DNA of 64,000 nt from Bacteroidota bacterium. Lineage in GTDB: Bacteria > Bacteroidota > Bacteroidia > Bacteroidales > SKPS01. The stretch covers positions 144,124-208,123 of the forward strand of contig JAKLII010000003.1 of the NCBI GenBank assembly GCA_022709695.1, read 5' to 3'. The translations under genes and the position numbers were made by a program. Under the pieces are notes generated by a model that made no database searches, had not been told where the DNA came from, and worked only from the letters and a program-made list of their open reading frames with translations. Shown here in pieces: positions 1 through 64,000 of this stretch (position 1 is its first letter; each line of letters opens with the position of its first letter).

Positions 1-1165
1 TGGTGATGGGGGTAAAGGTGGGGAACGGGGCATCGAGGGTGATGAACTGGCTGTTCATCACCACCAGCCCTCCGATACCCAACCCTTTGTCGGCATAGGA
101 GATCCAGGCTGCAGTACTGTCGAGGGCGATATTGTTCTCAATCAGATACTGCGGATCCCTGCGTACCTGGTACGACCTGCGGTCGGATTCATACTGCCCG
201 AACTCGGCAATGTAATGAAGCCCCTGGTACCGGGGCACTGGCACGGGATTCAGATACTTATCCATCAGTACTGAATCGAGCTTTCCTTCCATCACCTTTG
301 CTGTGTGCATATCGTAAAAAAAGTACACCTTCGTGAACTGGAAAGCATCGAAGGCTTCGATGATCCTTTGGTTTTCTGCGTCAACCGTGGCCTTCACCTG
401 CCGGGCTTTTTCGGATTCACCTGCCTGCTGCAGGGCATAAATGGTGTTTTGCATCGTGATCAGCCGCACCAGCAGAATCCCCTCCCGCAGTTCCATCGCC
501 TGCCGGGATGCCAGCAGCCTCGCCTGTTGCCTGGCGCTTACTTCCTTAAAATTCTTTTCGATACGGTCGTTCAGATGCACACAAATCCCAATCTGGTAGT
601 GGGAGAAAGGGATGTCCCGGTTCTGGATCCCATACCTGAATGTGAGATCTGTGTTGTTTCCGAACATCATAACCCCTCCCACCAGAAACTGGCCGTAGTT
701 TCCCTTCCCCGGAATATCCAGCCGCTCTGAACCGGAAGCCTGCCCTCCGTTGAGGATTACCTTCTGCGAAATAATGGAAACTGGGTATCTGTATCCGGCT
801 TCCACCTGCAGGAAATCAATCACCCGGTAGCGGAGGGTAAGTTCAGGGCTGATGTAGTGGTAGCGGTACCGTACATAGGGGGAGTTCATCAGGGTCCCCT
901 TGATGGTATAGAGCGCCGAGAGGCTCACACCTGCATTGGGGGTAAAGCCCAGATTGATGTAAAAACCACCGTAGGGCATGGCATTTTTGCTGTAGCCAAC
1001 CGAATCGCGGGTAAAACCTGAAACTGTTACTCCGCCCGCCATCCCATACCGGTAGGCGTACAACCAGCCATTTACCGGACCATTTGACTGTGCCCTCAGG
1101 CTCCAGGGCAGGAACATCAGGCTGAAAATGCACAAAAGGATACTTAGGGGAAAAGGTTTCTTCAT
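1..1165 (-). CDS. outer-membrane beta-barrel-like protein, 3' end outside window
   Basis: Open frame running off the window edge; 388 codons are visible from the ATG at 1165. Residues 1-25 form a signal peptide (MKKPFPLSILL..., cleavage near RAQ). Residues about 30-190 are rich in alternating aromatic and glycine residues (GGFYINLGF, GVSLSALYTIKG, TLRYRVIDFLQVEAGYRYP), typical of an OMP_b-brl small barrel. After that comes a charged, probably helical stretch (about 195-275) and a second domain with FYDMHTAKVMEGKLDSV. The barrel is therefore followed by an extra domain of unknown role, probably periplasmic or surface. A promoter-like TATATTTG lies 18 bp upstream of the start. Outer-membrane location is an inference from signal peptide and strand pattern; no specific family was recognised. 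Confidence 0.7.
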   Translation of the reverse strand, partial: MKKPFPLSILLCIFSLMFLPWSLRAQSNGPVNGWLYAYRYGMAGGVTVSGFTRDSVGYSKNAMPYGGFYINLGFTPNAGVSLSALYTIKGTLMNSPYVRYRYHYISPELTLRYRVIDFLQVEAGYRYPVSIISQKVILNGGQASGSERLDIPGKGNYGQFLVGGVMMFGNNTDLTFRYGIQNRDIPFSHYQIGICVHLNDRIEKNFKEVSARQQARLLASRQAMELREGILLVRLITMQNTIYALQQAGESEKARQVKATVDAENQRIIEAFDAFQFTKVYFFYDMHTAKVMEGKLDSVLMDKYLNPVPVPRYQGLHYIAEFGQYESDRRSYQVRRDPQYLIENNIALDSTAAWISYADKGLGIGGLVVMNSQFITLDAPFPTFTPIT

Positions 1166-1183
1166 AGCCGTGAAGATTTCGGT

Positions 1184-1191
1184 CAAATATA
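1184..1191 (-). promoter_or_regulatory. -7 promoter element (TATATTTG)
   Basis: Matches the Bacteroidota -7 consensus TAnnTTTG on the minus strand, 18 bp upstream of the ATG at 1165. No good -33 TTG was seen at the usual spacing. Confidence 0.45.
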
Positions 1192-1244
1192 CAAAAATCC
1201 GGAGGAAATCAGACTACGTTCTGAAAGAATCAGGAAACGGCAGT

Positions 1245-3854
1245 TTATAGCAGAACCACCGGACAGAAATATCTGGCTGATCCGGTATCCCGGTGATATA
1301 CCACTGCCTCGATGAGGTAGATACCCCTTGGATTCAGTTGCCCCTGGTGCCCGGTCCCGTCCCAGCGCCACACATCCGTTTCTGCAGGTATCCCTTCACT
1401 TACGATTTGTTTTGCCAGCATTCCTGTTTCGCTGAAGACACTGATCGAGAGGGTGGATCCCGGTTTTATTCCACTGAGGGTGATCTGCACCAGATCTGTT
1501 CCTGTTCCGTGACCGGGCCTGAAGCTTCGGGGTGTAACCTCAAGCCTGCCTGTTGCGGAGGCTGCGCCAAAACACTGTGAATTGGGCAGGGTAGGGGTTC
1601 CCCACCCTGATGCTTCCGAGGCGGAGTACCAGTTCTCAGGCATCAAACCAGGCAGATCGCCCGACAACCGTTCGAGGGATATCCCACGCGGGTCAGCAAT
1701 CCAGGGGGCATGCAGCTGGTTATGGAACGCTGCCTGGTCGATCCGGAGCCCTGCGGGCCCTATAATGGCCAGCACATCCCCGTCGTCGGTGAGGGCGGGC
1801 ATGCTCAGATTCCGGAGTACCTTTTCTTTTTTGGCGGCCGGATGTGAAGCCAGCAGTTTGAAGACATCAGCAGTAATCACCACCAACTCACCGGGGAACA
1901 ACATTGCCTGTTCATCCGTAAGGGGATAAAGGTCAATAAGGGTGTTGCCAAGGGTATCGATTTTAGCCAGCAGACACGTCGAAAGATCGATAATCTTTTT
2001 TGACCGGTTGAAAAGTTCCAGATATTCGGCCCCGGATGCCAAAGGTTTGTACATCAACTCGTTGATGACCAGATCCGAAGAATCGGGAACCGAAGGAATG
2101 CCAAAGGGAACGGTACCCGTTGCCATACGGTTGTTCATGCAGTCGCACAGGGTATCAAACAATTCAAGCAGGTATACCGTATCGGTTTTCAGAGGTTCCC
2201 CCAGAAAGAGATATGCCTGCCGGTACATCGGCGGGATATACCCGCTGCCGGTGATCATGGTGGAACTCCCCGCGATCCGGAACAGGTCATGGGGTTTCCG
2301 GATGGTGTCAACCGATTCGCTGAAGGAAAGACGGATGGTCCATGGGTCGGATACGTATACCTGCAGAAGGGCCGGGGAATTCCTGTCAGCAAAGGGGGTG
2401 GAATAGCTGTTGGGTGCTCCTGGTGTGCCTCCGTTCAGGTCCAGTGTTGATCCCCAGGTATTAAGATCCTCGCAGGGATTCGAAAGGTCTTTCAGCTCAA
2501 GGGAATACCCTCCTGCCTCCTGAAAATCGGTTTGATGCCACTGAGAGGAATAAGATACTGCATGGATGATTCTTCCATGCTGGTCCTGCAGCGCGAGGGT
2601 GGCGTCGCTGTTCCGGAGCTGAAAGCTTGTAAGCCCGGCAACCTCCGGTAAATAAGACCATAACAGGGTATCTTTTTCGTTTACCAGCAGCTGAGATGCA
2701 CCTGGTTCCATGACCCGGCACGGAAGAGAAACGGGAGTTTCATCAATCCACAGGATCCAGTTGCATAAGGATATGGGAAAATCTGCAGTGTTTTGGAGTT
2801 CAATGTATTCTGATTCGGGGAGTTTTACAGGAGGCGATGGGTCGGCCATAATTTCGCTGATGACCACCTCGTTCCTCAGGGCCTGATGCCAGGTAAGGGA
2901 TAAGAGGGTATCCGGCATCGGGTTACCGGCTTTGTCCGTCAGATTTTTAATGGATAAATCAAAAGGATCCCCATCAGGGAAAGGATCCTGAAACAGCAGG
3001 TTTATAACATGCAGGTTCAGAGGGTCATAATATGCGATCAGGGGTTGAATACCGGCCACGGAGAAACAACCGGAACCGGCTGCCAGCATGGATCCGTTTA
3101 TAGGTTCGGTAAAGGCGAGCCTGATCAGCTGCTGTTCCGGCACCATGGCCGAAACAAGTTGTGGCGGGATGGTATCTTCAGGAACAGAGCCTGCAAACAC
3201 GTCATCGAAATAAAACTTGGTGGCATTGCTGGAGGTATACTGGCACCAGAGGGCGGCAAGACCGGTATCGGAGGAGGGGGTAAAGGTAAATGAATCGGTA
3301 CATGCCAGATTATAGCCCCCCGTGGGATCGATGGCATAATACCACCAGGGTGCGGCATACCTGACCAATACCCTTATCTGGTTCGTGGACTGGTTCAGCA
3401 GGGTGGTGGTATCTGTAAATAGTGCTGTAATCTGATCATTGTCCTGCCGGTAAATTCCCACCCGGTCGCTGTTCATCCCTATCCCTACAAAAAGGCTCCC
3501 GTTGGTTGAAGCGGGGAAGGCATTGCCTCCGGTGAGGTAAAAACGGGTATAATTGGAAGATGAAGGATTAAAGGATAGCTTGCACCAGACCGACCATTCG
3601 GATTTGGTTTTCAGGGGAAAGGTGTTGTATATCAGTGATGTACCTGATCCTGTGGTGTTCAACTGGAGTGCGGGGCATTGTGCCTGGGGTATGGCAGACG
3701 ACGACGTAAACCGAAAGTGGGCAGTATCGCCCTTCCAGCCTTTGGCGCTGAAACTTCCGGCAGAGAAGTCATCTGCCACCTGACCCTGCAAACCGGCCAT
3801 CCCCGTCGTTCCCCCCCACATTGCCAGCATAAGGGCTACCCCGCACAATCTCAT
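1245..3854 (-). CDS. lamin-tail-domain (LTD) surface protein
   Basis: 869 residues from the ATG at 3854; a GTG two codons upstream is possible, but the ATG gives a compact signal peptide (MRLCGVALMLAMWGG...). Residues about 30-225 look like a lectin/laminin-G-like beta sandwich (FYLTGGNAF..., FYFDDVFAG). An Ig-like segment (PPQLVSAMVPEQQLIRLAFTEP) follows. Then come two LTD modules, the first near 328-430 (EVVISEIMADP, EYIELQNTADFPISLCNW) and the second near 595-700 (LVINELMYKPL, EYLELFNRS). The C-terminus (about 790-869) is a FlgD-like Ig fold of the kind seen at T9SS cargo ends (GIYLIEAVVYHRDTG). LTD proteins of this class are exported and often sit at the cell surface; substrate unknown. 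It stands alone, 104 bp from its upstream neighbour. Confidence 0.8.
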   Translation of the reverse strand: MRLCGVALMLAMWGGTTGMAGLQGQVADDFSAGSFSAKGWKGDTAHFRFTSSSAIPQAQCPALQLNTTGSGTSLIYNTFPLKTKSEWSVWCKLSFNPSSSNYTRFYLTGGNAFPASTNGSLFVGIGMNSDRVGIYRQDNDQITALFTDTTTLLNQSTNQIRVLVRYAAPWWYYAIDPTGGYNLACTDSFTFTPSSDTGLAALWCQYTSSNATKFYFDDVFAGSVPEDTIPPQLVSAMVPEQQLIRLAFTEPINGSMLAAGSGCFSVAGIQPLIAYYDPLNLHVINLLFQDPFPDGDPFDLSIKNLTDKAGNPMPDTLLSLTWHQALRNEVVISEIMADPSPPVKLPESEYIELQNTADFPISLCNWILWIDETPVSLPCRVMEPGASQLLVNEKDTLLWSYLPEVAGLTSFQLRNSDATLALQDQHGRIIHAVSYSSQWHQTDFQEAGGYSLELKDLSNPCEDLNTWGSTLDLNGGTPGAPNSYSTPFADRNSPALLQVYVSDPWTIRLSFSESVDTIRKPHDLFRIAGSSTMITGSGYIPPMYRQAYLFLGEPLKTDTVYLLELFDTLCDCMNNRMATGTVPFGIPSVPDSSDLVINELMYKPLASGAEYLELFNRSKKIIDLSTCLLAKIDTLGNTLIDLYPLTDEQAMLFPGELVVITADVFKLLASHPAAKKEKVLRNLSMPALTDDGDVLAIIGPAGLRIDQAAFHNQLHAPWIADPRGISLERLSGDLPGLMPENWYSASEASGWGTPTLPNSQCFGAASATGRLEVTPRSFRPGHGTGTDLVQITLSGIKPGSTLSISVFSETGMLAKQIVSEGIPAETDVWRWDGTGHQGQLNPRGIYLIEAVVYHRDTGSARYFCPVVLL

Positions 3855-3959
3855 ACTCACTCATTTGGTGCGCTGCCGGTGCAGCGCGTTTCGTGAAGTA
3901 TAGTTGACTGAAAACCAAAAAAAGGAAATGAAAGCCTGATTTTTTTCTGATCCGGGGCA

Positions 3960-5459
3960 TTATTTTTCCGGAATCCAGTAAAAATCAACCTGATAGCGCC
4001 AGATGGGAAATCTCCGTGAAGAGTCGGCTGCAGTATAAATATCAATACCCTGCATCATCAGGCTGCGGTCGCTATCCTCCTGATCGCTTTCGGCAATCAC
4101 CATACGTGCATCCATTGCCCGGTCGTCGTTCACAAACCCATACCAAACGGGAAACACCCGGGCTTTGGTTCCCCACGCTGCTGAAGGACCCCAGGCCCCG
4201 GTGATGGTTTTTCCTTCCCAGGGGTACTGCCGGATGTACCGGTTAACAGCTCTGAGGTCATAGGTGCGACGCCCGATGGCCTCTATTGTATGGGGCAGCT
4301 GCACAGCTGCCATACACACCATCAGCATCGCCATGATCCCTCCAAGCCACTTCCTGTCGGTGGCGACAGAAGCGGCAAATGAAGCAATCATCAGTCCCAG
4401 GGCTGTATAGGCCGAAACCAGGTACCGGTGGGGCATATAGGTCATGGGAATTTTGTGCAGTTCCCCCAGAAACCACACCAACCCAAGCAGGAAGAGGGCT
4501 TTATGGACCGGTGACCAGCTGGCAGGCTTCCAGAGCAGTCGTACCAGGCCTCCCGCAAGGGCTGCAGCGCCGGCAACAATGAGGGGTTTCAGGTAGGGAA
4601 CCCACAGCAGAACGGTGAAATTGAACCGGGCACTGTTAAGAATACTGTCTATCGTATCAGGGAAACGGCCATCCACCTCGCGGGCCATGACATAGTCGTA
4701 AAACGCGCGGTTCGGAAGGTACCAGGCCACACCGTAAAACACCATCCATGCAGCGGTCAGCAGCATGGCAAGGAAGAACTGCCGCCGGCGGCGGATCCCT
4801 TCTTCAGAGTTGGAAAAAAGGACCGGTAACATCCTGAGCAGGTAATAACCGGGCAGCAGAAAGGCGATGTACAAAAACTGGATCTTCAGGGCATACACGA
4901 TGAACAAAAGTCCTGAGGCTAACAGGATCCACCGGAGCTGATTCCTGTGATCAGAGGGATTTATTTCAAGATTAACGATGCACAGAATGGCCATCAGGAT
5001 GACTGCGGTACCCATCATCTCTGCCATGGCGTAATGGCTGAACTGAAACAGGTGAAACTGGGTGAAACCGGCGGCCAGCAGAAAAAGCCCTGCTGTGCGG
5101 GTCTCCTGCCTGCGCATCAGGAGGATCAGCGCAAAAACCACCATCGCCAGCACCATCAGACGGGCGGTTAACAGCGACTGTCCGAACAGAAAGAAAACCG
5201 GTATCTGTAACCAGGTAAAGAGAGGTCCACGGGTGTACAGGCTGTTTTCATAAGGGTCGATGGTACCGGTATTCAAAAAGATACGGGCAGTACCGCTGTA
5301 CAACCCCTCGTCTGTCCAGGCTCCGCGGGTGTTAAGATCAACCAATGTATCGGGATCGGCAGTCAGAAAGGGGATTTGCAGTAAAATCCACAAAATCAGA
5401 CAGATCCATGGGAAAAATCTGACAAATACACGCAAATGGAAATGGTCTTTTTTCAGCAT
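3960..5459 (-). CDS. GT-C family glycosyltransferase (ArnT/PMT-like membrane protein)
   Basis: 499 residues with about ten membrane segments. The acidic pair D50-E51 (AWTDEGLYSGTARIF) lies in the first extracytoplasmic loop after the first transmembrane helix, where GT39/GT-C enzymes place their catalytic acidic residues. The RGPLFTWLQIPVFFLFG stretch after it also fits the family. Such enzymes transfer a sugar from a polyprenyl-phosphate donor to a lipid or protein on the outer face of the inner membrane. Acceptor and sugar cannot be told from sequence. It lies 31 bp downstream of the next minus-strand gene and may share its transcript. Confidence 0.7.
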   Translation of the reverse strand: MLKKDHFHLRVFVRFFPWICLILWILLQIPFLTADPDTLVDLNTRGAWTDEGLYSGTARIFLNTGTIDPYENSLYTRGPLFTWLQIPVFFLFGQSLLTARLMVLAMVVFALILLMRRQETRTAGLFLLAAGFTQFHLFQFSHYAMAEMMGTAVILMAILCIVNLEINPSDHRNQLRWILLASGLLFIVYALKIQFLYIAFLLPGYYLLRMLPVLFSNSEEGIRRRRQFFLAMLLTAAWMVFYGVAWYLPNRAFYDYVMAREVDGRFPDTIDSILNSARFNFTVLLWVPYLKPLIVAGAAALAGGLVRLLWKPASWSPVHKALFLLGLVWFLGELHKIPMTYMPHRYLVSAYTALGLMIASFAASVATDRKWLGGIMAMLMVCMAAVQLPHTIEAIGRRTYDLRAVNRYIRQYPWEGKTITGAWGPSAAWGTKARVFPVWYGFVNDDRAMDARMVIAESDQEDSDRSLMMQGIDIYTAADSSRRFPIWRYQVDFYWIPEK

Positions 5460-5490
5460 AAATTTGAAGTCTTGTCTGATCTGGTTTTCA

Positions 5491-6804
5491 TCAGGTTAAC
5501 ATACTTTCCAGCTCATTTTTCCATTTGATGAAACCATCGGAGAGGTTGCTGTAATCGTGGCAAATACGCCTGAAAGCCTCCTGCCGGGTGTTGAGGTAGG
5601 CAATTTTACCCTGCACTTTGATCACATTGAGGATGTCTTCGATCTTTTCCAGGGTCTTGCGAAGCTCCTTCAGATCGCGAGTGGAATGCCAGATATAGGT
5701 GGCCTCCGTAGTATCGAGGGTCTCCCAAATCAGGTGGTAATGGTGTTTTCCTTCAATCAGAAAAATAAAGGAGAGGGGCCGGTGCACAAACCTGAGCTTC
5801 ATGATATGGTGTGCATGCACTGAAGAGAGGTACCGGAGGTTTCGGTAGTGTTTGGTATCGGTGATCTGAAGAAGGTCTTCGAACAGTTCCCGTTCGCTCT
5901 GGTAGAAAGCGCCACCCTTAACCCTCCCATCGGTAGCCGATTCGAACAGCTCATCCATAGTAAACAGCGACTTATCCACCTCAAATGCCATCCGTTTTTT
6001 TACGGTATCCTGCACGAATTCAAACTTCACATTTTCGATCAGGCTTTTGTCGATCTTTGCAATTTCAGGCGACCGGGCATGGGCGCCGGTGATTTCACCC
6101 CGGGTGATCTGGATTTCGGCAAAAACCTGTATCTTTTTGGTTTTTAATACATTGGCAAAATAGTTCTTAACGGCATCAAACTCCTCCCTCAGTTCAGGGT
6201 TCGGGATCTGCAGCTCAATGGTAAGATCCACTTCGCGGAAATACCTGACGACAGACACACTGCCAAGCTGGAACCGAACCTCTTTGAGGGGAACCTGAAA
6301 GCTCTGTTTCACCACCCGGGTTACCGGGGGTACAGGTACCTGCAAGGGCTTTTGGGGTGGTTCCTCTGCAGGGGTTGCCATTTCTGTGGCATCTGGTTCC
6401 GCTTCCTCTTCTTCTCCGAAAAGGGCTTCGTAAGCCCCCATGTAACCGGGATCGCTGAGCTGTGGCAGAATCGTAACCGGACGGGTACCCCGCAGGGTGG
6501 TCATGAGACCCTGGGTGCTGATACTCCGGAAACTGATCGATTCAACCTGCTCCAGTTCCTTAAACAGGGCTTCCTGCTCCGGGGTGAATTCCACCTCGCC
6601 CGAGTGGTAGGAGATGACATCCACATACATACGATTTTCGTGTGCGAACCACTCCAGCACCCGAAGACGCCACCACGCAGGGGCGAAAAAGGACCTGGCC
6701 ACCGGCGGGAGCCCCAGCTTGTCGAACGGAAGGGGCTTTTCGGGCAGCAGGTAGGCTTTATCTGCGACAAATTTCACAGTGCAGAGGGTACCCGGTAAAA
6801 TCAT
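5491..6804 (-). CDS. hypothetical protein, 437 aa
   Basis: No signal peptide or membrane segment, so probably cytoplasmic. The N-terminal part (1-120) has FAPAWWRLRVLEWFAHENRMYVDV; a low-complexity acidic/proline linker (about 128-160, EEEEAEPD, PAEEPPQKPLQVPVPP) separates it from a large C-terminal part. That part contains VRYFREVDLTIELQIPNPEL, then a helical, histidine-rich region (HAHHIMKLRFVHRPLSF, GKHHYHLIW) and a coiled-coil-like tail. I do not recognise the family. The start sits only 5 bp downstream of a TAATTTTG promoter-like box, so the mRNA may be nearly leaderless. Confidence 0.75.
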   Translation of the reverse strand: MILPGTLCTVKFVADKAYLLPEKPLPFDKLGLPPVARSFFAPAWWRLRVLEWFAHENRMYVDVISYHSGEVEFTPEQEALFKELEQVESISFRSISTQGLMTTLRGTRPVTILPQLSDPGYMGAYEALFGEEEEAEPDATEMATPAEEPPQKPLQVPVPPVTRVVKQSFQVPLKEVRFQLGSVSVVRYFREVDLTIELQIPNPELREEFDAVKNYFANVLKTKKIQVFAEIQITRGEITGAHARSPEIAKIDKSLIENVKFEFVQDTVKKRMAFEVDKSLFTMDELFESATDGRVKGGAFYQSERELFEDLLQITDTKHYRNLRYLSSVHAHHIMKLRFVHRPLSFIFLIEGKHHYHLIWETLDTTEATYIWHSTRDLKELRKTLEKIEDILNVIKVQGKIAYLNTRQEAFRRICHDYSNLSDGFIKWKNELESMLT

Positions 6805-6809
6805 CTCCC

Positions 6810-6817
6810 CAAAATTA
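6810..6817 (-). promoter_or_regulatory. -7 promoter element (TAATTTTG), nearly leaderless gene
   Basis: TAnnTTTG match on the minus strand whose 3' edge is 5 bp from the ATG at 6804. The expected transcription start would fall within a few bases of the start codon. Confidence 0.35.
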
Positions 6818-6870
6818 GCCTTTTTCGGAAATCTGCAAACTTACACCGTCAGGCAGTTACATTTGAGGGT

Positions 6871-8268
6871 TCAGACCTTGAGAATCCAGCGGGAAACATC
6901 CTTCATCACTTTTGGCGAAAAGGTTTGCTTTATATCACCGTATTCATTAGGATGGCCGGTTTTGCACTTCTGGAACAGGTGGTTAAGTTTCGGATAGGTT
7001 TTGATGGTGTAATGCCGGTTTCCCCCTTTTTCGAGGACTTTACGAATCCCTTCGGGGTTTTCCGGTGCTGATACCTGCAGGTCGAGGCTGCCGTTTACTG
7101 CCAGCACATGGCATTTTACCTGTGCGAGTTCCACTGCGGGGTCGTAGTTCAGGAAGTAGAGCATCCAGGGCGACATGAAAGCAGATACTTGTGATTCCAC
7201 GTAGTCTTTTTCCGTCATGCCTGCTTTCTTCATCTCCTCCTGCATCCTGTCCGTGGTAGTCCAAAGGTATTCCGCAAGCCTTGAACGGAGAATGGCCGTA
7301 TCTTTTTCCTCTTTGATCAACCGAAAAACCTCGCGGCTGATGGCCATGGATTTCTCCAGTTCATCCTCTTTCATCCCACCGGCACGGCTGATCAGCTCTA
7401 TCTGTTTCAGCAGCAGTTCATCGCAGGGCACACCCGGTCCTGCCAGCAGCACGATAAATTTCACCGCAGGGATCCGGTTGGCCACCATCGGGGCAATTAC
7501 ACCACCTTCGCTGTGGCCCATAACCCCGATCCGGTCTTTTCTGGCCATGGGATGCGACATCAGGTAATTCACGGCAGCAAGGGCATCACCAGCCAGATCT
7601 GCAGTGGTGGCATTTTCTGCACTTCCACCGGAACCACCCACGCCACGGTCATCGTACCGCAATACCAGAACCCCTTTTCGGGTGAGATAGTCCGACAGCA
7701 CCAGAAACGGACGATGCCCCAGGAGCTCCTCGTTGCGGTCCTGCGATCCGCTGCCCGACACCAGCACCACTGCAGGGAACGGGCCGTCGCCTTCGGGAAT
7801 GGTAACTGTTCCGGCCAGATCAATCCCGGCATCAGGGTTGTGAAATTTCACCTCCTGCTCCTGATAAGGATAAGGCTTTTTCGGATCCTGTTTTCTGGCC
7901 ACCGACTTTGGGGCAATCTCCATGCGGCTCAGATCCATGGGCAGCTCCATGCCTGCCTGCCTGAAGGTGCCCTTGATGAGCGAGTCAGAGACGATCCGGC
8001 CAACGTATTCTATTCTTAAAGGTTTGACAATCAGTTTAAAAGTGTCGGAATGCTGATACTCTACGGAGGTCACTTCAATCCCTTTAGCCCCCTGGTCAGG
8101 GCTGTCCATCGTTGCGATGTATCCGGTATCAGTTTTCTCAATATGGAAAACAATACGGAGTTGGGCTTTCCCCATCACCAGCGCACCATTCCAGGTTCCG
8201 GTGATGTCCTGGGCATAAAGGGATATTGACATGGTGGCCCATAACATGATAAATACACATCTTTTCAT
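6871..8268 (-). CDS. exported alpha/beta hydrolase
   Basis: 465 residues. A signal peptide (1-20, ending SLYAQ) is followed by a beta-rich N-terminal domain (about 22-125, GTWNGALVMGKAQLRIVFHIE), common in Bacteroidota exported hydrolases, and then an alpha/beta-hydrolase fold (about 140-465). The nucleophile elbow is GHSEGG with Ser253; SGSGSQDRNE (171-180) and YDDRGVGGSGG (205-215) lie near the oxyanion hole. Likely Asp in NGSLDLQV and His in PKLNHLFQ complete the triad. The family includes dipeptidyl-peptidase-like and acyl esterases; the exact substrate is not predictable. Probably periplasmic. Confidence 0.8.
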   Translation of the reverse strand: MKRCVFIMLWATMSISLYAQDITGTWNGALVMGKAQLRIVFHIEKTDTGYIATMDSPDQGAKGIEVTSVEYQHSDTFKLIVKPLRIEYVGRIVSDSLIKGTFRQAGMELPMDLSRMEIAPKSVARKQDPKKPYPYQEQEVKFHNPDAGIDLAGTVTIPEGDGPFPAVVLVSGSGSQDRNEELLGHRPFLVLSDYLTRKGVLVLRYDDRGVGGSGGSAENATTADLAGDALAAVNYLMSHPMARKDRIGVMGHSEGGVIAPMVANRIPAVKFIVLLAGPGVPCDELLLKQIELISRAGGMKEDELEKSMAISREVFRLIKEEKDTAILRSRLAEYLWTTTDRMQEEMKKAGMTEKDYVESQVSAFMSPWMLYFLNYDPAVELAQVKCHVLAVNGSLDLQVSAPENPEGIRKVLEKGGNRHYTIKTYPKLNHLFQKCKTGHPNEYGDIKQTFSPKVMKDVSRWILKV

Positions 8269-8319
8269 CGCATTTCAAATATTGGGGTTTGTTAAAAGAT
8301 CTTCGTATACAGACCTGAA

Positions 8320-10737
8320 TCAGGTATCCATTCCCTCCATTTCAGGCATCCCCCGCTTTTCAGGTTTGTCTTTTATGCCGAAATTATACCGGATGGAAAT
8401 GCCGATTCTTCTGCTGTCAGTGTAACGCAGAGCCTCTGCATCCTGAGACCCCAGATGGAGAGTGCCCCTGAATTTCATGGTATGAAACAGGTCGCGGCAG
8501 TTGAGGGTAATCTGCAGCTTTTTGTCGAAGAAGGTTTGGTTGATCCCCATGTTGACAGTGCCAAACGGTTCAATTTCATAAAAGCCATAGCTCCCTTTGT
8601 ACATGGCAAAACCGCTGAGGGTGAGCTTTGTGTTTCTGGCAAGGGACAGTGAATGGAAGGTAAAAAACCGCCATCCGCCCCGCTGGTAGCTGAAAGGCTC
8701 GTTCTCATAAATCCCTTCATAATCGTTGTGGTTGTACTGGGCACCCACGGCAAAGAAGTATTTTTTTCCAGGGGGGATCCCCACCATAAGCCGGAAGTAT
8801 GTTTCGATATTATTACCCAGGTTGTCGAAGGTTCTTACAGCAACACCGGGCTGATTTTCATCCTGATACACCACGGCCGCGAAAATATCACGGGTATAGT
8901 TTCGGCCGATCGCCAGCACCGGCATATCGTTGAAACTTACATTGAATTCGATATTATCGGTGAACTGGGGTTTCAGGGCCGGATTTCCAGATTCGTAGGT
9001 AAACTGATCCAGATAGTTCACCGACGGGTTCAGGCTCTGGTATCCCGGGCGGCTGATGGTTTTACGGTATATCAGGTAGCTGTTAAGTTCCACATCGAAG
9101 ATACGGAACAGGGTCCGGCTCAGGTATAGGTAAGGGAACCAGTCGGCACGCGATACTTCGAAACCGGTATCGCGGGGGAGCGACTGGAACCCCTGCATGA
9201 GGGTATGCTCCATCCTGATGCCTCCTTTCAGAATGATATCCCAGAAGAGGGTTCTAGACCCCTGCAGATAGGCTGAAGCTATGTTTTCGCGGTACCGGAA
9301 AGCGTTGGTGCGGTTGGTATCGGTAATGGGGAGACATCCGTCGAACAGCAGAAAATCGGAGCTGCTCCGGAAAAACTGAAAGCTCTCTTTTACACCCGTT
9401 TCCATTTTTATCTTCAGGGGCAGCATCCAGGTAAGGTCCGACTGGAGCGTGCCAAAATGTCGCTGCTGCAGCAAATCCCCTTCGCCGGTAACAATATTCT
9501 GGATGGGATAGGTTACCCATGTGATGTACTCCTGGTTGCCCGGTCCATGCTGAAAATTGTAGCTGAGCCGGGTATCCCACAGGTTACCTGAGGTATCGGG
9601 TTTCACCATCACCCCGAAATCCTGCTGGAGGTTCAGCCTGGCGGAGCCGTTGTCAATGGTATTCTCACTCCTGAAGAGTTTTGGTGTTTCTGAGGTGCCG
9701 ATCTGATTGATGTTCAGCGTATGGTTGTTGCTTCCGGCATAATTGACTCTGCCATCGTAGTTTACAGAGACCTTTTTGCCGGGATCCCAGGAGAGGCCGA
9801 AAGAGAGCAGGGGGTGGCCTGATTGGCTCCGGGTACGCATGGTCTGGTCCAGGTTGTTTACACTGTCAAGCTTCCGCTCCGATTCAAGCCATACCACGCT
9901 ATTATCCCTCGTATAGTTGAAATTGAGATACATGGTGGTGTTTTCCCCGCTGTTGTTCAGCGAAAATCCTCCGTACTGGTTGCCATACTTCCCTTGTGTG
10001 ATACCCACATTGGCCGAACCAAACCGTCCGATCTTCACCCCTTTTTTCAGCACAATATTGATGATCCCTCCGGAGGAGGCAGCATCGAAACGTGCCGAAG
10101 GGGTTCGCATCACTTCTATCTTTTCCACACTTCCGGGCGGCAGACTCCTGAGAATAGTATTGATATCCTGTGTGCTCATCTTCATTTCCCGCCCGTTGAT
10201 ATACACCACAGCAGGGGAGGTGCTGTTGAGAAAAATCCCCCCATCCTGATCGACATACAATCCGGGAGTACTCTCCAGCACCTCCAGGGTGCTGGAGCTC
10301 GTGGCAGCCATGGGCTCAGGATCGATGATGGTTTTATCTTCCTCCTGCCTGATCAGCGGCCTTGTGGCCTGCACCGTGAAGGCCCCCAGGGTGTTAAGGC
10401 GGTCATTCATGGTGAATTCAAAGCTCTTTTTTAGCCCGCTCACCATCACTGACCGTTCGATCGGAAGAAAACTCACATGGCTGATGGTGAAGCTGAACAT
10501 CCCGTTACCGGCCGACTCGAAGGTGGCGATACCGGCGTTGTTGGTAAAACTGTTCCATGACACTGAATCGCTGATCCTCATTAATTTAACGGTAGCAGCC
10601 GCAAGAGGGTCCCCTTTGTCGTCCTTCACTGCTACCGAGACCGTTTGGGCGAACCCCCCATGGCAGAGGCACATCAGTAAGGCCCACATCGGCAAATGCA
10701 ATTTGTACAGTAAGAATCTCCTGATGGAAGTGGCCAT
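8320..10737 (-). CDS. TonB-dependent receptor-like outer-membrane protein
   Basis: 805 residues from the ATG at 10737, which gives the signal peptide MATSIRRFLLYKLHLPMWAL ending near GFAQ and begins 2 bp after the upstream stop; an ATG at 10758 would overlap that gene. Order of domains: carboxypeptidase-regulatory-like Ig domain (VSVAVKDDKGDPLAAATVKLM), plug-like domain (LNTLGAFTVQATRPLIRQEEDKTI, YINGREMKMSTQDINTILRSLPPGSVEKIEVMRTPSARFDAASSGG), then a beta-barrel with DUF/OMP_b-brl_3-type strands to a C-terminal RYNFGIKDKP. Members import or bind ligands at the outer membrane using TonB. No SusD partner is adjacent, so the ligand is unknown. It shares the transcript with the GT4 gene upstream. 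Confidence 0.85.
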   Translation of the reverse strand: MATSIRRFLLYKLHLPMWALLMCLCHGGFAQTVSVAVKDDKGDPLAAATVKLMRISDSVSWNSFTNNAGIATFESAGNGMFSFTISHVSFLPIERSVMVSGLKKSFEFTMNDRLNTLGAFTVQATRPLIRQEEDKTIIDPEPMAATSSSTLEVLESTPGLYVDQDGGIFLNSTSPAVVYINGREMKMSTQDINTILRSLPPGSVEKIEVMRTPSARFDAASSGGIINIVLKKGVKIGRFGSANVGITQGKYGNQYGGFSLNNSGENTTMYLNFNYTRDNSVVWLESERKLDSVNNLDQTMRTRSQSGHPLLSFGLSWDPGKKVSVNYDGRVNYAGSNNHTLNINQIGTSETPKLFRSENTIDNGSARLNLQQDFGVMVKPDTSGNLWDTRLSYNFQHGPGNQEYITWVTYPIQNIVTGEGDLLQQRHFGTLQSDLTWMLPLKIKMETGVKESFQFFRSSSDFLLFDGCLPITDTNRTNAFRYRENIASAYLQGSRTLFWDIILKGGIRMEHTLMQGFQSLPRDTGFEVSRADWFPYLYLSRTLFRIFDVELNSYLIYRKTISRPGYQSLNPSVNYLDQFTYESGNPALKPQFTDNIEFNVSFNDMPVLAIGRNYTRDIFAAVVYQDENQPGVAVRTFDNLGNNIETYFRLMVGIPPGKKYFFAVGAQYNHNDYEGIYENEPFSYQRGGWRFFTFHSLSLARNTKLTLSGFAMYKGSYGFYEIEPFGTVNMGINQTFFDKKLQITLNCRDLFHTMKFRGTLHLGSQDAEALRYTDSRRIGISIRYNFGIKDKPEKRGMPEMEGMDT

Positions 10738-10739
10738 GT

Positions 10740-11957
10740 TTATTTTGATTCCGGGCATAAGGACACATAAAACGCTTTCATAGCCTCACCTGTTGCCGGG
10801 ATACCGAAATGTTTTCTGACGGTTTCACGGGCTTCATTTCCAAGGGTTTTGCATAGCGAAGGGGTTGAGATACACTCTCCGGCACAACGCACAAATTCCT
10901 CCGGGGTGTCGGCAATCAGGATATCGTGGCGATGTTTCACGGGTAAACCTTCGGCTCCCCTGGAGGTGGAAATCACCGCTTTACCCAGCGCCATGGCTTC
11001 CAGTATCTTCACCCGGATGCCACTTCCGGAAAGCAGTGGAACGATCAGCACATCCTTGTCCGACTGGTATGCTGCTGCATCTTCAATCTGACCGTCGATT
11101 CCGAGATGGGCTGATTGCTGCTGAAAATACCATGGCGGCATCTTTTTTCCCGCCATACGCATCCTGAATTCGGGGTAATTCCGGGTAATCGCGGGTAATA
11201 TTTCCCTGATGAACCATCGCAGCCCTTCGTCGTTGGGGCGCCAGTCCATGGAACCCAGATGGTAGAATACCGGAACTTCATTTCCCGGCGACAATGATAC
11301 AGAATTCTCATTGTCAGGTATATCCATACCAATGGGAATGGCCCTGACGGGAATTCCGGGGCAGGAGCTTTTGAACCACTCCAGGTCCTGTTCCGATAAT
11401 GCAATGATCCCATCCACCAGGCCGGCAGATTTTCGCTCAAAAGCTTCCAGCCGGCGGGTTTGGATTTTCAGGTACCATTTCGCCAGAGGGTTTCTGACCG
11501 AGGTAAGGTATCTGGCCCAGATCCTGTGCTCGATATTCTGTGCCCTGAGAATGACCCTGGCGCTGCTGTGTTTCCTGATCACAGGAAGATACTCGCAGAG
11601 ATAGAGGTGTTCCAGCTGGATGATGTCGTATTCCTGCTGCTGCAGCATCTCAGAGATGGTTCGATCCAGGGCACTGCTGTAAAACCGGGCGGAAAAATAG
11701 GAGCGGCCTGTAAAAAGATTGATCAGGGCTCCCGCAGTTTTTACCCGGTTGTCAACCGGAACCGATGTAAAGGAGGTAGCCTGCAGCCAATTTTCCGGGG
11801 CTTTTGCCAGATCCCCCGGAGAGGTGGCCTGATCAGCCGCCAGTACGGTAAGTCCGGCGCCATTGCTGAGCAATCCCAGGGAACAGTGATACACCGAAAC
11901 AGCCCCGCCATCGGTGAGGGGGAATGGTACCTTATAGGAGATCTGCAGCACTTTCAT
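10740..11957 (-). CDS. GT4-family glycosyltransferase
   Basis: 405 residues, GT-B fold. The N-terminus MKVLQISYKVPFPLTDGG is the classic first strand and loop of this family; the C-terminal domain carries the nucleotide-sugar signature LLSGSGIRVKILEAMALGKAVI (Glu of the E-x7-E-type motif in ILEAMALG) and SRGAEGL. It transfers a sugar from an activated donor to an envelope glycan, probably at the inner membrane's cytoplasmic face. Two bases separate it from the TonB-type receptor gene, so the two are likely co-transcribed. No wider polysaccharide cluster is present. Confidence 0.85.
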   Translation of the reverse strand: MKVLQISYKVPFPLTDGGAVSVYHCSLGLLSNGAGLTVLAADQATSPGDLAKAPENWLQATSFTSVPVDNRVKTAGALINLFTGRSYFSARFYSSALDRTISEMLQQQEYDIIQLEHLYLCEYLPVIRKHSSARVILRAQNIEHRIWARYLTSVRNPLAKWYLKIQTRRLEAFERKSAGLVDGIIALSEQDLEWFKSSCPGIPVRAIPIGMDIPDNENSVSLSPGNEVPVFYHLGSMDWRPNDEGLRWFIREILPAITRNYPEFRMRMAGKKMPPWYFQQQSAHLGIDGQIEDAAAYQSDKDVLIVPLLSGSGIRVKILEAMALGKAVISTSRGAEGLPVKHRHDILIADTPEEFVRCAGECISTPSLCKTLGNEARETVRKHFGIPATGEAMKAFYVSLCPESK

Positions 11958-11995
11958 GGTATAACACTTTATTTCCTCAAAGGTGGAAAGGAGGG

Positions 11996-12003
11996 CAAAG
12001 ATA
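11996..12003 (-). promoter_or_regulatory. -7 promoter element (TATCTTTG)
   Basis: Minus-strand TAnnTTTG match 38 bp upstream of the GT4 start at 11957. No clear -33 partner. Confidence 0.45.
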
Positions 12004-12060
12004 AAACAATACCGGGGGTATTGGTGATAACGATTTGGCTGAATGACCGTTTTTCGGGAA

Positions 12061-12870
12061 TCAACCGCCGATAATCACTTCGAAACCGGCCCGGCGGAAC
12101 ATCCTTTTATAGGGATTGAGCCTTGCCGGCAACATCGAAGGCACATGTTGCATGCGGTTTTCGTACCCCAGTTTCCGGTATTTATCGGCTGCAGTCTGGC
12201 GGAATGGGATCAGGTGCACCTGTTCGATCTCTCCGGGGAGTGCTTTGAGCACATCGATAATCTCCGCCATCTCATGACGGCTGTTGTTGAAACCGGGGAC
12301 CACCGGAATCCGCAGCCAGATCCTGGCTCCACAGTTGAGGAGGAACGAGAGATTTTCAAGAATCTTCTTCGAACCTACCGCGGTGAAATCCAGATGTTTA
12401 TCATGACGGGTGTGTTTCAGGTCGAACAGAAACAGCGATGTGAACGGCAGAACCCTTTCAAACACTTCACGATCTGCATACCCGTTGGTATCAATGGTCG
12501 TATGGATCCCTTCCTCCCGGCACTGCTTCAGGATGGGTACCAGAAAATCGGGTTGGGTAAGGGGTTCTCCGCCCGAAAAGGTAACGCCACCCCCGGTTTC
12601 CTGCATCAGTCTTTTTTCCGAAAGAATGATGTCCAGCAGTTCGTCTGTAGTAATCTCCCGGCCAATCACCTCCCTGAATTGCTGCACCGTGCCATCCGGG
12701 TTCACCGATTCGGTTTCCACCTCTGTGGGTCCAGGATCCCTCCCTTCAGGGTTGTGGCACCATGTACAGCGCAGCTGACACCCCTTCATGAAGATGGTGA
12801 TACGCACCCCTGGGCCATCATTGAAAGTAAACTTCCTGATGTCGAAAATGGTTCCTTTGATTTCAGGCAT
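12061..12870 (-). CDS. glycyl-radical enzyme activating protein (radical SAM)
   Basis: 269 residues. Radical-SAM cysteines C31-x3-C35-x2-C38 in KGCQLRCTWCHNPEG bind the [4Fe-4S] cluster that cleaves S-adenosylmethionine; GGVTFSGGEPL is the SAM-binding GGE motif, and the N-terminal IFDIRKFTFNDGPGVR is typical of PflA-type activases. These enzymes abstract a hydrogen from a glycine of a glycyl-radical enzyme. The eight-cysteine ferredoxin insert present in many non-PFL activases is absent, leaving a PflA-like length. No glycyl-radical enzyme gene lies within this window, so the partner is unknown. It stands alone between a glycosyltransferase and a coiled-coil gene. Confidence 0.85.
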   Translation of the reverse strand: MPEIKGTIFDIRKFTFNDGPGVRITIFMKGCQLRCTWCHNPEGRDPGPTEVETESVNPDGTVQQFREVIGREITTDELLDIILSEKRLMQETGGGVTFSGGEPLTQPDFLVPILKQCREEGIHTTIDTNGYADREVFERVLPFTSLFLFDLKHTRHDKHLDFTAVGSKKILENLSFLLNCGARIWLRIPVVPGFNNSRHEMAEIIDVLKALPGEIEQVHLIPFRQTAADKYRKLGYENRMQHVPSMLPARLNPYKRMFRRAGFEVIIGG

Positions 12871-12933
12871 GGCACGGAATAATCATGACAGGAGAACACT
12901 GCCGGCGATAAAAAGTTCAGATCAGATGCAATC

Positions 12934-13839
12934 CTATTCGAGGGTGAAGGAGGTCTTGCCAATCTCCTGTCCTTCGAAGAAAACAGCTACATGGTAAGTG
13001 CCGGCCATTGCATTCCCCTCCACAATCTTATCCCAGTTGAGGCATACAGGGAGGGGCTTGTTCTGGTAACTGATGGTTTGTTTCATTGAGTATTGAAGCC
13101 TTTCATCCTGATAGTCAAAGGTATAAGCATCACCTGCACCCAATGACAGCACTACATTATCCGGACGTGCCACCCTTACATATACCGTTTTTTCTCCGGG
13201 GGGAATCACCAGGTTTTCTCCAATGGTGAAACACACTTTAAGGCGGTCTACACGGCGTGCTTTGTCCGAGGGGGTCTCCTTTGCGGTACCACGGCTTCTG
13301 AAACCCCCTGCAGTAAGATTGTATGCACGAATCTTTTCGCCCAGGATTGCTTTTCTTTTAAACTCCTCCTTCTCCTCAGTAAGTACAATATTCTTTTCCT
13401 TCTCAGCTTCAACCCGGTATTTCAGCTCAAGATTCTTGTCGGTGAGTTCCATGTTGATGTACAACAGCGAGTCGAGCCGCCGTTCGTAGTCCTGTTTTAA
13501 CCCCCGAAGGTACTCGATCTCTTTAACAATCAGATCTTTGGATTTATTGCTGGCAATGAGCCTGTTGATCCGCACGATATTCTGCTGGATGATGCTGTCT
13601 TTCCCTCTGAGCTGAAGATTCAGGTTTCCGTATGCTTTTTTGATGCTTTCAAATTCGAAGGTGAGTGAATCAAGTTCGCGCTGGTGACTGGTAGATTCCT
13701 GAACACGTAAAGTGATCTCTTTCTGGATGTTGCGCCTACTGATGGCATACATCACCACCATCGCCGTAAAGGCAATTGCAAGGAGCAGGAGAAGCAACAG
13801 GAGCAGGCCTCTTTTTTTATGCTGGGTTTGTTCTGTCAT
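12934..13839 (-). CDS. membrane-anchored coiled-coil protein
   Basis: 301 residues. The first 12 residues are polar, followed by one transmembrane helix (about 11-32, a run of leucines then AIAFTAMVVMYAIS). Residues 35-165 form a long heptad-rich coiled coil (ELDSLTFEFESIKKAYGNLNLQL...). The C-terminal domain (about 180-301) is beta-rich (VCFTIGENLVIPPGEKTVYVRVARPD, AGTYHVAVFFEGQEIGKTSF). The architecture is seen in uncharacterised Bacteroidota proteins; it would project the C-terminal domain into the periplasm. Function unknown. Transcribed divergently from comF. Confidence 0.75.
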   Translation of the reverse strand: MTEQTQHKKRGLLLLLLLLLAIAFTAMVVMYAISRRNIQKEITLRVQESTSHQRELDSLTFEFESIKKAYGNLNLQLRGKDSIIQQNIVRINRLIASNKSKDLIVKEIEYLRGLKQDYERRLDSLLYINMELTDKNLELKYRVEAEKEKNIVLTEEKEEFKRKAILGEKIRAYNLTAGGFRSRGTAKETPSDKARRVDRLKVCFTIGENLVIPPGEKTVYVRVARPDNVVLSLGAGDAYTFDYQDERLQYSMKQTISYQNKPLPVCLNWDKIVEGNAMAGTYHVAVFFEGQEIGKTSFTLE

Positions 13840-13870
13840 GGTATTCCGGTAATTTTCATCTATGGGGCGG

Positions 13871-13899
13871 CAAAATTAAGCAAAAAGTTGGTTTTCAAA
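13871..13899 (-). promoter_or_regulatory. promoter with -7 TAATTTTG and -33 TTTG
   Basis: Minus-strand -7 element at 13871-13878 and TTTG at 13896-13899, spacing 17 bp (slightly short of the usual 19-21). It would transcribe the coiled-coil gene from 32 bp upstream. Confidence 0.4.
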
Positions 13900-13968
13900 C
13901 CCATGCTGAATGATAAAATATTTGGGTTTGATATTTCCGGTTTTCAGATTTCAGACAACTATAGAGAT

Positions 13969-14676
13969 ATGCGTATAGGACAAAGCTTACTGGAATGGGG
14001 TGCGTCGGTTCCCGCACTCTTTTTTCCGCGCAACTGTGTGGTTTGCGGCAACAGTCTTTTCACCCGTGAGCAGCTGATCTGTCTCTCATGCAGGGTGCAT
14101 CTTCCCGTATCGGGGCACTGGCTTGAACCCGACAACAAAACTGCGCGGGTTTTTTACGGAAGGGTTGATTTTTACCATTGTTCATCCTATCTGTTGTACC
14201 GGAAGGGGAACAGTACCCAAAAACTCATTCATGCCCTTAAATACAAGGGTGTGCCGGAGGCGGGTGAATTTCTGGGGGCAGCGTTCGGGTTGGTTTTGCG
14301 GCAGTCGGGGGTACTGGGGGAAGTCGACGGCATTGTACCGGTACCCTTACATCCGAAGAAAGAGCGGAAAAGGGGGTACAACCAGAGTGTAATGATTGCC
14401 CGTGGACTTTCGGCACAGCTGAAGGTACCTGTGATGGACAAGCTCGTGGTACGACGTACACACAGCCAGAGCCAGACTAAAAAAGACCGGTACAGCCGGT
14501 GGGAAAACGCCCGCGACAGGTTCGTGCTGAAGGGCAGGAATCTCCGGCCGGGGATGCATCTGTTGCTGGTGGATGATGTGATCACCACCGGAAGCACACT
14601 GGAAGCCCTTGCCCAAACCCTCACCGGCGTTGAAGGGATAAAAATCAGCGCAGTAAGCATTGGCTTTTCCTGCTGA
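13969..14676 (+). CDS. ComF family phosphoribosyltransferase-like protein
   Basis: 235 residues. I chose the ATG at 13969 (MRIGQSLLEWGASVPALFFPRN) because family members begin just before the zinc-binding module; an ATG at 13903 gives a 22-residue extension with no family match. The N-terminal double zinc ribbon is C-x2-C (CVVCG) then CLSC. The C-terminal phosphoribosyltransferase domain has the PRPP loop VDDVITTGSTLEA and the basic RRTHSQSQTKKDR segment. In Gram-positive bacteria ComF takes part in DNA uptake; in other bacteria ComF/GntX-like proteins have an uncertain role, possibly nucleotide salvage or DNA processing. Divergent from the coiled-coil gene. Confidence 0.85.
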   Translation: MRIGQSLLEWGASVPALFFPRNCVVCGNSLFTREQLICLSCRVHLPVSGHWLEPDNKTARVFYGRVDFYHCSSYLLYRKGNSTQKLIHALKYKGVPEAGEFLGAAFGLVLRQSGVLGEVDGIVPVPLHPKKERKRGYNQSVMIARGLSAQLKVPVMDKLVVRRTHSQSQTKKDRYSRWENARDRFVLKGRNLRPGMHLLLVDDVITTGSTLEALAQTLTGVEGIKISAVSIGFSC

Positions 14677-14727
14677 TTTTTTTCCTGACGGCGGGAGAAT
14701 GGCACATCAGAGTATCAGCCCTTTGTG

Positions 14728-14735
14728 TACCTTTG
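14728..14735 (+). promoter_or_regulatory. -7 promoter element (TACCTTTG)
   Basis: Perfect TAnnTTTG 20 bp before the lipoprotein ATG at 14755. No -33 TTG at proper spacing. Confidence 0.45.
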
Positions 14736-14754
14736 TACCCTAAACTGCCCTCCT

Positions 14755-15327
14755 ATGAAAATTCGATCCTGGAACTTGGTAATAACCGCCCTTCTGGCGG
14801 GTGCTGTAATGCTGGCCGGATGTGGCCGCAGCAAGGAACGGGTCCGTACCCAGGTACAAACCATCAGTTTCGAACATCAGCTGGTGGTGAACCGGTTGGA
14901 CGCCATGGAGCGATCCCTGGAATCGTATGTGCCGTCCATTATGGATAAAACCTATCAGGAGGTGCTTATGCAGCTCGACAGCTCAACGGTGGTTATCAAG
15001 GGGTTGAAGCCGCTGAAAGAGGATGAAGACCTGCGCGATGATGCATTGCTGCTCTTCGACACCTATCGCCTTCTGGTAGAAAATGAATATGGTGAAATGA
15101 TCAGGCGACAGAAAAAACCGGCAGGCACCTTTACGGCAGCCGATGAGTTCCTTGTAGCCAATTTAGGGAAGCATGTCGCCCTTAACCGCAGGCGGGCAAA
15201 GGAAAAATACGAGAAAGAGGCTGCCCGTGTGCTGGCGGCACACAACATCGCATTTGAACCGGTAAAGGAGGAGGTACCGGAGGTTAGTTCTTCCAAAACC
15301 CCGGATTCAGCAAAACCAGTACAGTAA
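14755..15327 (+). CDS. hypothetical lipoprotein
   Basis: 190 residues from the ATG at 14755, which begins a lipoprotein signal peptide (MKIRSWNLVITALLAGAVML) with lipobox LAGC, Cys23. The mature part is highly charged and helical (EHQLVVNRLDAMERSLESY, RRRAKEKYEKEAARVLAAH), probably a periplasmic helical lipoprotein. No family recognised. Its last 44 bp overlap the 3' end of trkH on the other strand, so the two genes converge and may interfere. Confidence 0.75.
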   Translation: MKIRSWNLVITALLAGAVMLAGCGRSKERVRTQVQTISFEHQLVVNRLDAMERSLESYVPSIMDKTYQEVLMQLDSSTVVIKGLKPLKEDEDLRDDALLLFDTYRLLVENEYGEMIRRQKKPAGTFTAADEFLVANLGKHVALNRRRAKEKYEKEAARVLAAHNIAFEPVKEEVPEVSSSKTPDSAKPVQ

Positions 15328-16747
15328 AAATTTCCAGGCGACCGGTGAGCATCAGGAAGGAGAGTATCCACTTGCCGGCGTCATGAATATGGCCGTAATT
15401 TTCCACAGGCCCCACCGATCCCAGGCCAGGACCGATATTTCCCAGGGATGCAATGACGGCCCCAACTGCTGACTCAAAATCGAGCCCCAGAAAGCTCATG
15501 GCAATACTTCCCAGTACAAACAGTGCCATATAGAAGAAAAAGAAAGCCAGCACTTTGGCTAAGGTTTCCTGAGACACCGGCTGCTGGTTATACCGCACAG
15601 GGATATAGGCTCTGGGGTGCACCAGCCTTTTCAGCTCCACCATACTGGTTTTAACCAGCAGCAGGATACGCACTGACTTGATGCCGCCACCCGTTGAGCC
15701 TGCGCTTCCGCCTGTGAACATCAGCAGAAAAATCAGAAACCAGATAAACGGTTTCCAGAGAAGGTAATCGGCAGAAACAAAACCTGTGCTTGTGACAATG
15801 GAAGCTACCTGGAACGTGGCATCCCGGAAGGCTTTTTCGGCAGGCATCCCATGATAGGCAAACAACATCCCTCCGATGATTACCCCCATCCCCAGTATCA
15901 TCAGCAGATAAAAACGGAATTCCTCATCCCTCAGTACCCTGAGTACCTGACGATGCAGCAGCAGGTAATGCAGGGTGTAATTTGTTCCTGCCAGAATCAT
16001 GAAGATAATAATGACATACTGCAGATAGGGAGAGAATCCTGCCACGCTGTCGTTGTAGGTTGAAAACCCTCCGGTTGCCATGGTGCTGAAAGAGTGGCAA
16101 ATGGCATCAAAAAAGCTCAGGCCGCCTGCCATCATCAGCAGGGTTTGGAGGATGACAAATCCAAAATAGATCAGCCAGAGCCGTTTTGCCGTTTGGGTAA
16201 TCCTGGGATGCAGCTTATCAGTTTTCAGCCCGGGAACTTCCGCCGCAAACAGCTGCGAGCCTCCGAAGCCCAGAAATGGAAGTACTGCCAGCGAAAGCAC
16301 AATAATCCCCATCCCTCCGATAAAGTGGGTCATACTGCGCCAGAAAAGAATCCCTTTGGGAACCGATTCAATGTCGGAAAGCACCGATGAACCGGTTGTG
16401 GTAAACCCCGACATTACCTCGAAGAAAGCGTCTGAAAGATCTGGAATTGCTCCGCTGAGGATATAGGGGAGGGAACCAAACAGGCTGATAATCACCCATG
16501 AAAAGCTCACGATGATATACCCTTCCCTCTTTCCGATCGTGTTTTCCCGGTGTTTTTTCAACAGCAGCAGGGGCAACGCACCCGAAAGGGCGGTGATCAC
16601 GCCCGAAACCCATAAGGCGTGTATGTCATGTGACCCGTAGTAGAGCGAGAACGGGATCCCTGACATGATGGCCAGCCCTTCGATGACCAGCATAATGCCA
16701 ATCATCCGGAGTATATGCCGCCAGTTGATTTCAGACCAGGTGCGCAT
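15284..16747 (-). CDS. trkH: Trk-type potassium uptake membrane protein TrkH
   Basis: 487 residues with repeated M-P-M units and pore loops: TTTGSSVLSD after GSLPYILSG, ATGGFSTYNDS, TSTGFVSADYL and TGGSAGSTGGGIKSVR are the four selectivity-filter regions, each with its central glycine. It imports potassium at the inner membrane and is gated by the TrkA ring. It follows trkA by 27 bp, so the two form an operon transcribed on the minus strand. Its 3' end overlaps the convergent lipoprotein gene by 44 bp. Confidence 0.92.
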   Translation of the reverse strand: MRTWSEINWRHILRMIGIMLVIEGLAIMSGIPFSLYYGSHDIHALWVSGVITALSGALPLLLLKKHRENTIGKREGYIIVSFSWVIISLFGSLPYILSGAIPDLSDAFFEVMSGFTTTGSSVLSDIESVPKGILFWRSMTHFIGGMGIIVLSLAVLPFLGFGGSQLFAAEVPGLKTDKLHPRITQTAKRLWLIYFGFVILQTLLMMAGGLSFFDAICHSFSTMATGGFSTYNDSVAGFSPYLQYVIIIFMILAGTNYTLHYLLLHRQVLRVLRDEEFRFYLLMILGMGVIIGGMLFAYHGMPAEKAFRDATFQVASIVTSTGFVSADYLLWKPFIWFLIFLLMFTGGSAGSTGGGIKSVRILLLVKTSMVELKRLVHPRAYIPVRYNQQPVSQETLAKVLAFFFFYMALFVLGSIAMSFLGLDFESAVGAVIASLGNIGPGLGSVGPVENYGHIHDAGKWILSFLMLTGRLEIFTVLVLLNPGFWKN

Positions 16748-16774
16748 GTTGCGTTCTTATCAATGAAAAATCCG

Positions 16775-18115
16775 TCAGTTGAAAAGCTTATCCACCCTGC
16801 TCATCGCTTCGGGAAGAGAAAATACCACCACCTTGTCGTTCGGGAGCACCTCAAGATCTCCGATGGCAATAAGTCCTTCGTTGTTTCTTACCAGCCCGCC
16901 GATGATGGCGTTGGAGGGGAATTTGATGTCCCGGATCCGCTTATGGGTAACCTGTGATTTTTCCTTCACCAGAAACTCCAGCACATCCGCATCCACTCCG
17001 TTCAGACATTTGATGGAGGTAACCTGGGCGTCGAGGGTGAACCGAACGATATGGCTTGCGGTGATCAGTTTTTTATTGATGATGGTATCAATACCCATAT
17101 TCTGGGCGATATCGATAAAGGTGATGTTTTCCACCAGGGCAATGGTGCGCCTTACGCCGTATTTCCTGGCCATCAGGCAGATAAGGATATTGGTTTCCGA
17201 ATCGCGGGTAACGGCAATTACAGCATCCATATTCCGCACCCCTTCGTCTTCCAGCAGGGTCATGTCGCGGGCATCCCCGTTGATTACCAGTGTTTTGGTA
17301 AGAAAGGAGCCCAGTTGTTCGCACCGCTCGCGGCTGATGTCGATCACCTTGAGGTTGAAATCGTGTTCGAGGCTCATGGCGGAGAGGCGACCGATCCTTC
17401 CTCCTCCGATGATCATCACATTCTTGATGTCGATCCTGGTTTTTCCGCTCAGGGCAATCATCTGGTCAATCCCTTCGGGCTTGGTGATGACATAGGCCAG
17501 ATCATCCACCAGGAACCGGTCGTCGCCACGGGGGATGATGGTTTTTCCCTGCCGGTGAATGGCCACAGCGCGGAATGCCAGAGCAGGGTAATCCAGTGCC
17601 ACCTGTGATAAGGTGCGGTTGATCACTTTGGCATTCTGATCGAGTTTGATCAGAAAAAGCGAAAGCTTTCCGCCTGAGAAATCAAACACCTCGGTGGCTG
17701 CTGTTTGGTTGAGCAGATCGATCACCTCCCGGGCGGCAATGCTTTCGGGGCTGATCACCGAATCCACCCCCAGGCTTTTGAGCATGGCTTTGTTTTCAGG
17801 CTGAAGAAATTCGGGGTTGTTTACCCGGCAGATGGTACGTTTTGCCCCCAGTTTTTTACCGAGGACAGCAGTTACGATATTCACCCTTTCATCATGCACC
17901 ACCGAGATCAGAAGATCTGCTTCCGTAACGCCTGCACTCTCCAGGACCGATACCGAAGTAGAGTCGCCGGTGATGGTGAGGAGGTCGGTCTGTGACTCCA
18001 GCATCTCCAGCAAATCGCGGTGCGGGTCAACAATAGTGATGTCGTGGTGTTCGTCCGATAGCAGTTTTGCAATATGAAACCCTACTTCACCGTCGCCGGC
18101 AATGATGATTTTCAT
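16775..18115 (-). CDS. trkA: Trk potassium uptake regulatory subunit TrkA
   Basis: 446 residues made of two repeats of an RCK_N Rossmann domain plus an RCK_C domain. The first Rossmann motif is GDGEVGFH at residues 7-14 with acidic D at the end of strand 2 (TIVDPH); the second is GGGRIGRL (about 237-244) with VIDISRERC. Full length for the family. It binds NAD(H) and nucleotides in the cytoplasm and gates TrkH. First gene of the trkAH pair; a TATATTTG promoter box lies 25 bp upstream of the start. Confidence 0.93.
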   Translation of the reverse strand: MKIIIAGDGEVGFHIAKLLSDEHHDITIVDPHRDLLEMLESQTDLLTITGDSTSVSVLESAGVTEADLLISVVHDERVNIVTAVLGKKLGAKRTICRVNNPEFLQPENKAMLKSLGVDSVISPESIAAREVIDLLNQTAATEVFDFSGGKLSLFLIKLDQNAKVINRTLSQVALDYPALAFRAVAIHRQGKTIIPRGDDRFLVDDLAYVITKPEGIDQMIALSGKTRIDIKNVMIIGGGRIGRLSAMSLEHDFNLKVIDISRERCEQLGSFLTKTLVINGDARDMTLLEDEGVRNMDAVIAVTRDSETNILICLMARKYGVRRTIALVENITFIDIAQNMGIDTIINKKLITASHIVRFTLDAQVTSIKCLNGVDADVLEFLVKEKSQVTHKRIRDIKFPSNAIIGGLVRNNEGLIAIGDLEVLPNDKVVVFSLPEAMSRVDKLFN

Positions 18116-18140
18116 TGAGTTGATGGAATTATTCCGGTTG

Positions 18141-18148
18141 CAAATATA
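18141..18148 (-). promoter_or_regulatory. -7 promoter element for trkAH (TATATTTG)
   Basis: Minus-strand TAnnTTTG, 25 bp upstream of the trkA ATG at 18115. Confidence 0.5.
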
Positions 18149-18185
18149 CGGATACTTGCATGAAATGGAGAAACCGTATGTGGGG

Positions 18186-19352
18186 TCAGAATAAAAAGTG
18201 ATCGTAAGGAAACCGCTTCACGTGAATGGCTTTCACTTCCTCATACAGGATCCTTTTAAGGTCATCAAAATGGGTCTTGTATTTTGCAGAAATAAACACG
18301 GCCGGATGGTCCTGGTTCCCCATCCACGACTGCCGTAGTTGTCCCAGGGTGGGCATGGGTTCTTTTTCCGGGAAGAGGTCGTCGGGATCCGGGGCTTCAA
18401 ATCGGTAGGCGTCGATCTTGTTGAACAGGTAGATCATCCTCTTGTCGGCTGCCCCGATCTCCTGAAGGGTCTGGTTTACGATGGCAATCTGTTCTTCGAA
18501 TCCGGGGTGGGAGATATCGATGATATGTAACAGGATATCGGCTTCACGGGTTTCGTCGAGTGTTGATTTGAAGGATTCCACCAGGGTGTGCGGAAGCTTG
18601 CGGATAAATCCCACGGTGTCGGCGATCAGGAAGGGGAGGTTGTCGATCACGACCTTCCGTACGGTGGTATCAAGGGTGGCAAAGAGCTTGTCTTCGGCAA
18701 ACACCTCGGCTTTGGCCAGCTGGTTCATCAGGGTTGATTTGCCGACGTTGGTATAGCCGACGAGGGCCACCCTTACCATCTGTTCGCGGTGTTTGCGCTG
18801 GATGTACTTCTGTTTGTCGATTTCGTTCAGTTTCTCTTTCAGCAGGGTGATTTTCTGCCTGATCACACGGCGGTCGGTTTCGATCTCCCTCTCGCCGGGG
18901 CCTCTCATGCCGATACCTCCCCTCTGCCGCTCGAGGTGGGTCCACAGTCGGGTGAGGCGTGGAAGCATGTATTCGTACTGTGCCAGTTCCACCTGAACCC
19001 GGGCATGGGCCGTATGCGCCCGCTTGGCAAAGATGTCCAGGATCAGGTTGTTGCGATCCAGGATCCTGCATTTGAGCTCCCGTTCGATGTTGCGGAGCTG
19101 TGAAGGGCTCAGTTCGTCGTCGAATACCACCAGGTCGATCTGCTCCTCTTTAATGAAGGCTCCGATCTCCTGCAGTTTTCCGGTGCCCACAAAAGTGCGC
19201 GGGTCGGGGTATTCCAGCGCCTGGATGAAGCGCCCGGCCACAACCCCACCGGCTGTGTCTACCAGGAACGCCAGCTCGTCAAGATACTCATCCACTTTCC
19301 GCTTGTCGTATCGGCTGGTGATCACCCCTACCAGAATCGCCCTTTCTGTCAT
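18186..19352 (-). CDS. hflX: ribosome-associated GTPase HflX
   Basis: 388 residues from the ATG at 19352 (MTERAILVGVITSRYDK); a GTG five codons upstream is less likely. The N-terminal HflX domain carries ALEYPDPRTFVGTGKLQEI and the glycine-rich signature GGIGMRGPGE, followed by a helical linker and a G domain: G1 GYTNVGKST, G3 DTVGF, G4 NKID. HflX binds the 50S subunit, splits stalled or hibernating ribosomes under stress and hydrolyses GTP/ATP. Monocistronic by context, with trkA starting 70 bp beyond its stop. Confidence 0.93.
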   Translation of the reverse strand: MTERAILVGVITSRYDKRKVDEYLDELAFLVDTAGGVVAGRFIQALEYPDPRTFVGTGKLQEIGAFIKEEQIDLVVFDDELSPSQLRNIERELKCRILDRNNLILDIFAKRAHTAHARVQVELAQYEYMLPRLTRLWTHLERQRGGIGMRGPGEREIETDRRVIRQKITLLKEKLNEIDKQKYIQRKHREQMVRVALVGYTNVGKSTLMNQLAKAEVFAEDKLFATLDTTVRKVVIDNLPFLIADTVGFIRKLPHTLVESFKSTLDETREADILLHIIDISHPGFEEQIAIVNQTLQEIGAADKRMIYLFNKIDAYRFEAPDPDDLFPEKEPMPTLGQLRQSWMGNQDHPAVFISAKYKTHFDDLKRILYEEVKAIHVKRFPYDHFLF

Positions 19353-19433
19353 GCGGCGAAAATACACAATTTAAGCCGATTTTGCCGTTTGGTCACTGCA
19401 GGGCCCCTAACCCGGTGACTGCATAATATTCGC

Positions 19434-19441
19434 TATGTTTG
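19434..19441 (+). promoter_or_regulatory. -7 promoter element (TATGTTTG)
   Basis: TAnnTTTG match ending 21 bp before the TTG start at 19463; it supports transcription beginning just upstream of that start. Confidence 0.45.
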
Positions 19442-19462
19442 TAAGGTGAAACAGCCGGCTGC

Positions 19463-22400
19463 TTGAAAAGGTACCAAAAGCATCTCCTGGTGGCAATGCT
19501 ACTTTGCATGGGGTGGGCCGCTGCAGCCCAGCCCTGGTCGTCGTTGCGCCGCAAAATCCTCCACCCTCCCGATACCCTGTGGTATCCCGATACCCTCACC
19601 ATTGCACCGGGTACGCTTTTCCTGATCTCACCTTCCGGCGACACCATCCCCTCTTCCCTCTGGTCCCTGGAACCCCTGTCGGGCAGGCTCTCGCTCTCAC
19701 CGTTGTTCTGGCAGGCTGGTGATTCATCGGTGGTGGCGGTGTACCGGGTGTTCCCGTTCCGGCTCAGGAGTGCCTATTACGACGAATCCCTCCGCCCCGA
19801 ACCGGAGCTGAAACCGGGCAACGACCTGTCATACCTCTATACCCCCCTCGACCTCAAACAAGAGGGGCAGGAGGACTTCTTCAGCTTCAGCGGACTGCAG
19901 CGCAGTGGCTCGATATCACGGGCCATTACCATCGGCACCAGCCAGGATGCAGTGCTCAACTCGGCCATGAACCTCCAGCTCACAGGGGAACTGGCGCCCG
20001 GCATCACCCTGGCGGCCGCTATTACCGACAACACCATTCCCATCCAGCCCGACGGCACCAGCCAGCAGCTCAGGGAGTTCGATAAAGTATTCATCAAAGC
20101 TTCAGGCCGAGGATGGGAAACCACCGCCGGCGATTTCGATATCGCCAACGCCCCGGGGGAATACCTGCAGTTCATCAAAAAAGTGAAAGGCGCCACTTTT
20201 TCCGGGGCGTGGGATGCCGGAGCGCAGTGGAAACTCTCTTCGCAGGTGGCAGGAGCCGTGGCCAGGGGCAAGTACACTGTGAACCGCTTCCCGGGCATCG
20301 AAGGGAACCAGGGACCATACCAGCTCCACGGAGCCTCCGGCGAGAGCTTCATCATGGTGCTGGCAGGCTCTGAAAAGGTGTACCTCGACGGCCGGCTCCT
20401 TACCCGGGGAGCCGCCAGCGATTATGTGATCGACTACAACACCGCCCGCATCACCTTCACGCCACAGGTGCCTGTTACACAGGAGAAACGCTTTGAGGTA
20501 ACCTTTGAATATGCTGAACGGTACTACAACCGCACCCTGCTCTACCTGAAGCAGGAAGCGACCCGCCCCGGTGTTACCCTCCGGTTCCAGTATTACCGCG
20601 AACAGGATATGCGCGGACAACCCCTCAGCCAGGAACAGCTAATTGATGAAAACCGTGCACTGCTGCAGGGGGTGGGTGATTCAACAGCTGCTGCCGTGGT
20701 CCCCAGCTTCCAGCAGGTGCCATACAACAACAGCGAGGTACTCTACCGCCGTACCGATACCCTCGTGAATGGCACCCTCTACAGCCCGGTATTCGTCTAC
20801 AGCAACAACCCCGACAGCGCGGTGTGGCGCCTGGGCTTCAGCTATACCGGCCCCAACGGGGGCAACTACATCCAGACCACCAGTGCTGCCAATGGCAGAG
20901 TGTTTCTGTGGGTAGCACCGGTGGCAGGGGTGCGGCAGGGCGATCACGAGCCTGTAATACAGCTTATTCCCCCCAAAACCCAGCAGATGGCCTCACTGGC
21001 AGGGGCATGGCAGCCCGCCAAAGGGCTGCAGATGCATTTCGAAACCGCCCTGTCAGGGATCGACATGAATACCTTCAGCTCCCTCAATGACAACGACAAC
21101 TATGGCATGGCCCTTTCCACCGGGTTGCAGCATGCCTTCCGTCCCGGGGGCGACAGCAGCAGATGGCTGGTGGAGAGCGGACTTTCGTACCGCCTGGTGT
21201 CAGCTCGATTTACGGCGGTGGAACGGTTCCGGGAGGTGGAGTACGAGCGCGACTGGAACATCACAGGAGCTACTCCCTATAGTGAGCACAGCGGGAAACT
21301 GGCACTGAAAGCCACCCACAGCAAAACCGGATTTTTCGAATACCTGTTCGAACCCATGCTGCGCGGCCCCGGCGACAGGGCGCTGCGCCACTCCTCCACG
21401 CTGCGCCTCAGCCGGGGGCGCTGGGGGCTGCATGGGAAAGCTTCGTACCTCACCAACCAAAACATGGTGATGCCCGCCTCTTTCCTCCGGCATCAGGTCT
21501 CCCTCTCCAGAAAACAGGGGCTGTGGAGCCTTACCGCCCTACACGAAGGGGAAGATAACCGCCAGTACGACCCTTCGGGAGATACCCTGCGCACCACATC
21601 GTTTTACTTCCACCGCTGGCAGGGGGCCGTGGAGCGGGGCGACACCGCCAGGCTGCTGTTGCGCCTCACAGCCGGCGAACGTACCGACCTCCTCCCGACA
21701 TCCACAAGCTTCGACCCGCAGAAGGGGACCCGTGCCTCCGAAGTCTCCGCCGGCATCGCCACCGCCCGCATCCCCGACCACCGGTTCGACATCAGCCTAG
21801 GATACCGGAAACTCACCACACGGGGCATCACCCCCTCACCGGTCTCCGACGAAAACCTCCTTGGACGCACCGAGTATCACCACCGCCTCCTCAAAGGGCT
21901 GATCCAGGGATCGGTGTTCTATGAGTTCGGGTCGGGGCTCGAATTCAAAAAGGAGTTCGCCTACCTTGAGGTGCCGGCAGGCCAGGGGATCTATACCTGG
22001 AAAGACTTCAACGGCGACAGCATCAAACAACTAGACGAATTCGAAGTGGCTGTGTTCCAGGACGAAGCCCGCTATGTGCGCATCTACACCCCCACGCAAC
22101 AGTACGAGCGGGTGTACACCATGCAGTACACGCAGTCGCTCAACATCCAGCCAGCCCTCATCGTAAACCGGGAAAAGGCAGCAGGCAGGTTCATCGCCCG
22201 CTTCTCCGACCAGGGAAACTACCACATCGAACAGAAAGTGGGAGGCGACCACCTGTCGGCCGTGCTCAACCCCTTCGGGTTCATAGCCCATAACCCCGAC
22301 CTGGTGAGCCTCAGCTACCTGCTGCGGAATACCGTGTTCTTCAACCGCACCTCACCCCGTTTCGGCATGGAGTATACCACCACCCTGTCGAACTCGAAGG

Positions 22401-22957
22401 TGCTGATGGTCAATGGATTTGAAATGCGCAGCTACCAGATTCACACCCTGCGTTCCAGAATATCCCTCTGGAAAAGCCTGCTGCTGCGCACCGAAGGGAA
22501 CCTGGGAACGCGCAGCCGTAACTCCGGATTTTTCCTGCAGAACAACTACCAGCTCAACCTGTGGAGCATGGAGGCTGAAATCCAGTTTCAACCCGGCACC
22601 CGGTACCGGGCCTCTGCCCGGTATCAGTACAGCGACAAGCAAAACACCGCAGGCACCCTGGGCGAGAAAGCCACGCTTCACCGCACGGGGGCCGAATTCC
22701 GCTACAACATGCCGCAGAAAGGGACGCTGCAGGCTCAGGGCGAATGGATCCTCACCGGATACAATGCCCCTTCCCAAAGCTCCATTGCGTTCGAAATGCT
22801 CGAAGGACTCAATCCCGGCACCAACTTCACCTGGATGCTCAGCTACCAGCACATGCTCTCCGAAAACCTGCAGATCGCCCTGCAGTACAACGGCCGTAAA
22901 TCCACCAGCCTCAACGCCATCCACACCGGCAACGTCCAGATCCGCGCCTTCTTCTGA
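19463..22957 (+). CDS. large outer-membrane beta-barrel-like protein, 1164 aa, TTG start
   Basis: The frame begins at a TTG; only this start includes the basic n-region of the signal peptide (MKRYQKHLLVAMLLCMGWAAAAQ), and no ATG or GTG does. Early motifs are LKQEGQEDFFSFSGLQRSGS, then LQLTGELAPGITLAAAITDN and PIQPDGTSQQLREFDKVFI, which I associate with a large uncharacterised Bacteroidota outer-membrane family. From about residue 500 to the end there are many amphipathic strands with alternating aromatic residues, ending in IRAFF, an aromatic C-terminus usual for outer-membrane barrels. Codons end strongly in C compared with neighbours. Function unknown; an outer-membrane channel or translocation role would be a guess. 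Confidence 0.75.
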   Translation: MKRYQKHLLVAMLLCMGWAAAAQPWSSLRRKILHPPDTLWYPDTLTIAPGTLFLISPSGDTIPSSLWSLEPLSGRLSLSPLFWQAGDSSVVAVYRVFPFRLRSAYYDESLRPEPELKPGNDLSYLYTPLDLKQEGQEDFFSFSGLQRSGSISRAITIGTSQDAVLNSAMNLQLTGELAPGITLAAAITDNTIPIQPDGTSQQLREFDKVFIKASGRGWETTAGDFDIANAPGEYLQFIKKVKGATFSGAWDAGAQWKLSSQVAGAVARGKYTVNRFPGIEGNQGPYQLHGASGESFIMVLAGSEKVYLDGRLLTRGAASDYVIDYNTARITFTPQVPVTQEKRFEVTFEYAERYYNRTLLYLKQEATRPGVTLRFQYYREQDMRGQPLSQEQLIDENRALLQGVGDSTAAAVVPSFQQVPYNNSEVLYRRTDTLVNGTLYSPVFVYSNNPDSAVWRLGFSYTGPNGGNYIQTTSAANGRVFLWVAPVAGVRQGDHEPVIQLIPPKTQQMASLAGAWQPAKGLQMHFETALSGIDMNTFSSLNDNDNYGMALSTGLQHAFRPGGDSSRWLVESGLSYRLVSARFTAVERFREVEYERDWNITGATPYSEHSGKLALKATHSKTGFFEYLFEPMLRGPGDRALRHSSTLRLSRGRWGLHGKASYLTNQNMVMPASFLRHQVSLSRKQGLWSLTALHEGEDNRQYDPSGDTLRTTSFYFHRWQGAVERGDTARLLLRLTAGERTDLLPTSTSFDPQKGTRASEVSAGIATARIPDHRFDISLGYRKLTTRGITPSPVSDENLLGRTEYHHRLLKGLIQGSVFYEFGSGLEFKKEFAYLEVPAGQGIYTWKDFNGDSIKQLDEFEVAVFQDEARYVRIYTPTQQYERVYTMQYTQSLNIQPALIVNREKAAGRFIARFSDQGNYHIEQKVGGDHLSAVLNPFGFIAHNPDLVSLSYLLRNTVFFNRTSPRFGMEYTTTLSNSKVLMVNGFEMRSYQIHTLRSRISLWKSLLLRTEGNLGTRSRNSGFFLQNNYQLNLWSMEAEIQFQPGTRYRASARYQYSDKQNTAGTLGEKATLHRTGAEFRYNMPQKGTLQAQGEWILTGYNAPSQSSIAFEMLEGLNPGTNFTWMLSYQHMLSENLQIALQYNGRKSTSLNAIHTGNVQIRAFF

Positions 22958-22968
22958 TCCTCATTTCC

Positions 22969-23087
22969 ATCCCGGATTGCTACGCTCCCGGGACTCGCTA
23001 CGCTCGGCTTTGCTCAGCATTTTCACATTTTCATCCCGGATCGCTTCGCTCCCGGGACTTCGCTTTGCTCAGCATTTTCACATTTTC
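22969..23087 (+). repeat. two tandem imperfect copies of a 55-64 bp palindromic unit
   Basis: Copy A (22969-23032) and copy B (23033-23087) share ATCCCGGAT, GCTCCCGGGACT, TTTGCTCAGCATTTTCACAT; copy B lacks a 9-bp segment. CCCGGG is palindromic. A diverged relative containing GCGCTCCCGGGACTCCGC lies near 43967-43986. Located between the 1164-residue gene and the tRNA. Confidence 0.7.
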
Positions 23088-23111
23088 ATATTTTCACATT
23101 AAAATAAAAGG

Positions 23112-23119
23112 TATCTTTG
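23112..23119 (+). promoter_or_regulatory. -7 promoter element for tRNA-Gln (TATCTTTG)
   Basis: TAnnTTTG 14 bp before the first base of the tRNA. Confidence 0.55.
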
Positions 23120-23133
23120 CGCCCTCAAAGTTC

Positions 23134-23206
23134 TGCCCGATGGTGTAACTGGCAACACGTCTGACTCTGGATCAGAAGAGTCTAGGTTCGAGTCCTAGTC
23201 GGGCAA
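23134..23206 (+). tRNA. tRNA-Gln (anticodon CTG)
   Basis: Cloverleaf: acceptor stem TGCCCGA (23134-23140) pairs with TCGGGCA (23199-23205), discriminator A at 23206; anticodon stem TCTGA/TCAGA with loop CTCTGGA gives anticodon CTG at 23167-23169 (reads CAG); T arm CTAGG-TTCGAGT-CCTAG. U1-A72 fits glutamine tRNAs. CCA is not encoded. A terminator follows directly. Confidence 0.95.
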
Positions 23207-23217
23207 CACTCAAAATC

Positions 23218-23252
23218 AACCACTTGTATTATAGAATGCAGGTGGTTTTTTG
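23218..23252 (+). terminator. rho-independent terminator after tRNA-Gln
   Basis: Stem AACCACTTG / CAGGTGGTT (one G-T pair) with a 12-nt loop, followed by a run of T. Starts 12 bp after the tRNA. Confidence 0.75.
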
Positions 23253-23357
23253 TTTGGATGAAACCGTAAGCCCGGTTTGGATGTGCCAGTGGAACACGTG
23301 CGTATGAAGTTTGGGCGGAGTGAACCCTTTTTCAATGCTCTGAAGATCAAATCCGCT

Positions 23358-24149
23358 TTACAGATCGTATTTCTTTTTCAGCCATAAGGTTTGTCTGTGA
23401 ATGGCCAGTTTCTGGTTTTTCCTTCTTTTATGCGCAATGGTAAATGTTATGGCCGTTATGATGGTCAATGCCCTGAAAACATTTGCCCTGACATCGCCCA
23501 GTGCAGAATCGTTCACCTCAAACAGGTACCAGGACAGGTTCATCAGGGTATGTGTCAGAATGGGCACCCACAAATTATAATTCCACTCTGCATACAGCCA
23601 GGCAAAAAAGACAGCCCCAAAGAACGTAATGGTAAAAATCCCCGTCAGTTCGCTTAGGTCCTTGCTTTGGTATAAATGTCCGGAGGCAAAGATCAACGCT
23701 CCAAACAGGACAGAAGGAATAAACCCCAGATTTGTCTTCCTGAAAAGTTGTCCAAAAAGAAACCCCCTGAAATACAATTCTTCCGCAAAACCTGCCACGA
23801 TGGTTCCTGCAATTAAGTTTTCAGCGTCAATCTGCTGATCAAACCTGAAAAACAGCAAACCACCTGTAAACATGGGCAAAGTGAACAATATACCCAACCC
23901 GGTTGCCGTCAGGATACCCGCCGAAAGTCCAAGGCTTTTGAAAATCCCGGTGGTCCTGTCAATCATGTATGTTCCGATAAATATTGGTATACCGGTGATG
24001 AAATACGTAAGGATATAGCTGATCAGTCCCTGTCGGGTTATTTTGTCAAGTACGGCTTTTATGGGTGTGAAATTTGAGAAAAGGATATAGTAAATCCCAA
24101 AACCCAAAAGCACAATAAGAATGATTTTTAGGTTATTATTTGATTTCAT
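23358..24149 (-). CDS. CPBP family intramembrane glutamic endopeptidase
   Basis: 263 residues, about seven to eight membrane segments. The CPBP signature motif 1 EELYFRG (preceded by AGFA) provides the catalytic glutamates; motif 2 is FGALIFASGHLY with the conserved His, and motif 3 has THTLMNLSWY near the end. Members (CAAX proteases and bacteriocin-processing or self-immunity proteins) cleave in the membrane. It is the last gene of a three-gene minus-strand group with two DsrE-type genes, 13 bp after the truncated one. Confidence 0.85.
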   Translation of the reverse strand: MKSNNNLKIILIVLLGFGIYYILFSNFTPIKAVLDKITRQGLISYILTYFITGIPIFIGTYMIDRTTGIFKSLGLSAGILTATGLGILFTLPMFTGGLLFFRFDQQIDAENLIAGTIVAGFAEELYFRGFLFGQLFRKTNLGFIPSVLFGALIFASGHLYQSKDLSELTGIFTITFFGAVFFAWLYAEWNYNLWVPILTHTLMNLSWYLFEVNDSALGDVRANVFRALTIITAITFTIAHKRRKNQKLAIHRQTLWLKKKYDL

Positions 24150-24162
24150 CGTTGGTTTCCTT

Positions 24163-24336
24163 CTATCTGTGGTTGCTGAAAAAGCATATCACGACAGTTT
24201 GTCCTGCATTTTCAACGGCCTCGCCCATTAAAAACACCTTTACGTCATGCCCTTGCTTTTTGGCAGTAATCGCAAACCTGAATGCATTCCAAGCTTTTTC
24301 GAACTCTTTGGTTTCAATGATTACTCCGATTTTCAT
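24163..24336 (-). pseudogene. truncated DsrE-family protein, 57 codons
   Basis: The frame MKIGVIIETKEFEKAWNAFR...KVFLMGEAVEN matches the N-terminal half of a DsrE fold (strand, AWNA helix, KVFLMGEAVE strand), as in the intact neighbour at 24347-24763. It then ends early (GQTVVICFFSNHR-stop). The middle and the C-terminal CGTC region are missing; another frame after this point reads CRTNC, suggesting an internal deletion plus frameshift. It lies 10 bp after the intact dsrE-like gene and 13 bp before the CPBP gene. It is either a decaying pseudogene or a shortened expressed protein. Confidence 0.65.
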
Positions 24337-24346
24337 AGCAGCGGTT

Positions 24347-24763
24347 TTAGAAAGTTAAAATGATTTGGTTTTTCCTTATAATCTCATACAAATCTGCCAT
24401 TGTGGAGAATTTGCAAACCTGTGGTTCGTTGAATTTTCGGCTCTGCAAACATGTACCACACCCTAATATCTTACCGCCATTGTTCAGGAACATGTCAGCC
24501 TGTTCTTTCAGATCCATATTGATTTTAACAAGCGTATCCAATTCAACTCCCTTGCCTAACAAAAAGATGGTAACCGTATCACCTGTATTTTTTGAGAAGT
24601 TGGCTAATCTCAATGCATTCCATAATGTTTCAATGTCATTGGAATAGATTACCATTCCGATACTTGTGGGTTGTGCCTCAGTAGCTGACCCACCGAATTG
24701 TCCGTAAGTGTTGACTGTCTGCAGGCATAGCAGAACTGTCAGAAGAATAAATAACTTTTTCAT
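24347..24763 (-). CDS. exported DsrE-family protein
   Basis: 138 residues from the ATG at 24763, which begins a signal peptide (MKKLFILLTVLLCLQTVNTYG); the longer upstream frame adds 25 residues that do not fit. The mature part is a DsrE fold: SIGMVIYSNDIETLWNALRLA, TVTIFLLGKGVEL, and GGKILGCGTCLQSR with the redox-type CGTC motif, then a third cysteine (PQVCKFSTM). DsrE/TusD proteins carry persulfide sulfur; an exported version may act in periplasmic sulfur or thiol handling. First gene of the group with the truncated copy and the CPBP protease. Confidence 0.8.
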   Translation of the reverse strand: MKKLFILLTVLLCLQTVNTYGQFGGSATEAQPTSIGMVIYSNDIETLWNALRLANFSKNTGDTVTIFLLGKGVELDTLVKINMDLKEQADMFLNNGGKILGCGTCLQSRKFNEPQVCKFSTMADLYEIIRKNQIILTF

Positions 24764-24910
24764 GTTGAAGAAATTTAGTTTATGGAATAGCTTAAATAAT
24801 CCTTTTCTATTGATAAGAATGGACAATTTTTTTGACAAGCTTCTAAGTTTTCCGGTTTTTTAGCAGGTGGTTTCAATTGTCTGAGATTTGAAAAAATCAA
24901 ATGATAGTGT

Positions 24911-24918
24911 CAAAGGTA
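24911..24918 (-). promoter_or_regulatory. -7 promoter element (TACCTTTG)
   Basis: Minus-strand TAnnTTTG about 148 bp upstream of the dsrE-like start at 24763; would give a long leader for the three-gene group. Confidence 0.4.
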
Positions 24919-24994
24919 GTATGTTTTTCCAATGCAAGAAGCTTTCTGATTTGTGGCCTTTCCTGAAGCTAAACCTAGCCTGATAACCCTCGCA

Positions 24995-25073
24995 GTGGGT
25001 TGAAAAACCATAGCTCCGGATTTCATCCGGGGGAAAGTTGCGCCCCACCGCCCCCAACCCACGAAGTGGGTTG
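24995..25073 (+). repeat. dispersed palindromic intergenic repeat
   Basis: Contains GTGGGTTG (24995-25002), the palindrome CCGGAT-ttt/c-ATCCGG (25016-25030) and CAACCCAC-gaa-GTGGGTTG (25055-25073). The last palindrome occurs again, in the opposite orientation, at 45839-45857. The 407-bp gap 24764-25170 otherwise holds only the promoter box at 24911. Confidence 0.65.
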
Positions 25074-25170
25074 AATAGGAAACCGATTGATTATTAACTA
25101 TTTTTCGGCCTTATAAAGCTTGTCGCACAATTGCAAAAAGGAGTCAGCCTGCTATGATATGTCTGTAGTC

Positions 25171-26112
25171 TTAATCATGAAAATATTCAAATCTTCGTTT
25201 TGTTGTACTATTCCTGCCATTTTCACTTATCGTTTTCACCTGCCAGTTTCCTTTTTTGTCAAAATCGCTGTAGGTAATTGTTTTATTGTATTGATTTTCA
25301 ATTTCTTTGATTTTGACTAATCTATTTTCATCATTATAAGTGTAATAGTAAAACGTTTTAGCGTTATTTCCTTTTAAAAGTTCTTTGGTGGAAGATGAAT
25401 TATGGATAACACATTTCAATGTTCCATCTGGATTATAGCTATATGTTTCTCTTTTAAAATACCTTTTCCCCTCAAACCATTCCCATGAAAGTTTTTCCTC
25501 CAATCTATGATTTATGTACTTATATTCTAATCTTTTAAGCACAATAGCTCTAGTAAAAAGTTCCTCAACAATGCAATCGTCAAATTCATCATATTGATAT
25601 TTAATAGCTTTTCCTCCCTCTCTTTCTTCAATGAGTTTATTTTTACTGTTATAGGAAAAGTGTCTGATGGTACTATCCGGGAAACGGGATCTTGCGTTTG
25701 GTAAAATAATATGAATTTGCGTAATTAAATTTCCTTTTCCGTCATAAACATATTCGTTTCTCCTGTATTCTTTACCATTATCAGCGAAACAAATACATGA
25801 TTTTTTTAATTTGTGTCCGTCATAATATTTTAAAATATCCTGTCCAAGGCCTTGACGCCTTACCTGTAAACCATATTCGTTAAATGTATAGATAATATCA
25901 GAACCATCACACCACTCCTCGCAGCAATTTTCAATAATGGTTTTTATTTTTCCATTCAGGGTGTCACCTTCAAAAATAGTTCTGTCATTAATTTCACGAT
26001 TATTTATTTTTGTTTGAACAGGATCTTTTTCCGGAGTGTGGTATTTGGCTTCTGATCCTGGCCCACAAGCCACGAAAACAAAAAGCAATATGTATAAAAT
26101 ATTTACCTGCAT
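25171..26112 (-). CDS. AT-rich lipoprotein with YD/RHS-like repeats
   Basis: 313 residues from the ATG at 26112, giving a lipoprotein signal peptide (MQVNILYILLFVFVACG) with Cys16 in a VAC-G lipobox. The mature protein has repeated tyrosine-rich strands of the YD/RHS-like kind: YTFNEYGLQVRRQ, YVYDGKGNLITQ, FSYNSKNKLIEE, YSYNPDGTLKC, YTYNDENRLVKI, SDFDKKGNWQVK. These build a beta-helical stack. Base composition is much more AT-rich than neighbouring genes, which suggests recent acquisition. Function unknown; no effector domain is visible. Confidence 0.75.
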   Translation of the reverse strand: MQVNILYILLFVFVACGPGSEAKYHTPEKDPVQTKINNREINDRTIFEGDTLNGKIKTIIENCCEEWCDGSDIIYTFNEYGLQVRRQGLGQDILKYYDGHKLKKSCICFADNGKEYRRNEYVYDGKGNLITQIHIILPNARSRFPDSTIRHFSYNSKNKLIEEREGGKAIKYQYDEFDDCIVEELFTRAIVLKRLEYKYINHRLEEKLSWEWFEGKRYFKRETYSYNPDGTLKCVIHNSSSTKELLKGNNAKTFYYYTYNDENRLVKIKEIENQYNKTITYSDFDKKGNWQVKTISENGRNSTTKRRFEYFHD

Positions 26113-26280
26113 ATGTTTACTTTTCAATAAACTCATTATGGACGTTTCTCAGGCATTGTCGCTCTTTCTATGCAAAACTAACGATAGGTTATCAAAAAAT
26201 TTTGCTTCAAACCATCGAGGGATCAAAGGTAAGCACGTTTAAAACGGAATGCACCAAATTCCAAATGAGAACGGGAAACA

Positions 26281-27855
26281 CTACATTTTCACCATCTTCC
26301 CCGCAAGCCTGGTTTGCCCGGTGCTGCACCTGATCATGTACATCCCTGCCGGCAAGCCGGAGATATCCAGGGTTAACCCGGTGGTGTTTAAGGGCATGGT
26401 ACACTGCCTGGCCAGCACGGGTGCTCCCGTCAGGTTGAAGATCTGCACCAGGACCTCCCCGGCCGGCAAGCCCTCTGCCTGTAGGGTGACCTCCAGACCG
26501 GCCGGATTGGGCGCAATGTTCATGGCGTCGGCACCATCGGGTTTCTCTTCCGGCACGGCAAGCACCTTCAGGTCAAAGGTATCGGACCCCGCACTGATGG
26601 GCACGGCAAGAGTAGCCAGGGTGGCCAGTGTAGCCTTTACATTGTTTGCCATGAAGGTGAAATTGAGGGTGCCGATGGAGTCGCCGGGGGTGTGGTAGTG
26701 GAAGTTGCGGGTGTCGGCGCCATCGGTGAGCATCAGGGCTTTGTACCCGGCATCCCAGAACGAGGAGTGGTCGCTGCGCCGCAGGTCGGGCACGGTCTGG
26801 CCGTTGCCGGGCACGTTGAGGCTGATGGTACGGAGGGCAGGCACGTACTGGGTGGCGGCATTCACGTAGGCGGTGGTGACGGGTGCCGAAACGGCGTTGC
26901 CGCATACCAGCAGGAAGTTGCCCCGGCTGCTGTCGGCCATCACCTGGGCATACTGCTGCGGGAACAGCTGGTTAAAGCCTGTGGGTAGGCTCTGGGTATT
27001 GGGCGCACTGCTGTAATAGCCTATCATCTCGAAGTTTAGCACCCCGGCGATGCTGTCGTAGGGGGCAACTGCACTCTGCACGTAGCGCTTGCTTCCCACC
27101 ATCCCCATCTCCTCGAAGTCGAACGCAATAAACCGGATCGAACGCTCGAAAGTAACGGGAGCGAGAATCCTGAGCATCTCCATGTAGCCTGTCACCGCTG
27201 AGCCGTTGTCGTCGGCCGCAGGGGAGCCCGCTACGCCATCGTAGTGGCCGCAGACGATCCAGGTGGTTTTCTCATCCTTCGCCCCTGGTTTTCGCCCTGT
27301 GATGTTGTAGCCCTGGGTAGTGCTGTAGTTGAAGGGTTGCTTTTCGGTTTCCAGTCCGTAGTACATGAAAAAGTTCTGCAGCGAATCCCTCACGGCGTTG
27401 AGTTTGGCAGCCCCTGCCTGGTAGTGTCGTACCCCTTCGATAAACTGCAGGGTCTGAAGCAGCCGCACCGAATCCACCTGATCCACCAGCGCCTGCACAT
27501 CTACCGGTTTGTGGTCGGAGGCACAGAGCTGCAGGCGGGTATCGAACACCGCGCTGGTGTAGGAGGCGTACTGCCAGGTGAGGGTTTTCCCGTTACCGGG
27601 GATGATGCCCGTACCGGCAGCACCGGTAAGGTGGGCTGCATCCACCGCCCCGTAAAAACCGGGGTGTTGGGCGGAGGCTTTGAGCCACACCTCGCAGGGG
27701 TCGTTTTCAGCATCCGCAAGGTCGAAGGTGAGGGTAACCGTCTGGGTGATCAGATCCACTGAGGCCTGCTGGATGGTTACCACCGGCGCCGTATTCTGTG
27801 CTGCCAACGGCAGCCACAGAAGCGCGATACACACAAGGGGAAGGGAAGTTTTCAT
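26281..27855 (-). CDS. secreted M28-family zinc peptidase with T9SS sorting domain
   Basis: 524 residues. Signal peptide 1-19 (MKTSLPLVCIALLWLPLAAQ), an Ig-like N-terminal segment, then an M28 aminopeptidase fold with zinc ligands and catalytic residues in CGHYDG (His), AADDNGSAV (Asp), DFEEMGMVGS (Glu pair), and HYHTPGD (His). The C-terminal 75 residues are a T9SS type A sorting domain (NIAPNPAGLEVTLQ, VQIFNLTGAPVL, DISGLPAGMYMIRC, GKMVKM). Members remove N-terminal amino acids from peptides; this one is probably surface-bound or released. Monocistronic, with its own promoter box. Confidence 0.9.
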   Translation of the reverse strand: MKTSLPLVCIALLWLPLAAQNTAPVVTIQQASVDLITQTVTLTFDLADAENDPCEVWLKASAQHPGFYGAVDAAHLTGAAGTGIIPGNGKTLTWQYASYTSAVFDTRLQLCASDHKPVDVQALVDQVDSVRLLQTLQFIEGVRHYQAGAAKLNAVRDSLQNFFMYYGLETEKQPFNYSTTQGYNITGRKPGAKDEKTTWIVCGHYDGVAGSPAADDNGSAVTGYMEMLRILAPVTFERSIRFIAFDFEEMGMVGSKRYVQSAVAPYDSIAGVLNFEMIGYYSSAPNTQSLPTGFNQLFPQQYAQVMADSSRGNFLLVCGNAVSAPVTTAYVNAATQYVPALRTISLNVPGNGQTVPDLRRSDHSSFWDAGYKALMLTDGADTRNFHYHTPGDSIGTLNFTFMANNVKATLATLATLAVPISAGSDTFDLKVLAVPEEKPDGADAMNIAPNPAGLEVTLQAEGLPAGEVLVQIFNLTGAPVLARQCTMPLNTTGLTLDISGLPAGMYMIRCSTGQTRLAGKMVKM

Positions 27856-27879
27856 GGGGGGATTGTAATGATCTCAGTT

Positions 27880-27887
27880 CAAAGGTA
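27880..27887 (-). promoter_or_regulatory. -7 promoter element (TACCTTTG)
   Basis: Minus-strand TAnnTTTG 24 bp upstream of the M28 peptidase ATG at 27855. Confidence 0.55.
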
Positions 27888-27998
27888 AAAAAGATTGGGA
27901 CAAATGCATTTCAGAAAAAAGATGATCGCCGGTAACCATTCATAATTAGAATGAATCTGAATTAGCGGGGGGGTGATGGTTTCAGGGGGGAATGTGTA

Positions 27999-28006
27999 TA
28001 TATTTG
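27999..28006 (+). promoter_or_regulatory. -7 promoter element for sodB (TATATTTG)
   Basis: TAnnTTTG 35 bp before the superoxide dismutase ATG at 28042. Confidence 0.55.
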
Positions 28007-28041
28007 GCCTTTCGGCACAAAAACCATAATCCTCTCATGAT

Positions 28042-28620
28042 ATGAAACATGAACTGCCCCCGCTGCCCTATGCTCCTGAAGCCCTGGAGCCCGTGATCTC
28101 CCGCGAAACCATCGGATTTCACCACGGGAAACACCATCTGGCCTATATGAACAACCTCAACGGCCTGATCCCGGGAACCCCTTTCGAAGATGCCTCACTG
28201 GAGAAGATCGTGATGGAGGCCGAGGGTGCCATTTTCAACAACGCTGCCCAGGTCTGGAACCACACCTTTTACTGGAACTGCCTGGCCCCCGGCGGAAGAA
28301 AACTTCCCGAAGGGGAATTTGCCCATGCCCTGCTGCGCGATTTCGGCTCCATGGATGCGTTTATGGAACAGTTCTCCAAAGCGGCGGTGACCCTGTTCGG
28401 TTCGGGGTGGGCATGGCTCTCGGCTGAAGTGTCGGGGAAGCTGGTGATTACCCAGGAACCCAATGCCGGCAACCCGATGCGCCGGGGATTGATCCCACTG
28501 CTTACTTTCGATGTATGGGAGCATGCCTACTACCTGGATAAACAAAACCGCCGCCCGGATTATGTAGCCGATCTGTGGAAGCTCGTGGATTGGGAGGCAG
28601 TATCAAGGAGATACAGGTAG
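28042..28620 (+). CDS. sodB: superoxide dismutase, Fe type
   Basis: 192 residues, full length. Metal ligands: His27 (GFHHGKHH), His74 (NHTFYW), and the Asp and His of TFDVWEHAYYLD. The FNNAAQVWNHTFYW context places the second-sphere glutamine at Gln70 as in iron-dependent enzymes (manganese enzymes usually carry it elsewhere). It disproportionates superoxide in the cytoplasm, protecting iron-sulfur enzymes such as those encoded nearby. Sits just upstream of nrfHA but is separated by a repeat-containing spacer. Confidence 0.93.
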   Translation: MKHELPPLPYAPEALEPVISRETIGFHHGKHHLAYMNNLNGLIPGTPFEDASLEKIVMEAEGAIFNNAAQVWNHTFYWNCLAPGGRKLPEGEFAHALLRDFGSMDAFMEQFSKAAVTLFGSGWAWLSAEVSGKLVITQEPNAGNPMRRGLIPLLTFDVWEHAYYLDKQNRRPDYVADLWKLVDWEAVSRRYR

Positions 28621-28679
28621 GAGTTAGGAGTTGGAAGTTAGGAGTTGAAGAAGTTGGGTTTTAACCCCGCTTGCGGGGT
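28621..28679 (+). repeat. short tandem repeat plus inverted repeat between sodB and nrfH
   Basis: Imperfect tandem GGAGTT(A/G)GGAAGTTA units (28621-28657) followed by the hairpin ACCCCGC-tt-GCGGGGT (28664-28679). The hairpin has no T tail, so it is not a clear terminator. Confidence 0.5.
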
Positions 28680-28727
28680 GAAATTATTATAGCTGTTTTA
28701 CAAGGAATAACATACAAAATTCGCGAT

Positions 28728-29315
28728 ATGAGAAAATTCTTCAGGTTTTTCATACCACCGGATCGATGGAGGGTTCCGGTGGTTGTAGCGCTGGGGGTTT
28801 TTACAGGGTTGTTTGCCTTTCTTTTTTACATATCGAAAGCGCATTCCTACCTGTCGGATAATCCGGAGACCTGCATGAACTGCCATATCATGGCGCCGCA
28901 GTATGCCACCTGGAGCCACAGCTCGCACCGCGAATCGGCCACCTGCACCGATTGCCACGTGCCGCACAACAACGTCTTCAACAAGTACTACTTCAAGGCG
29001 AAGGACGGATTGAGGCATGCCACCATCTTTACCCTGCGGAATGAGCCCCAGGTGATTTTCATCCGCGAGTCGGGGAAGCAGGCGGTGCAGGACAACTGCA
29101 TCCGCTGCCATACCTACCTGCTCACCGACGACCGGTTGCTTCTGAAAACAAGCGACTACAATCATTTCCGTACCGAAAGGCAATGCACCGAATGCCACCG
29201 TGAAACCCCGCACGGCAGGGTCAATTCGCTATCGAGCGTACCCTATGCAAGGGTACCCATCAAGCAGAGCCCGGTGCCAAAATGGATCTCAAATCTCGTG
29301 GACAAAGAGAAGTAA
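28728..29315 (+). CDS. nrfH: cytochrome c nitrite reductase small subunit NrfH
   Basis: 195 residues from the ATG at 28728 (MRKFFRFFIPP); a longer frame upstream adds 19 unrelated residues. One N-terminal transmembrane helix (about 15-36) anchors a NapC/NirT-type domain. Four heme c motifs: CMNCH (Cys49), CTDCH, CIRCH and CTECH. NrfH takes electrons from menaquinol in the membrane and passes them to NrfA in the periplasm. It lies 33 bp upstream of nrfA in the same operon. Confidence 0.93.
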   Translation: MRKFFRFFIPPDRWRVPVVVALGVFTGLFAFLFYISKAHSYLSDNPETCMNCHIMAPQYATWSHSSHRESATCTDCHVPHNNVFNKYYFKAKDGLRHATIFTLRNEPQVIFIRESGKQAVQDNCIRCHTYLLTDDRLLLKTSDYNHFRTERQCTECHRETPHGRVNSLSSVPYARVPIKQSPVPKWISNLVDKEK

Positions 29316-29348
29316 ATCAATACATTAACCATAACCAAAACGGAACGT

Positions 29349-30863
29349 ATGAAATCAATCAGAGAACAGATCAGCAACAAGCCCTGGCTGGGCTGGCTAT
29401 TGTTTGCCGCTACCCTGGTGATTGTGTTTTTCCTGGGCCTGCTGGCTTCCACCATCATGGAACGGAGGGCCGAAGCGATGTTTGCCTATACCCCGCAGGT
29501 GGAGTTTGAATCGTGGGAACCGCGCAGTGCAGTGTGGGGTGAAAATTTCCCCAGGGAATACCAGTCGTACCTGCAAACATCCGATACCACTTTCAGAAGT
29601 CAGTTTAACGGAAGCGCCATGATTGACATGCTGGAGGTTGACCCCAAGATGGTGGTGCTGTGGGCCGGTTATGCCTTTGCCAAGGATTACAACCAGGGGC
29701 GGGGACATTACTATGCCATTACCGATGTGTACAACACCCTGCGCACCGGCGGACCCAAAAAGCCGGAGGACGGACCACAGCCTGCTACCTGCTGGACCTG
29801 CAAGAGCCCCGATGTGGTAAGGATCATGGAACGGGATGGCGTGGAAGCATTCTACAAAAAAACCTGGGCGCAGCTGGGACCTGAGATCGTGAACTTTATC
29901 GGATGCAACGACTGTCACGATGCCAAAACCATGAACCTCCGCATCTCACGCCCTGCCCTGGTGGAGGCATTCCAGAAAATGGGAAAAGATGTAACCAAAT
30001 CTACCCATCAGGAGATGAGATCCCTGGTATGTGCCCAGTGCCACGTGGAATACTATTTCAACAAGAAAAGGGTTGAAGGAGCTGCCTGGCTCACTTTCCC
30101 GTGGGAGAAAGGTCTTACGGTTGAAAAAATGGAGGAATATTACGATGCCATTGAATTCTCTGACTGGACCCATGCCCTCAGCAAAGCCCCTATGCTGAAA
30201 GCTCAGCACCCTGATTATGAGATCTATAAAACAGGCGTGCATGCCGATCGCGGGGTTTCGTGTGCCGATTGCCACATGCCGTTTAAAAGCGAAGGGGGCC
30301 AGAAGTTCACAGACCACCACATGACCAGCCCCCTAAACAATGTAGCCAACAGCTGCCAGGTTTGTCACCGGGAAGAGACTGCCAAACTGATTGAAAACGT
30401 GTACCAGCGCCAGGAAAGGATCATTGAAATCCGTGACCAGCTTGAGCAGTTACTGGTGATGGCCCATGTGGAAGCAAAGAAGGCCTGGGATTTGGGCGCC
30501 ACCGAAGTTCAGATGAAGGAAATCCTGCAGGACATCCGCAAAGCGCAGTGGCGCTGGGATTTCTCTGCTGCCGGGCACGGATCCAGCTTCCATTCGCCGG
30601 TAGAAATGGCACGTGTGATCGGCAACGGCATCCGATTGGCACAGGATGCCCGGATCAAGCTCGCAAGGGTACTGGCAAAACTGGGTTTCAACGAAGCCAT
30701 TGCCTATCCCGATATCGCCACCAAAGCCAAAGCACAGCAGTTTATCGGGCTGCCGATGGAGGATCTGAGGAAGGAAAAGGCTGAATTCCTGCAAACGATG
30801 GTGCCCAAATGGCTGGAAGAGGCTGCAGCACGGGAGAAGAGCTATAAAGTCACCCGCATGTAG
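29349..30863 (+). CDS. nrfA: ammonia-forming cytochrome c nitrite reductase NrfA
   Basis: 504 residues with an N-terminal hydrophobic segment (about 13-33). The active-site heme is bound by CWTCK (Cys148), whose lysine replaces histidine as proximal ligand, the hallmark of NrfA. Four standard motifs follow: CNDCH, CAQCH, CADCH and CQVCH. It reduces nitrite to ammonium with six electrons, in the periplasm, and can also reduce NO or hydroxylamine. With NrfH it serves as a respiratory terminal reductase. Confidence 0.95.
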   Translation: MKSIREQISNKPWLGWLLFAATLVIVFFLGLLASTIMERRAEAMFAYTPQVEFESWEPRSAVWGENFPREYQSYLQTSDTTFRSQFNGSAMIDMLEVDPKMVVLWAGYAFAKDYNQGRGHYYAITDVYNTLRTGGPKKPEDGPQPATCWTCKSPDVVRIMERDGVEAFYKKTWAQLGPEIVNFIGCNDCHDAKTMNLRISRPALVEAFQKMGKDVTKSTHQEMRSLVCAQCHVEYYFNKKRVEGAAWLTFPWEKGLTVEKMEEYYDAIEFSDWTHALSKAPMLKAQHPDYEIYKTGVHADRGVSCADCHMPFKSEGGQKFTDHHMTSPLNNVANSCQVCHREETAKLIENVYQRQERIIEIRDQLEQLLVMAHVEAKKAWDLGATEVQMKEILQDIRKAQWRWDFSAAGHGSSFHSPVEMARVIGNGIRLAQDARIKLARVLAKLGFNEAIAYPDIATKAKAQQFIGLPMEDLRKEKAEFLQTMVPKWLEEAAAREKSYKVTRM

Positions 30864-30878
30864 CTGCATATCTGACTT

Positions 30879-31892
30879 ATGATAAACATTCTGGTTACCG
30901 GCGGTTCAGGTACAGTTGGCAGTGAATTACTTGAACTTCTGATCCGCAATCCTGATTATGCAGTTACTGCCTTTAGTCATGAAACTTCAAGATCCCGCCG
31001 GTTTTTCAAAAGATTCAGAGGGAAGCTGGAGGTGGTTTTTGGGGATATCGCCCAACCGGATGAAATCGCAAAGGTTTGCCACCGGAAAGATTTTGTGATG
31101 CATCTGGCTGCCATCATCCCTCCTTTGGCTGACAGAAACCCTGAGGCCACCATCAGGGTTAATGTTGACGGAACCCGAAATCTGATTCAGGCGCTGCAGA
31201 AGTATTCACCCGAAGCTTTTCTGCTGCATGCCTCTTCAGTATCTGTTTATGGCGACAGGCTTTCGGATCCCGGAATACGTACCACCGACCCTTTGACTCC
31301 GAGCGAAGGAGATGTATACGGACAGACCAAATACGAAGCGGAAAAGCTGGTACAGGTAAGCAGTCTGGCATGGAGTATTTTCCGGTTATCGGCAATCATG
31401 GGGGCAAATAATCACAAAATCTCGGGGTTGATGTTTCACATGCCTTTGAATACTCCGATCGAAATCACCACGCCCCTTGATACAGCCCGGGCCTTTGTAA
31501 ACGCTTTGGATCAGAAGGAGATGATCAGGGGGAGGATATTCAATCTGGGGGGCGGCGCCTCATGCAGGATCGTATTCAGAGATCTGCTGAGCAGATCATT
31601 TGACATTTTCGGCCTGGGGGCTCTGGATTTCCCTGAAAAAGCCTTTGCAGAAAAGAACTTCCATTGCGGCCTATATTCAGATGGGGATGATCTGGAAGAA
31701 ATCCTGCATTTCAGAAACGACGATTTAGATGCCTATTTCCGCATTGTCAGAGACTCAGTCCGGCCGGGTCTGAAGGCACTGGCAGTACTTTTCGGATACC
31801 CGGTAAAAAAATATCTGCTCCGCCTTTCGGAACCCTACAAAGCATTTACCTCAGGGGATCCCGCCGGGATGAAAAGATGGTTTGTACAGTAA
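30879..31892 (+). CDS. NAD-dependent epimerase/dehydratase family protein
   Basis: 337 residues. Extended SDR fold: NAD-binding GGSGTVGSELL at residues 8-18, and active-site YGQTKYEAEK with the Tyr-x3-Lys pair after HASSVSVYGD. NVDGTRNLIQAL is another typical SDR stretch. Members act on nucleotide sugars or other small metabolites. It starts 15 bp after nrfA and 12 bp before a second, related gene, so it may be read through from nrf, though a functional link is doubtful. Confidence 0.85.
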   Translation: MINILVTGGSGTVGSELLELLIRNPDYAVTAFSHETSRSRRFFKRFRGKLEVVFGDIAQPDEIAKVCHRKDFVMHLAAIIPPLADRNPEATIRVNVDGTRNLIQALQKYSPEAFLLHASSVSVYGDRLSDPGIRTTDPLTPSEGDVYGQTKYEAEKLVQVSSLAWSIFRLSAIMGANNHKISGLMFHMPLNTPIEITTPLDTARAFVNALDQKEMIRGRIFNLGGGASCRIVFRDLLSRSFDIFGLGALDFPEKAFAEKNFHCGLYSDGDDLEEILHFRNDDLDAYFRIVRDSVRPGLKALAVLFGYPVKKYLLRLSEPYKAFTSGDPAGMKRWFVQ

Positions 31893-31904
31893 AATCCTTT
31901 CCGC

Positions 31905-32945
31905 ATGGCATTCCCTGTTGAAAAAGTTTTCATCATTGGCGGTACCGGGTTTATTGGATACCATGCTGCACTTGCATTTCTGGGGAAGGGTATTTCAGTA
32001 AGTTCTGCTTCGATGCCTGACGTCCGGCTTGATCGGTCGTTTCCGAAAGGGATCCGTATCGTTTCAGATCAATTTGATGTTTTTACTGCGGAGGAAAAAG
32101 AGATTGCCGGTCTGCTGAGCGGGTATGATACCCTGGTCTATGCTGTAGGTCCTGATGACAGGGAGCCTCCCGATGGACCAGCCTATCCGTTTTTCTATAA
32201 CAAGCTTGTATATCAGTGTGTTAAGGTAATGAATGGAGCACGGACAGCTGGTGTGCAACGGGTGGTGATACTGAATTCCTATTTCTCCTGGTTCGATCGT
32301 CAACCGGAATTTCATGGCAGGCTTTCGAACGACCATCCGTATATCCGGGCCAGGGTAGAGCAGGCACAGGCCTGTATCGCTGCCGGAGCCGCCGGAATCA
32401 TGGAAGTGATGATCCTTGAGTTACCTTATATTTTTGGTGTGATGCCGGGCAGAATTCCCATCTGGAAAGCGGTATTCCTCGACCGGTTTACAAATATGCC
32501 GCTGGTGCTGTTTCCCGGAGGAGGAACGGTTGCCATTCATGTGAAAGGGGTTGCAGAAGCCATTGTAGCATCAGCAATCAACGGTGTTCACGGCGCCAGA
32601 TACCCCATTGGGGATACCAATCTGAAATACTGCGAAATTTTTAGGATGATGTACGCTGCCATAGGGGTCAGGAAAAAAATTATGGCCTTGCCACCGGCAA
32701 TCGCCAGGTTTTCCGGTTTCTTTACAGGTGTTGTATTCGCGCTCAGTCGACACCGGAGCGGGTTGAATATTGGTAAAATTTTAGGCAGTGTTCTCACAAA
32801 GAATCTGTACCTGTCCGAAGAAACGATTCAATGGGTCAGACATGAACTGGGATTTGAGTCGCTCGGATATCCAAAATCCCCCTCAGCGGAGGATGGCATC
32901 AGAGAAGCCGCGCAGGCTTGCTTTAACGAAAAAAACTATCCATGA
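31905..32945 (+). CDS. atypical NAD(P)-binding SDR-like protein
   Basis: 346 residues. Rossmann motif GGTGFIGYHAAL at residues 10-21. At the expected catalytic place the sequence reads HPYIRARVEQ, so the Tyr-x3-Lys motif has become Tyr-x3-Arg. This suggests an atypical SDR that binds nucleotide but may not be a normal dehydrogenase. The C-terminal half has FPGGGTVAIHVKGVAEAIV, typical of extended SDRs. Pairs with the canonical SDR 12 bp upstream and overlaps the acetyltransferase gene by 4 bp (ATGA). Confidence 0.78.
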   Translation: MAFPVEKVFIIGGTGFIGYHAALAFLGKGISVSSASMPDVRLDRSFPKGIRIVSDQFDVFTAEEKEIAGLLSGYDTLVYAVGPDDREPPDGPAYPFFYNKLVYQCVKVMNGARTAGVQRVVILNSYFSWFDRQPEFHGRLSNDHPYIRARVEQAQACIAAGAAGIMEVMILELPYIFGVMPGRIPIWKAVFLDRFTNMPLVLFPGGGTVAIHVKGVAEAIVASAINGVHGARYPIGDTNLKYCEIFRMMYAAIGVRKKIMALPPAIARFSGFFTGVVFALSRHRSGLNIGKILGSVLTKNLYLSEETIQWVRHELGFESLGYPKSPSAEDGIREAAQACFNEKNYP

Positions 32946-33421
32946 ATTTGCAATTTACCGTGAGAAAAGCCACGGAGGCTGACTTTCCATCCATTCTCGG
33001 GATGATCAGGGAGCTTGCCCTTTACGAGAAAGCACCGGAAAAAGTAACCAACAGCCTGGAGCAGATGCACCGCGAAAAGCATCTGTTCGGCTGTTTTGTC
33101 GCCGAAGTGCCGGGAGAGGGTATTGTGGGAATGGCCCTGTACTTCTTTGCCTATTACACCTGGGTGGGTAAATCGCTTTATCTCGATGATATTTATGTGA
33201 AGGAGCCGTTTCGTGGCATGAAGATCGGCGCCGCCCTGCTTAAAGAGGTATTTAAAGTGGCAGAAGCCGAACAGTGCTGGAGGGTAAAGTGGCAGGTGCT
33301 GAACTGGAATACCCCGGCCATAGAGGTGTATAAAAGGTATGGTGCCAATCTGGATGACGAATGGATCGACTGTGTTTTTGATGCAGAGGGTATCCGCAGG
33401 TTTATTGAAGAGAACCTTTAA
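32942..33421 (+). CDS. GNAT family N-acetyltransferase
   Basis: 159 residues; acetyl-CoA-binding motif in KEPFRGMKIGAALLKEV (R/Q-x2-G-x-G/A form), preceded by the strand YLDDIYV and followed by WQVLNWNTPAIEVYKRYGA. The N-terminus VRKATEADFPSILGMIRELA is like diamine (spermidine/spermine-type) acetyltransferases. Start overlaps the upstream stop (ATGA), so translation is coupled. Substrate, possibly a polyamine or thialysine-like amine, is inferred from family resemblance only. Confidence 0.85.
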   Translation: MNLQFTVRKATEADFPSILGMIRELALYEKAPEKVTNSLEQMHREKHLFGCFVAEVPGEGIVGMALYFFAYYTWVGKSLYLDDIYVKEPFRGMKIGAALLKEVFKVAEAEQCWRVKWQVLNWNTPAIEVYKRYGANLDDEWIDCVFDAEGIRRFIEENL

Positions 33422-33439
33422 GATTTAATCATCTTTCCG

Positions 33440-33540
33440 CACCTCACCCCCAACCCCTCTCCTGAAGGAGAGGGGCGTAACACCTTGACAAACAACAACC
33501 TCCCCTTCTCCTTTAGGAGAAGGGGACGGGGGATGAGGTG
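33440..33540 (+). repeat. large inverted repeat made of two hairpins
   Basis: Outer arms CACCTCA (33440) and TGAGGTG (33534-33540). Inside are two stem-loops: CCCCTCTCCT / AGGAGAGGGG (33454-33475) and CCCCTTCTCCT / AGGAGAAGGGG (33502-33525). Similar CCCC(T/C)TCTCC palindromic units occur widely as dispersed intergenic repeats in bacteria. It lies between convergent genes and may also terminate both. Confidence 0.8.
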
Positions 33541-33617
33541 AATCTTGAAGGCAAGAAGATCTTAGCCCAATTGTTCAACCCAGTTATCCTGGGACTTTGA
33601 ATTTACGTGAGTCTATT

Positions 33618-34898
33618 CTAGAAAACAAACCCTGCATCAATGCTGATGGTACCGGCTTTGAAGCCATCGGAGCGCTGATAACGGGCGTACCTGAGGTCGA
33701 TGTACTTGAACGTCAGCTCCTGCTTTCCCCCGATTTTTTTCCGCCAGATGCCAAATACCGGTGATATGCGGGCTCCCAGGCCATATTTGTGCATGGTAAA
33801 TGCCGACAAATCATAATCGGAGGTGTAGTAAGGATTCAGAGGGGTAAACTGATCGTTCAGCGGGTGCTCCCCGAACGGCGCAAACCAGGTAACAGCATTC
33901 TGCCTGTAAAACCGGTAGTGGGGGTACACCATCAGCCAGCTCCCGACTTTTACCGGAAGTTCAAAACTGACCGTGTGCGACCTGATGCCAAAATCATCGA
34001 AATAGTAACGATAGTAAGCCCTTGCCACCAGATGATCCGTAAGGTAATACACCGCTCTGAGGCCTAACGGCACTTTAAACCTTGTCCGGGGAAGGCTTTC
34101 GGGGTACATGGTTTTAATGGCAAGCAACGGATTGGTATCCGGATTAAGAATGTTCAGTCCGTCATCAAAATAGACCCTGTGAAAAGGGGTATTCAGAATT
34201 CCGTTCTGGTATACCAGGTCGGTATGAAAGGCAAACTGAAACTTCCTTGTCAGCACCTGCGACCACGTAAATGAGAGGGTTCCGGTGGTTCTTCCATCCT
34301 GGTCATAATCATCCTCATCATTCCCGTACCTGTACTCATCCCCATTACGGATTTCACCGGGATAGATCAGCTTCCACCGGTCGTAGAAAACGCTGGCTTT
34401 TAAACCCAGATCGGTGTTCTCATTGTTGAAACTTCGGTTGTAGTGGTAGCCCAACGAAAAGGAGTTCACATCGAACTCGTTGCTGTAGCCTGCAAAGCCA
34501 CCCACAGAGGAGAATTTCCTCAGGTTTTTCCGGCTGTAATCCAAATCCACATGGGTACGTAAATCTTTACCTGATGCGGATGAGAGGTATTTTGAACTGG
34601 CAGAACTGATAAACCGGTCGATACGGTTGCACGAAGCAGAGGTGTAGTAATCTACCCCAAAGCTAAGGGTTAGGCTGTGTATGGTGTCGAAAGGCACATG
34701 CACAACGGTGAGCGGTGTGCTGCACTCCAGTTTTTCGGTGCCGATGCCTCCTGTAACCGGGCTATGGTTACCATCCTGTTCATAGTAATTGAACAAAAAG
34801 TTCACCTCTTTTTCGGTAAGTACTTTTACAGGAGCTGGCTGCTGGGCATAAGCCATACCGGCGAAAAGCAGGCTGAAAAGCAGAATTCTCAGTTGCAT
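33618..34898 (-). CDS. DUF3570 outer-membrane beta-barrel protein
   Basis: 426 residues from the ATG at 34898 (a GTG two codons earlier exists). Signal peptide MQLRILLFSLLFAGMAYA; then DUF3570 features: KVLTEKEVNFLFNYYEQDGNHSPVTGG, SLTLSFGVDYYTSASCNRID, SSASGKDLRTHVDLDYSRK, and repeated amphipathic strands to the C-terminal TISIDAGFVF. It is predicted to be an outer-membrane barrel. DUF3570 and DUF4266 genes are known to accompany ApbE flavin transferases, as here. Last gene of the five-gene cluster; its start overlaps the DUF4266 stop by 10 bp. Confidence 0.85.
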   Translation of the reverse strand: MQLRILLFSLLFAGMAYAQQPAPVKVLTEKEVNFLFNYYEQDGNHSPVTGGIGTEKLECSTPLTVVHVPFDTIHSLTLSFGVDYYTSASCNRIDRFISSASSKYLSSASGKDLRTHVDLDYSRKNLRKFSSVGGFAGYSNEFDVNSFSLGYHYNRSFNNENTDLGLKASVFYDRWKLIYPGEIRNGDEYRYGNDEDDYDQDGRTTGTLSFTWSQVLTRKFQFAFHTDLVYQNGILNTPFHRVYFDDGLNILNPDTNPLLAIKTMYPESLPRTRFKVPLGLRAVYYLTDHLVARAYYRYYFDDFGIRSHTVSFELPVKVGSWLMVYPHYRFYRQNAVTWFAPFGEHPLNDQFTPLNPYYTSDYDLSAFTMHKYGLGARISPVFGIWRKKIGGKQELTFKYIDLRYARYQRSDGFKAGTISIDAGFVF

Positions 34899-35098
34899 CC
34901 GCACCCCCCTCCTGTTTTACCGCCATTAGCTCCGCTGGACCCTTCACGATAGGATTCAACAGAAGTTTCAAACGACTCGAGTTTATGCGGACTGAGTTTC
35001 ATATCTTCATCATTCAGATACGCTTTCTGATACCCCTTGATATTTACACAGGATGTAAATGCAAGCAGAATCAGAATCAGTGCAATCAGTTTCTTCAT
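34889..35098 (-). CDS. DUF4266 lipoprotein
   Basis: 69 residues. Lipoprotein signal with Cys17 (LLAFTSC). The mature part has the DUF4266 core VNIKGYQKAYLNDEDMKL, a helical ESFETSVESYREGSSG stretch and a glycine/cysteine tail GGGCGCN. It starts after a 3-bp gap from the apbE stop and overlaps the DUF3570 start by 10 bp. The N-terminal lipid would place it at a membrane facing the periplasm or surface; probably a partner of the DUF3570 barrel. Function not established. Confidence 0.85.
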   Translation of the reverse strand: MKKLIALILILLAFTSCVNIKGYQKAYLNDEDMKLSPHKLESFETSVESYREGSSGANGGKTGGGCGCN

Positions 35099-35101
35099 GC
35101 G

Positions 35102-36136
35102 TTATTTTTCTCCGTTGATGGTATGTATGGTGCTGGCTTTGCCTTTGTTCAACTGAATATGGCTGGAGGTAAAGAACTGGCCTGCATCATCCAGGATAAC
35201 ACATTCTACCCCTTTCAGCTGGTTGATCAGGGCAAGGCCTCTCTCTCTGCCCATCACAAATACCGAAGTCGACAAGGCATCGGCCAGTTCAGCATCAGGG
35301 CAGATGATGGTTACACTCTGAAGGCCCGACACCGGGTACCCGCTGGCAGGATTGATGATATGGCAGTACCGTTTGCCCCCGATCACCACAAAGCGCTCAT
35401 AGTTGCCGGAAGTTACCACCGCTGCCTCACCTACCTCGAGCCATGCCACTGCCTGACCGGGATCGGAGGGGTTGGAGATACCGATAGGCCAGAGCTTTCC
35501 CTCTTCAGGGTGTCCCCAGGTAATCAGGTCTCCACCGGCGATGACGATGCCATTCGACACCCCCATTTTCTGCATCACGTTGCGGGCGCAGTTGGCAGCA
35601 TACCCTTTGCCGATGGCACCAAGCCCGATCGCCATCCCTTTTTTGACAAGAAAGATGGAACTGTCGGATTCGTTGATAAGTATGTTTCTGTAGTTGATGT
35701 AGGGAAGCACCGAATCAATCACCGCGGGATCCGGCAGTGAGGTCATCGAACCGTCAAACCGCCAGATCCCTCTGGCAGAAGCCCAGGTGATATCAAAGGC
35801 CCCGTCGGTGAGTTCTGATACTTTAATACAACGCTTTATCAGTCCCAGCAGTTCACCCGACACCTGCACAGGCCTGATGCCCGAATTGCGGTTTACTTCT
35901 GAAATTTTACTTTCCGGTATCCACTCCGAGATCAGGGTCTCTATCCTTCTGATTTCGGCAATGGCAGCTGCAATGGCCGCTTCATTAAGGCTGTCGGATG
36001 GGGAGTAGGGGGTGATCTCAAACCGGGATCCCATCAGCAAGAGTGTTTCTGTGCGATGACGGAGTTGTGCCTGTACCATGTGGCCGGCCAGGATCAGCAA
36101 TAATGCTGAAAGCAGGGAGATTTTCCTACCAGGCAT
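35102..36136 (-). CDS. apbE: FAD:protein FMN transferase ApbE
   Basis: 344 residues from the ATG at 36136, chosen because it gives a signal/anchor (MPGRKISLLSALLLILAG) and overlaps the upstream stop by 11 bp; a longer frame runs through the neighbour. ApbE motifs: LLMGSRFEIT at the start of the domain, SELTDGAFDIT, GLGAIGKGYAAN with the flavin-contacting region, IVIAGGD, and SGNYERF with HIINPASGYPVSG near the active site. ApbE moves FMN from FAD onto a threonine or serine of target proteins outside the cytoplasm. The DUF2271 gene upstream contains such a target motif. Confidence 0.93.
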   Translation of the reverse strand: MPGRKISLLSALLLILAGHMVQAQLRHRTETLLLMGSRFEITPYSPSDSLNEAAIAAAIAEIRRIETLISEWIPESKISEVNRNSGIRPVQVSGELLGLIKRCIKVSELTDGAFDITWASARGIWRFDGSMTSLPDPAVIDSVLPYINYRNILINESDSSIFLVKKGMAIGLGAIGKGYAANCARNVMQKMGVSNGIVIAGGDLITWGHPEEGKLWPIGISNPSDPGQAVAWLEVGEAAVVTSGNYERFVVIGGKRYCHIINPASGYPVSGLQSVTIICPDAELADALSTSVFVMGRERGLALINQLKGVECVILDDAGQFFTSSHIQLNKGKASTIHTINGEK

Positions 36137-36893
36137 GCGCCAGTTTTCCGGTATAGGTGGTTTTCTGCGTGGTGATGGAATAGATATAAACGCCCTTTGT
36201 TTTTTCTGCATCCCAGCTGAAGACAAGGTAATTTCCCGCAGATACAGGTGATTTTTCATGGTAAACCAACTGCCCCTGCAGGTTATAAACTGCCAGTTCA
36301 GCCCTGCCGGTTTTATCATCAGGAATACTGAAGGTGATGGTTTTCCCGTGGGTGATCACTGTGGCCCGGGCCTCAGCTTCATTTTTTCCGATGCCGTTGG
36401 GCTGAGGTGTATAGGTTATGTTCACCCCTGAAAACTTCGATTGGTTGGGATAATTGGTATTTACGGCAGAGGTGGATTTATTAAAATCGAAGTGGGCATA
36501 AGGTCCCTGCGCATCAGCATCGGCGAACTCAATCCAGAACTGGTAGGTGCCATCCGGCACCACGTTGTTGTTCAGGTCTTTGCAGTTCCAGGTGATGGTA
36601 TGGGTCTGATGTGACGTGAGTGTAGCCCCGGTAATGGCATCCACGGTGTTGAGGCTGCTGGAAGCTTTCCATTGATACAGATACTTGGTTTCCTTCTGCG
36701 ACATCATTTTTGAGGTGCGGATAAAGGTACCCGAACTGTTTTTGATCCAGATGGCCAGTACATGATTTGGCGCATATTTTCCTCCGTTGGCAGTAGTGGT
36801 TACGGTGAACGTAACGGTTCCGGGAGTGTTTTGTCCCCGGGCAAGAATGGATCCCAGGAGTAACGAAAGTACTACGATGGTCAGTTGTTTCAT
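36126..36893 (-). CDS. DUF2271 protein with flavinylation motif and T9SS-like C-terminus
   Basis: 255 residues. Signal peptide MKQLTIVVLSLLLGSILARG; DUF2271 domain about 23-165 (GTVTFTVTTTANGGKYAPNHVLAIWI, TYQFWIEFADADAQGPYAHF). Within it, DAITGAT at residues 85-91 fits the ApbE recognition pattern D-x2-(S/T)-G-A-(S/T), with Thr91 the expected FMN site. The last 75 residues resemble a T9SS type A sorting domain (AELAVYNLQGQLVYH, GVYIYSITTQKTTYTGKLAHAW). It overlaps thioredoxin upstream by 4 bp and apbE downstream by 11 bp. Inferred role: a surface flavoprotein electron carrier. Confidence 0.85.
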   Translation of the reverse strand: MKQLTIVVLSLLLGSILARGQNTPGTVTFTVTTTANGGKYAPNHVLAIWIKNSSGTFIRTSKMMSQKETKYLYQWKASSSLNTVDAITGATLTSHQTHTITWNCKDLNNNVVPDGTYQFWIEFADADAQGPYAHFDFNKSTSAVNTNYPNQSKFSGVNITYTPQPNGIGKNEAEARATVITHGKTITFSIPDDKTGRAELAVYNLQGQLVYHEKSPVSAGNYLVFSWDAEKTKGVYIYSITTQKTTYTGKLAHAW

Positions 36894-37369
36894 AAAGAAG
36901 CGGATTGTAACAGTTTTGTAATCAAAAGGATAAATTCTCCGGTGGATTGATTGTGAAACTCCACGTTGCCGATCACTTTCTCATCAGGGGTCAATACCAG
37001 AAACAGCGGAAAAAACCCGGCAGAGTTATACCGTTCTGCCAGCATTTCATTCTGCTTAACTATTTCCCCGGGTAAGGCATTTTTTTTCTGCCTCGGAAAG
37101 TCGACCGAAACCAAAACCGCATTTTTCTTCGCCCAAACCGAAAAAGAGTCGGTAACGAGCACCTCTTCATGCAGCCTGATGCATGGTTTACACCAGTCGG
37201 AGCCACTGAAAACCAGGATCAGGGGTAGTGAATCCTTTTGAGCCATGACAAGTGCCTCATCGTACCGGGTATGCCAGAGGGTACTGTCGAAGGGTGTAAA
37301 CTGCTGACATTTAGCAGAAAAGGGAAGTGACAGAAGCAGGATGACACCTGCATATTTAGATATCTTCAT
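36890..37369 (-). CDS. exported thioredoxin-like protein
   Basis: 159 residues. N-terminal signal (MKISKYAGVILLLSLPFSAK), then a thioredoxin fold with active site WCKPC (Cys60, Cys63) in SGSDWCKPCIRLHEEVL, and the cis-Pro region SAGFFPLFLVLTPD. It should reduce or hold thiols in the periplasm. First gene of the flavinylation cluster; its stop overlaps the DUF2271 start by four bases (ATGA), so all five genes are probably co-translated. Likely keeps cysteines in the cluster's proteins reduced or shuttles electrons. Confidence 0.88.
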   Translation of the reverse strand: MKISKYAGVILLLSLPFSAKCQQFTPFDSTLWHTRYDEALVMAQKDSLPLILVFSGSDWCKPCIRLHEEVLVTDSFSVWAKKNAVLVSVDFPRQKKNALPGEIVKQNEMLAERYNSAGFFPLFLVLTPDEKVIGNVEFHNQSTGEFILLITKLLQSASL

Positions 37370-37476
37370 TTGTTTAATAAATGAAACGGCAAAATTGATT
37401 GATAAATTGAGACAGGATCGTTAACGACCTGTTAAATAATCAGCAGGTGTCTGATAAATAGTGGATTCCGTTTGTA

Positions 37477-38865
37477 TCACCTCCCGACCACTTCGGCAAG
37501 TTGTTCCGGGGTAATAGGTACCCTTTTTCCGATAAAGGTGCAACCGTCGGGGGTAACCAGGATATCGTCCTCGAGCCTGATTCCACCAAAGCCCTTGTAG
37601 GTTTCCAACATATCGTAATTGATGAACTGTTCCAGTTTCTTCTCCCTGCGCCACATATCGATCAGCGCAGGTATAAAGTAGATGCCAGGTTCATTGGTGA
37701 TCACGAAACCGGGTTTGAGCTCGCGCCCCATCCTTAGGGAAGCGGTTCCGAATTCAGTGGCCCGCTGGATTTTATCATCGTAACCCACATAGTTTTCGCC
37801 AAGGCCTTCCATATCATGCACATCCAGGCCCATCATATGTCCCAGTCCGTGGGGGAAGAACAGGGTATGGGCACCTGCGGCAACCGCTTCGTGGCAGTCG
37901 CCCTTCATCAGCCCAATCTCTGTAAGCCCTTTGGCAATTTTGGTACAGGCGTGGAGATGGATTTCGCGGTAGGTGACACCGGGCTGGATTCTTTTGAAGG
38001 CGCTGTTGTTGGCATGCATCACCACTTCGTAAATCTCCTTCTGGCAGGTGGTGAAGGTGCCCCCTACCGGTACCGTACGGGTAAAATCGGAGCAATAATG
38101 CGACAAAGCTTCAGCCCCTGCATCGATCAGCAGCATGCGCCCTTTCTGCAGAATCTGGCTATGGTCGTGGTTATGAAGGGTTTCACCATTCTGGCTCAGG
38201 ATGATCGGGAATGATACAGCGCCGCCATGCTGCAGGGCAATACCCTCCATAATGCCGGCAATGGTCCGCTCTGAAGCACCTTCCACTGCCATACGCATGG
38301 CTGTCGTATGCATCTCATAACCGATGGCTGCCGCCTTTTCGAGTTCAGCAATCTCGATTTCGCTCTTTACCGACCTCAGATCCACCACAGCTTTGATCAG
38401 TTCCACCGAAGCTTTCGCCTTGAGTTGATCGGGATGGATGCCCACAAGCTTGTACAGCAGCAGTTTGTTCTCAGCACGGTAAGGGGGCAGATAATGGATG
38501 GTTCTTCCCTTCCGGGCCGCTTCCTGCACAGTCTCTTCAAGTTTTGCAAAGGGGAAAGTCTCCTTTACCCCCACGGTCAACCCTTTATCTGCGATGCTCT
38601 CCTGCGGGCCCATCCAGATAATGTCGTCTATATCTACATCATTACCAAACAGATACTCTTTCCCTTCATCGAGGTCGATCACACCGGCCAGGTCCGGCAT
38701 GTCAAGTCCGAAGAAATAGAGAAAATCGCTGTCCTGCCGGAAATGGTAGGTATTGGCGGGGTAGTTGAAAGGAACGTCGGTGTTGCCGGGTAGTACAATC
38801 AGGCCCTGACGAACCCTGGCCTTCAGTGAGGCCCTTCTTTCGGCATAAACACGGGAATCAAACAT
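37477..38865 (-). CDS. Xaa-Pro aminopeptidase (M24B, aminopeptidase P)
   Basis: 462 residues. N-terminal creatinase-like domain (RQGLIVLPGNTDVPFNYPANTYHFRQDSDFLYFFGLD), then the pita-bread catalytic domain with metal ligands: LIDAGAE (Asp), SDFTRTVPV (Asp), PHGLGHMMGLDVHDM (His), TNEPGIYF (Glu) and RLEDDILVT (Glu). It removes an N-terminal residue next to proline using two metals, usually manganese. 20 bp after a second M24 gene, so tandem paralogs in one operon. No signal peptide; cytoplasmic. Confidence 0.92.
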   Translation of the reverse strand: MFDSRVYAERRASLKARVRQGLIVLPGNTDVPFNYPANTYHFRQDSDFLYFFGLDMPDLAGVIDLDEGKEYLFGNDVDIDDIIWMGPQESIADKGLTVGVKETFPFAKLEETVQEAARKGRTIHYLPPYRAENKLLLYKLVGIHPDQLKAKASVELIKAVVDLRSVKSEIEIAELEKAAAIGYEMHTTAMRMAVEGASERTIAGIMEGIALQHGGAVSFPIILSQNGETLHNHDHSQILQKGRMLLIDAGAEALSHYCSDFTRTVPVGGTFTTCQKEIYEVVMHANNSAFKRIQPGVTYREIHLHACTKIAKGLTEIGLMKGDCHEAVAAGAHTLFFPHGLGHMMGLDVHDMEGLGENYVGYDDKIQRATEFGTASLRMGRELKPGFVITNEPGIYFIPALIDMWRREKKLEQFINYDMLETYKGFGGIRLEDDILVTPDGCTFIGKRVPITPEQLAEVVGR

Positions 38866-38885
38866 GGCAGCTATGGTTTTTAAGG

Positions 38886-40178
38886 TTATTTTCTGAAAAG
38901 GGATTCAATTTCTTCGGTTTCTGTTTCAAGGCCATCAAAAAGGTCCACCGGTGTGGCACGGGTGATGAGGAGATCGGTTTCGATACGGATGCCGGTTTGT
39001 TCTGCAGGGATATAGATGCCGGGTTCGAGGGAAACCACCATGCCGGGCCGGAGGGGATCCTGCTTTTTGCCCGGATCATGGACATCAAGCCCCACATGGT
39101 GCGACACACCGTGCGGGAAGTACTTCATAAACAGGGGGCTTGCGGGATTCTGGTTCTTCACCTCATCGTGCGTGAAGAGCCTGAGCCTGATCATGGCCTC
39201 CTGCAACAGTCCGTTCACTTCTGTCTGGATCCCTTCGATGGTTTGCCCTACCGTGAAAAGCGGTTTTACCTGTTTGTATACCCCCAGCACGGCATTGTAG
39301 AGCTCTTTCTGCCTGGGGTTGAAAATCCCGTTTACGGGTACCGTCCTCGAAAGGTCACTGGCATATCCGAAATATTCACATCCGAAATCGAGCAGGAGGA
39401 GATCCCCCTCTTCGCAGATATCCTGGTTCTGGTTGTAATGGAGGTAAGTGGCATTGATGCCCGATGCGATGATGGGGTGGAAGGCATGCCCCGAAGCCTG
39501 CCTGATCCGGAATTCATGCTCAATTTCTGCCTGGATCTCATACTCTTTTACGCCGGGTCTCAGTATCGACACAGCCCTTCTGAAAGCGCCTGCAGTAATG
39601 GTGCATGCCTCCCTGATCACAGCAATTTCAGCATCGCATTTCTCGCTCCGCACCCGGGCCAGCAGGGGTCCCAGCCTCCGGTACTGATGGAAGGGATACT
39701 CATGGTGAATCCTGATGCCAAACCGCAGGGAGCGGGAACTTACATCGGGATTGAAACGGGCATATTCGGTATTGTCCAGATACACCTGTTCGGCATGGAA
39801 CATAGTTTCACGCAATACGGTATCAAATTCATCAGTATACATGATGGTGCGTACACCACTGATGCCCCGGGCCCTGTCGGCATTCAGCTTCACCCCTTCC
39901 CAACGCTCAAGGTTTTCATCGGGGCGCATGATAAACAGCACTTCCCGGTATTTTTCCACCGGGCAGTTGGGATACAGCAGCAAAATCGACTTTTCCTGCT
40001 CAATACCGGTCTGGTGAAACAGGTCGGAACTCTGCCGGTAAGGGAAATACTGGTCTCCGTTCCGCGGCATCTGGTCGTTGCTGAAAATGATGGCCATGGT
40101 ATCGGGTTCCATCAGGTTGGTAAGCCGCTGACGGTTCATCTCGAAAAACTGAGGGGCAAAGGGCCATGCCGTTCTCAT
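38886..40178 (-). CDS. aminopeptidase P family protein (M24B)
   Basis: 430 residues. AMP_N domain at 1-130 (MRTAWPFAPQFFEMNRQRL..., RNGDQYFPYRQSSDLFHQTG), then the catalytic domain with LLLLDFGCE (Asp), ASDLSRTVPV (Asp), PHGVSHHVGLDVHD (His), SLEPGIYI (Glu) and RIETDLLI (Glu). All five metal ligands are present. Diverged from its downstream paralog; the family splits into short and long forms. Cytoplasmic, in peptide turnover. First gene of the pair. Confidence 0.92.
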   Translation of the reverse strand: MRTAWPFAPQFFEMNRQRLTNLMEPDTMAIIFSNDQMPRNGDQYFPYRQSSDLFHQTGIEQEKSILLLYPNCPVEKYREVLFIMRPDENLERWEGVKLNADRARGISGVRTIMYTDEFDTVLRETMFHAEQVYLDNTEYARFNPDVSSRSLRFGIRIHHEYPFHQYRRLGPLLARVRSEKCDAEIAVIREACTITAGAFRRAVSILRPGVKEYEIQAEIEHEFRIRQASGHAFHPIIASGINATYLHYNQNQDICEEGDLLLLDFGCEYFGYASDLSRTVPVNGIFNPRQKELYNAVLGVYKQVKPLFTVGQTIEGIQTEVNGLLQEAMIRLRLFTHDEVKNQNPASPLFMKYFPHGVSHHVGLDVHDPGKKQDPLRPGMVVSLEPGIYIPAEQTGIRIETDLLITRATPVDLFDGLETETEEIESLFRK

Positions 40179-40218
40179 AACCTTCTTTTTATTTAAAATC
40201 GGTACAAATTACAGCAGG

Positions 40219-40251
40219 TTGCTCCAAACAACGCCAAACCCGCTATATTTG
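40219..40251 (+). promoter_or_regulatory. promoter for sdh/frd operon: TTG-N22-TATATTTG
   Basis: -33 TTG at 40219-40221 and -7 TATATTTG at 40244-40251. It would give a leader of about 150 nt before the first gene at 40409. Confidence 0.45.
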
Positions 40252-40408
40252 CTATCGCCTCCATCTGTTCTTTCTTTTCGTCCTACAAATAAAGAAAAAA
40301 AACCATTGCCAACCTTAACCGGTCGTTTATTTATAACCAGTATGCATTAGTTCGCCTGAAAAGTATTAACCCACATCAATATTGTTCATTCTACCAAACA
40401 CCGCTGAT

Positions 40409-41074
40409 ATGAATAACAGACTATTAAAATTCGCTTCAATCGGCAAGAAAGTAACCATGGGGCTAGCGGGGCTGTTTCTGATCCTGTTCCTGCTGGTACA
40501 TCTGGGCATCAACCTCACCCTTATTCGAAACGACGAAGGGGAGTGGTTCAGGGCTGCCTCGGGGTTCATGGGATCGAATTACCTGGTAAAAGTGTTTGAG
40601 ATTGTGCTGGGGGCAGCGTTGCTTCTCCACATGATCCTGGGGGTGATCCTCTGGTTCGAAAACCGCATGTCGAGGCCCGTGCGATACTTCCGCACCAATC
40701 GGTCCGATACGTCATTCCTGTCGAAATACATGTTCCATACCGGGGTAGTCATTGCCGTCTTCCTGGTGATCCATTTCATCAACTTTTACTTCGTGAAACT
40801 GGGGATCGTGGATCCACCCCCCGGGGTTGACACCCATGATTTTTACACCATGGCAAGACTGCTCTTCACAAATCCCGTGTATTCTGCCATTTATATTGTT
40901 GCCCTCATCCTGATGGGGTTCCACCTGAACCATTCCTTTCAGTCAGCATTTCAGACGTTAGGTTTAAACCACAACCGCTACTACACACTCATCAAACGGA
41001 TGGCACTGGTATATGCCGTAGTGGTAGCTGCCGGTTTCATCCTTATTCCAGTTTTTTATCTTATTAAATATTGA
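40409..41074 (+). CDS. sdhC: succinate dehydrogenase/fumarate reductase cytochrome b subunit
   Basis: 221 residues from the ATG at 40409 ([18 protein letters not shown]). Five membrane helices, one polypeptide with no separate SdhD, i.e. the Bacteroidota/Wolinella-type di-heme anchor (b558 family). Histidines available for heme are in [34 protein letters not shown] and GFHLNHSFQ. It links the flavin and iron-sulfur subunits to menaquinone. First gene of the CAB operon; 13 bp to sdhA. Confidence 0.92.
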
Positions 41075-41087
41075 AAAATCAACCGGT

Positions 41088-43025
41088 ATGAGTTTTCCAT
41101 TCAACGCAAAAATCCCGGCGGGGCCACTGGCCGAAAAGTGGACCCGTTACCGTGGGGAGGCTAAGCTGGTAAGTCCGGCCAACAAGCGCAAGCTCGACAT
41201 CATTGTGGTGGGAACCGGTCTTGCCGGTGCTTCGGCAGCGGCTTCACTGGGTGAACTGGGCTACAACGTGAAAGCATTCTGCTACCAGGACAGTCCCAGG
41301 AGGGCGCACAGTATTGCGGCCCAGGGGGGTATCAATGCTGCAAAGAATTACCCCAACGACGGCGACAGTATCCACCGCCTCTTTTTTGATACCATCAAAG
41401 GGGGCGATTACCGTTCACGGGAGGGGAATGTGTACCGCCTGGCAGAGGTGAGCAACCAGATTATCGACCAGTGTGTGGCGCAGGGAATTCCCTTTGCCCG
41501 CACCTACGGAGGGCTGCTCGACAACCGTTCGTTCGGCGGGGCACAGGTTTCACGAACCTTCTATGCCCGCGGGCAAACCGGACAGCAGCTGCTGCTGGGA
41601 GCGTATGGCGCCCTGAGCCGGCAGATCCATCTGGGATCCGTGAAGCTCTATCCGCGCCGCGACATGCTCAACCTGGTGATGGAAAATGGCAAAGCCCGCG
41701 GCATTATCACCCGGAATCTGGTTACCGGAGAAATTGAAAGGCACACGGCCCATGCCGTGGTGCTCGCCACCGGGGGCTACGGAAATGTGTACTACCTGTC
41801 CACCAACGCCATGGGAAGCAATATCACCCCGGCATGGCAGGCATACCGCAAAGGGGCCCTTTTTGCAAACCCCTGCTTCACCCAGATCCACCCTACCTGC
41901 ATCCCGGTGCACGGCGACTTCCAGAGCAAGCTCACCCTGATGAGTGAAAGTCTCCGGAACGATGGCCGTATCTGGGTGCCGAAGAAGCAGGAGGATGCTG
42001 AAAAATTGCGCAAAAAACAAATTACCCCGGCCGACATTCCGGCCGAAGACCGCGACTATTACCTGGAGCGCCGTTATCCTGCCTTCGGCAACCTGGTGCC
42101 CAGGGATGTAGCCTCCCGCGCTGCCAAGGAGCGCTGCGATGCCGGCTTTGGTGTGGGAACCGGCCTGGCGGTGTACCTCGATTTTGAAGAATCGCTGAAA
42201 AGGCTTGGGAAAGAGGTAATAGAAGAGCGTTACGGAAACCTTTTCCAGATGTACGAACAGATCACAGGGGAAAACCCCTACACCACCCCCATGATGATTT
42301 ACCCGGCCGTCCATTATACCATGGGAGGCTTGTGGGTAGACTACGAGCTGATGACGAATATTCCGGGGCTGTATGCCATCGGAGAGGTGAACTTCAGCGA
42401 TCACGGGGCCAACCGGCTCGGTGCCTCCGCCCTCATGCAGGGGCTTGCCGACGGGTACTTCATCCTGCCCTACACCATCGGAAATTACCTGGCTGCTGAA
42501 ATCCATACCCCCAGAATGACCACCAAAGAACCCTCATTCGATCAGGCAGCCGCAGAAACCGAAGCACGGCTGAACCGGATCATGCAGATTCAGGGAAAAC
42601 AATCGGTGGATAAGCTGCACAAGAAGCTGGGGCATATCATGTGGGAGTATGTAGGAATGGGACGCAATGAAGCAGGGTTAAGGAAGGCGCTGGAAGAACT
42701 GCCAAAGCTGAAGGAGGAGTTCTGGGCCGACATAAAGGTTCCCGGCACCCTGCATGAATTCAACCCCGAAATCGAAAAGGCAGGCCGGCTGATCGATTTT
42801 ATTGAACTGGGTGAACTGATCGCACGGGATGCCCTCCTGCGGGCCGAATCGTGCGGGGGGCATTTCCGCGAGGAGATGCAAACCTCCGATGGCGAAGCAA
42901 AAAGGGACGATGAACACTTTACTCATGTAAGTGCCTGGCAGTTCAATGAAGAGACCGAACCGGTCCTGCTCAGGGAAGACCTTGTTTTTGAAGCGGTTGA
43001 ACTGAAACAGAGGATCTATAAATAG
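41088..43025 (+). CDS. sdhA: fumarate reductase/succinate dehydrogenase flavoprotein subunit
   Basis: 645 residues, full length. Dinucleotide fold [19 protein letters not shown] near residue 40; the FAD-linking histidine in [15 protein letters not shown]; substrate-site histidine and arginine stretches in [13 protein letters not shown] and [17 protein letters not shown]. Catalyses fumarate/succinate interconversion on the cytoplasmic side. In this lineage the enzyme commonly works as a fumarate reductase in anaerobic metabolism, and can act both ways. Middle gene of the operon. Confidence 0.95.
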
Positions 43026-43050
43026 TCTGAAAAAAGGAAAGGAATCAACT

Positions 43051-43806
43051 ATGGATCTTACACTGAAAATATGGCGACAGAAAAATGCCACCGACAGAGG
43101 AGGCATTTTAACCTATAAGGTAACCGGCGTTTCCCCCGACAGCTCATTCTTCGAAATGCTGGATATGCTGAACCAGCAACTGATAGAGGGTAACCAGGAG
43201 CCGGTGGCTTTCGACCACGACTGCCGCGAAGGGATCTGCGGCACCTGCAGCCTTTTTATTAACGGCAGACCGCACGGGCCCAAAAGGGGTATTACCACCT
43301 GCCAGCTCCACATGCGGTCGTTCAGCAACGGCGACACCATTTACATCGAACCCTGGCGTGCCCGGGCTTTCCCGGTGATCAAAGACCTGATTGTGGACCG
43401 GGGCGCGTTTGACAAGATCATCCAGGCCGGTGGGTATGTATCGGTGAATACCGGCGGAATCCCCGATGCCAACGCCATCCCGGTGCCCAAGTTCAACGCA
43501 GAGCGATCGATGGATGCCGCGGCCTGCATCGGATGCGGCGCCTGCGTGGCCTCCTGCGCCAACGCCTCGGCCATGCTGTTTGTGTCGGCCAAGATTGCCC
43601 AGTTCGATTACCTGCCTCAGGGGAAGGTGGAGACCACCCGCCGGGTGCAGGCCATGGTGCAGGCCATGGACGCCCTGGGGTTCGGCAACTGCAGCAACAT
43701 GTACGCCTGCGAAGCCGAATGCCCCAAGGAGATCTCCATCGCCAACATCGCGCTGATGAACCGGAACTTTCTGAAAGCTAAGGTGTGTGCTGAGAAGGAG
43801 GGATAA
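43051..43806 (+). CDS. sdhB: succinate dehydrogenase/fumarate reductase iron-sulfur subunit
   Basis: 251 residues. [2Fe-2S] cysteines in [17 protein letters not shown] with the last in GITTC; [4Fe-4S] cysteines in [11 protein letters not shown]; [3Fe-4S]-type cysteines in [12 protein letters not shown]. It moves electrons from the flavin to the heme/quinone subunit. Closes the operon; after it comes a 490-bp accessory spacer. Confidence 0.95.
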
Positions 43807-44278
43807 GAGCTGCAACCGGCCACCGGCTGTCCCATAAGGTGAACCCCATGGGCACACGGATGAGACGGATTATGCCGTTATTCACCGATATCTGAACCAA
43901 TCCGTAACCCTCGTAGTGTTCGTGAACATTACTCATAACTCCTAACACAATCCCATCCCCAAACACTGCGCTCCCGGGACTCCGCCTCCTCAACTACCTC
44001 AACATTCTCAACTTTTCTCAAAAAATCGTTTGCATCGCATGTAAAGAATGTTTTAACTTTGGCTGGGAACCGGAAACCTTTTACTGCGAAACACTTACAC
44101 CATTGTATCCTCGAAACAGCAACAGAAGATCCGCGCCCTGTTCGATGACCTTGATAAATAAACGCACCTATGAAACTACACCAAAGGTTGGGTTACTTGC
44201 AAAAAGGTTGGGCTAGCCATGCTTCAGGTGGGCAGGAATACCAACCTGCGGCAGTGAATGAGGTTAGGATATAAACGA
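43807..44278 (+). other. intergenic region with decayed sequence and an orphan promoter
   Basis: No frame longer than about 50 codons has a plausible start or family. It holds a diverged copy of the GCTCCCGGGACT repeat (about 43967-43986) and a good promoter at 44029-44061 that is followed by no intact gene. A short frame after the promoter reads TYTIVSSKQQQKIRALFDD before a stop near 44160, possibly a gene remnant. Confidence 0.5.
44029..44061 (+). promoter_or_regulatory. strong promoter match: TTTG-N21-TAACTTTG
   Basis: -33 TTTG at 44029-44032, 21-bp spacer, -7 TAACTTTG at 44054-44061, a full Bacteroidota consensus and the best in the window. It points toward the possible gene cassette beginning at 44280 but has no intact gene directly behind it. 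Confidence 0.6.
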
Positions 44279-44279
44279 G

Positions 44280-45112
44280 TTGGCCACCATTTGAAAAATG
44301 AGAAAATCGTTAATAATTATAGTTATTGCGTTTCTGTCAAGTTGTATTTCGACCACAACAGAAAAGGAAAATGAAGAATTGAATATTCTAAATCAGAAAT
44401 TCATTGAATTGATTGGAACGGAATGGTATTATGAACCTCTTCCGATTCCGCCAATGCCTATTTGGGAAGAATCAACACGAGAAGACAGTTTGCGATTTGA
44501 AAAGGAAAGCGCTGAATTTGAAGTTCTTTTGAATAATAGAAAACTTGACACTACCGTGCTTAAAATATATCTGTTTGACACGCTTACAACTTATAAGAGC
44601 AACGACAGAATAGAAGGAATTTTAAACCTTGAAAATTTCGAAGCCAATTTCCCAGTTGACACCTCTTGGATTAAGTTAATTAAAAAGCTAAACCAAATTA
44701 AAAGCCCCAAAAGACTTGATGTAAGTAAAATCACACAGACAGGAAAATATACTTTGGTGACTAAGTCAGAGTTCAACGACACAAATGACAACAAGAGAAG
44801 GATTGGTTCGATGACAATATCTCGTGTAGCATTTAGCAATGATAATAAAAGAGCAGTATTCTACTATACTTTCTCTTGCGGTAGATTATGTGGTTGGGGA
44901 AGCATCGTATTTGTAGAAAGGAAAGGTGAAGAATGGAAAATTGTAGGACAAAGAGAAATGTGGGTATCTTGAAAAAATAAAAAACGGATGGCCAACATCG
45001 TGTATAAAACATTGGGGTTTAGGTGGTTTATCAAATATTCTGTCTCGTATCGGCGTTTGTGTTGGCGGATAGGAACGAAGCCCGCATCCCCAACGTTTCA
45101 TACACACAACCG
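44280..45112 (+). mobile_element. possible single integron gene cassette
   Basis: Bounded by GTTGGCC (44279-44285) at the left and GTTGTGC (45112-45118) at the right, one AT-rich lipoprotein gene in between, and a 129-bp imperfect palindrome after the gene. The palindrome's first core, GGCCAAC (44990-44996), is the exact reverse complement of the left boundary GTTGGCC, as expected if a circular cassette carried an attC site made of both. Core sites depart from the full RYYYAAC/GTTRRRY consensus, and no integrase is in the window. So this is tentative. Confidence 0.4.
44298..44972 (+). CDS. AT-rich hypothetical lipoprotein (cassette gene)
   Basis: 224 residues. Signal MRKSLIIIVIAFLSSC with lipobox Cys16; the mature protein starts with a charged stretch (TTEKENEELNILNQKFIELIGTEW) and ends in a beta-rich part GSMTISRVAFSNDN, VFYYTFSCGRLCGWGSIVF, WKIVGQREMWVS. 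The CGRLCGWGS motif with two cysteines recalls uncharacterised Bacteroidota proteins whose C-terminus reads like a YxFxCGxLCGxG module. AT-rich, unlike its neighbours, so probably acquired. Flanked by cassette-like boundary motifs. No known function. Confidence 0.75.
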   Translation: MRKSLIIIVIAFLSSCISTTTEKENEELNILNQKFIELIGTEWYYEPLPIPPMPIWEESTREDSLRFEKESAEFEVLLNNRKLDTTVLKIYLFDTLTTYKSNDRIEGILNLENFEANFPVDTSWIKLIKKLNQIKSPKRLDVSKITQTGKYTLVTKSEFNDTNDNKRRIGSMTISRVAFSNDNKRAVFYYTFSCGRLCGWGSIVFVERKGEEWKIVGQREMWVS

Positions 45113-45118
45113 TTGTGC
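44990..45118 (+). other. attC-like imperfect palindrome
   Basis: Outer cores GGCCAAC and GTTGTGC; next to them the arms GTGTATAAAACATTGGGG (45000-45017) and CCCCAACGTTTCATACAC (45088-45105), which pair at 16 of 18 positions, with a 70-nt variable centre. Long imperfect palindromes of this length right behind a gene, in gene orientation, are the layout of attC sites. Confidence 0.45.
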
Positions 45119-45649
45119 AAACACATTTGGATAAATCGGCCTATGCGGACCCCCTGAAACGGTCATTCAAGGTTCACAATCAAAGAATTTAACCCGAGAC
45201 AAAAACCTGCCATCCCGGCAGATATTTACCCCCTATATTTGCCCAATTGGGTGAGAAAATCGGAGTATGTTGACCCCTGTACGTTAGCCAAAAGGGGCGT
45301 ATTGTTCCTGCTCAGAAATCCGGGCTACACTTGTTCAACCTCATCCATTTCTTCATAAGTATGCTGCCACCTTTAAACACGTCGCCGGGGTCATGCCACT
45401 CCTCCTTATTTTCGTTTCGGATGCAGATCTTTCTGATATTAGGCTAAAGCCCTTTCCCTGAGCATCCTTCTCAACCCCGGCCTTTAGGCTGGGGCAATGG
45501 AATCCTGTTTATCAAAAATCGAAATCTGATTTTGGCAGTTACCCCGGGATTCAGCCCAATTGGATTTTTACGACGGGTGATGATGATCCGGGATGAAAGA
45601 AATAAAAATAACAAAATCAGTAGCTGCGGAGTGACCTTGGCTGGAGCGG

Positions 45650-45675
45650 TCCCGTTGGACGCCAGTCCAACGGGA
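45650..45675 (+). repeat. perfect hairpin
   Basis: TCCCGTTGGAC-gcca-GTCCAACGGGA, 11-bp arms and a 4-nt loop. No T tail on either side, so not a clear terminator. Confidence 0.7.
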
Positions 45676-45798
45676 TCATTCCTGAGCCAAAGGCGAAAGG
45701 AATGAAGCTTCAGGCGCAGTCGCGGAGCAGCTACGCGGCCTTACGGCCGTGGAGAAAAAAAAAGTGCCACAAAAAGTCGCTGTCCTGGCAGGTTGAGG

Positions 45799-45899
45799 CG
45801 CATCGTTACCCCGGATGCGATCCGGGGCTACACTTGTTCAACCCACTTCGTGGGTTGCGGAGCATGGGGGCGCATGGTTACCCCGGATGCGATCCGGGG
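45799..45899 (+). repeat. dispersed repeat: two 29-bp direct copies around a palindrome
   Basis: Direct copies at 45799-45827 and 45871-45899 differ at one base (CGCAT-C/G-GTTACCCCGG, then ATGCGATCCGGGG). Between them lies CAACCCAC-ttc-GTGGGTTG (45839-45857), the same palindrome as at 25055-25073 but in inverse orientation. Confidence 0.75.
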
Positions 45900-45941
45900 A
45901 TAATCCCGGTTAGGGAGCCTTAAATCAAGTATTCTACCCTT

Positions 45942-45971
45942 AATCGATAAATTAACGCGAATTTATCGATT
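45942..45971 (+). promoter_or_regulatory. operator-like perfect inverted repeat
   Basis: AATCGATAAATT-aacgcg-AATTTATCGATT, perfect 12-bp arms with a 6-bp spacer. A degenerate second unit (TAATCGAAATATTCACGC then AATATTTTAG) follows at 45973-46000, right up to the -7 box at 46001. A protein bound here would sit over the promoter of the ATPase gene. Confidence 0.55.
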
Positions 45972-46000
45972 TTAATCGAAATATTCACGCAATATTTTAG

Positions 46001-46008
46001 TATCTTTG
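46001..46008 (+). promoter_or_regulatory. -7 promoter element (TATCTTTG)
   Basis: TAnnTTTG directly after the operator-like repeats, 74 bp before the ATPase ATG at 46082. Confidence 0.55.
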
Positions 46009-46081
46009 CCAAGAATTAGTGGCACGGCCTGGCCCTATTCATCGCCGGGTGGCGGCTGCGAAACTTATAAAAGTAAAGGTT

Positions 46082-47224
46082 ATGGAATTAAAGATCAGTC
46101 GGAAAATTGAGGATGTTTTGCGAAAGGACCTGAAGCTCGGAGATAAAATCGTGATACTTTATGGTGCCAGACAAACCGGAAAGACCACCCTGGCAAAGGA
46201 GCTTATCAATGATTTTCACGGGAAAGTTCTGTCCATCAATTGCGATGAGATCAAATATCACGATGTTTTGTCGTCGCGTGATCTGCAAAAGCTAACTTTA
46301 ATGCTTGAGGGCAATGATCTGGTTTTTATAGATGAGGCTCAAAGGGTCCCGGATATCGGAATCAATTTAAAGATTATTCATGATGCGCTGCCAAATATCC
46401 GGTTGCTGGTCACCGGATCTTCTTCTTTTGATTTGGCAGCCAGTGTAAGGGAACCTTTAACAGGACGAACCCGCAGCCATACACTTTATCCCATGGCTTT
46501 GACCGAACTGAGTGCTTTGATCAATCCTGTGGAGCTTAAAAGCAGGCTGGAGGAGTTTATGAACTACGGGATGTATCCGGGAGTATTTCATTTTGCTGCT
46601 GCAGCAGAGAAAATAAAACTCTTGTCGGAGCTCACCAATGCATACTTGTATAAAGATGTACTGGAGCTCTCCTCCATCAGAAATGCTTCGCGCATCAATG
46701 GGCTGTTGAAGGCTCTTGCTCTTCAGATCGGATCCGAAGTCTCATTGCTTGAACTGGGTCGTGGATTAGGGATGAGCCAGGAAACGGTGGCCTCTTACAT
46801 CGATCTATTGGAGCAATCTTTTATCCTTTTCAGACTGAGTGGTTTTAGCCGGAATCTTCGCAAGGAGATTACCAAGCGGGATAAGATCTATTTCTGGGAT
46901 CTTGGTGTCAGAAACAGTTTGTTGGGGAATCATCTTCCTATTTCTTCCCGTAGCGATGCAGGGGCCCTCTGGGAGAATTTTATCATCGCCGAACGGAAAA
47001 AAATGCTGTCTTACACCCAACAACAGGCATCTGTTTATTTTTGGAGGACGTATACAGGTGCTGAACTGGATTATATCGAAGAACGAAATGGAGAATTGTA
47101 CGGGTATGAAATCAAACTCAAAAAATGCCGAAATGCGCCACCAAAGACATGGACCGAACAGTACAGCAGTAACTACCAATGCATCAACATGGAAGATTTC
47201 AGGGATTTTGTGATTTCGGGCTGA
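46082..47224 (+). CDS. AAA_14/DUF4143 ATPase (first copy)
   Basis: 380 residues from the ATG at 46082 (MELKISRKIEDVLRK); a GTG 21 codons upstream is rejected because the extension has no family match. P-loop GARQTGKT at 28-35 with Lys34; Walker B LVFIDEAQ; arginine-bearing TGSSSFDLAASVREPLTGR. The C-terminal DUF4143 domain ends in the nuclease-like ENFIIAERKKM, ELDYIEERNGELYGYEIKLKK. These proteins are widespread, patchy accessory ATPases of unclear role. No partner gene adjacent. Shares the island with a second copy at 47607. Confidence 0.85.
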   Translation: MELKISRKIEDVLRKDLKLGDKIVILYGARQTGKTTLAKELINDFHGKVLSINCDEIKYHDVLSSRDLQKLTLMLEGNDLVFIDEAQRVPDIGINLKIIHDALPNIRLLVTGSSSFDLAASVREPLTGRTRSHTLYPMALTELSALINPVELKSRLEEFMNYGMYPGVFHFAAAAEKIKLLSELTNAYLYKDVLELSSIRNASRINGLLKALALQIGSEVSLLELGRGLGMSQETVASYIDLLEQSFILFRLSGFSRNLRKEITKRDKIYFWDLGVRNSLLGNHLPISSRSDAGALWENFIIAERKKMLSYTQQQASVYFWRTYTGAELDYIEERNGELYGYEIKLKKCRNAPPKTWTEQYSSNYQCINMEDFRDFVISG

Positions 47225-47539
47225 GGTAAATGGCAGCACACAAGCTCTATTTCGCTCATCAGAGATGCCCTCGGATCTTGCTGGTTCCCGGAAAGAAGGT
47301 TGAGCACTTCGCAGTTAAGAGAAAAATTTCCCGCAAATCGCGCAGATCATCGCAGAATCGGTTCCGGATAAATCTGCCCTGTTCCATAAAACAATTACTG
47401 GCCAGCCCATATCCATCACTATGGATTCCCATCGGCAAGCCTTCGGCATACCACATCTTGCATTACAGGAGGTAATGGTTTTAATTATAGGCTCTGTAAG
47501 AAGTTGGAGTTTGACCTGATATTATTTCATATCAGAATG
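47225..47539 (+). other. gene-free spacer between the two ATPase genes
   Basis: No credible gene. Contains TTTCCCGCAAATCGCGCAGAT near 47330-47350, resembling the CGCAGAT-rich intergenic repeats common in Bacteroidota. Nothing else recognised. Confidence 0.45.
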
Positions 47540-47592
47540 ATATTTGCCTTGATATTTTATTGATTTAGATGTATATTTGCCTTGATATTTTA
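47540..47592 (+). repeat. two 20-bp direct repeats 33 bp apart over a promoter
   Basis: ATATTTGCCTTGATATTTTA at 47540-47559 and again at 47573-47592, identical. The second copy contains part of the -7 box (47572-47579). Spacing of 33 bp is close to three helical turns, so a dimeric or cooperative regulator could bind both on one face. Confidence 0.75.
47572..47579 (+). promoter_or_regulatory. -7 promoter element (TATATTTG)
   Basis: TAnnTTTG 27 bp before the ATG at 47607, lying within the second direct repeat. Confidence 0.5.
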
Positions 47593-47606
47593 AAAAACGA
47601 AGCGCA

Positions 47607-48917
47607 ATGGAACGTTTTATCCATCAGGAGTTGTTAAGCTGGAAAGAGGAACCGGAAAGGAAAGTCTTGCTGATCAGAGGGGCAAGGCAAGTAGGCAAAA
47701 CATATTCAGTCAGGCAGTTAGGCAAAAGGTTCACCTATTTCTTAGAAGTGAATTTTGAATCGGACCGTTCGGTTCATGCCTTTTTCGACAAAGACCTTAA
47801 TCCGGATGACATTTGCAGGAATCTGTCGGCCTATTACAATGTGCCTGTTCAGGATCAGGATACACTCCTGTTTCTGGATGAAATCCAGACCTGTCCACAA
47901 GCCATCTCATCATTGCGTTTTTTCAATGAAAAGCGGCCCGGACTGCATGTGATTGCGGCTGGCTCGTTACTGGAATTTGCTTTACAGGAACTTCCTTCCT
48001 TCGGAGTGGGGCGGATCAGCCATCTGTTCATGTTTCCCCTCTCATTTGATGAATATTTGTTGGGAATTGGCGAAGAGGGGCTTTATCGGCTTAAAACAAA
48101 TCATGAAACAAACACCCCACTTCCCTCAGCCATTCATGAGAAACTATTGGAACATCTCAGGACATTCTTGCTAATTGGTGGGCTGCCGGAAGTGGTGTAT
48201 TCATACAGTGAAAACCGGGATTATCTGAAAACCCAGCAGGTTCTCGACAGGTTGATTACGGGCTATGAAGATGATTTTTCGAAGTACAAAAAACGGGTTC
48301 CGGTTTCAAGATTACGGGAGGTGTTCAGGTATGTTGTATTGCAGGCCGGAAAAAAATTCATCATCTCAAAGGCGTCCGAAACATCCAGTCATGCACAGAT
48401 CAAAGAGGCGCTTGAATTACTTGAAATGGCCGGTCTGGTGTATCGTGTGTATCATACCGCTGCCAACGGGATTCCACTCGGGGGCGAGGTGAGTCACAAA
48501 AACTACAAGGTCATCCTTTACGATCATGGTATCTTTCAACGAATTCTGGGGTTGGATCTTCCTGAATTCCTTATCACAAAAGATTTTTCCACGATTTATA
48601 AAGGTAGTCTGACAGAACAATTTGCAGGCACCGAAATCATTAAAAACCAGTCGTGTCATACCAGACCTCAACTCTATTACTGGAACCGTGAAAAAAGGGG
48701 CAGTCATGCTGAGGTTGATTTTCTTGTCCAAAAACAACAGGAAATCATTCCCATAGAAGTAAAATCAGGAACTCAGGGGAAAATGCAAAGTCTGCGTATT
48801 CTTCTGCAGGAAAAAAAATTAACCATGGGTTTCCGGGTTTCAATGGAAAATTATGGACAATATGACAACATCAGGGTTTTGCCGCTCTACGCAGTAAGTA
48901 GCCTTTTCGACGCATAA
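47607..48917 (+). CDS. AAA_14/DUF4143 ATPase (second copy)
   Basis: 436 residues. P-loop GARQVGKT at 25-32 (Lys31); Walker B TLLFLDEIQTCP; sensor-like VIAAGSLLEFAL. The DUF4143 part includes FPLSFDEYLLGIGEEGL, LLIGGLPEVVYSYSE and a C-terminal PD-(D/E)XK-like segment GSHAEVDFLVQKQQEIIPIEVKSG. Distinct subfamily from the copy at 46082 (different lengths, low identity by eye), so probably independently acquired rather than duplicated here. Function unclear. Confidence 0.85.
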   Translation: MERFIHQELLSWKEEPERKVLLIRGARQVGKTYSVRQLGKRFTYFLEVNFESDRSVHAFFDKDLNPDDICRNLSAYYNVPVQDQDTLLFLDEIQTCPQAISSLRFFNEKRPGLHVIAAGSLLEFALQELPSFGVGRISHLFMFPLSFDEYLLGIGEEGLYRLKTNHETNTPLPSAIHEKLLEHLRTFLLIGGLPEVVYSYSENRDYLKTQQVLDRLITGYEDDFSKYKKRVPVSRLREVFRYVVLQAGKKFIISKASETSSHAQIKEALELLEMAGLVYRVYHTAANGIPLGGEVSHKNYKVILYDHGIFQRILGLDLPEFLITKDFSTIYKGSLTEQFAGTEIIKNQSCHTRPQLYYWNREKRGSHAEVDFLVQKQQEIIPIEVKSGTQGKMQSLRILLQEKKLTMGFRVSMENYGQYDNIRVLPLYAVSSLFDA

Positions 48918-48958
48918 ACCGAAGTCCGGCTGACTCCCTTTTAACAACCTCATCCTAA

Positions 48959-49813
48959 TTATTGCTTGATCCCCTTTAATATCTGCCTTTCATTAACCCT
49001 GATCCACAAAACCCCCAAAGGCCAGTCCCGGGTATCAATCCGGTAGGTACCGGCAGGATCGCAGGGGAGGGTGAGTTCCCTGAAAAGCTGTCCGTTATGC
49101 AGAAAAACCTCCAGTGTAACCGGGCTGTTACCGGGTTGGATGGTCATGATTTGCAAAACATTTGCAAACGGGTTCGGCCAACAATTTATCCGGGGTTCAG
49201 CCTGTGCTTCAGGTACTGCCTGCGGCCCCTGAAACAGGGCTAAGCTGGTTTTGAACACTTCATCATCCACATCAAAAACACCGGTCACCACTGCCGCGTA
49301 CAGGGTAACCGAGGTAACCGAAGGATCGGACGGCGCCACCCACTTGCATTGCCAGCTTTTCTGGTTGTTACCGGTGGTACCTGTCTCCTTGTGCGTAATA
49401 TATCCCGTCCCCTGCGACAGTTGGGTTTGCAGCGGATCGGTAACTACAAATCCGCCCTCGGTTCCGCTCACTCCCTGGGTGGCCATCTGAAACCCAAACC
49501 GGGTGGTGGCGGGCCTGCTGGCTGTAAGGGTTACGGTGTAGGTGTCAGCCGGCTGATATCCGGCTGCCGGCACATCGGTGGTAATCCATCCGTTTACCGT
49601 ACTCACCGGTCCCCGGTGGCACCCCATGGTGGCACAGGTGATGCCATCCACCGGAGATCCGGTGTACCCCGGTGGAACCCCATAGATGCTGGACCACAGT
49701 TTGGTCACCATCACCACCAACAGAGTCACCAAACCCAGTGCGGTGCTGAGGTACCGAATCCTGGCCATCTGCGCCATTTTTCCCCGGAATCCCCCGGTAA
49801 AAGCCTCCCTCAT
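48959..49813 (-). CDS. choice-of-anchor-V-like exported protein with T9SS sorting domain
   Basis: 284 residues from the ATG at 49813; ATGs at 49777 or 49768 (MARIRYLSTALGLVTLLVV) may be the true start since they give a tighter signal anchor. The domain GVPPGYTGSPVDGITCATMGCHRGP opens the Reeler-like choice-of-anchor-V region, with a CATMGCH cysteine-histidine motif. The tail RINCWPNPFANVLQIM, VEVFLHNGQL-like strand and GVLWIRVNERQILKGIK is T9SS type A. Secreted to the surface; ligand unknown. Antisense to its neighbours and separate from the dsrC operon. Confidence 0.75.
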   Translation of the reverse strand: MREAFTGGFRGKMAQMARIRYLSTALGLVTLLVVMVTKLWSSIYGVPPGYTGSPVDGITCATMGCHRGPVSTVNGWITTDVPAAGYQPADTYTVTLTASRPATTRFGFQMATQGVSGTEGGFVVTDPLQTQLSQGTGYITHKETGTTGNNQKSWQCKWVAPSDPSVTSVTLYAAVVTGVFDVDDEVFKTSLALFQGPQAVPEAQAEPRINCWPNPFANVLQIMTIQPGNSPVTLEVFLHNGQLFRELTLPCDPAGTYRIDTRDWPLGVLWIRVNERQILKGIKQ

Positions 49814-49963
49814 CCGATGTTTACTATCATTTTACAAAAATATACACAATCGGTTTGCATACCATCCCCATGACCGTATTATTTAAAATTATTCTATATT
49901 AATTGCTGAAACGACGCACCCCCCTGCCATCTCAGATAAATTAGATACTATTGCATCACTTTT

Positions 49964-49971
49964 TACTTTTG
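49964..49971 (+). promoter_or_regulatory. -7 promoter element for the dsrC operon (TACTTTTG)
   Basis: TAnnTTTG 27 bp before the ATG at 49999. No -33 partner. Confidence 0.45.
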
Positions 49972-49998
49972 CCTTTTGCCTTTAAACTTTTGCCTTTC

Positions 49999-50235
49999 AT
50001 GCCTTCCTGCCCGAATATCAACACCTGCCGTTTGATCAATGCACCCCTGGATTTTGTGTCCGGATCAGACATAAAGATCTACAGGCGAATCTATTGCACC
50101 ACAGACCGGTTTTCGGGCTGCAGAAGGTTTCAGTTTAAACAGAAGGAGGGGTTTTGTCCTGATTTTGTGTTGCCCGATACGCAGGAGTCTCATGAAGACA
50201 TTTTGGACCGATTTGACAATGAACCTGATAATTAG
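49999..50235 (+). CDS. small cysteine-rich protein preceding dsrC
   Basis: 78 residues from the ATG at 49999 (MPSCPNINTCRLI); an upstream frame adds hydrophobic residues encoded over the promoter. Cysteines at 4, 10, 33, 41 and 53 (SCPNINTC, YCTTDRFSGC, GFCPDF) could bind zinc or an iron-sulfur cluster. The C-terminus is acidic (PDTQESHEDILDRFDNEPDN). 20 bp upstream of dsrC, so in the same operon; probably an accessory to that redox system. Family not recognised. Confidence 0.65.
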   Translation: MPSCPNINTCRLINAPLDFVSGSDIKIYRRIYCTTDRFSGCRRFQFKQKEGFCPDFVLPDTQESHEDILDRFDNEPDN

Positions 50236-50255
50236 AGGATTAAAAACATTTCGAT

Positions 50256-50573
50256 ATGGTAAAGATGGAAATTGACGGAAGGGTGTTTGAAGTGGATGGA
50301 GACGGTTTTCTTACCGACCCTTCTGTATGGAATGATGAGGTGGCAACCCTTTTTGCCCGGTATGATGGTATCACAGAGATGAATGAGCACCATTGGGCAG
50401 TGGTTCGGATCATCCGTCAAAACTTCGAGGAAAAGGGGATGGCTCCGATGGTGCGTGTGATTTGCAAAGAGACCGGTCTGAAGCTGAAGGAGATTTACGA
50501 GCTGTTCCCGCTTGGCCCTGCCCGGGGGGCATGCAGGGTTGCCGGCCTTCCCAAACCTGATGGCTGTGTTTGA
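50256..50573 (+). CDS. dsrC: DsrC/TusE family sulfur carrier, with both conserved cysteines
   Basis: 105 residues. The C-terminal arm GACRVAGLPKPDGCV has Cys93-x10-Cys104, the pair that forms the trisulfide or disulfide in true DsrC; TusE proteins have only the last cysteine. The helix region WAVVRIIRQNFEEKG and FPLGPARGACRVAGLPKP match the family. It is a cytoplasmic thiol carrier. In sulfate reducers it links sulfite reductase DsrAB to the membrane complex DsrMKJOP; no dsrAB is visible here, so its oxidant is unknown. Confidence 0.9.
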   Translation: MVKMEIDGRVFEVDGDGFLTDPSVWNDEVATLFARYDGITEMNEHHWAVVRIIRQNFEEKGMAPMVRVICKETGLKLKEIYELFPLGPARGACRVAGLPKPDGCV

Positions 50574-50592
50574 TTTAATTCCCTGAAAGACA

Positions 50593-51219
50593 ATGGAATG
50601 GTATCAATGGTTATCCTATGGTGCATTTTTTTTATGCCTGTTGATTTGTGCCGGGCATTTCATCCGGCTGGTGCGGCTGGGCAAACCGACCGATTTTGCG
50701 GCTCCGGCAGGAAGTGAAAAAAGCGGCATTGCTTACTCCTTTACCTCAGGCATGAGCCCGAAAAAGAAGGAGTCTGCCTTTCTGCACCTTCCCACCTATC
50801 TGGCCGGTATGGTGTTTCACCTCGGCACCTTTCTGGCCATACTGATTTATCTGGTGCTGCTGGTGTACAGCCCGCCCCCTGGTACTTTCCTTACCATGAT
50901 CCCCGCTGCACTCCTCTCCGTCGGAGCCCTTTGTGGTGCAGGCATACTGATCAAACGGATGGTCACCCCGCTGCTCAGAAACCTCTCAAATCCTGACGAC
51001 TATATCTCCAATTTCCTGGTTACCCTGAGTCAGGCTGCACTTGCCCTGGCGCTGGTACAACCTTCGGCAGGTATCCTTTTCTGGATTACAACTACGGTGC
51101 TGTGGCTCTGGTTTCCTTTTGGCAAGCTGAAGCACGCCATGTACTTTTTTGCAGCGCGATACCACCTGGGACTATTCTTTGGACGCCGTGGGGTTTGGCC
51201 TTCACCAAAACAGATGTAA
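50593..51219 (+). CDS. membrane cytochrome b-like subunit (DsrM/TmcC-like)
   Basis: 208 residues with about five membrane helices (2-25, 75-95, 103-123, 145-165, 170-185). Histidines in CAGHFIRLVR, LGTF with MVFHLGTF, and AARYHLGLFFGRRG are candidates for b-heme binding, as in the NarI/DsrM/TmcC family that exchanges electrons with menaquinol. The C-terminal ARYHLGLFFGRRGVWPSP extends to the cytoplasm. Sits between dsrC and the DsrK-like gene, 3 bp from the latter, so it probably anchors that subunit. Confidence 0.8.
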   Translation: MEWYQWLSYGAFFLCLLICAGHFIRLVRLGKPTDFAAPAGSEKSGIAYSFTSGMSPKKKESAFLHLPTYLAGMVFHLGTFLAILIYLVLLVYSPPPGTFLTMIPAALLSVGALCGAGILIKRMVTPLLRNLSNPDDYISNFLVTLSQAALALALVQPSAGILFWITTTVLWLWFPFGKLKHAMYFFAARYHLGLFFGRRGVWPSPKQM

Positions 51220-51222
51220 CAC

Positions 51223-52509
51223 ATGGATCAGGAAAAGAAACAGAAAGCACTGAAGATCCTCAGCGATCACAGGGACAGCAAGCTCCTGACCCAGCTCAGC
51301 AGTTGTGTGCATTGCGGCCTGTGTGCAGAAAGCTGCCATTATTATCTGGCTTTCAGGGAGGATAAATACATACCTGCGAGAAAGGTTGAGCTCGTAACCT
51401 CCATCTGGCGCCGGTACAACACCTTTGCCGGCAAACATTTTCCCGGGCTGATGGGTGCTCATGAACTGGATGACCTGATGGCAGAAGAACTTACCGATCA
51501 GCTCTTTGGGGCATGCAGCCTTTGCAACCGCTGTGTACCGCATTGTTCCATCGGCGTGGATATCGCATATCTGGTGCGAACAGGTCGTGCGATGCTGTCG
51601 GAGATGGGGATGGTGCCTGCCACACTGCAGGCTACGGTTAATGCAGCTCTGGAAACCGGCAACAATATGGCCATTCCGGAGGATGAGTTTACCGATACCA
51701 TTGAGTGGATGGAGGAAGAACTCACCGATGAGTTTGGAGACAACGGCCCTTTCATCCCACTCAACCAGCCGGGGAAACATGTATTGTATACCCTCAATCC
51801 AAGGGAGCCCAAATTTTTTCCGTTGTCGATTGCTGCCATGGCCCGGATATTTTATGCAGCCGGCGAATCATGGACCCTCTCCACGCGCATGTACGATGTC
51901 ACCAATTATGCGTTCTTTTCATGCAACAGGGAAGACGCTGCCATCATCGCCCAACGGCTTGTGGACGAAGTAAAGGCCATGGGAGCTGCACGTTGCGTAC
52001 TTGCCGAGTGTGGCCATGGGTCCAGGGCCTTCCGCTGGGAAGCACCCAATTACCTGGGACAGCCATTCCCCTTTGAAACCCTCACCAATGTAGAGCTGAT
52101 GCTCGAGTACCTGGAACAGGGGAGAATCAAAGTGGATCCATCAAAAAATCCCGGGGTATTTACCCTGCACGACCCTTGTAACCTGGTCAGATCAGGGGGC
52201 ATTATTGAACCTCAGCGTAAAATCCTGAAGGCATCGGTAGGCCAGTTTGTGGAGATGACCCCAAACAGAGCCGATAACTATTGTTGCGGGGGTGGAGGAG
52301 GACAACTGGCTATGAGTGAGTACAATGAACGGAGGATGAAGATAGCTGAGATTAAAGCTGATCAGATCCGGAAAACCGGCGCATCGGTTGTGGTTACTCC
52401 CTGCCATAATTGCGTGGACCAGCTGATGCAGATCAACGCCTGGTACAAACTGAATGTACAGGTTAAAACGCTGGCAGAGGTGGTTTCTGACGCTCTGATA
52501 TTTGACTAA
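51223..52509 (+). CDS. DsrK/HdrD-like iron-sulfur protein with CCG domains
   Basis: 428 residues. Two ferredoxin-type clusters: C28-x2-C31-x2-C34-x3-C38 and C99-x2-C102-x2-C105-x3-C109. Then two CCG-type segments: a degenerate one at about 255-270 (LAECGHGSRAF) and a complete one with DPCNLVR, NYCCGGGGG and TPCHNC, which in HdrB/D and DsrK hold a noncubane catalytic [4Fe-4S] cluster for disulfide chemistry. It would reduce (or oxidise) the DsrC disulfide using electrons from the membrane subunit. Third gene after dsrC in a compact operon. Confidence 0.88.
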   Translation: MDQEKKQKALKILSDHRDSKLLTQLSSCVHCGLCAESCHYYLAFREDKYIPARKVELVTSIWRRYNTFAGKHFPGLMGAHELDDLMAEELTDQLFGACSLCNRCVPHCSIGVDIAYLVRTGRAMLSEMGMVPATLQATVNAALETGNNMAIPEDEFTDTIEWMEEELTDEFGDNGPFIPLNQPGKHVLYTLNPREPKFFPLSIAAMARIFYAAGESWTLSTRMYDVTNYAFFSCNREDAAIIAQRLVDEVKAMGAARCVLAECGHGSRAFRWEAPNYLGQPFPFETLTNVELMLEYLEQGRIKVDPSKNPGVFTLHDPCNLVRSGGIIEPQRKILKASVGQFVEMTPNRADNYCCGGGGGQLAMSEYNERRMKIAEIKADQIRKTGASVVVTPCHNCVDQLMQINAWYKLNVQVKTLAEVVSDALIFD

Positions 52510-52536
52510 TGTACAAATTTTCAATACAATACACAC

Positions 52537-53688
52537 ATGATATATCTTGATAACTCTGCAACCAGCTTCCCGAAACCTGAATCGGTATACAGTTTTATGG
52601 ATCAGTTTTACCGTACCCACGGGGTGAGTCCCGGCCGGTCGGGTTTTGATGCTGCCATCGAAACGGAAGAATTTGTGGGGGCTACGCGCCGGCTCCTGAT
52701 GAACCTTTTCAACGGCGACGATCCCAACAGGCTCACATTCAGCTACAACGCCAGTGATTCGCTCAACAACATCATCCAGGGGCTTGCCATGCCGGGCGAT
52801 CATGTGATTACCACCTGCCTGGAGCACAACTCTGTTCTTCGCCCGCTGCACCACCTGGAGCTTGAAGGGCGCATAACCACAACCTATCTGCCGTTTGATG
52901 GCAGGGGTTATATTGATCCTGACGATGTCCGGAAGGCCATACGCCCCAATACCAAAATGATGGTGCTGAATCACTGCTCCAATGTGATCGGCACGGTGCA
53001 GCTGGTAGGAGAGGTGGGGAAAATCTGCCGTGACCACGGGGTGTTTCTGGTGGTTGACACCACACAGAGTGCCGGGGCGCTCCCCATCGATATGAAAGCC
53101 ATGTGCATCGACGTGGTGACCTTTACAGGGCATAAATGCCTGATGGGGCCCACAGGGATCGGTGGCAGTTATGTAAACGCGAATGTTCCCGTTCGCTGTA
53201 CCCGTTTTGGCGGCACGGGAGTGCGTTCTGCACAGAAGACCCATCTGGAGGAGTTCCCTTACCGCCTTGAGGTGGGAACCCTGAACATGTTGGGGGTAGC
53301 CGGACTCCATGCAGGGGTAAAATGGGTTCTGGAACAGGGGATGGAAAACCTGCACCGGCAGGAGATGGTGTTGTGGCAACACATGGTGGAAGGGATGCGT
53401 GCCATTGAAGGGGTTATCCTGTATTGCGCCGACAGTCCCGAAAACCATAATCCTGTGCTTAGCCTGAACGTCAAAGGGATGGATTCCGGGGATGTGGGCA
53501 CCATTCTGGATGTGGATTACGGTATTGCCTGCCGCACCGGATTGCAGTGCGCCCCAAGGGTTCACGAAGTAATCGGTACCGATAAGATTCACGGAACCGT
53601 GCGGCTGAGCATTGGCCCCTTTAACACAGCGGAGCATATTGATGCTGCCATCGAGGCCGTTCGTGACATTGCCTCCATGAAAAGGTAG
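52537..53688 (+). CDS. class V aminotransferase / cysteine desulfurase-like protein
   Basis: 383 residues, PLP fold type I. Lysine for PLP in FTGHKCLMGPTGIGG; N-terminus MIYLDNSATSFPKPESV; a cysteine near the active-site loop in GIACRTGLQCAPRVHEVIG. This matches the am_tr_V / EF2568-type cysteine desulfurase-like family, which may free sulfur from cysteine or selenocysteine. It is 27 bp after the DsrK-like gene, so may supply or take sulfur from DsrC, although the housekeeping desulfurase SufS is encoded elsewhere in the window. Confidence 0.85.
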   Translation: MIYLDNSATSFPKPESVYSFMDQFYRTHGVSPGRSGFDAAIETEEFVGATRRLLMNLFNGDDPNRLTFSYNASDSLNNIIQGLAMPGDHVITTCLEHNSVLRPLHHLELEGRITTTYLPFDGRGYIDPDDVRKAIRPNTKMMVLNHCSNVIGTVQLVGEVGKICRDHGVFLVVDTTQSAGALPIDMKAMCIDVVTFTGHKCLMGPTGIGGSYVNANVPVRCTRFGGTGVRSAQKTHLEEFPYRLEVGTLNMLGVAGLHAGVKWVLEQGMENLHRQEMVLWQHMVEGMRAIEGVILYCADSPENHNPVLSLNVKGMDSGDVGTILDVDYGIACRTGLQCAPRVHEVIGTDKIHGTVRLSIGPFNTAEHIDAAIEAVRDIASMKR

Positions 53689-53701
53689 AGAGTAAGTTTC
53701 G

Positions 53702-53709
53702 TACCTTTG
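53702..53709 (+). promoter_or_regulatory. -7 promoter element (TACCTTTG), leaderless holB
   Basis: TAnnTTTG ending 3 bp before the ATG at 53713; the expected start of transcription coincides with the start codon. Confidence 0.4.
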
Positions 53710-53712
53710 CGC

Positions 53713-54861
53713 ATGCTTTTCAAAGAGATTCCGGGACAGGAAGAAATTAAAGAGCGGCTGATCCGCAGTGTACTCCACAACAGGGTAAGCCATGCCCTGC
53801 TGTTCACCGGGGGTGATGGCACCATGAAACTGCAGATGGCAGTGGCCTATGCACGCTTTCTTTGCTGTACAAACAGGTTGATCCCTGAGGGGGAAGAGGA
53901 GCAGCCGGATGCCTGTGGCACATGTCCCTCCTGCTTGAAATTCAACCACCTGGCCCATCCCGACCTTCATTTTGTGTTTCCAACCATCAGCCTAGGTCCG
54001 GGCACCCGGGTCACTTCAGATCAGTTTTTACCCCAATGGCGGAACCTCTGGCAAACCAGCCGGGGTTTCTTTGGCTTCCCGGAATGGCTTACTGCCCTGC
54101 AGGCCGAGAACAAGCAACCCATTATTCCCGTGGAGGAGTGCAACCAGATCATCCGTAAACTCAGCTATAAGTCGTATGAGTCGGAGTATAAGGTGATGAT
54201 TATCTGGCTTCCGGAAAAGATGAATCAGCCGGCTGCACCCCGAATTCTGAAGATCCTGGAAGAACCGCCCGATAAAACCCTCTTCATCCTGGTATCGGAG
54301 GATACCACCCAGATGCTCAGCACCATCCTCTCCCGGACCCAGATTCTGAGGTTCCCGAGAATTCCCCGCAACAGCATCGCCACCTGGCTGGAAGCAAATG
54401 GTACCGGCACCGAGATGGCAAAACGGGCTGCTTTCCTGTCGGAAGGGAATGCCCTGAAAGCGCTGGCCCTCACCCGCGAAACCGACCTTGTCAATTTCGA
54501 AAGGTTTATAAAATGGCTTCGTTTGTGTTTCAAGCCCCAACAGACCATGAACGAGCTGATTGCCCACTGCGAAGAGCTGGCAGCACTGGGGCGCGAAGCC
54601 CAGAAGGAGTTTCTTGCCTATGGGTTACATACCCTGCGCCAATCCTTTTATACCGGCCAAACCGGCACCAATCCCCTCTACAAGAACGAAGAGTCAGAGT
54701 TTATCAACAATTTTATGCCTTTTGTGCATACCGGCAATATTGCTGCATACGATACCCTTTTTAACGAGGGCATCCTCCATATTGAAAGGAACGGGAATCC
54801 CAAAATCATTTTCCTCGATATGGCCCTGAAGCTGGTGAAATTGATACGGCAGAAGCAGTAA
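53713..54861 (+). CDS. holB: DNA polymerase III subunit delta'
   Basis: 382 residues from the ATG at 53713 (MLFKEIPGQEEIKERL); a TTG two codons upstream lies inside the promoter box. Clamp-loader AAA+ fold: degenerate P-loop GGDGTMKLQMA (no GKT, usual for delta'), zinc-binding cysteines in FLCC then CGTCPSC, KLSYKSYESEYKVMIIWLPEKM, and ILEEPPDKTLFILVSED. It helps load the beta sliding clamp. Followed at once by the ricT-gldH-PBP cluster. Confidence 0.92.
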   Translation: MLFKEIPGQEEIKERLIRSVLHNRVSHALLFTGGDGTMKLQMAVAYARFLCCTNRLIPEGEEEQPDACGTCPSCLKFNHLAHPDLHFVFPTISLGPGTRVTSDQFLPQWRNLWQTSRGFFGFPEWLTALQAENKQPIIPVEECNQIIRKLSYKSYESEYKVMIIWLPEKMNQPAAPRILKILEEPPDKTLFILVSEDTTQMLSTILSRTQILRFPRIPRNSIATWLEANGTGTEMAKRAAFLSEGNALKALALTRETDLVNFERFIKWLRLCFKPQQTMNELIAHCEELAALGREAQKEFLAYGLHTLRQSFYTGQTGTNPLYKNEESEFINNFMPFVHTGNIAAYDTLFNEGILHIERNGNPKIIFLDMALKLVKLIRQKQ

Positions 54862-54873
54862 CTTTTTTTTTCC

Positions 54874-54881
54874 TACCTTTG
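54874..54881 (+). promoter_or_regulatory. -7 promoter element (TACCTTTG)
   Basis: TAnnTTTG 21 bp before the ATG of the PSP1-family gene at 54903, preceded by a run of T that may end the holB transcript. Confidence 0.5.
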
Positions 54882-54902
54882 CGGGCAATACCCTTATTTC
54901 AC

Positions 54903-56009
54903 ATGTGCCCACAGGAACAAGAGATCATCAAGAATATCTTCCTCCCTTACGGATGCTGCAAAGCACCAAAAGCCTACCAGCGAAACGACGATGTTTTCAA
55001 ACATGGTTGTGCCAAGCTGGATGTTTTTGACTGGCTGAAGGACTTTCCGGGGCAGCAGCTGGTACCCGGTTTTGAGCCCGTGGAAGTGCGGTTTAAAAAC
55101 AGCCGCAAGGAGTTTTTTCTGAGCCCTACGGAAATCAAAGTAACCGCAGGAGATATTGTAGCGGTGGAAGCCTCTCCCGGACATGACATTGGCATTATCT
55201 CCCTTACCGGCCCTCTGGTTTATATGCAGATGAAAAACCGAAGGGTGGATCCACGGAGGTTCGAATTCAAAAAGGTATACCGGAAAGCCAGATCCTCAGA
55301 CCTGGAAAAGTGGATATCTGCCACCGAGCAGGAAGAGATTACAAAGTTTAAAACCCGGAAGATTGCGGCACGCCTCAGGCTCGATATGAAGCTCAACGAT
55401 GTGGAATACCAGGGCGACCGTACCAAAGCCACTTTCTACTACACAGCCGATACCCGCATCGATTTCAGGGAGTTGATCCGTGCCATTGCAGAAACTTTCT
55501 CTATCAGGGTGGAGATGAAACAGATCGGTGTAAGGCAGGAGGCAGCACGCCTGGGGGGATTAGGGCCTTGTGGCAGGGAACTGTGTTGTACCACCTGGCT
55601 TACCAGTTTCAGGTCGGTATCCACCAACCATGCCCGCGGACAGCAACTTTCCCTCAATCCCCAGAAACTTGCCGGGCAGTGTGGCAAACTCAAGTGCTGC
55701 CTGCAATATGAATACGACTGTTACGTGGATGCCCAAAAAGATTTTCCGGACACCAACATCCACCTGCACTTTGCCCGTGGCGAGGCGGTACATGTGAAAA
55801 CGGATGTGCATAAGCGGTTGATGTGGTACGGGTATGCCGATGGGAAAGGGGGAATTGTTCCTGTAAGCGTGGATGATGTGAAAAAGATCATAGCGATGAA
55901 CAGGAACCGCCAGACACCCCAGGGCCTCGATGAGTTTGAAGCAAAAATTCCGGATAAACCCCAGTACGATACCCCGGCACAAACGGATCCCTATCAGAAT
56001 TTTGTGTAA
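54903..56009 (+). CDS. ricT: PSP1-domain protein, RicT family
   Basis: 368 residues from the ATG at 54903 (MCPQEQEIIKNIF), not the TTG eight codons earlier which overlaps the promoter box. An N-terminal cysteine-bearing segment (LPYGCCKAPKAY) is followed by the PSP1 domain, with the conserved cysteine cluster GLGPCGRELCCTTW and GKLKCCLQYEYDCY that binds [4Fe-4S] in RicT/YaaT. In Bacillus RicT works with RicA/RicF in RNase Y-dependent RNA processing; here its partner is not encoded nearby. Heads the ricT-gldH-PBP1A run. Confidence 0.88.
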   Translation: MCPQEQEIIKNIFLPYGCCKAPKAYQRNDDVFKHGCAKLDVFDWLKDFPGQQLVPGFEPVEVRFKNSRKEFFLSPTEIKVTAGDIVAVEASPGHDIGIISLTGPLVYMQMKNRRVDPRRFEFKKVYRKARSSDLEKWISATEQEEITKFKTRKIAARLRLDMKLNDVEYQGDRTKATFYYTADTRIDFRELIRAIAETFSIRVEMKQIGVRQEAARLGGLGPCGRELCCTTWLTSFRSVSTNHARGQQLSLNPQKLAGQCGKLKCCLQYEYDCYVDAQKDFPDTNIHLHFARGEAVHVKTDVHKRLMWYGYADGKGGIVPVSVDDVKKIIAMNRNRQTPQGLDEFEAKIPDKPQYDTPAQTDPYQNFV

Positions 56010-56065
56010 TACAATGGCAGCGTGCCAGGGTATAATTGATATAACCCGGAGCATAATCACACGTT

Positions 56066-56566
56066 ATGGCATCTAACTCCTTCCCTGATTTATTTAAAAA
56101 ACTGCCTGCAGTCGTGATCCTGGGTTTTCTGCTTTGGCTTATACCGGGCTGCAAACGGAATATGATTTTCGAGGAACAGTTTGCATTCGGAGAAAATAAA
56201 TGGAAATCAGGCAATTTCGTTCGGTTTTCCTTTGAGGTACCCGACACAGTAACCCCCTGTAATCTCTATCTTCTGGTGCGCAACTCCACTGATTACTCCT
56301 ATGCCAATCTGTATCTTTTCCTGCATACCATTTTACCCGACTCTTCCGTGGCAGCCGACACACTGGATATACCCCTGGCCGCAGCTGACGGAAAATGGCT
56401 AGGGCAGGGCATAGGTAAATACCGTGACAACAAAGTGCTGATCAGGCCTGCTTTCAGGTTTCCCAGAGCCGGTACCTATCATATGGAAATAGAGCAGGCC
56501 ATGCGCGAAAAGGAACTCTCCGGAATTTCTGCCATTGGATTGAGCATCGAAACGAACTCCAAATAA
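56066..56566 (+). CDS. gldH: gliding-motility lipoprotein GldH
   Basis: 166 residues. Lipoprotein signal with Cys29 (LWLIPGC). Family motifs: FVRFSFEVPDTVTPCNLYLLVRNSTDYSYANLYLF, DGKWLGQGIGKYRDN and FPRAGTYHMEIEQAMR. GldH is part of the set needed for gliding and T9SS function in Flavobacterium; its homologs are widespread in non-gliding Bacteroidota too. Placed between ricT and a class A penicillin-binding protein, a gene order common in the phylum. Fits the presence of T9SS cargo in this window. Confidence 0.92.
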   Translation: MASNSFPDLFKKLPAVVILGFLLWLIPGCKRNMIFEEQFAFGENKWKSGNFVRFSFEVPDTVTPCNLYLLVRNSTDYSYANLYLFLHTILPDSSVAADTLDIPLAAADGKWLGQGIGKYRDNKVLIRPAFRFPRAGTYHMEIEQAMREKELSGISAIGLSIETNSK

Positions 56567-56583
56567 ATCAATACCCTGCAATT

Positions 56584-58821
56584 ATGTCAGATCGTAACGG
56601 TCAGCTGGGAAAAATCATCAGACGGATGTGGCGCCTTTACCTGGGTGCCGTGGGTTTTATTATACTGATGCTGGTCCTTGCCGGAATTGGTGCATTTGGC
56701 TATATGCCCGACCTGCGGGAACTCGAAAATCCAAAGAGCCAGCTGGCTTCCGAGATTTTCGCGGCAGATGGTGCCCTGTTGGGGACCTACTACCGCGAGA
56801 ACCGCACCAATACCCGTTATGAGGAGATCAGCCCCAACCTCATCAATGCGCTTGTGGCCACCGAAGACGTCCGTTTTGTCAAACATTCGGGTGTTGATAT
56901 GCGCTCAATGGGTAGGATGGTTTTCGGAGTGCTTACCCTATCGCCAAAAGGGGGAGCCAGCACCATTACCCAGCAACTTGCCAAAAACCTTTTCCCCCGT
57001 GAACGCCTGTCGAAACCGGGCCTGGTACTGATGAAGTTTAAGGAGTGGGTGCTGGCGTCCAAACTTGAACGCAGGTTTACCAAAAAGGAGATCCTGATGC
57101 TCTATTTTAACACCGTCTCTTTTGGAAACAACAGCTATGGCGTTAAAATCGCTGCCAAGACCTATTTCGGCAAAGAACCGGCAAATCTGAACATCGAAGA
57201 GTCGGCTATGCTGGTGGCCCTGCTGAAGGGTCCTAGCTATTATAATCCCAAAAAGCACCCCGAAAGGGCCCTTACACGCAGAAATTTTGTGCTCCGCCAG
57301 ATGGGCAAGGCAGGTTATCTGACCCTTGAAGAGTATAAAGAACTGGAAAATAAACCTGTGGACCTGTCAAACTACCGCCTGCTCGACCATATCACAGGCC
57401 CTGCGCCTTATCTGCGCGAGCATCTCAGAAAGATCGTGTCGGAATGGGCAAAAAACTTCAAAAAGCCTGATGGTACTTCATACGATATTTACAAAGACGG
57501 CCTGAAGATTTATACCACCATCGATTCCCGGATGCAGAAATATGCCGAGGAGGCTATGACGGAACACCTGAAAGGGTATCTGCAACCCGAATTTTACAAA
57601 CATTGGAGCGGCCGAAAGAATGCACCATTCAATAATATGAATGATGATGAGACGGAAAAGCTCCTCAGGCAGGCCATGCGCCGTTCCGACCGGTACATCG
57701 AAATGAAAGCCGAGGGATATTCCCAGGCAGAAATCGAAAAATCATTCCATACACCCGCCGATATGACGGTATTTTCATGGAACGGAGATGTTGATACCGT
57801 GATGACTCCCTGGGATTCAATTCGTTATTACAAATTCTTCCTTCGGTCCGGTATGGTTTCGATTGATCCGGTTACGGGGCATGTCAAGGCCTATGTGGGG
57901 GGTATCAATTTCAAGCATTTTAAGTACGATCAGGTGGTGGATGGGAAAAGGCAGGTAGGTTCCACGTTCAAGCCGTTTGTATATACCATGGCCATCCAGG
58001 AAGGCGAATCTCCCTGCGCCCAGTATCCCAATACCCCGATCACCATTCAGCTTGAATCGGGACAAACCTGGTCGCCGCGCAATTCGGGTGATCACAAGGA
58101 CGGGCAGATGGTGAATCTCAAGGAGGCTTTGGCCCATTCCATCAACCGGATTTCCGCCCGGCTGATCGACCGGTATACCCCTGCAGGAGTAGTGCAGCTG
58201 GTAAAAAACCTTGGAATAACCTCCGACATCCCTGCAGTACCTTCTATCTGCCTTGGTAGCGCCGACCTCTCCGTGATGGAGATGACCGCCGCCTATGCTG
58301 CCTATGCCAACCGCGGCGTATACACGCGCCCTATGCTGATCACACGTATCGAAGACCGCCACGGCACATTGCTGCAGGCTTTCTCTGCTGAAACCCGTGA
58401 TGCCATGAGTGAAAAAACAGCCTACCTGATGGTGGAGCTTATGAAAGGGGTGGTGCAATATGGAACGGGTACACGGCTCAGAAGCCGATACGGGCTCAGT
58501 TACCCGATTGCAGGGAAAACCGGTACCACCGACAACAACTCCGACGGGTGGTTTATTGGCCTCACCCCAAGCCTCGTAACTGGTGTCTGGGTAGGCTGCG
58601 AAGACCGCAGTGCCCACTTCCGATCCACAGCACTGGGCCAGGGGGCCAGCATGGCGTTGCCGGTCTGGGCCCTTTATATGCAGCGGATCTATAAAGATCC
58701 AAAGCTTGACGTCAGTAAAGGAGATTTCCCAAAACCGGAAATTCCCATCAACGAAACTTTCAATTGCGAAGAATACCAGCTCGAAGAATACCGACCTGCC
58801 CCACCCGGTGGGAGGTTGTAA
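56584..58821 (+). CDS. mrcA: penicillin-binding protein 1A (class A, bifunctional)
   Basis: 745 residues. One N-terminal membrane helix (18-40). Glycosyltransferase domain: EDVRFVKHSGVD (catalytic Glu), GGASTITQQLAKNLFPR and RRFTKKEILMLYFNTVSFGNNSYGV. Transpeptidase domain: SxxK motif in RQVGSTFKPFVYT, SxN in AHSINRIS, KTG in AGKTGTTDNNSDGWF. Polymerises and cross-links peptidoglycan in the periplasm. 17 bp after gldH; probably same operon. Confidence 0.95.
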   Translation: MSDRNGQLGKIIRRMWRLYLGAVGFIILMLVLAGIGAFGYMPDLRELENPKSQLASEIFAADGALLGTYYRENRTNTRYEEISPNLINALVATEDVRFVKHSGVDMRSMGRMVFGVLTLSPKGGASTITQQLAKNLFPRERLSKPGLVLMKFKEWVLASKLERRFTKKEILMLYFNTVSFGNNSYGVKIAAKTYFGKEPANLNIEESAMLVALLKGPSYYNPKKHPERALTRRNFVLRQMGKAGYLTLEEYKELENKPVDLSNYRLLDHITGPAPYLREHLRKIVSEWAKNFKKPDGTSYDIYKDGLKIYTTIDSRMQKYAEEAMTEHLKGYLQPEFYKHWSGRKNAPFNNMNDDETEKLLRQAMRRSDRYIEMKAEGYSQAEIEKSFHTPADMTVFSWNGDVDTVMTPWDSIRYYKFFLRSGMVSIDPVTGHVKAYVGGINFKHFKYDQVVDGKRQVGSTFKPFVYTMAIQEGESPCAQYPNTPITIQLESGQTWSPRNSGDHKDGQMVNLKEALAHSINRISARLIDRYTPAGVVQLVKNLGITSDIPAVPSICLGSADLSVMEMTAAYAAYANRGVYTRPMLITRIEDRHGTLLQAFSAETRDAMSEKTAYLMVELMKGVVQYGTGTRLRSRYGLSYPIAGKTGTTDNNSDGWFIGLTPSLVTGVWVGCEDRSAHFRSTALGQGASMALPVWALYMQRIYKDPKLDVSKGDFPKPEIPINETFNCEEYQLEEYRPAPPGGRL

Positions 58822-58892
58822 TCCTGCTGCTGCTATCTGCGCAAGATTGCCCGGTTGTTTTGGTTTCATAAAATCCATCACCTGAACTTTTT

Positions 58893-61064
58893 ATGACAAA
58901 AAACCGATTGCTTCCGATCCTCACATTCTCCCGGCTTCACCGCCGGGATCTCTGGGGTGGAATAGCCGTATTTGTGTTGAATATCCTGCTGCTCTTCGCT
59001 GTACTGGGGGATATGCCCCTGAGGCTTAACCAGGTGAGCTTTGCAAAAGATGGCGATGGGGTGAAAAGTTACTATGTTACCCTGTGGCATATCAGGCACG
59101 ACATCAGCAATCACTGGTTTACCGGCATGAATTACCCCTACGGGGAACACATCTTCTATACCGACGGGCAACCTCCCCTTACCAATGCCATGCGATGGGT
59201 AAGTCATCATATAGCTGATGTAAGCAGCCATGCAGTTGGGACCATCAACAGCCTGATGCTGTTCTCCATTGTAGCCGGAGCAGTGCTCTTGTACCTTGTT
59301 CAGCGAAAGGCCGGGGTACATCTGCTGGTAGCTGCCATCGCGGCAACAGCATTGGTCTGGCTCTCACCCCAGATCGGCCGTCTTGGAGGGCATTATTCCC
59401 TCTCGTATATATGTAGCCTGCCGGGGGTTATCCTGTTTGTGATGCTGTATGCCGAAAAACCCACATGGCTCAGAGCACTGCTGCTGGCAGGCTGGATGTT
59501 GCTGCTGGCTCTTACCCATTTATATTTCTTTGTGATAGCTGCAGTACTCCTGTTGGTATTCTGGATATACATCTTTTCATTACCGGGCATCCCCACGGGC
59601 ATTCGCCTTATCAGGGTGCTGCACCTGATCATTCAGCTTGCGATGCCCATAGCCCTGATACAGCTTTATGTCCATTTCACGGATCCTGTAACGGACCGGC
59701 CGGGAGCTCCTTTCGGATTTATGTTCTACAGAGCTTACCCCGAAAGCGTATTCCTACCCCTGCAAACCCCCTATTTCCCAAAACTCGGCAACCTTCTTCA
59801 GATGCGGCATGTGCAATGGGAAGGGTATGCCTATGCAGGGCTGGCTGCCACTCTGTTTTTTTTGGGTACCATAGGTGTTATGATCGCCAGGGCAGTAAGG
59901 GGCAATTTCCGCCAGCTGTTAAGACCGTTCGGGGATCCGTTTACGGGAATCCTGTTCTGGGCCGGTACCCTTGCGCTGCTTTATTCCTGGGGAGTACCCT
60001 TTGTGTTGAAAATGGAAGGATTGCTCCATTATCTGGGGTTTTTGCGGCAGATGCGAGGGATCGGCAGATTTGCATGGCTCTTCTTCTACGGTTTTAACCT
60101 GGCGATGATCATCGTAGTCTGGCGGTGGTATGCAGGGAAAAAGAATACCCTCTCTGCCATTACACTGGCAGCCCTTCTGGCCATCCTTTCCTTCGACGGA
60201 TGGAACAACACCAGAGGGTTGAAAAAACACATCGACAATCCGCTCACACTATCTGCCCCTGCCCCCGGATTTCTGGTCGACAGATCTCAATACCAGGCTA
60301 TTGTTCCTTTGCCCTATTTCCATGTAGGAACAGAAAACCTCTGGTGGAACGATGACGCAGGACTGCTCGGTACCACCATGCAGATTTCATTACATTCCGG
60401 CATCCCTACCACGGGCAATTTTCTTTCCCGGTCATCTCTTTCACAGGCCTATTCACAGATAGAACCTTTTCTGCCACTGAATTCTTCTCCCGGAATATTT
60501 AACCGGTACGATCATCGCAAATTCCTCCTGTTAAGCTCTGCTGAATGGACTTACGATTCCATTTACCGGAAATTGCTGGATGCCTCAACCCCTGTTTGCT
60601 CCTCAGACCATTACCGTCTCGGGGAGATCAGCCGGGAAACCTACATGGAGATGCTTTCAGGAAATAACAAAACAAAAACCGACACGGGAGGCTTTATACC
60701 AGCAGAACCGGTTTTGATAAAAAAACTGAAAAAATATCAAACCCTTGTGTATGTGCCTGTCCCCGTCAATACCTGTAGTGTGCAGGTGCGGATGACCGTT
60801 AGGGGATTTGCCGGAGATGTGGTTCCCCGCACAGGGTTACAGGCTTATTTCAGGGATGAAAACGAAAAAGATCTGAGCGACCGGTGGGATTTGTTGGGTT
60901 TATGGCTGGCCGGGATGAAAGGACAGGATGGATACCTGCTTGCCACCTACCCGATCCCTGCCGGAACACGCCATTTGGGCATGGCCCTGCATAATCCCGA
61001 CAGCAAAACCAAAAACCTGCTCATTGAAGATATCGGCATTAAATGGATCCCCTGCAATCCATAA
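58893..61064 (+). CDS. large polytopic membrane protein, possible GT-C glycosyltransferase
   Basis: 723 residues with roughly eleven to thirteen membrane segments in the first 450 (e.g. IAVFVLNILLLFAVLGDMPL, LLLAGWMLLLALTHLYFFV), then a soluble C-terminal domain (about 470-723, VPLPYFHVGTENLWWNDDAG, EISRETYMEMLSG). The first loop has an acidic SFAKDGDGVKSYYV stretch and NYPYGEHIFYTDGQPP, placed where GT-C enzymes bind the lipid-linked donor. Family not securely recognised; YfhO-like or GT39-like are alternatives. Converges with the AlbA_2 gene, 8 bp apart. Confidence 0.7.
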   Translation: MTKNRLLPILTFSRLHRRDLWGGIAVFVLNILLLFAVLGDMPLRLNQVSFAKDGDGVKSYYVTLWHIRHDISNHWFTGMNYPYGEHIFYTDGQPPLTNAMRWVSHHIADVSSHAVGTINSLMLFSIVAGAVLLYLVQRKAGVHLLVAAIAATALVWLSPQIGRLGGHYSLSYICSLPGVILFVMLYAEKPTWLRALLLAGWMLLLALTHLYFFVIAAVLLLVFWIYIFSLPGIPTGIRLIRVLHLIIQLAMPIALIQLYVHFTDPVTDRPGAPFGFMFYRAYPESVFLPLQTPYFPKLGNLLQMRHVQWEGYAYAGLAATLFFLGTIGVMIARAVRGNFRQLLRPFGDPFTGILFWAGTLALLYSWGVPFVLKMEGLLHYLGFLRQMRGIGRFAWLFFYGFNLAMIIVVWRWYAGKKNTLSAITLAALLAILSFDGWNNTRGLKKHIDNPLTLSAPAPGFLVDRSQYQAIVPLPYFHVGTENLWWNDDAGLLGTTMQISLHSGIPTTGNFLSRSSLSQAYSQIEPFLPLNSSPGIFNRYDHRKFLLLSSAEWTYDSIYRKLLDASTPVCSSDHYRLGEISRETYMEMLSGNNKTKTDTGGFIPAEPVLIKKLKKYQTLVYVPVPVNTCSVQVRMTVRGFAGDVVPRTGLQAYFRDENEKDLSDRWDLLGLWLAGMKGQDGYLLATYPIPAGTRHLGMALHNPDSKTKNLLIEDIGIKWIPCNP

Positions 61065-61072
61065 GCCCTCTT

Positions 61073-61789
61073 TCAGTTGGAGGGTAAGGGTTGTATTTTC
61101 CGGATGATCTCAGCTGATTTTTCAGGGTCAATCAATTGAAAGGTATGCCCCCGGGGGGTAGTGTCCATGGAAATTACGCCCAGCAGGACAAAATTTACCA
61201 GTATCTGCTCGGCATGATGCCATGAGATGGCGGCTTTTTTGCGAAACTGATTCAGGGTAATGGAACCATGGTCATTGAGGTAGTGCAGCAGAAACTGCTC
61301 CTTGTCGGAATACTGGATCTGTGCCGGCTGCCCCGAAGTTTTAAGATGGTGTATTTTCAGATAGATGCCACCGGGAAGCAGATTTTCGTCCCCCACACGG
61401 ATGAATACCTTGTAATTTCCCTCGCGGTCAGGCGCTTTGTGTAAAATGCCGGCACTTCTGTTAATCCTGGCCTCCAGCACATACCTTCCTTCGATATCGT
61501 GCAGCCGGGTGGTGAAGGGAACCTCCGGACGGCAGTACATGGTGGCAGCAGCATCCAGCATGAAATACTCTTCGTCGCTACGCATGCCGGCGATTGCCCC
61601 GTTGTCCTTTACCCCTATCAGCAGGGTGCCTCCGGAGGTGTTTGCAAATGCCACCAGGGTGCGGGCGATCTTTTTGGCATCGGCAATTTCAAACTTAAAT
61701 TCAAGGGTTTGCCCTTCCCCCTGCCGTATCAGACCGGGAATATGACTGCTGTCCTCTTCAGGGATGAATTCTCCCGGTTTCGGCATCAC
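61073..61789 (-). CDS. AlbA_2 / Schlafen-type putative DNA-binding protein
   Basis: 238 residues. N-terminal AlbA_2 domain (about 15-140) with LEFKFEIADAKKIARTLVAFANTSGGTLLIGVKDNG, the signature of Schlafen-like ATP-binding (formerly DUF) proteins. A second domain around 165-225 has the winged-helix pattern KEQFLLHYLNDHGSITLNQFRKKAAIS. Members are thought to bind nucleic acids, some with nuclease activity; the exact role is unknown. It follows sufT by 23 bp on the same strand, so it may be in the suf transcript. Confidence 0.8.
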   Translation of the reverse strand: MMPKPGEFIPEEDSSHIPGLIRQGEGQTLEFKFEIADAKKIARTLVAFANTSGGTLLIGVKDNGAIAGMRSDEEYFMLDAAATMYCRPEVPFTTRLHDIEGRYVLEARINRSAGILHKAPDREGNYKVFIRVGDENLLPGGIYLKIHHLKTSGQPAQIQYSDKEQFLLHYLNDHGSITLNQFRKKAAISWHHAEQILVNFVLLGVISMDTTPRGHTFQLIDPEKSAEIIRKIQPLPSN

Positions 61790-61812
61790 AAATGCAGTGT
61801 TGGCCCGATGTT

Positions 61813-62124
61813 TTACAGCAAACCCAGATCAAGCTTTGCTTCTTCGGTCATCATATCCTTGTTCCAGGGAGGATTAAAAGTAACGGTTACTTCTGCGGAA
61901 GTGATTCCGGGAACCATCAGCACCGACTCCTTCACCTCCACCGGCAGACTCTCCGCTACCGGACAGTTGGGACTGGTGAGGGTCATCGTAACGAATGCTC
62001 TTCCATCCTCCTCAACCCTGATTTCATACACCAAACCCAGATCATAGATATTCACTGGGATTTCAGGGTCATATACCTGCCTGAGCACCTGCATGATCTT
62101 GCTTTCCATTTCGAGGGTATCCAT
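61813..62124 (-). CDS. sufT: Fe-S assembly protein, MIP18/DUF59 family (SufT)
   Basis: 103 residues from the ATG at 62124 (MDTLEMESKIMQVLRQV); a longer frame upstream runs into the sufE region. Family motif DPEIPVNIYDLGLVYEI, TLTSPNCPVAESLPVEV with the reactive-type cysteine, and EVTVTFNPPWNKDMM. It helps place or mature [4Fe-4S] clusters. Follows sufE by 10 bp. Clusters for NrfHA-unrelated proteins such as SdhB and the DsrK-like subunit would need this system. Confidence 0.92.
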   Translation of the reverse strand: MDTLEMESKIMQVLRQVYDPEIPVNIYDLGLVYEIRVEEDGRAFVTMTLTSPNCPVAESLPVEVKESVLMVPGITSAEVTVTFNPPWNKDMMTEEAKLDLGLL

Positions 62125-62134
62125 AACGATTGCT

Positions 62135-62566
62135 TTAGGATTGTGATTGTTTTGCCTTGAAAGCCAGCGCATAAAGCTTCATCTGTTTCACCATCGATGC
62201 CAGTCCGTTGGCCCGGGTAGGGGAAAGATGTTCCTTGAGCCCGATCTCATCCAGAAAGCCCAGATCGGCATCCAGTATCGCTTCCGGCGACTCCTCCGAC
62301 AATACCCGGATCAGCAGGTGAACAATCCCCTTGGTAATCAGGGCATCACTGTCGGCCCGGAAGATTATCTTCCCATTCTCCAGTGCGGCGTGCAGCCATA
62401 CCTGGCTCTGACAGCCCGAAATCAGATATTGTTTCTGACGATATTTTTCATCAATTACCGGTACTGTTTTCCCCAGTTCGATCAGATAGTTGTATTTGTC
62501 CATCCAGTCGTCGAACATGGCGAATTCTTCTTGTATCTCTTCGGCTTTTTGTTTCAGCGTTGCCAT
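62135..62566 (-). CDS. sufE: sulfur acceptor protein SufE
   Basis: 143 residues. Core motif YLISGCQSQVWLHA contains the acceptor cysteine of the SufE/YnhA family, with flanking KYNYLIELGKTVP and FRADSDALITKGIVHLLI. It takes persulfide sulfur from SufS and passes it to the SufBCD scaffold. 12 bp after sufS. Confidence 0.94.
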   Translation of the reverse strand: MATLKQKAEEIQEEFAMFDDWMDKYNYLIELGKTVPVIDEKYRQKQYLISGCQSQVWLHAALENGKIIFRADSDALITKGIVHLLIRVLSEESPEAILDADLGFLDEIGLKEHLSPTRANGLASMVKQMKLYALAFKAKQSQS

Positions 62567-62578
62567 AGGATCAGTGAA

Positions 62579-63790
62579 TTATTGCAGCATCTCAATCGCT
62601 TTTTCAAGCGCTTCAATCATTATATCAATTTCATCCGTGGTGTTGTATACCGAAAAAGAGGCTCTTACAGTTCCGGGAATGCCAAACCGCTCCATCAATG
62701 GCTGGGCACAATGATTACCGGTACGTACAGCCACACCAAATTTGTCCAGAATCATACCCAGATCATATGGATGCAAGCCCCTGATCATAAAGGAGATCAC
62801 ACCTGATCGCACATGGGGTTCCCCGATATACCTGATGCCCGGTAGTTCCCGTAGCCGGTCCGTAGCATAAGACAGCAGCACCTCTTCGTGTTTATTTAGG
62901 GTTTCAAACCCCAGTTCCTCGATGAAGTGCATGGCTTCACTAAAAGCGATGGCGTCACCCACATTCGGGGTGCCCGCCTCAAACCTGAAGGGGAGCTCAT
63001 TGTAGGTAGTCTTTTCAAACGAAACCCGGTCAATCATCTCGCCGCCTCCCTGATAGGGGGGCAGAGATCCCAGGAGTTGTTCCCGCCCGTAAAGCACACC
63101 AATGCCCATAGGTCCGTACATTTTGTGGGAAGAAAAACAGTAGAAATCAGCTCCCAGATCCTGCACATCCACAGGCAGGTGGGCAACTGCCTGTGCTCCG
63201 TCAATCAGCACAGGCACCCCGAGCCTGTGCGCCAGAAAAATGATCTCTTTCACCGGATTAACGGTTCCCAGGGCGTTCGACACATGGGTTACCGCCACAA
63301 TGGCTGTGTTGGGATTCAGCAATTCCTTATAAACTTCAAGGTCGAGCTCTCCTGAATCAGTAACAGGGATCACCTTCAGCGATGCACCATACCTTTCACA
63401 GGCAAGCTGCCATGGGACGATGTTCGAATGGTGTTCCATCTCACTCACAATCACCTCACTTCCGGGTTTCAGGCGGGCCTGCCCGAACGAGTGGGCCACA
63501 AGATTCACCGATTCGGTAGTACCACGGGTAAAAATGATGCTCCGGTGGTCTGGAGCATTGATAAAACGGGCAGCCTGCTGCCTTACTCCCTCATACGCCG
63601 AGGTGGCCTCCTGGCTTAAAAAATGCACCCCCCGGTGTATGTTGCTGTTCATCTGCCGGTAATACCGGTCCAGGGCTTCAATTACCCTTACAGGTTTCTG
63701 GGTTGTGGCGGCATTATCGAAATACACCAGCGGCCGGTTGTTCACCCTGCGCTCCAATATCGGAAACTGAGCTCTTATCTGCGAATTCAT
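62579..63790 (-). CDS. sufS: cysteine desulfurase SufS
   Basis: 403 residues from the ATG at 63790 (MNSQIRAQFPILERRV); a TTG four codons upstream is less likely. PLP fold type I with VYFDNAATTQKP, the HHSNIVPWQ His region, the Schiff-base lysine in SSHKMYGPMGIG and the catalytic cysteine in RTGNHCAQPLM. It releases sulfur from cysteine, handing it to SufE. 16 bp after sufD. Confidence 0.95.
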   Translation of the reverse strand: MNSQIRAQFPILERRVNNRPLVYFDNAATTQKPVRVIEALDRYYRQMNSNIHRGVHFLSQEATSAYEGVRQQAARFINAPDHRSIIFTRGTTESVNLVAHSFGQARLKPGSEVIVSEMEHHSNIVPWQLACERYGASLKVIPVTDSGELDLEVYKELLNPNTAIVAVTHVSNALGTVNPVKEIIFLAHRLGVPVLIDGAQAVAHLPVDVQDLGADFYCFSSHKMYGPMGIGVLYGREQLLGSLPPYQGGGEMIDRVSFEKTTYNELPFRFEAGTPNVGDAIAFSEAMHFIEELGFETLNKHEEVLLSYATDRLRELPGIRYIGEPHVRSGVISFMIRGLHPYDLGMILDKFGVAVRTGNHCAQPLMERFGIPGTVRASFSVYNTTDEIDIMIEALEKAIEMLQ

Positions 63791-63806
63791 CGTGCTTTGC
63801 AATTGG

Positions 63807-64000
63807 TTACACCAGACTCATGTCAATTCTGAATTCAGGCTGATCCTTGCAGTGCAGCACACACTGGTCGCAGATGGAGAGTTCCCCTTTCAGCCGCTTT
63901 TCTATCATCTCTTCGGTGCGGACCCTGAGGGCAGGTATGGTGATTTTTCCCGCAATCTCGGCAGCAAAGGCGTACATCAGCAACATTCGGGCATTGCGGT
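63807..64000 (-). CDS. sufD: SufD, C-terminal part (5' end outside window)
   Basis: Open frame to the window edge, 64 codons. RNARMLLMYAFAAEIAGKI and EEMIEKRLKGEL match the end of SufD, the ARxLL-FAxE pattern being the family's C-terminal helix. The last part, CDQCVLHC, is the cysteine-bearing tail common in Bacteroidota SufD. Subunit of the SufBCD scaffold for iron-sulfur clusters. First visible gene of the sufD-S-E-T operon; sufBC should lie beyond the edge. Confidence 0.85.
   Translation of the reverse strand, partial: RNARMLLMYAFAAEIAGKITIPALRVRTEEMIEKRLKGELSICDQCVLHCKDQPEFRIDMSLV

Follow-up and report, generated by a model that had tools for sequence, protein, structure and literature searches.

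ApbE flavoproteins are known from the inner membrane, the periplasm and the Gram-positive cell surface, and T9SS C-terminal domains (CTDs) direct export in species other than the one considered here. Clusters of ApbE, DUF3570, thioredoxin and DUF4266 genes, with or without DsbD, were described by Meheust et al. (2021) (PMC8238504); 316 clusters without a linked DsbD were counted in this survey, and a hybrid thioredoxin/flavin system taking electrons from DsbD was proposed. T9SS is not mentioned in the survey. A DUF2271 domain is experimentally flavinylated by ApbE in another species, and DUF3570 is a verified ApbE substrate in Chlorobium luteolum, with sites of the form [ST]GA[ST] (PMC8238504). 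The ApbE target motif, D-[GAIQ]-[IALVF]-[ST]-G-A-[ST], has been defined experimentally (PMC10722498). According to a review that does not mention flavin or cofactor (PMC10202324), T9SS cargo probably folds in the periplasm prior to export. Literature searches combining T9SS with flavinylation or surface electron transfer retrieved no description of a flavinylated T9SS cargo; the two terms occur together in a single paper, in which flavinylation stands in a cited title.

The window analysed here, a stretch of 64,000 nucleotides from a Bacteroidota assembly (3.39 Mb, 98% complete), displays five open reading frames (ORFs) on the minus strand at 33618-37369, in the order thioredoxin, DUF2271, ApbE, DUF4266, DUF3570 (Table 1). 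An initial annotation had described these genes as overlapping or abutting on one strand, which proves correct: thioredoxin shares 4 bp with DUF2271 (36890-36893), the DUF2271 stop overlaps ApbE by 8 bp provided that Met63 of the ApbE ORF (36133) is the start, ApbE and DUF4266 are separated by 3 bp, and the end of DUF4266 runs 16 bp into DUF3570. Met63 is the most likely start of ApbE and yields a normal-looking signal peptide; the conserved catalytic Ser, His and Asp are retained. Pfam scores, each given against the curated cut-off, are 280.8 vs 25.6 bits for ApbE, 115.5 vs 25 for DUF3570, 66.8 vs 27 for DUF4266, 36.1 vs 27 for Thioredoxin_7 and 34.9 vs 27.3 for DUF2271. DUF4266 ends in GGGCGCN, i.e. 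CxC is present, and a thioredoxin family member also heads the four-gene operon in other genomes. A convergent acetyltransferase gene is located 3′ of the operon and two M24 aminopeptidase genes 5′ of it; among the scanned neighbours (the acetyltransferase, two epimerases and the two M24 aminopeptidases) there is no PepSY or DUF4198 gene. The opposite strand carries, at a distance of about 3 kb, genes for an ammonia-forming nitrite reductase, nrfH-nrfA (window 28671-30863, plus strand).

Table 1. Features of the five-gene operon (positions in the window).
Feature	Position	Strand	Basis and remarks
Thioredoxin-like periplasmic protein	36890..37369	-	Thioredoxin_7 PF13899; active-site sequence CKPC; signal peptide judged by eye
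DUF2271 protein with T9SS type A C-terminal domain, 255 aa	36126..36893	-	PF10029, TIGR04183
ApbE target motif DAITGAT, residues 85-91, Thr91 being the predicted FMN site	36621..36641	-	
T9SS C-terminal sorting domain, about residues 175-255	36129..36371	-	TIGR04183, profile, fold
ApbE FAD:protein FMN transferase	35102..36133	-	PF02424; ORF opens 36319, likely start Met63
DUF4266 small lipoprotein, C-x-C end (CGCN)	34889..35098	-	PF14086
DUF3570 predicted outer-membrane beta-barrel, three [ST]SAS sites	33618..34904	-	PF12094

The DAITGAT sequence at residues 85-91 of the DUF2271 protein had been put forward as an ApbE site, and this holds up well: it is an exact fit to the experimentally defined motif, in a domain that is a shown substrate elsewhere (PMC8238504). 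Calculated from composition, D-x2-[ST]GA[ST] is expected about 0.0009 times in 255 residues, and none of the 50 other window ORFs included in the count contains it. Neither G89 nor T91 varies across an alignment of 16 homologues that were gathered via protein similarity and not via the motif. A pattern search of named genomes returned 80 loci; since the search pattern contained the ApbE motif, conservation of the motif across these loci is circular and is not used as evidence. With this domain and this motif, the DUF2271 protein may plausibly be taken as a target of ApbE. An AlphaFold2 model of the protein displays two beta domains (mean pLDDT 91.3), for which Foldseek returns mostly generic Ig-like matches over both domains.

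A type A T9SS-like C-terminus had been claimed for the same protein, with a profile search against T9SS type A models suggested as a check. TIGR04183 (NCBIfam, T9SS type A) scores 34.6 bits against a cut-off of 23, and Pfam CHU_C likewise passes (31.4 vs 27); Pfam PF18962 Por_Secre_tail stays below its cut-off (22.8 vs 27), and the usual PNP start is missing. Because CHU_C and TIGR04183 pass and Por_Secre_tail fails, the profiles identify what is a real but somewhat divergent T9SS tail. One homologue (L139) scores 49.4 for Por_Secre_tail. A family profile search ranks solved T9SS CTDs first (8glk, E 9e-12; also 8glj). Modelled residues 175-254 superpose on T9SS CTDs (8qb1, Z 9.2; 8glk, Z 9.0; 5ag8, Z 8.5), with the CTDs of mirolase, RgpB and NucA as fold matches, and many unrelated Ig-like domains reach similar Z. 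This structure comparison covered mainly the CTD part. Profile score and fold together uphold the type A assignment, with the Por_Secre_tail result as its qualification.

The host has a T9SS: the genome encodes the PorU sortase (1344.8 vs 420 bits) and about 150 genes with a TIGR04183 tail among the matches listed. Given so many tails, the presence of a single tailed gene among the five of the operon might be coincidence. A protein search over 395 genomes of the class retrieved clear homologues of DUF2271 at 11 further places (E-values of 1e-11 or lower), the majority of these alignments extending into the tail, and a search of 60 closer relatives added five more genomes with a homologue. TIGR04183 matches 15 of the 16 aligned homologues (best E 3.9e-13), the exception being lipoprotein-like; among the six operon homologues, two (L128, L169) are below the cut-off. 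Chance co-location is ruled out by these tails together with the recurrence of the five-gene operon. Since domain and tail are kept together in 15 of the 16 homologues, their pairing is more than chance. The initial annotation had singled out the combination on one polypeptide as unusual; it is rather a recurring family, present in many genomes. DUF2271 domains on planctomycete- or PVC-labelled contigs are joined to dockerin-like, CARDB or LVIVD parts and have no T9SS tail, and these relatives are a natural control. One PVC-labelled locus (L145:6036-8909) encodes three DUF2271 domains (DAITGAT, DAVTGAT, DAVTGAT) in one frame of 957 residues, possibly a multi-flavinylated protein. A plasmid search gave nothing useful, and the one genus-mate examined (86% complete) has no DUF2271 or DUF4266 match.

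Three contexts of DUF2271-T9SS genes are found: in the DUF3570 operon, beside a distinct ApbE clade, and alone, many homologues adjoining no ApbE or DUF3570. The full five-gene operon is present in 4 of the 80 further loci, i.e. L127, L128, L139 (identical to L087) and L137, the last with DUF2271 before thioredoxin; in L169 it is truncated. The DUF2271-T9SS gene is convergent with the separate, fully supported ApbE clade in about 22 loci, which belong for the most part to Crocinitomicaceae and other Flavobacteriales-like MAGs. About half of these loci also encode a CxxCH lipoprotein together with a DUF5777 barrel, and most of this half have YceI as well. Two Bacteroidales loci (L142, L147) have the order lipoprotein-DUF5777-DUF2271 without ApbE. 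A recurrent cluster comprises a DUF5777 barrel, a small CxxCH lipoprotein, DUF2271-T9SS and the distinct ApbE clade, often YceI and often a TPR protein (L182, L183, L184, L188, L193, L198, L199, L204 and L206; also L194, L196 and, lacking the ApbE clade, L142 and L147). The literature searched contains no mention of DUF5777.

The ApbE tree spreads the operon members over three positions, with well-supported branches that require a minimum of two changes; in the DUF2271 tree, L137 groups with solitary genes, apart from the group of the window. Going by these trees, DUF2271 probably joined the DUF3570 operon at least twice, the alternative being frequent loss. In three further loci, thioredoxin and ApbE are separated by inserts of about 600-700 bp, which were considered as candidate DUF2271 genes and rejected: here the slot of DUF2271 is filled by another secreted protein, about 220 aa long (L115:5451-6113, L117:5270-5947, L120:9651-10316). 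Elsewhere in the window, a minus-strand gene (48959-49813) encodes a choice-of-anchor V protein (81.3 vs 42 bits) with CATMGCH as a possible haem-like motif; its tail appears T9SS-like by eye and has no TIGR04183 match at the threshold used. This protein is a second candidate surface redox protein.

DUF3570 had been taken for an outer-membrane barrel. By its model it looks like one: outer-membrane barrel proteins make up all 50 matches listed, for a model of low confidence (mean pLDDT 62). The barrel part of the claim is kept; as the family is also a verified ApbE substrate elsewhere, DUF3570 would not be merely a barrel. In place of [ST]GA[ST] it reads TSAS, SSAS and SSAS at residues 88-91, 100-103 and 108-111. 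Most Bacteroidia DUF3570s examined, with or without DUF2271, also lack the two [ST]GA[ST] and read similar [ST]SAS, which leaves unsupported the idea that DUF3570 lost its sites since DUF2271 took over. In the DUF3570s of DUF2271-bearing operons (window, L087, L127, L128), the loop is mostly longer and holds three [ST]SAS-like sites rather than two. In another flavoprotein, replacement of the motif Gly by Ala retained about 50% of flavinylation (PMC12052999).

Two ApbEs are encoded in the genome, that of the operon and one on another contig (C20), where an FMN_bind gene, probably nqrC, lies about 3 kb away. Because the second ApbE is located near this gene, the operon's ApbE is probably dedicated to the operon, and a role of the latter as NQR/RNF housekeeping enzyme appears unlikely. 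DsbD is unlinked to the operon: the window lies on contig C15, and the DsbD_TM genes, a long DsbD-like one (732-codon frame) and a short CcdA-like one, lie on C12 and C19, respectively.

Based on this dataset, we are inclined to think that the operon is a DsbD-type flavinylation module extended by a flavin carrier that the T9SS exports for electron exchange at the surface. The DUF2271 protein would enter the periplasm through Sec, where the operon's ApbE would attach FMN to Thr91; periplasmic folding before export would give ApbE time to act. The folded protein would then be taken by the T9SS through its CTD and, once cleaved by PorU, end up at the cell surface, released or anchored, where its flavin may trade electrons with external acceptors or donors. 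Electrons might run from DsbD, encoded elsewhere, to the periplasmic thioredoxin, on to the DUF4266 CxC lipoprotein and possibly to the DUF3570 barrel. We infer the modification and export of the DUF2271 protein, the contacts between the parts and the direction of electron flow, and likewise its surface exposure and any physical linkage to DUF3570 or DUF4266.

A different reading would have the CTD as an Ig-like, FlgD-type structural domain with no working T9SS signal, and the DUF2271 protein as a periplasmic flavin carrier resembling those in other DUF2271 systems. FlgD_ig is the top Pfam family for the whole protein (47.3 bits), with its best stretch, residues 92-122, in the DUF2271 part, and the low Por_Secre_tail score and the unrelated Ig-like domains of similar Z may be counted on the same side. 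However, TIGR04183 and CHU_C are over their cut-offs, with the TIGR04183 E-values of homologues reaching 3.9e-13, solved T9SS CTDs top the profile search, and the planctomycete and PVC relatives have no tail; we consider this reading improbable. Even less probable to us is that the operon's ApbE acts on the [ST]SAS sites of DUF3570, with DUF2271 as a minor substrate or none, although ApbE verifiably modifies DUF3570 in Chlorobium luteolum (PMC8238504), four-gene clusters with ApbE and a [ST]SAS DUF3570 and no DUF2271 are common, and the Gly to Ala change mentioned above leaves about half of the flavinylation (PMC12052999). It is DUF2271 that has the canonical DAITGAT, with its threonine kept in the homologues, and the DUF3570 sites with Ser in place of Gly are putative.

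It is also conceivable, if on the unlikely side, that the DUF2271 protein is flavinylated and exported, yet acts at the surface by itself, physically unconnected to DUF3570 or DUF4266, perhaps as a reductase of iron or quinones fed by soluble shuttles, the operon serving only for co-regulation. The many DUF2271-T9SS genes without DUF3570 or any ApbE would fit such a role, whereas the fact that DUF2271 came to the same operon more than once, apparently independently, speaks against it, as does the repeated pairing with a barrel and a redox lipoprotein in the other context.

Returning to the flavinylation module with an exported carrier, the recurrence of DUF2271-T9SS beside barrels and redox lipoproteins suggests an undescribed flavin-based electron transfer out of the cell, and the data point to a wider family of T9SS-tailed flavoproteins in Bacteroidota, apparently undescribed. 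Tentatively, and with more doubt than confidence, we hypothesize a Bacteroidota flavin conduit across the outer membrane, composed of a barrel, either DUF3570 or DUF5777, a small redox lipoprotein with a CxC thiol or a CxxCH haem, and a DUF2271 protein that ApbE flavinylates and the T9SS places on the outer face. If true, such a conduit would do the work done elsewhere by surface multihaem cytochromes. A T9SS tail on an ApbE target, if true, would mean that a Gram-negative cell displays covalently bound flavin on its outer face. Electron exchange with minerals, iron or quinones outside the cell would become directly testable, as would the question whether the T9SS exports cofactor-loaded, folded redox proteins.

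Compared with the PepSY-DUF2271-ApbE-DUF4198 systems (PMC8238504), the locus shares DUF2271 as ApbE substrate; it differs in that there is no PepSY or DUF4198 neighbour and that DUF2271 has an export tail. With T9SS type A cargo (PMC10202324) it shares the TIGR04183 tail, the Ig-like CTD and PorU in the genome. The association of DUF4266 and DUF3570 with ApbE, which the initial annotation had attributed to flavinylation surveys, is that of the published DsbD-type cluster (PMC8238504). Here, the same four families are found over cut-off and in the order seen in other genomes, with CxC in DUF4266; the locus differs from this cluster in the extra, T9SS-tailed DUF2271 between thioredoxin and ApbE, in the [ST]SAS sites of DUF3570 instead of two [ST]GA[ST], and in the unlinked DsbD. 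Because the cluster minus DUF2271 is the published DsbD-type system, the thiol pathway is the likely electron source. MtrCAB-type conduits resemble the locus by analogy of layout, in that a barrel, a periplasmic-side redox partner and a surface redox protein are combined; there is no homology, multihaem cytochromes are absent here, and the surface carrier would be a T9SS-exported flavoprotein. A DUF2271 protein with a T9SS tail, added to a DsbD-type cluster, is apparently undescribed.
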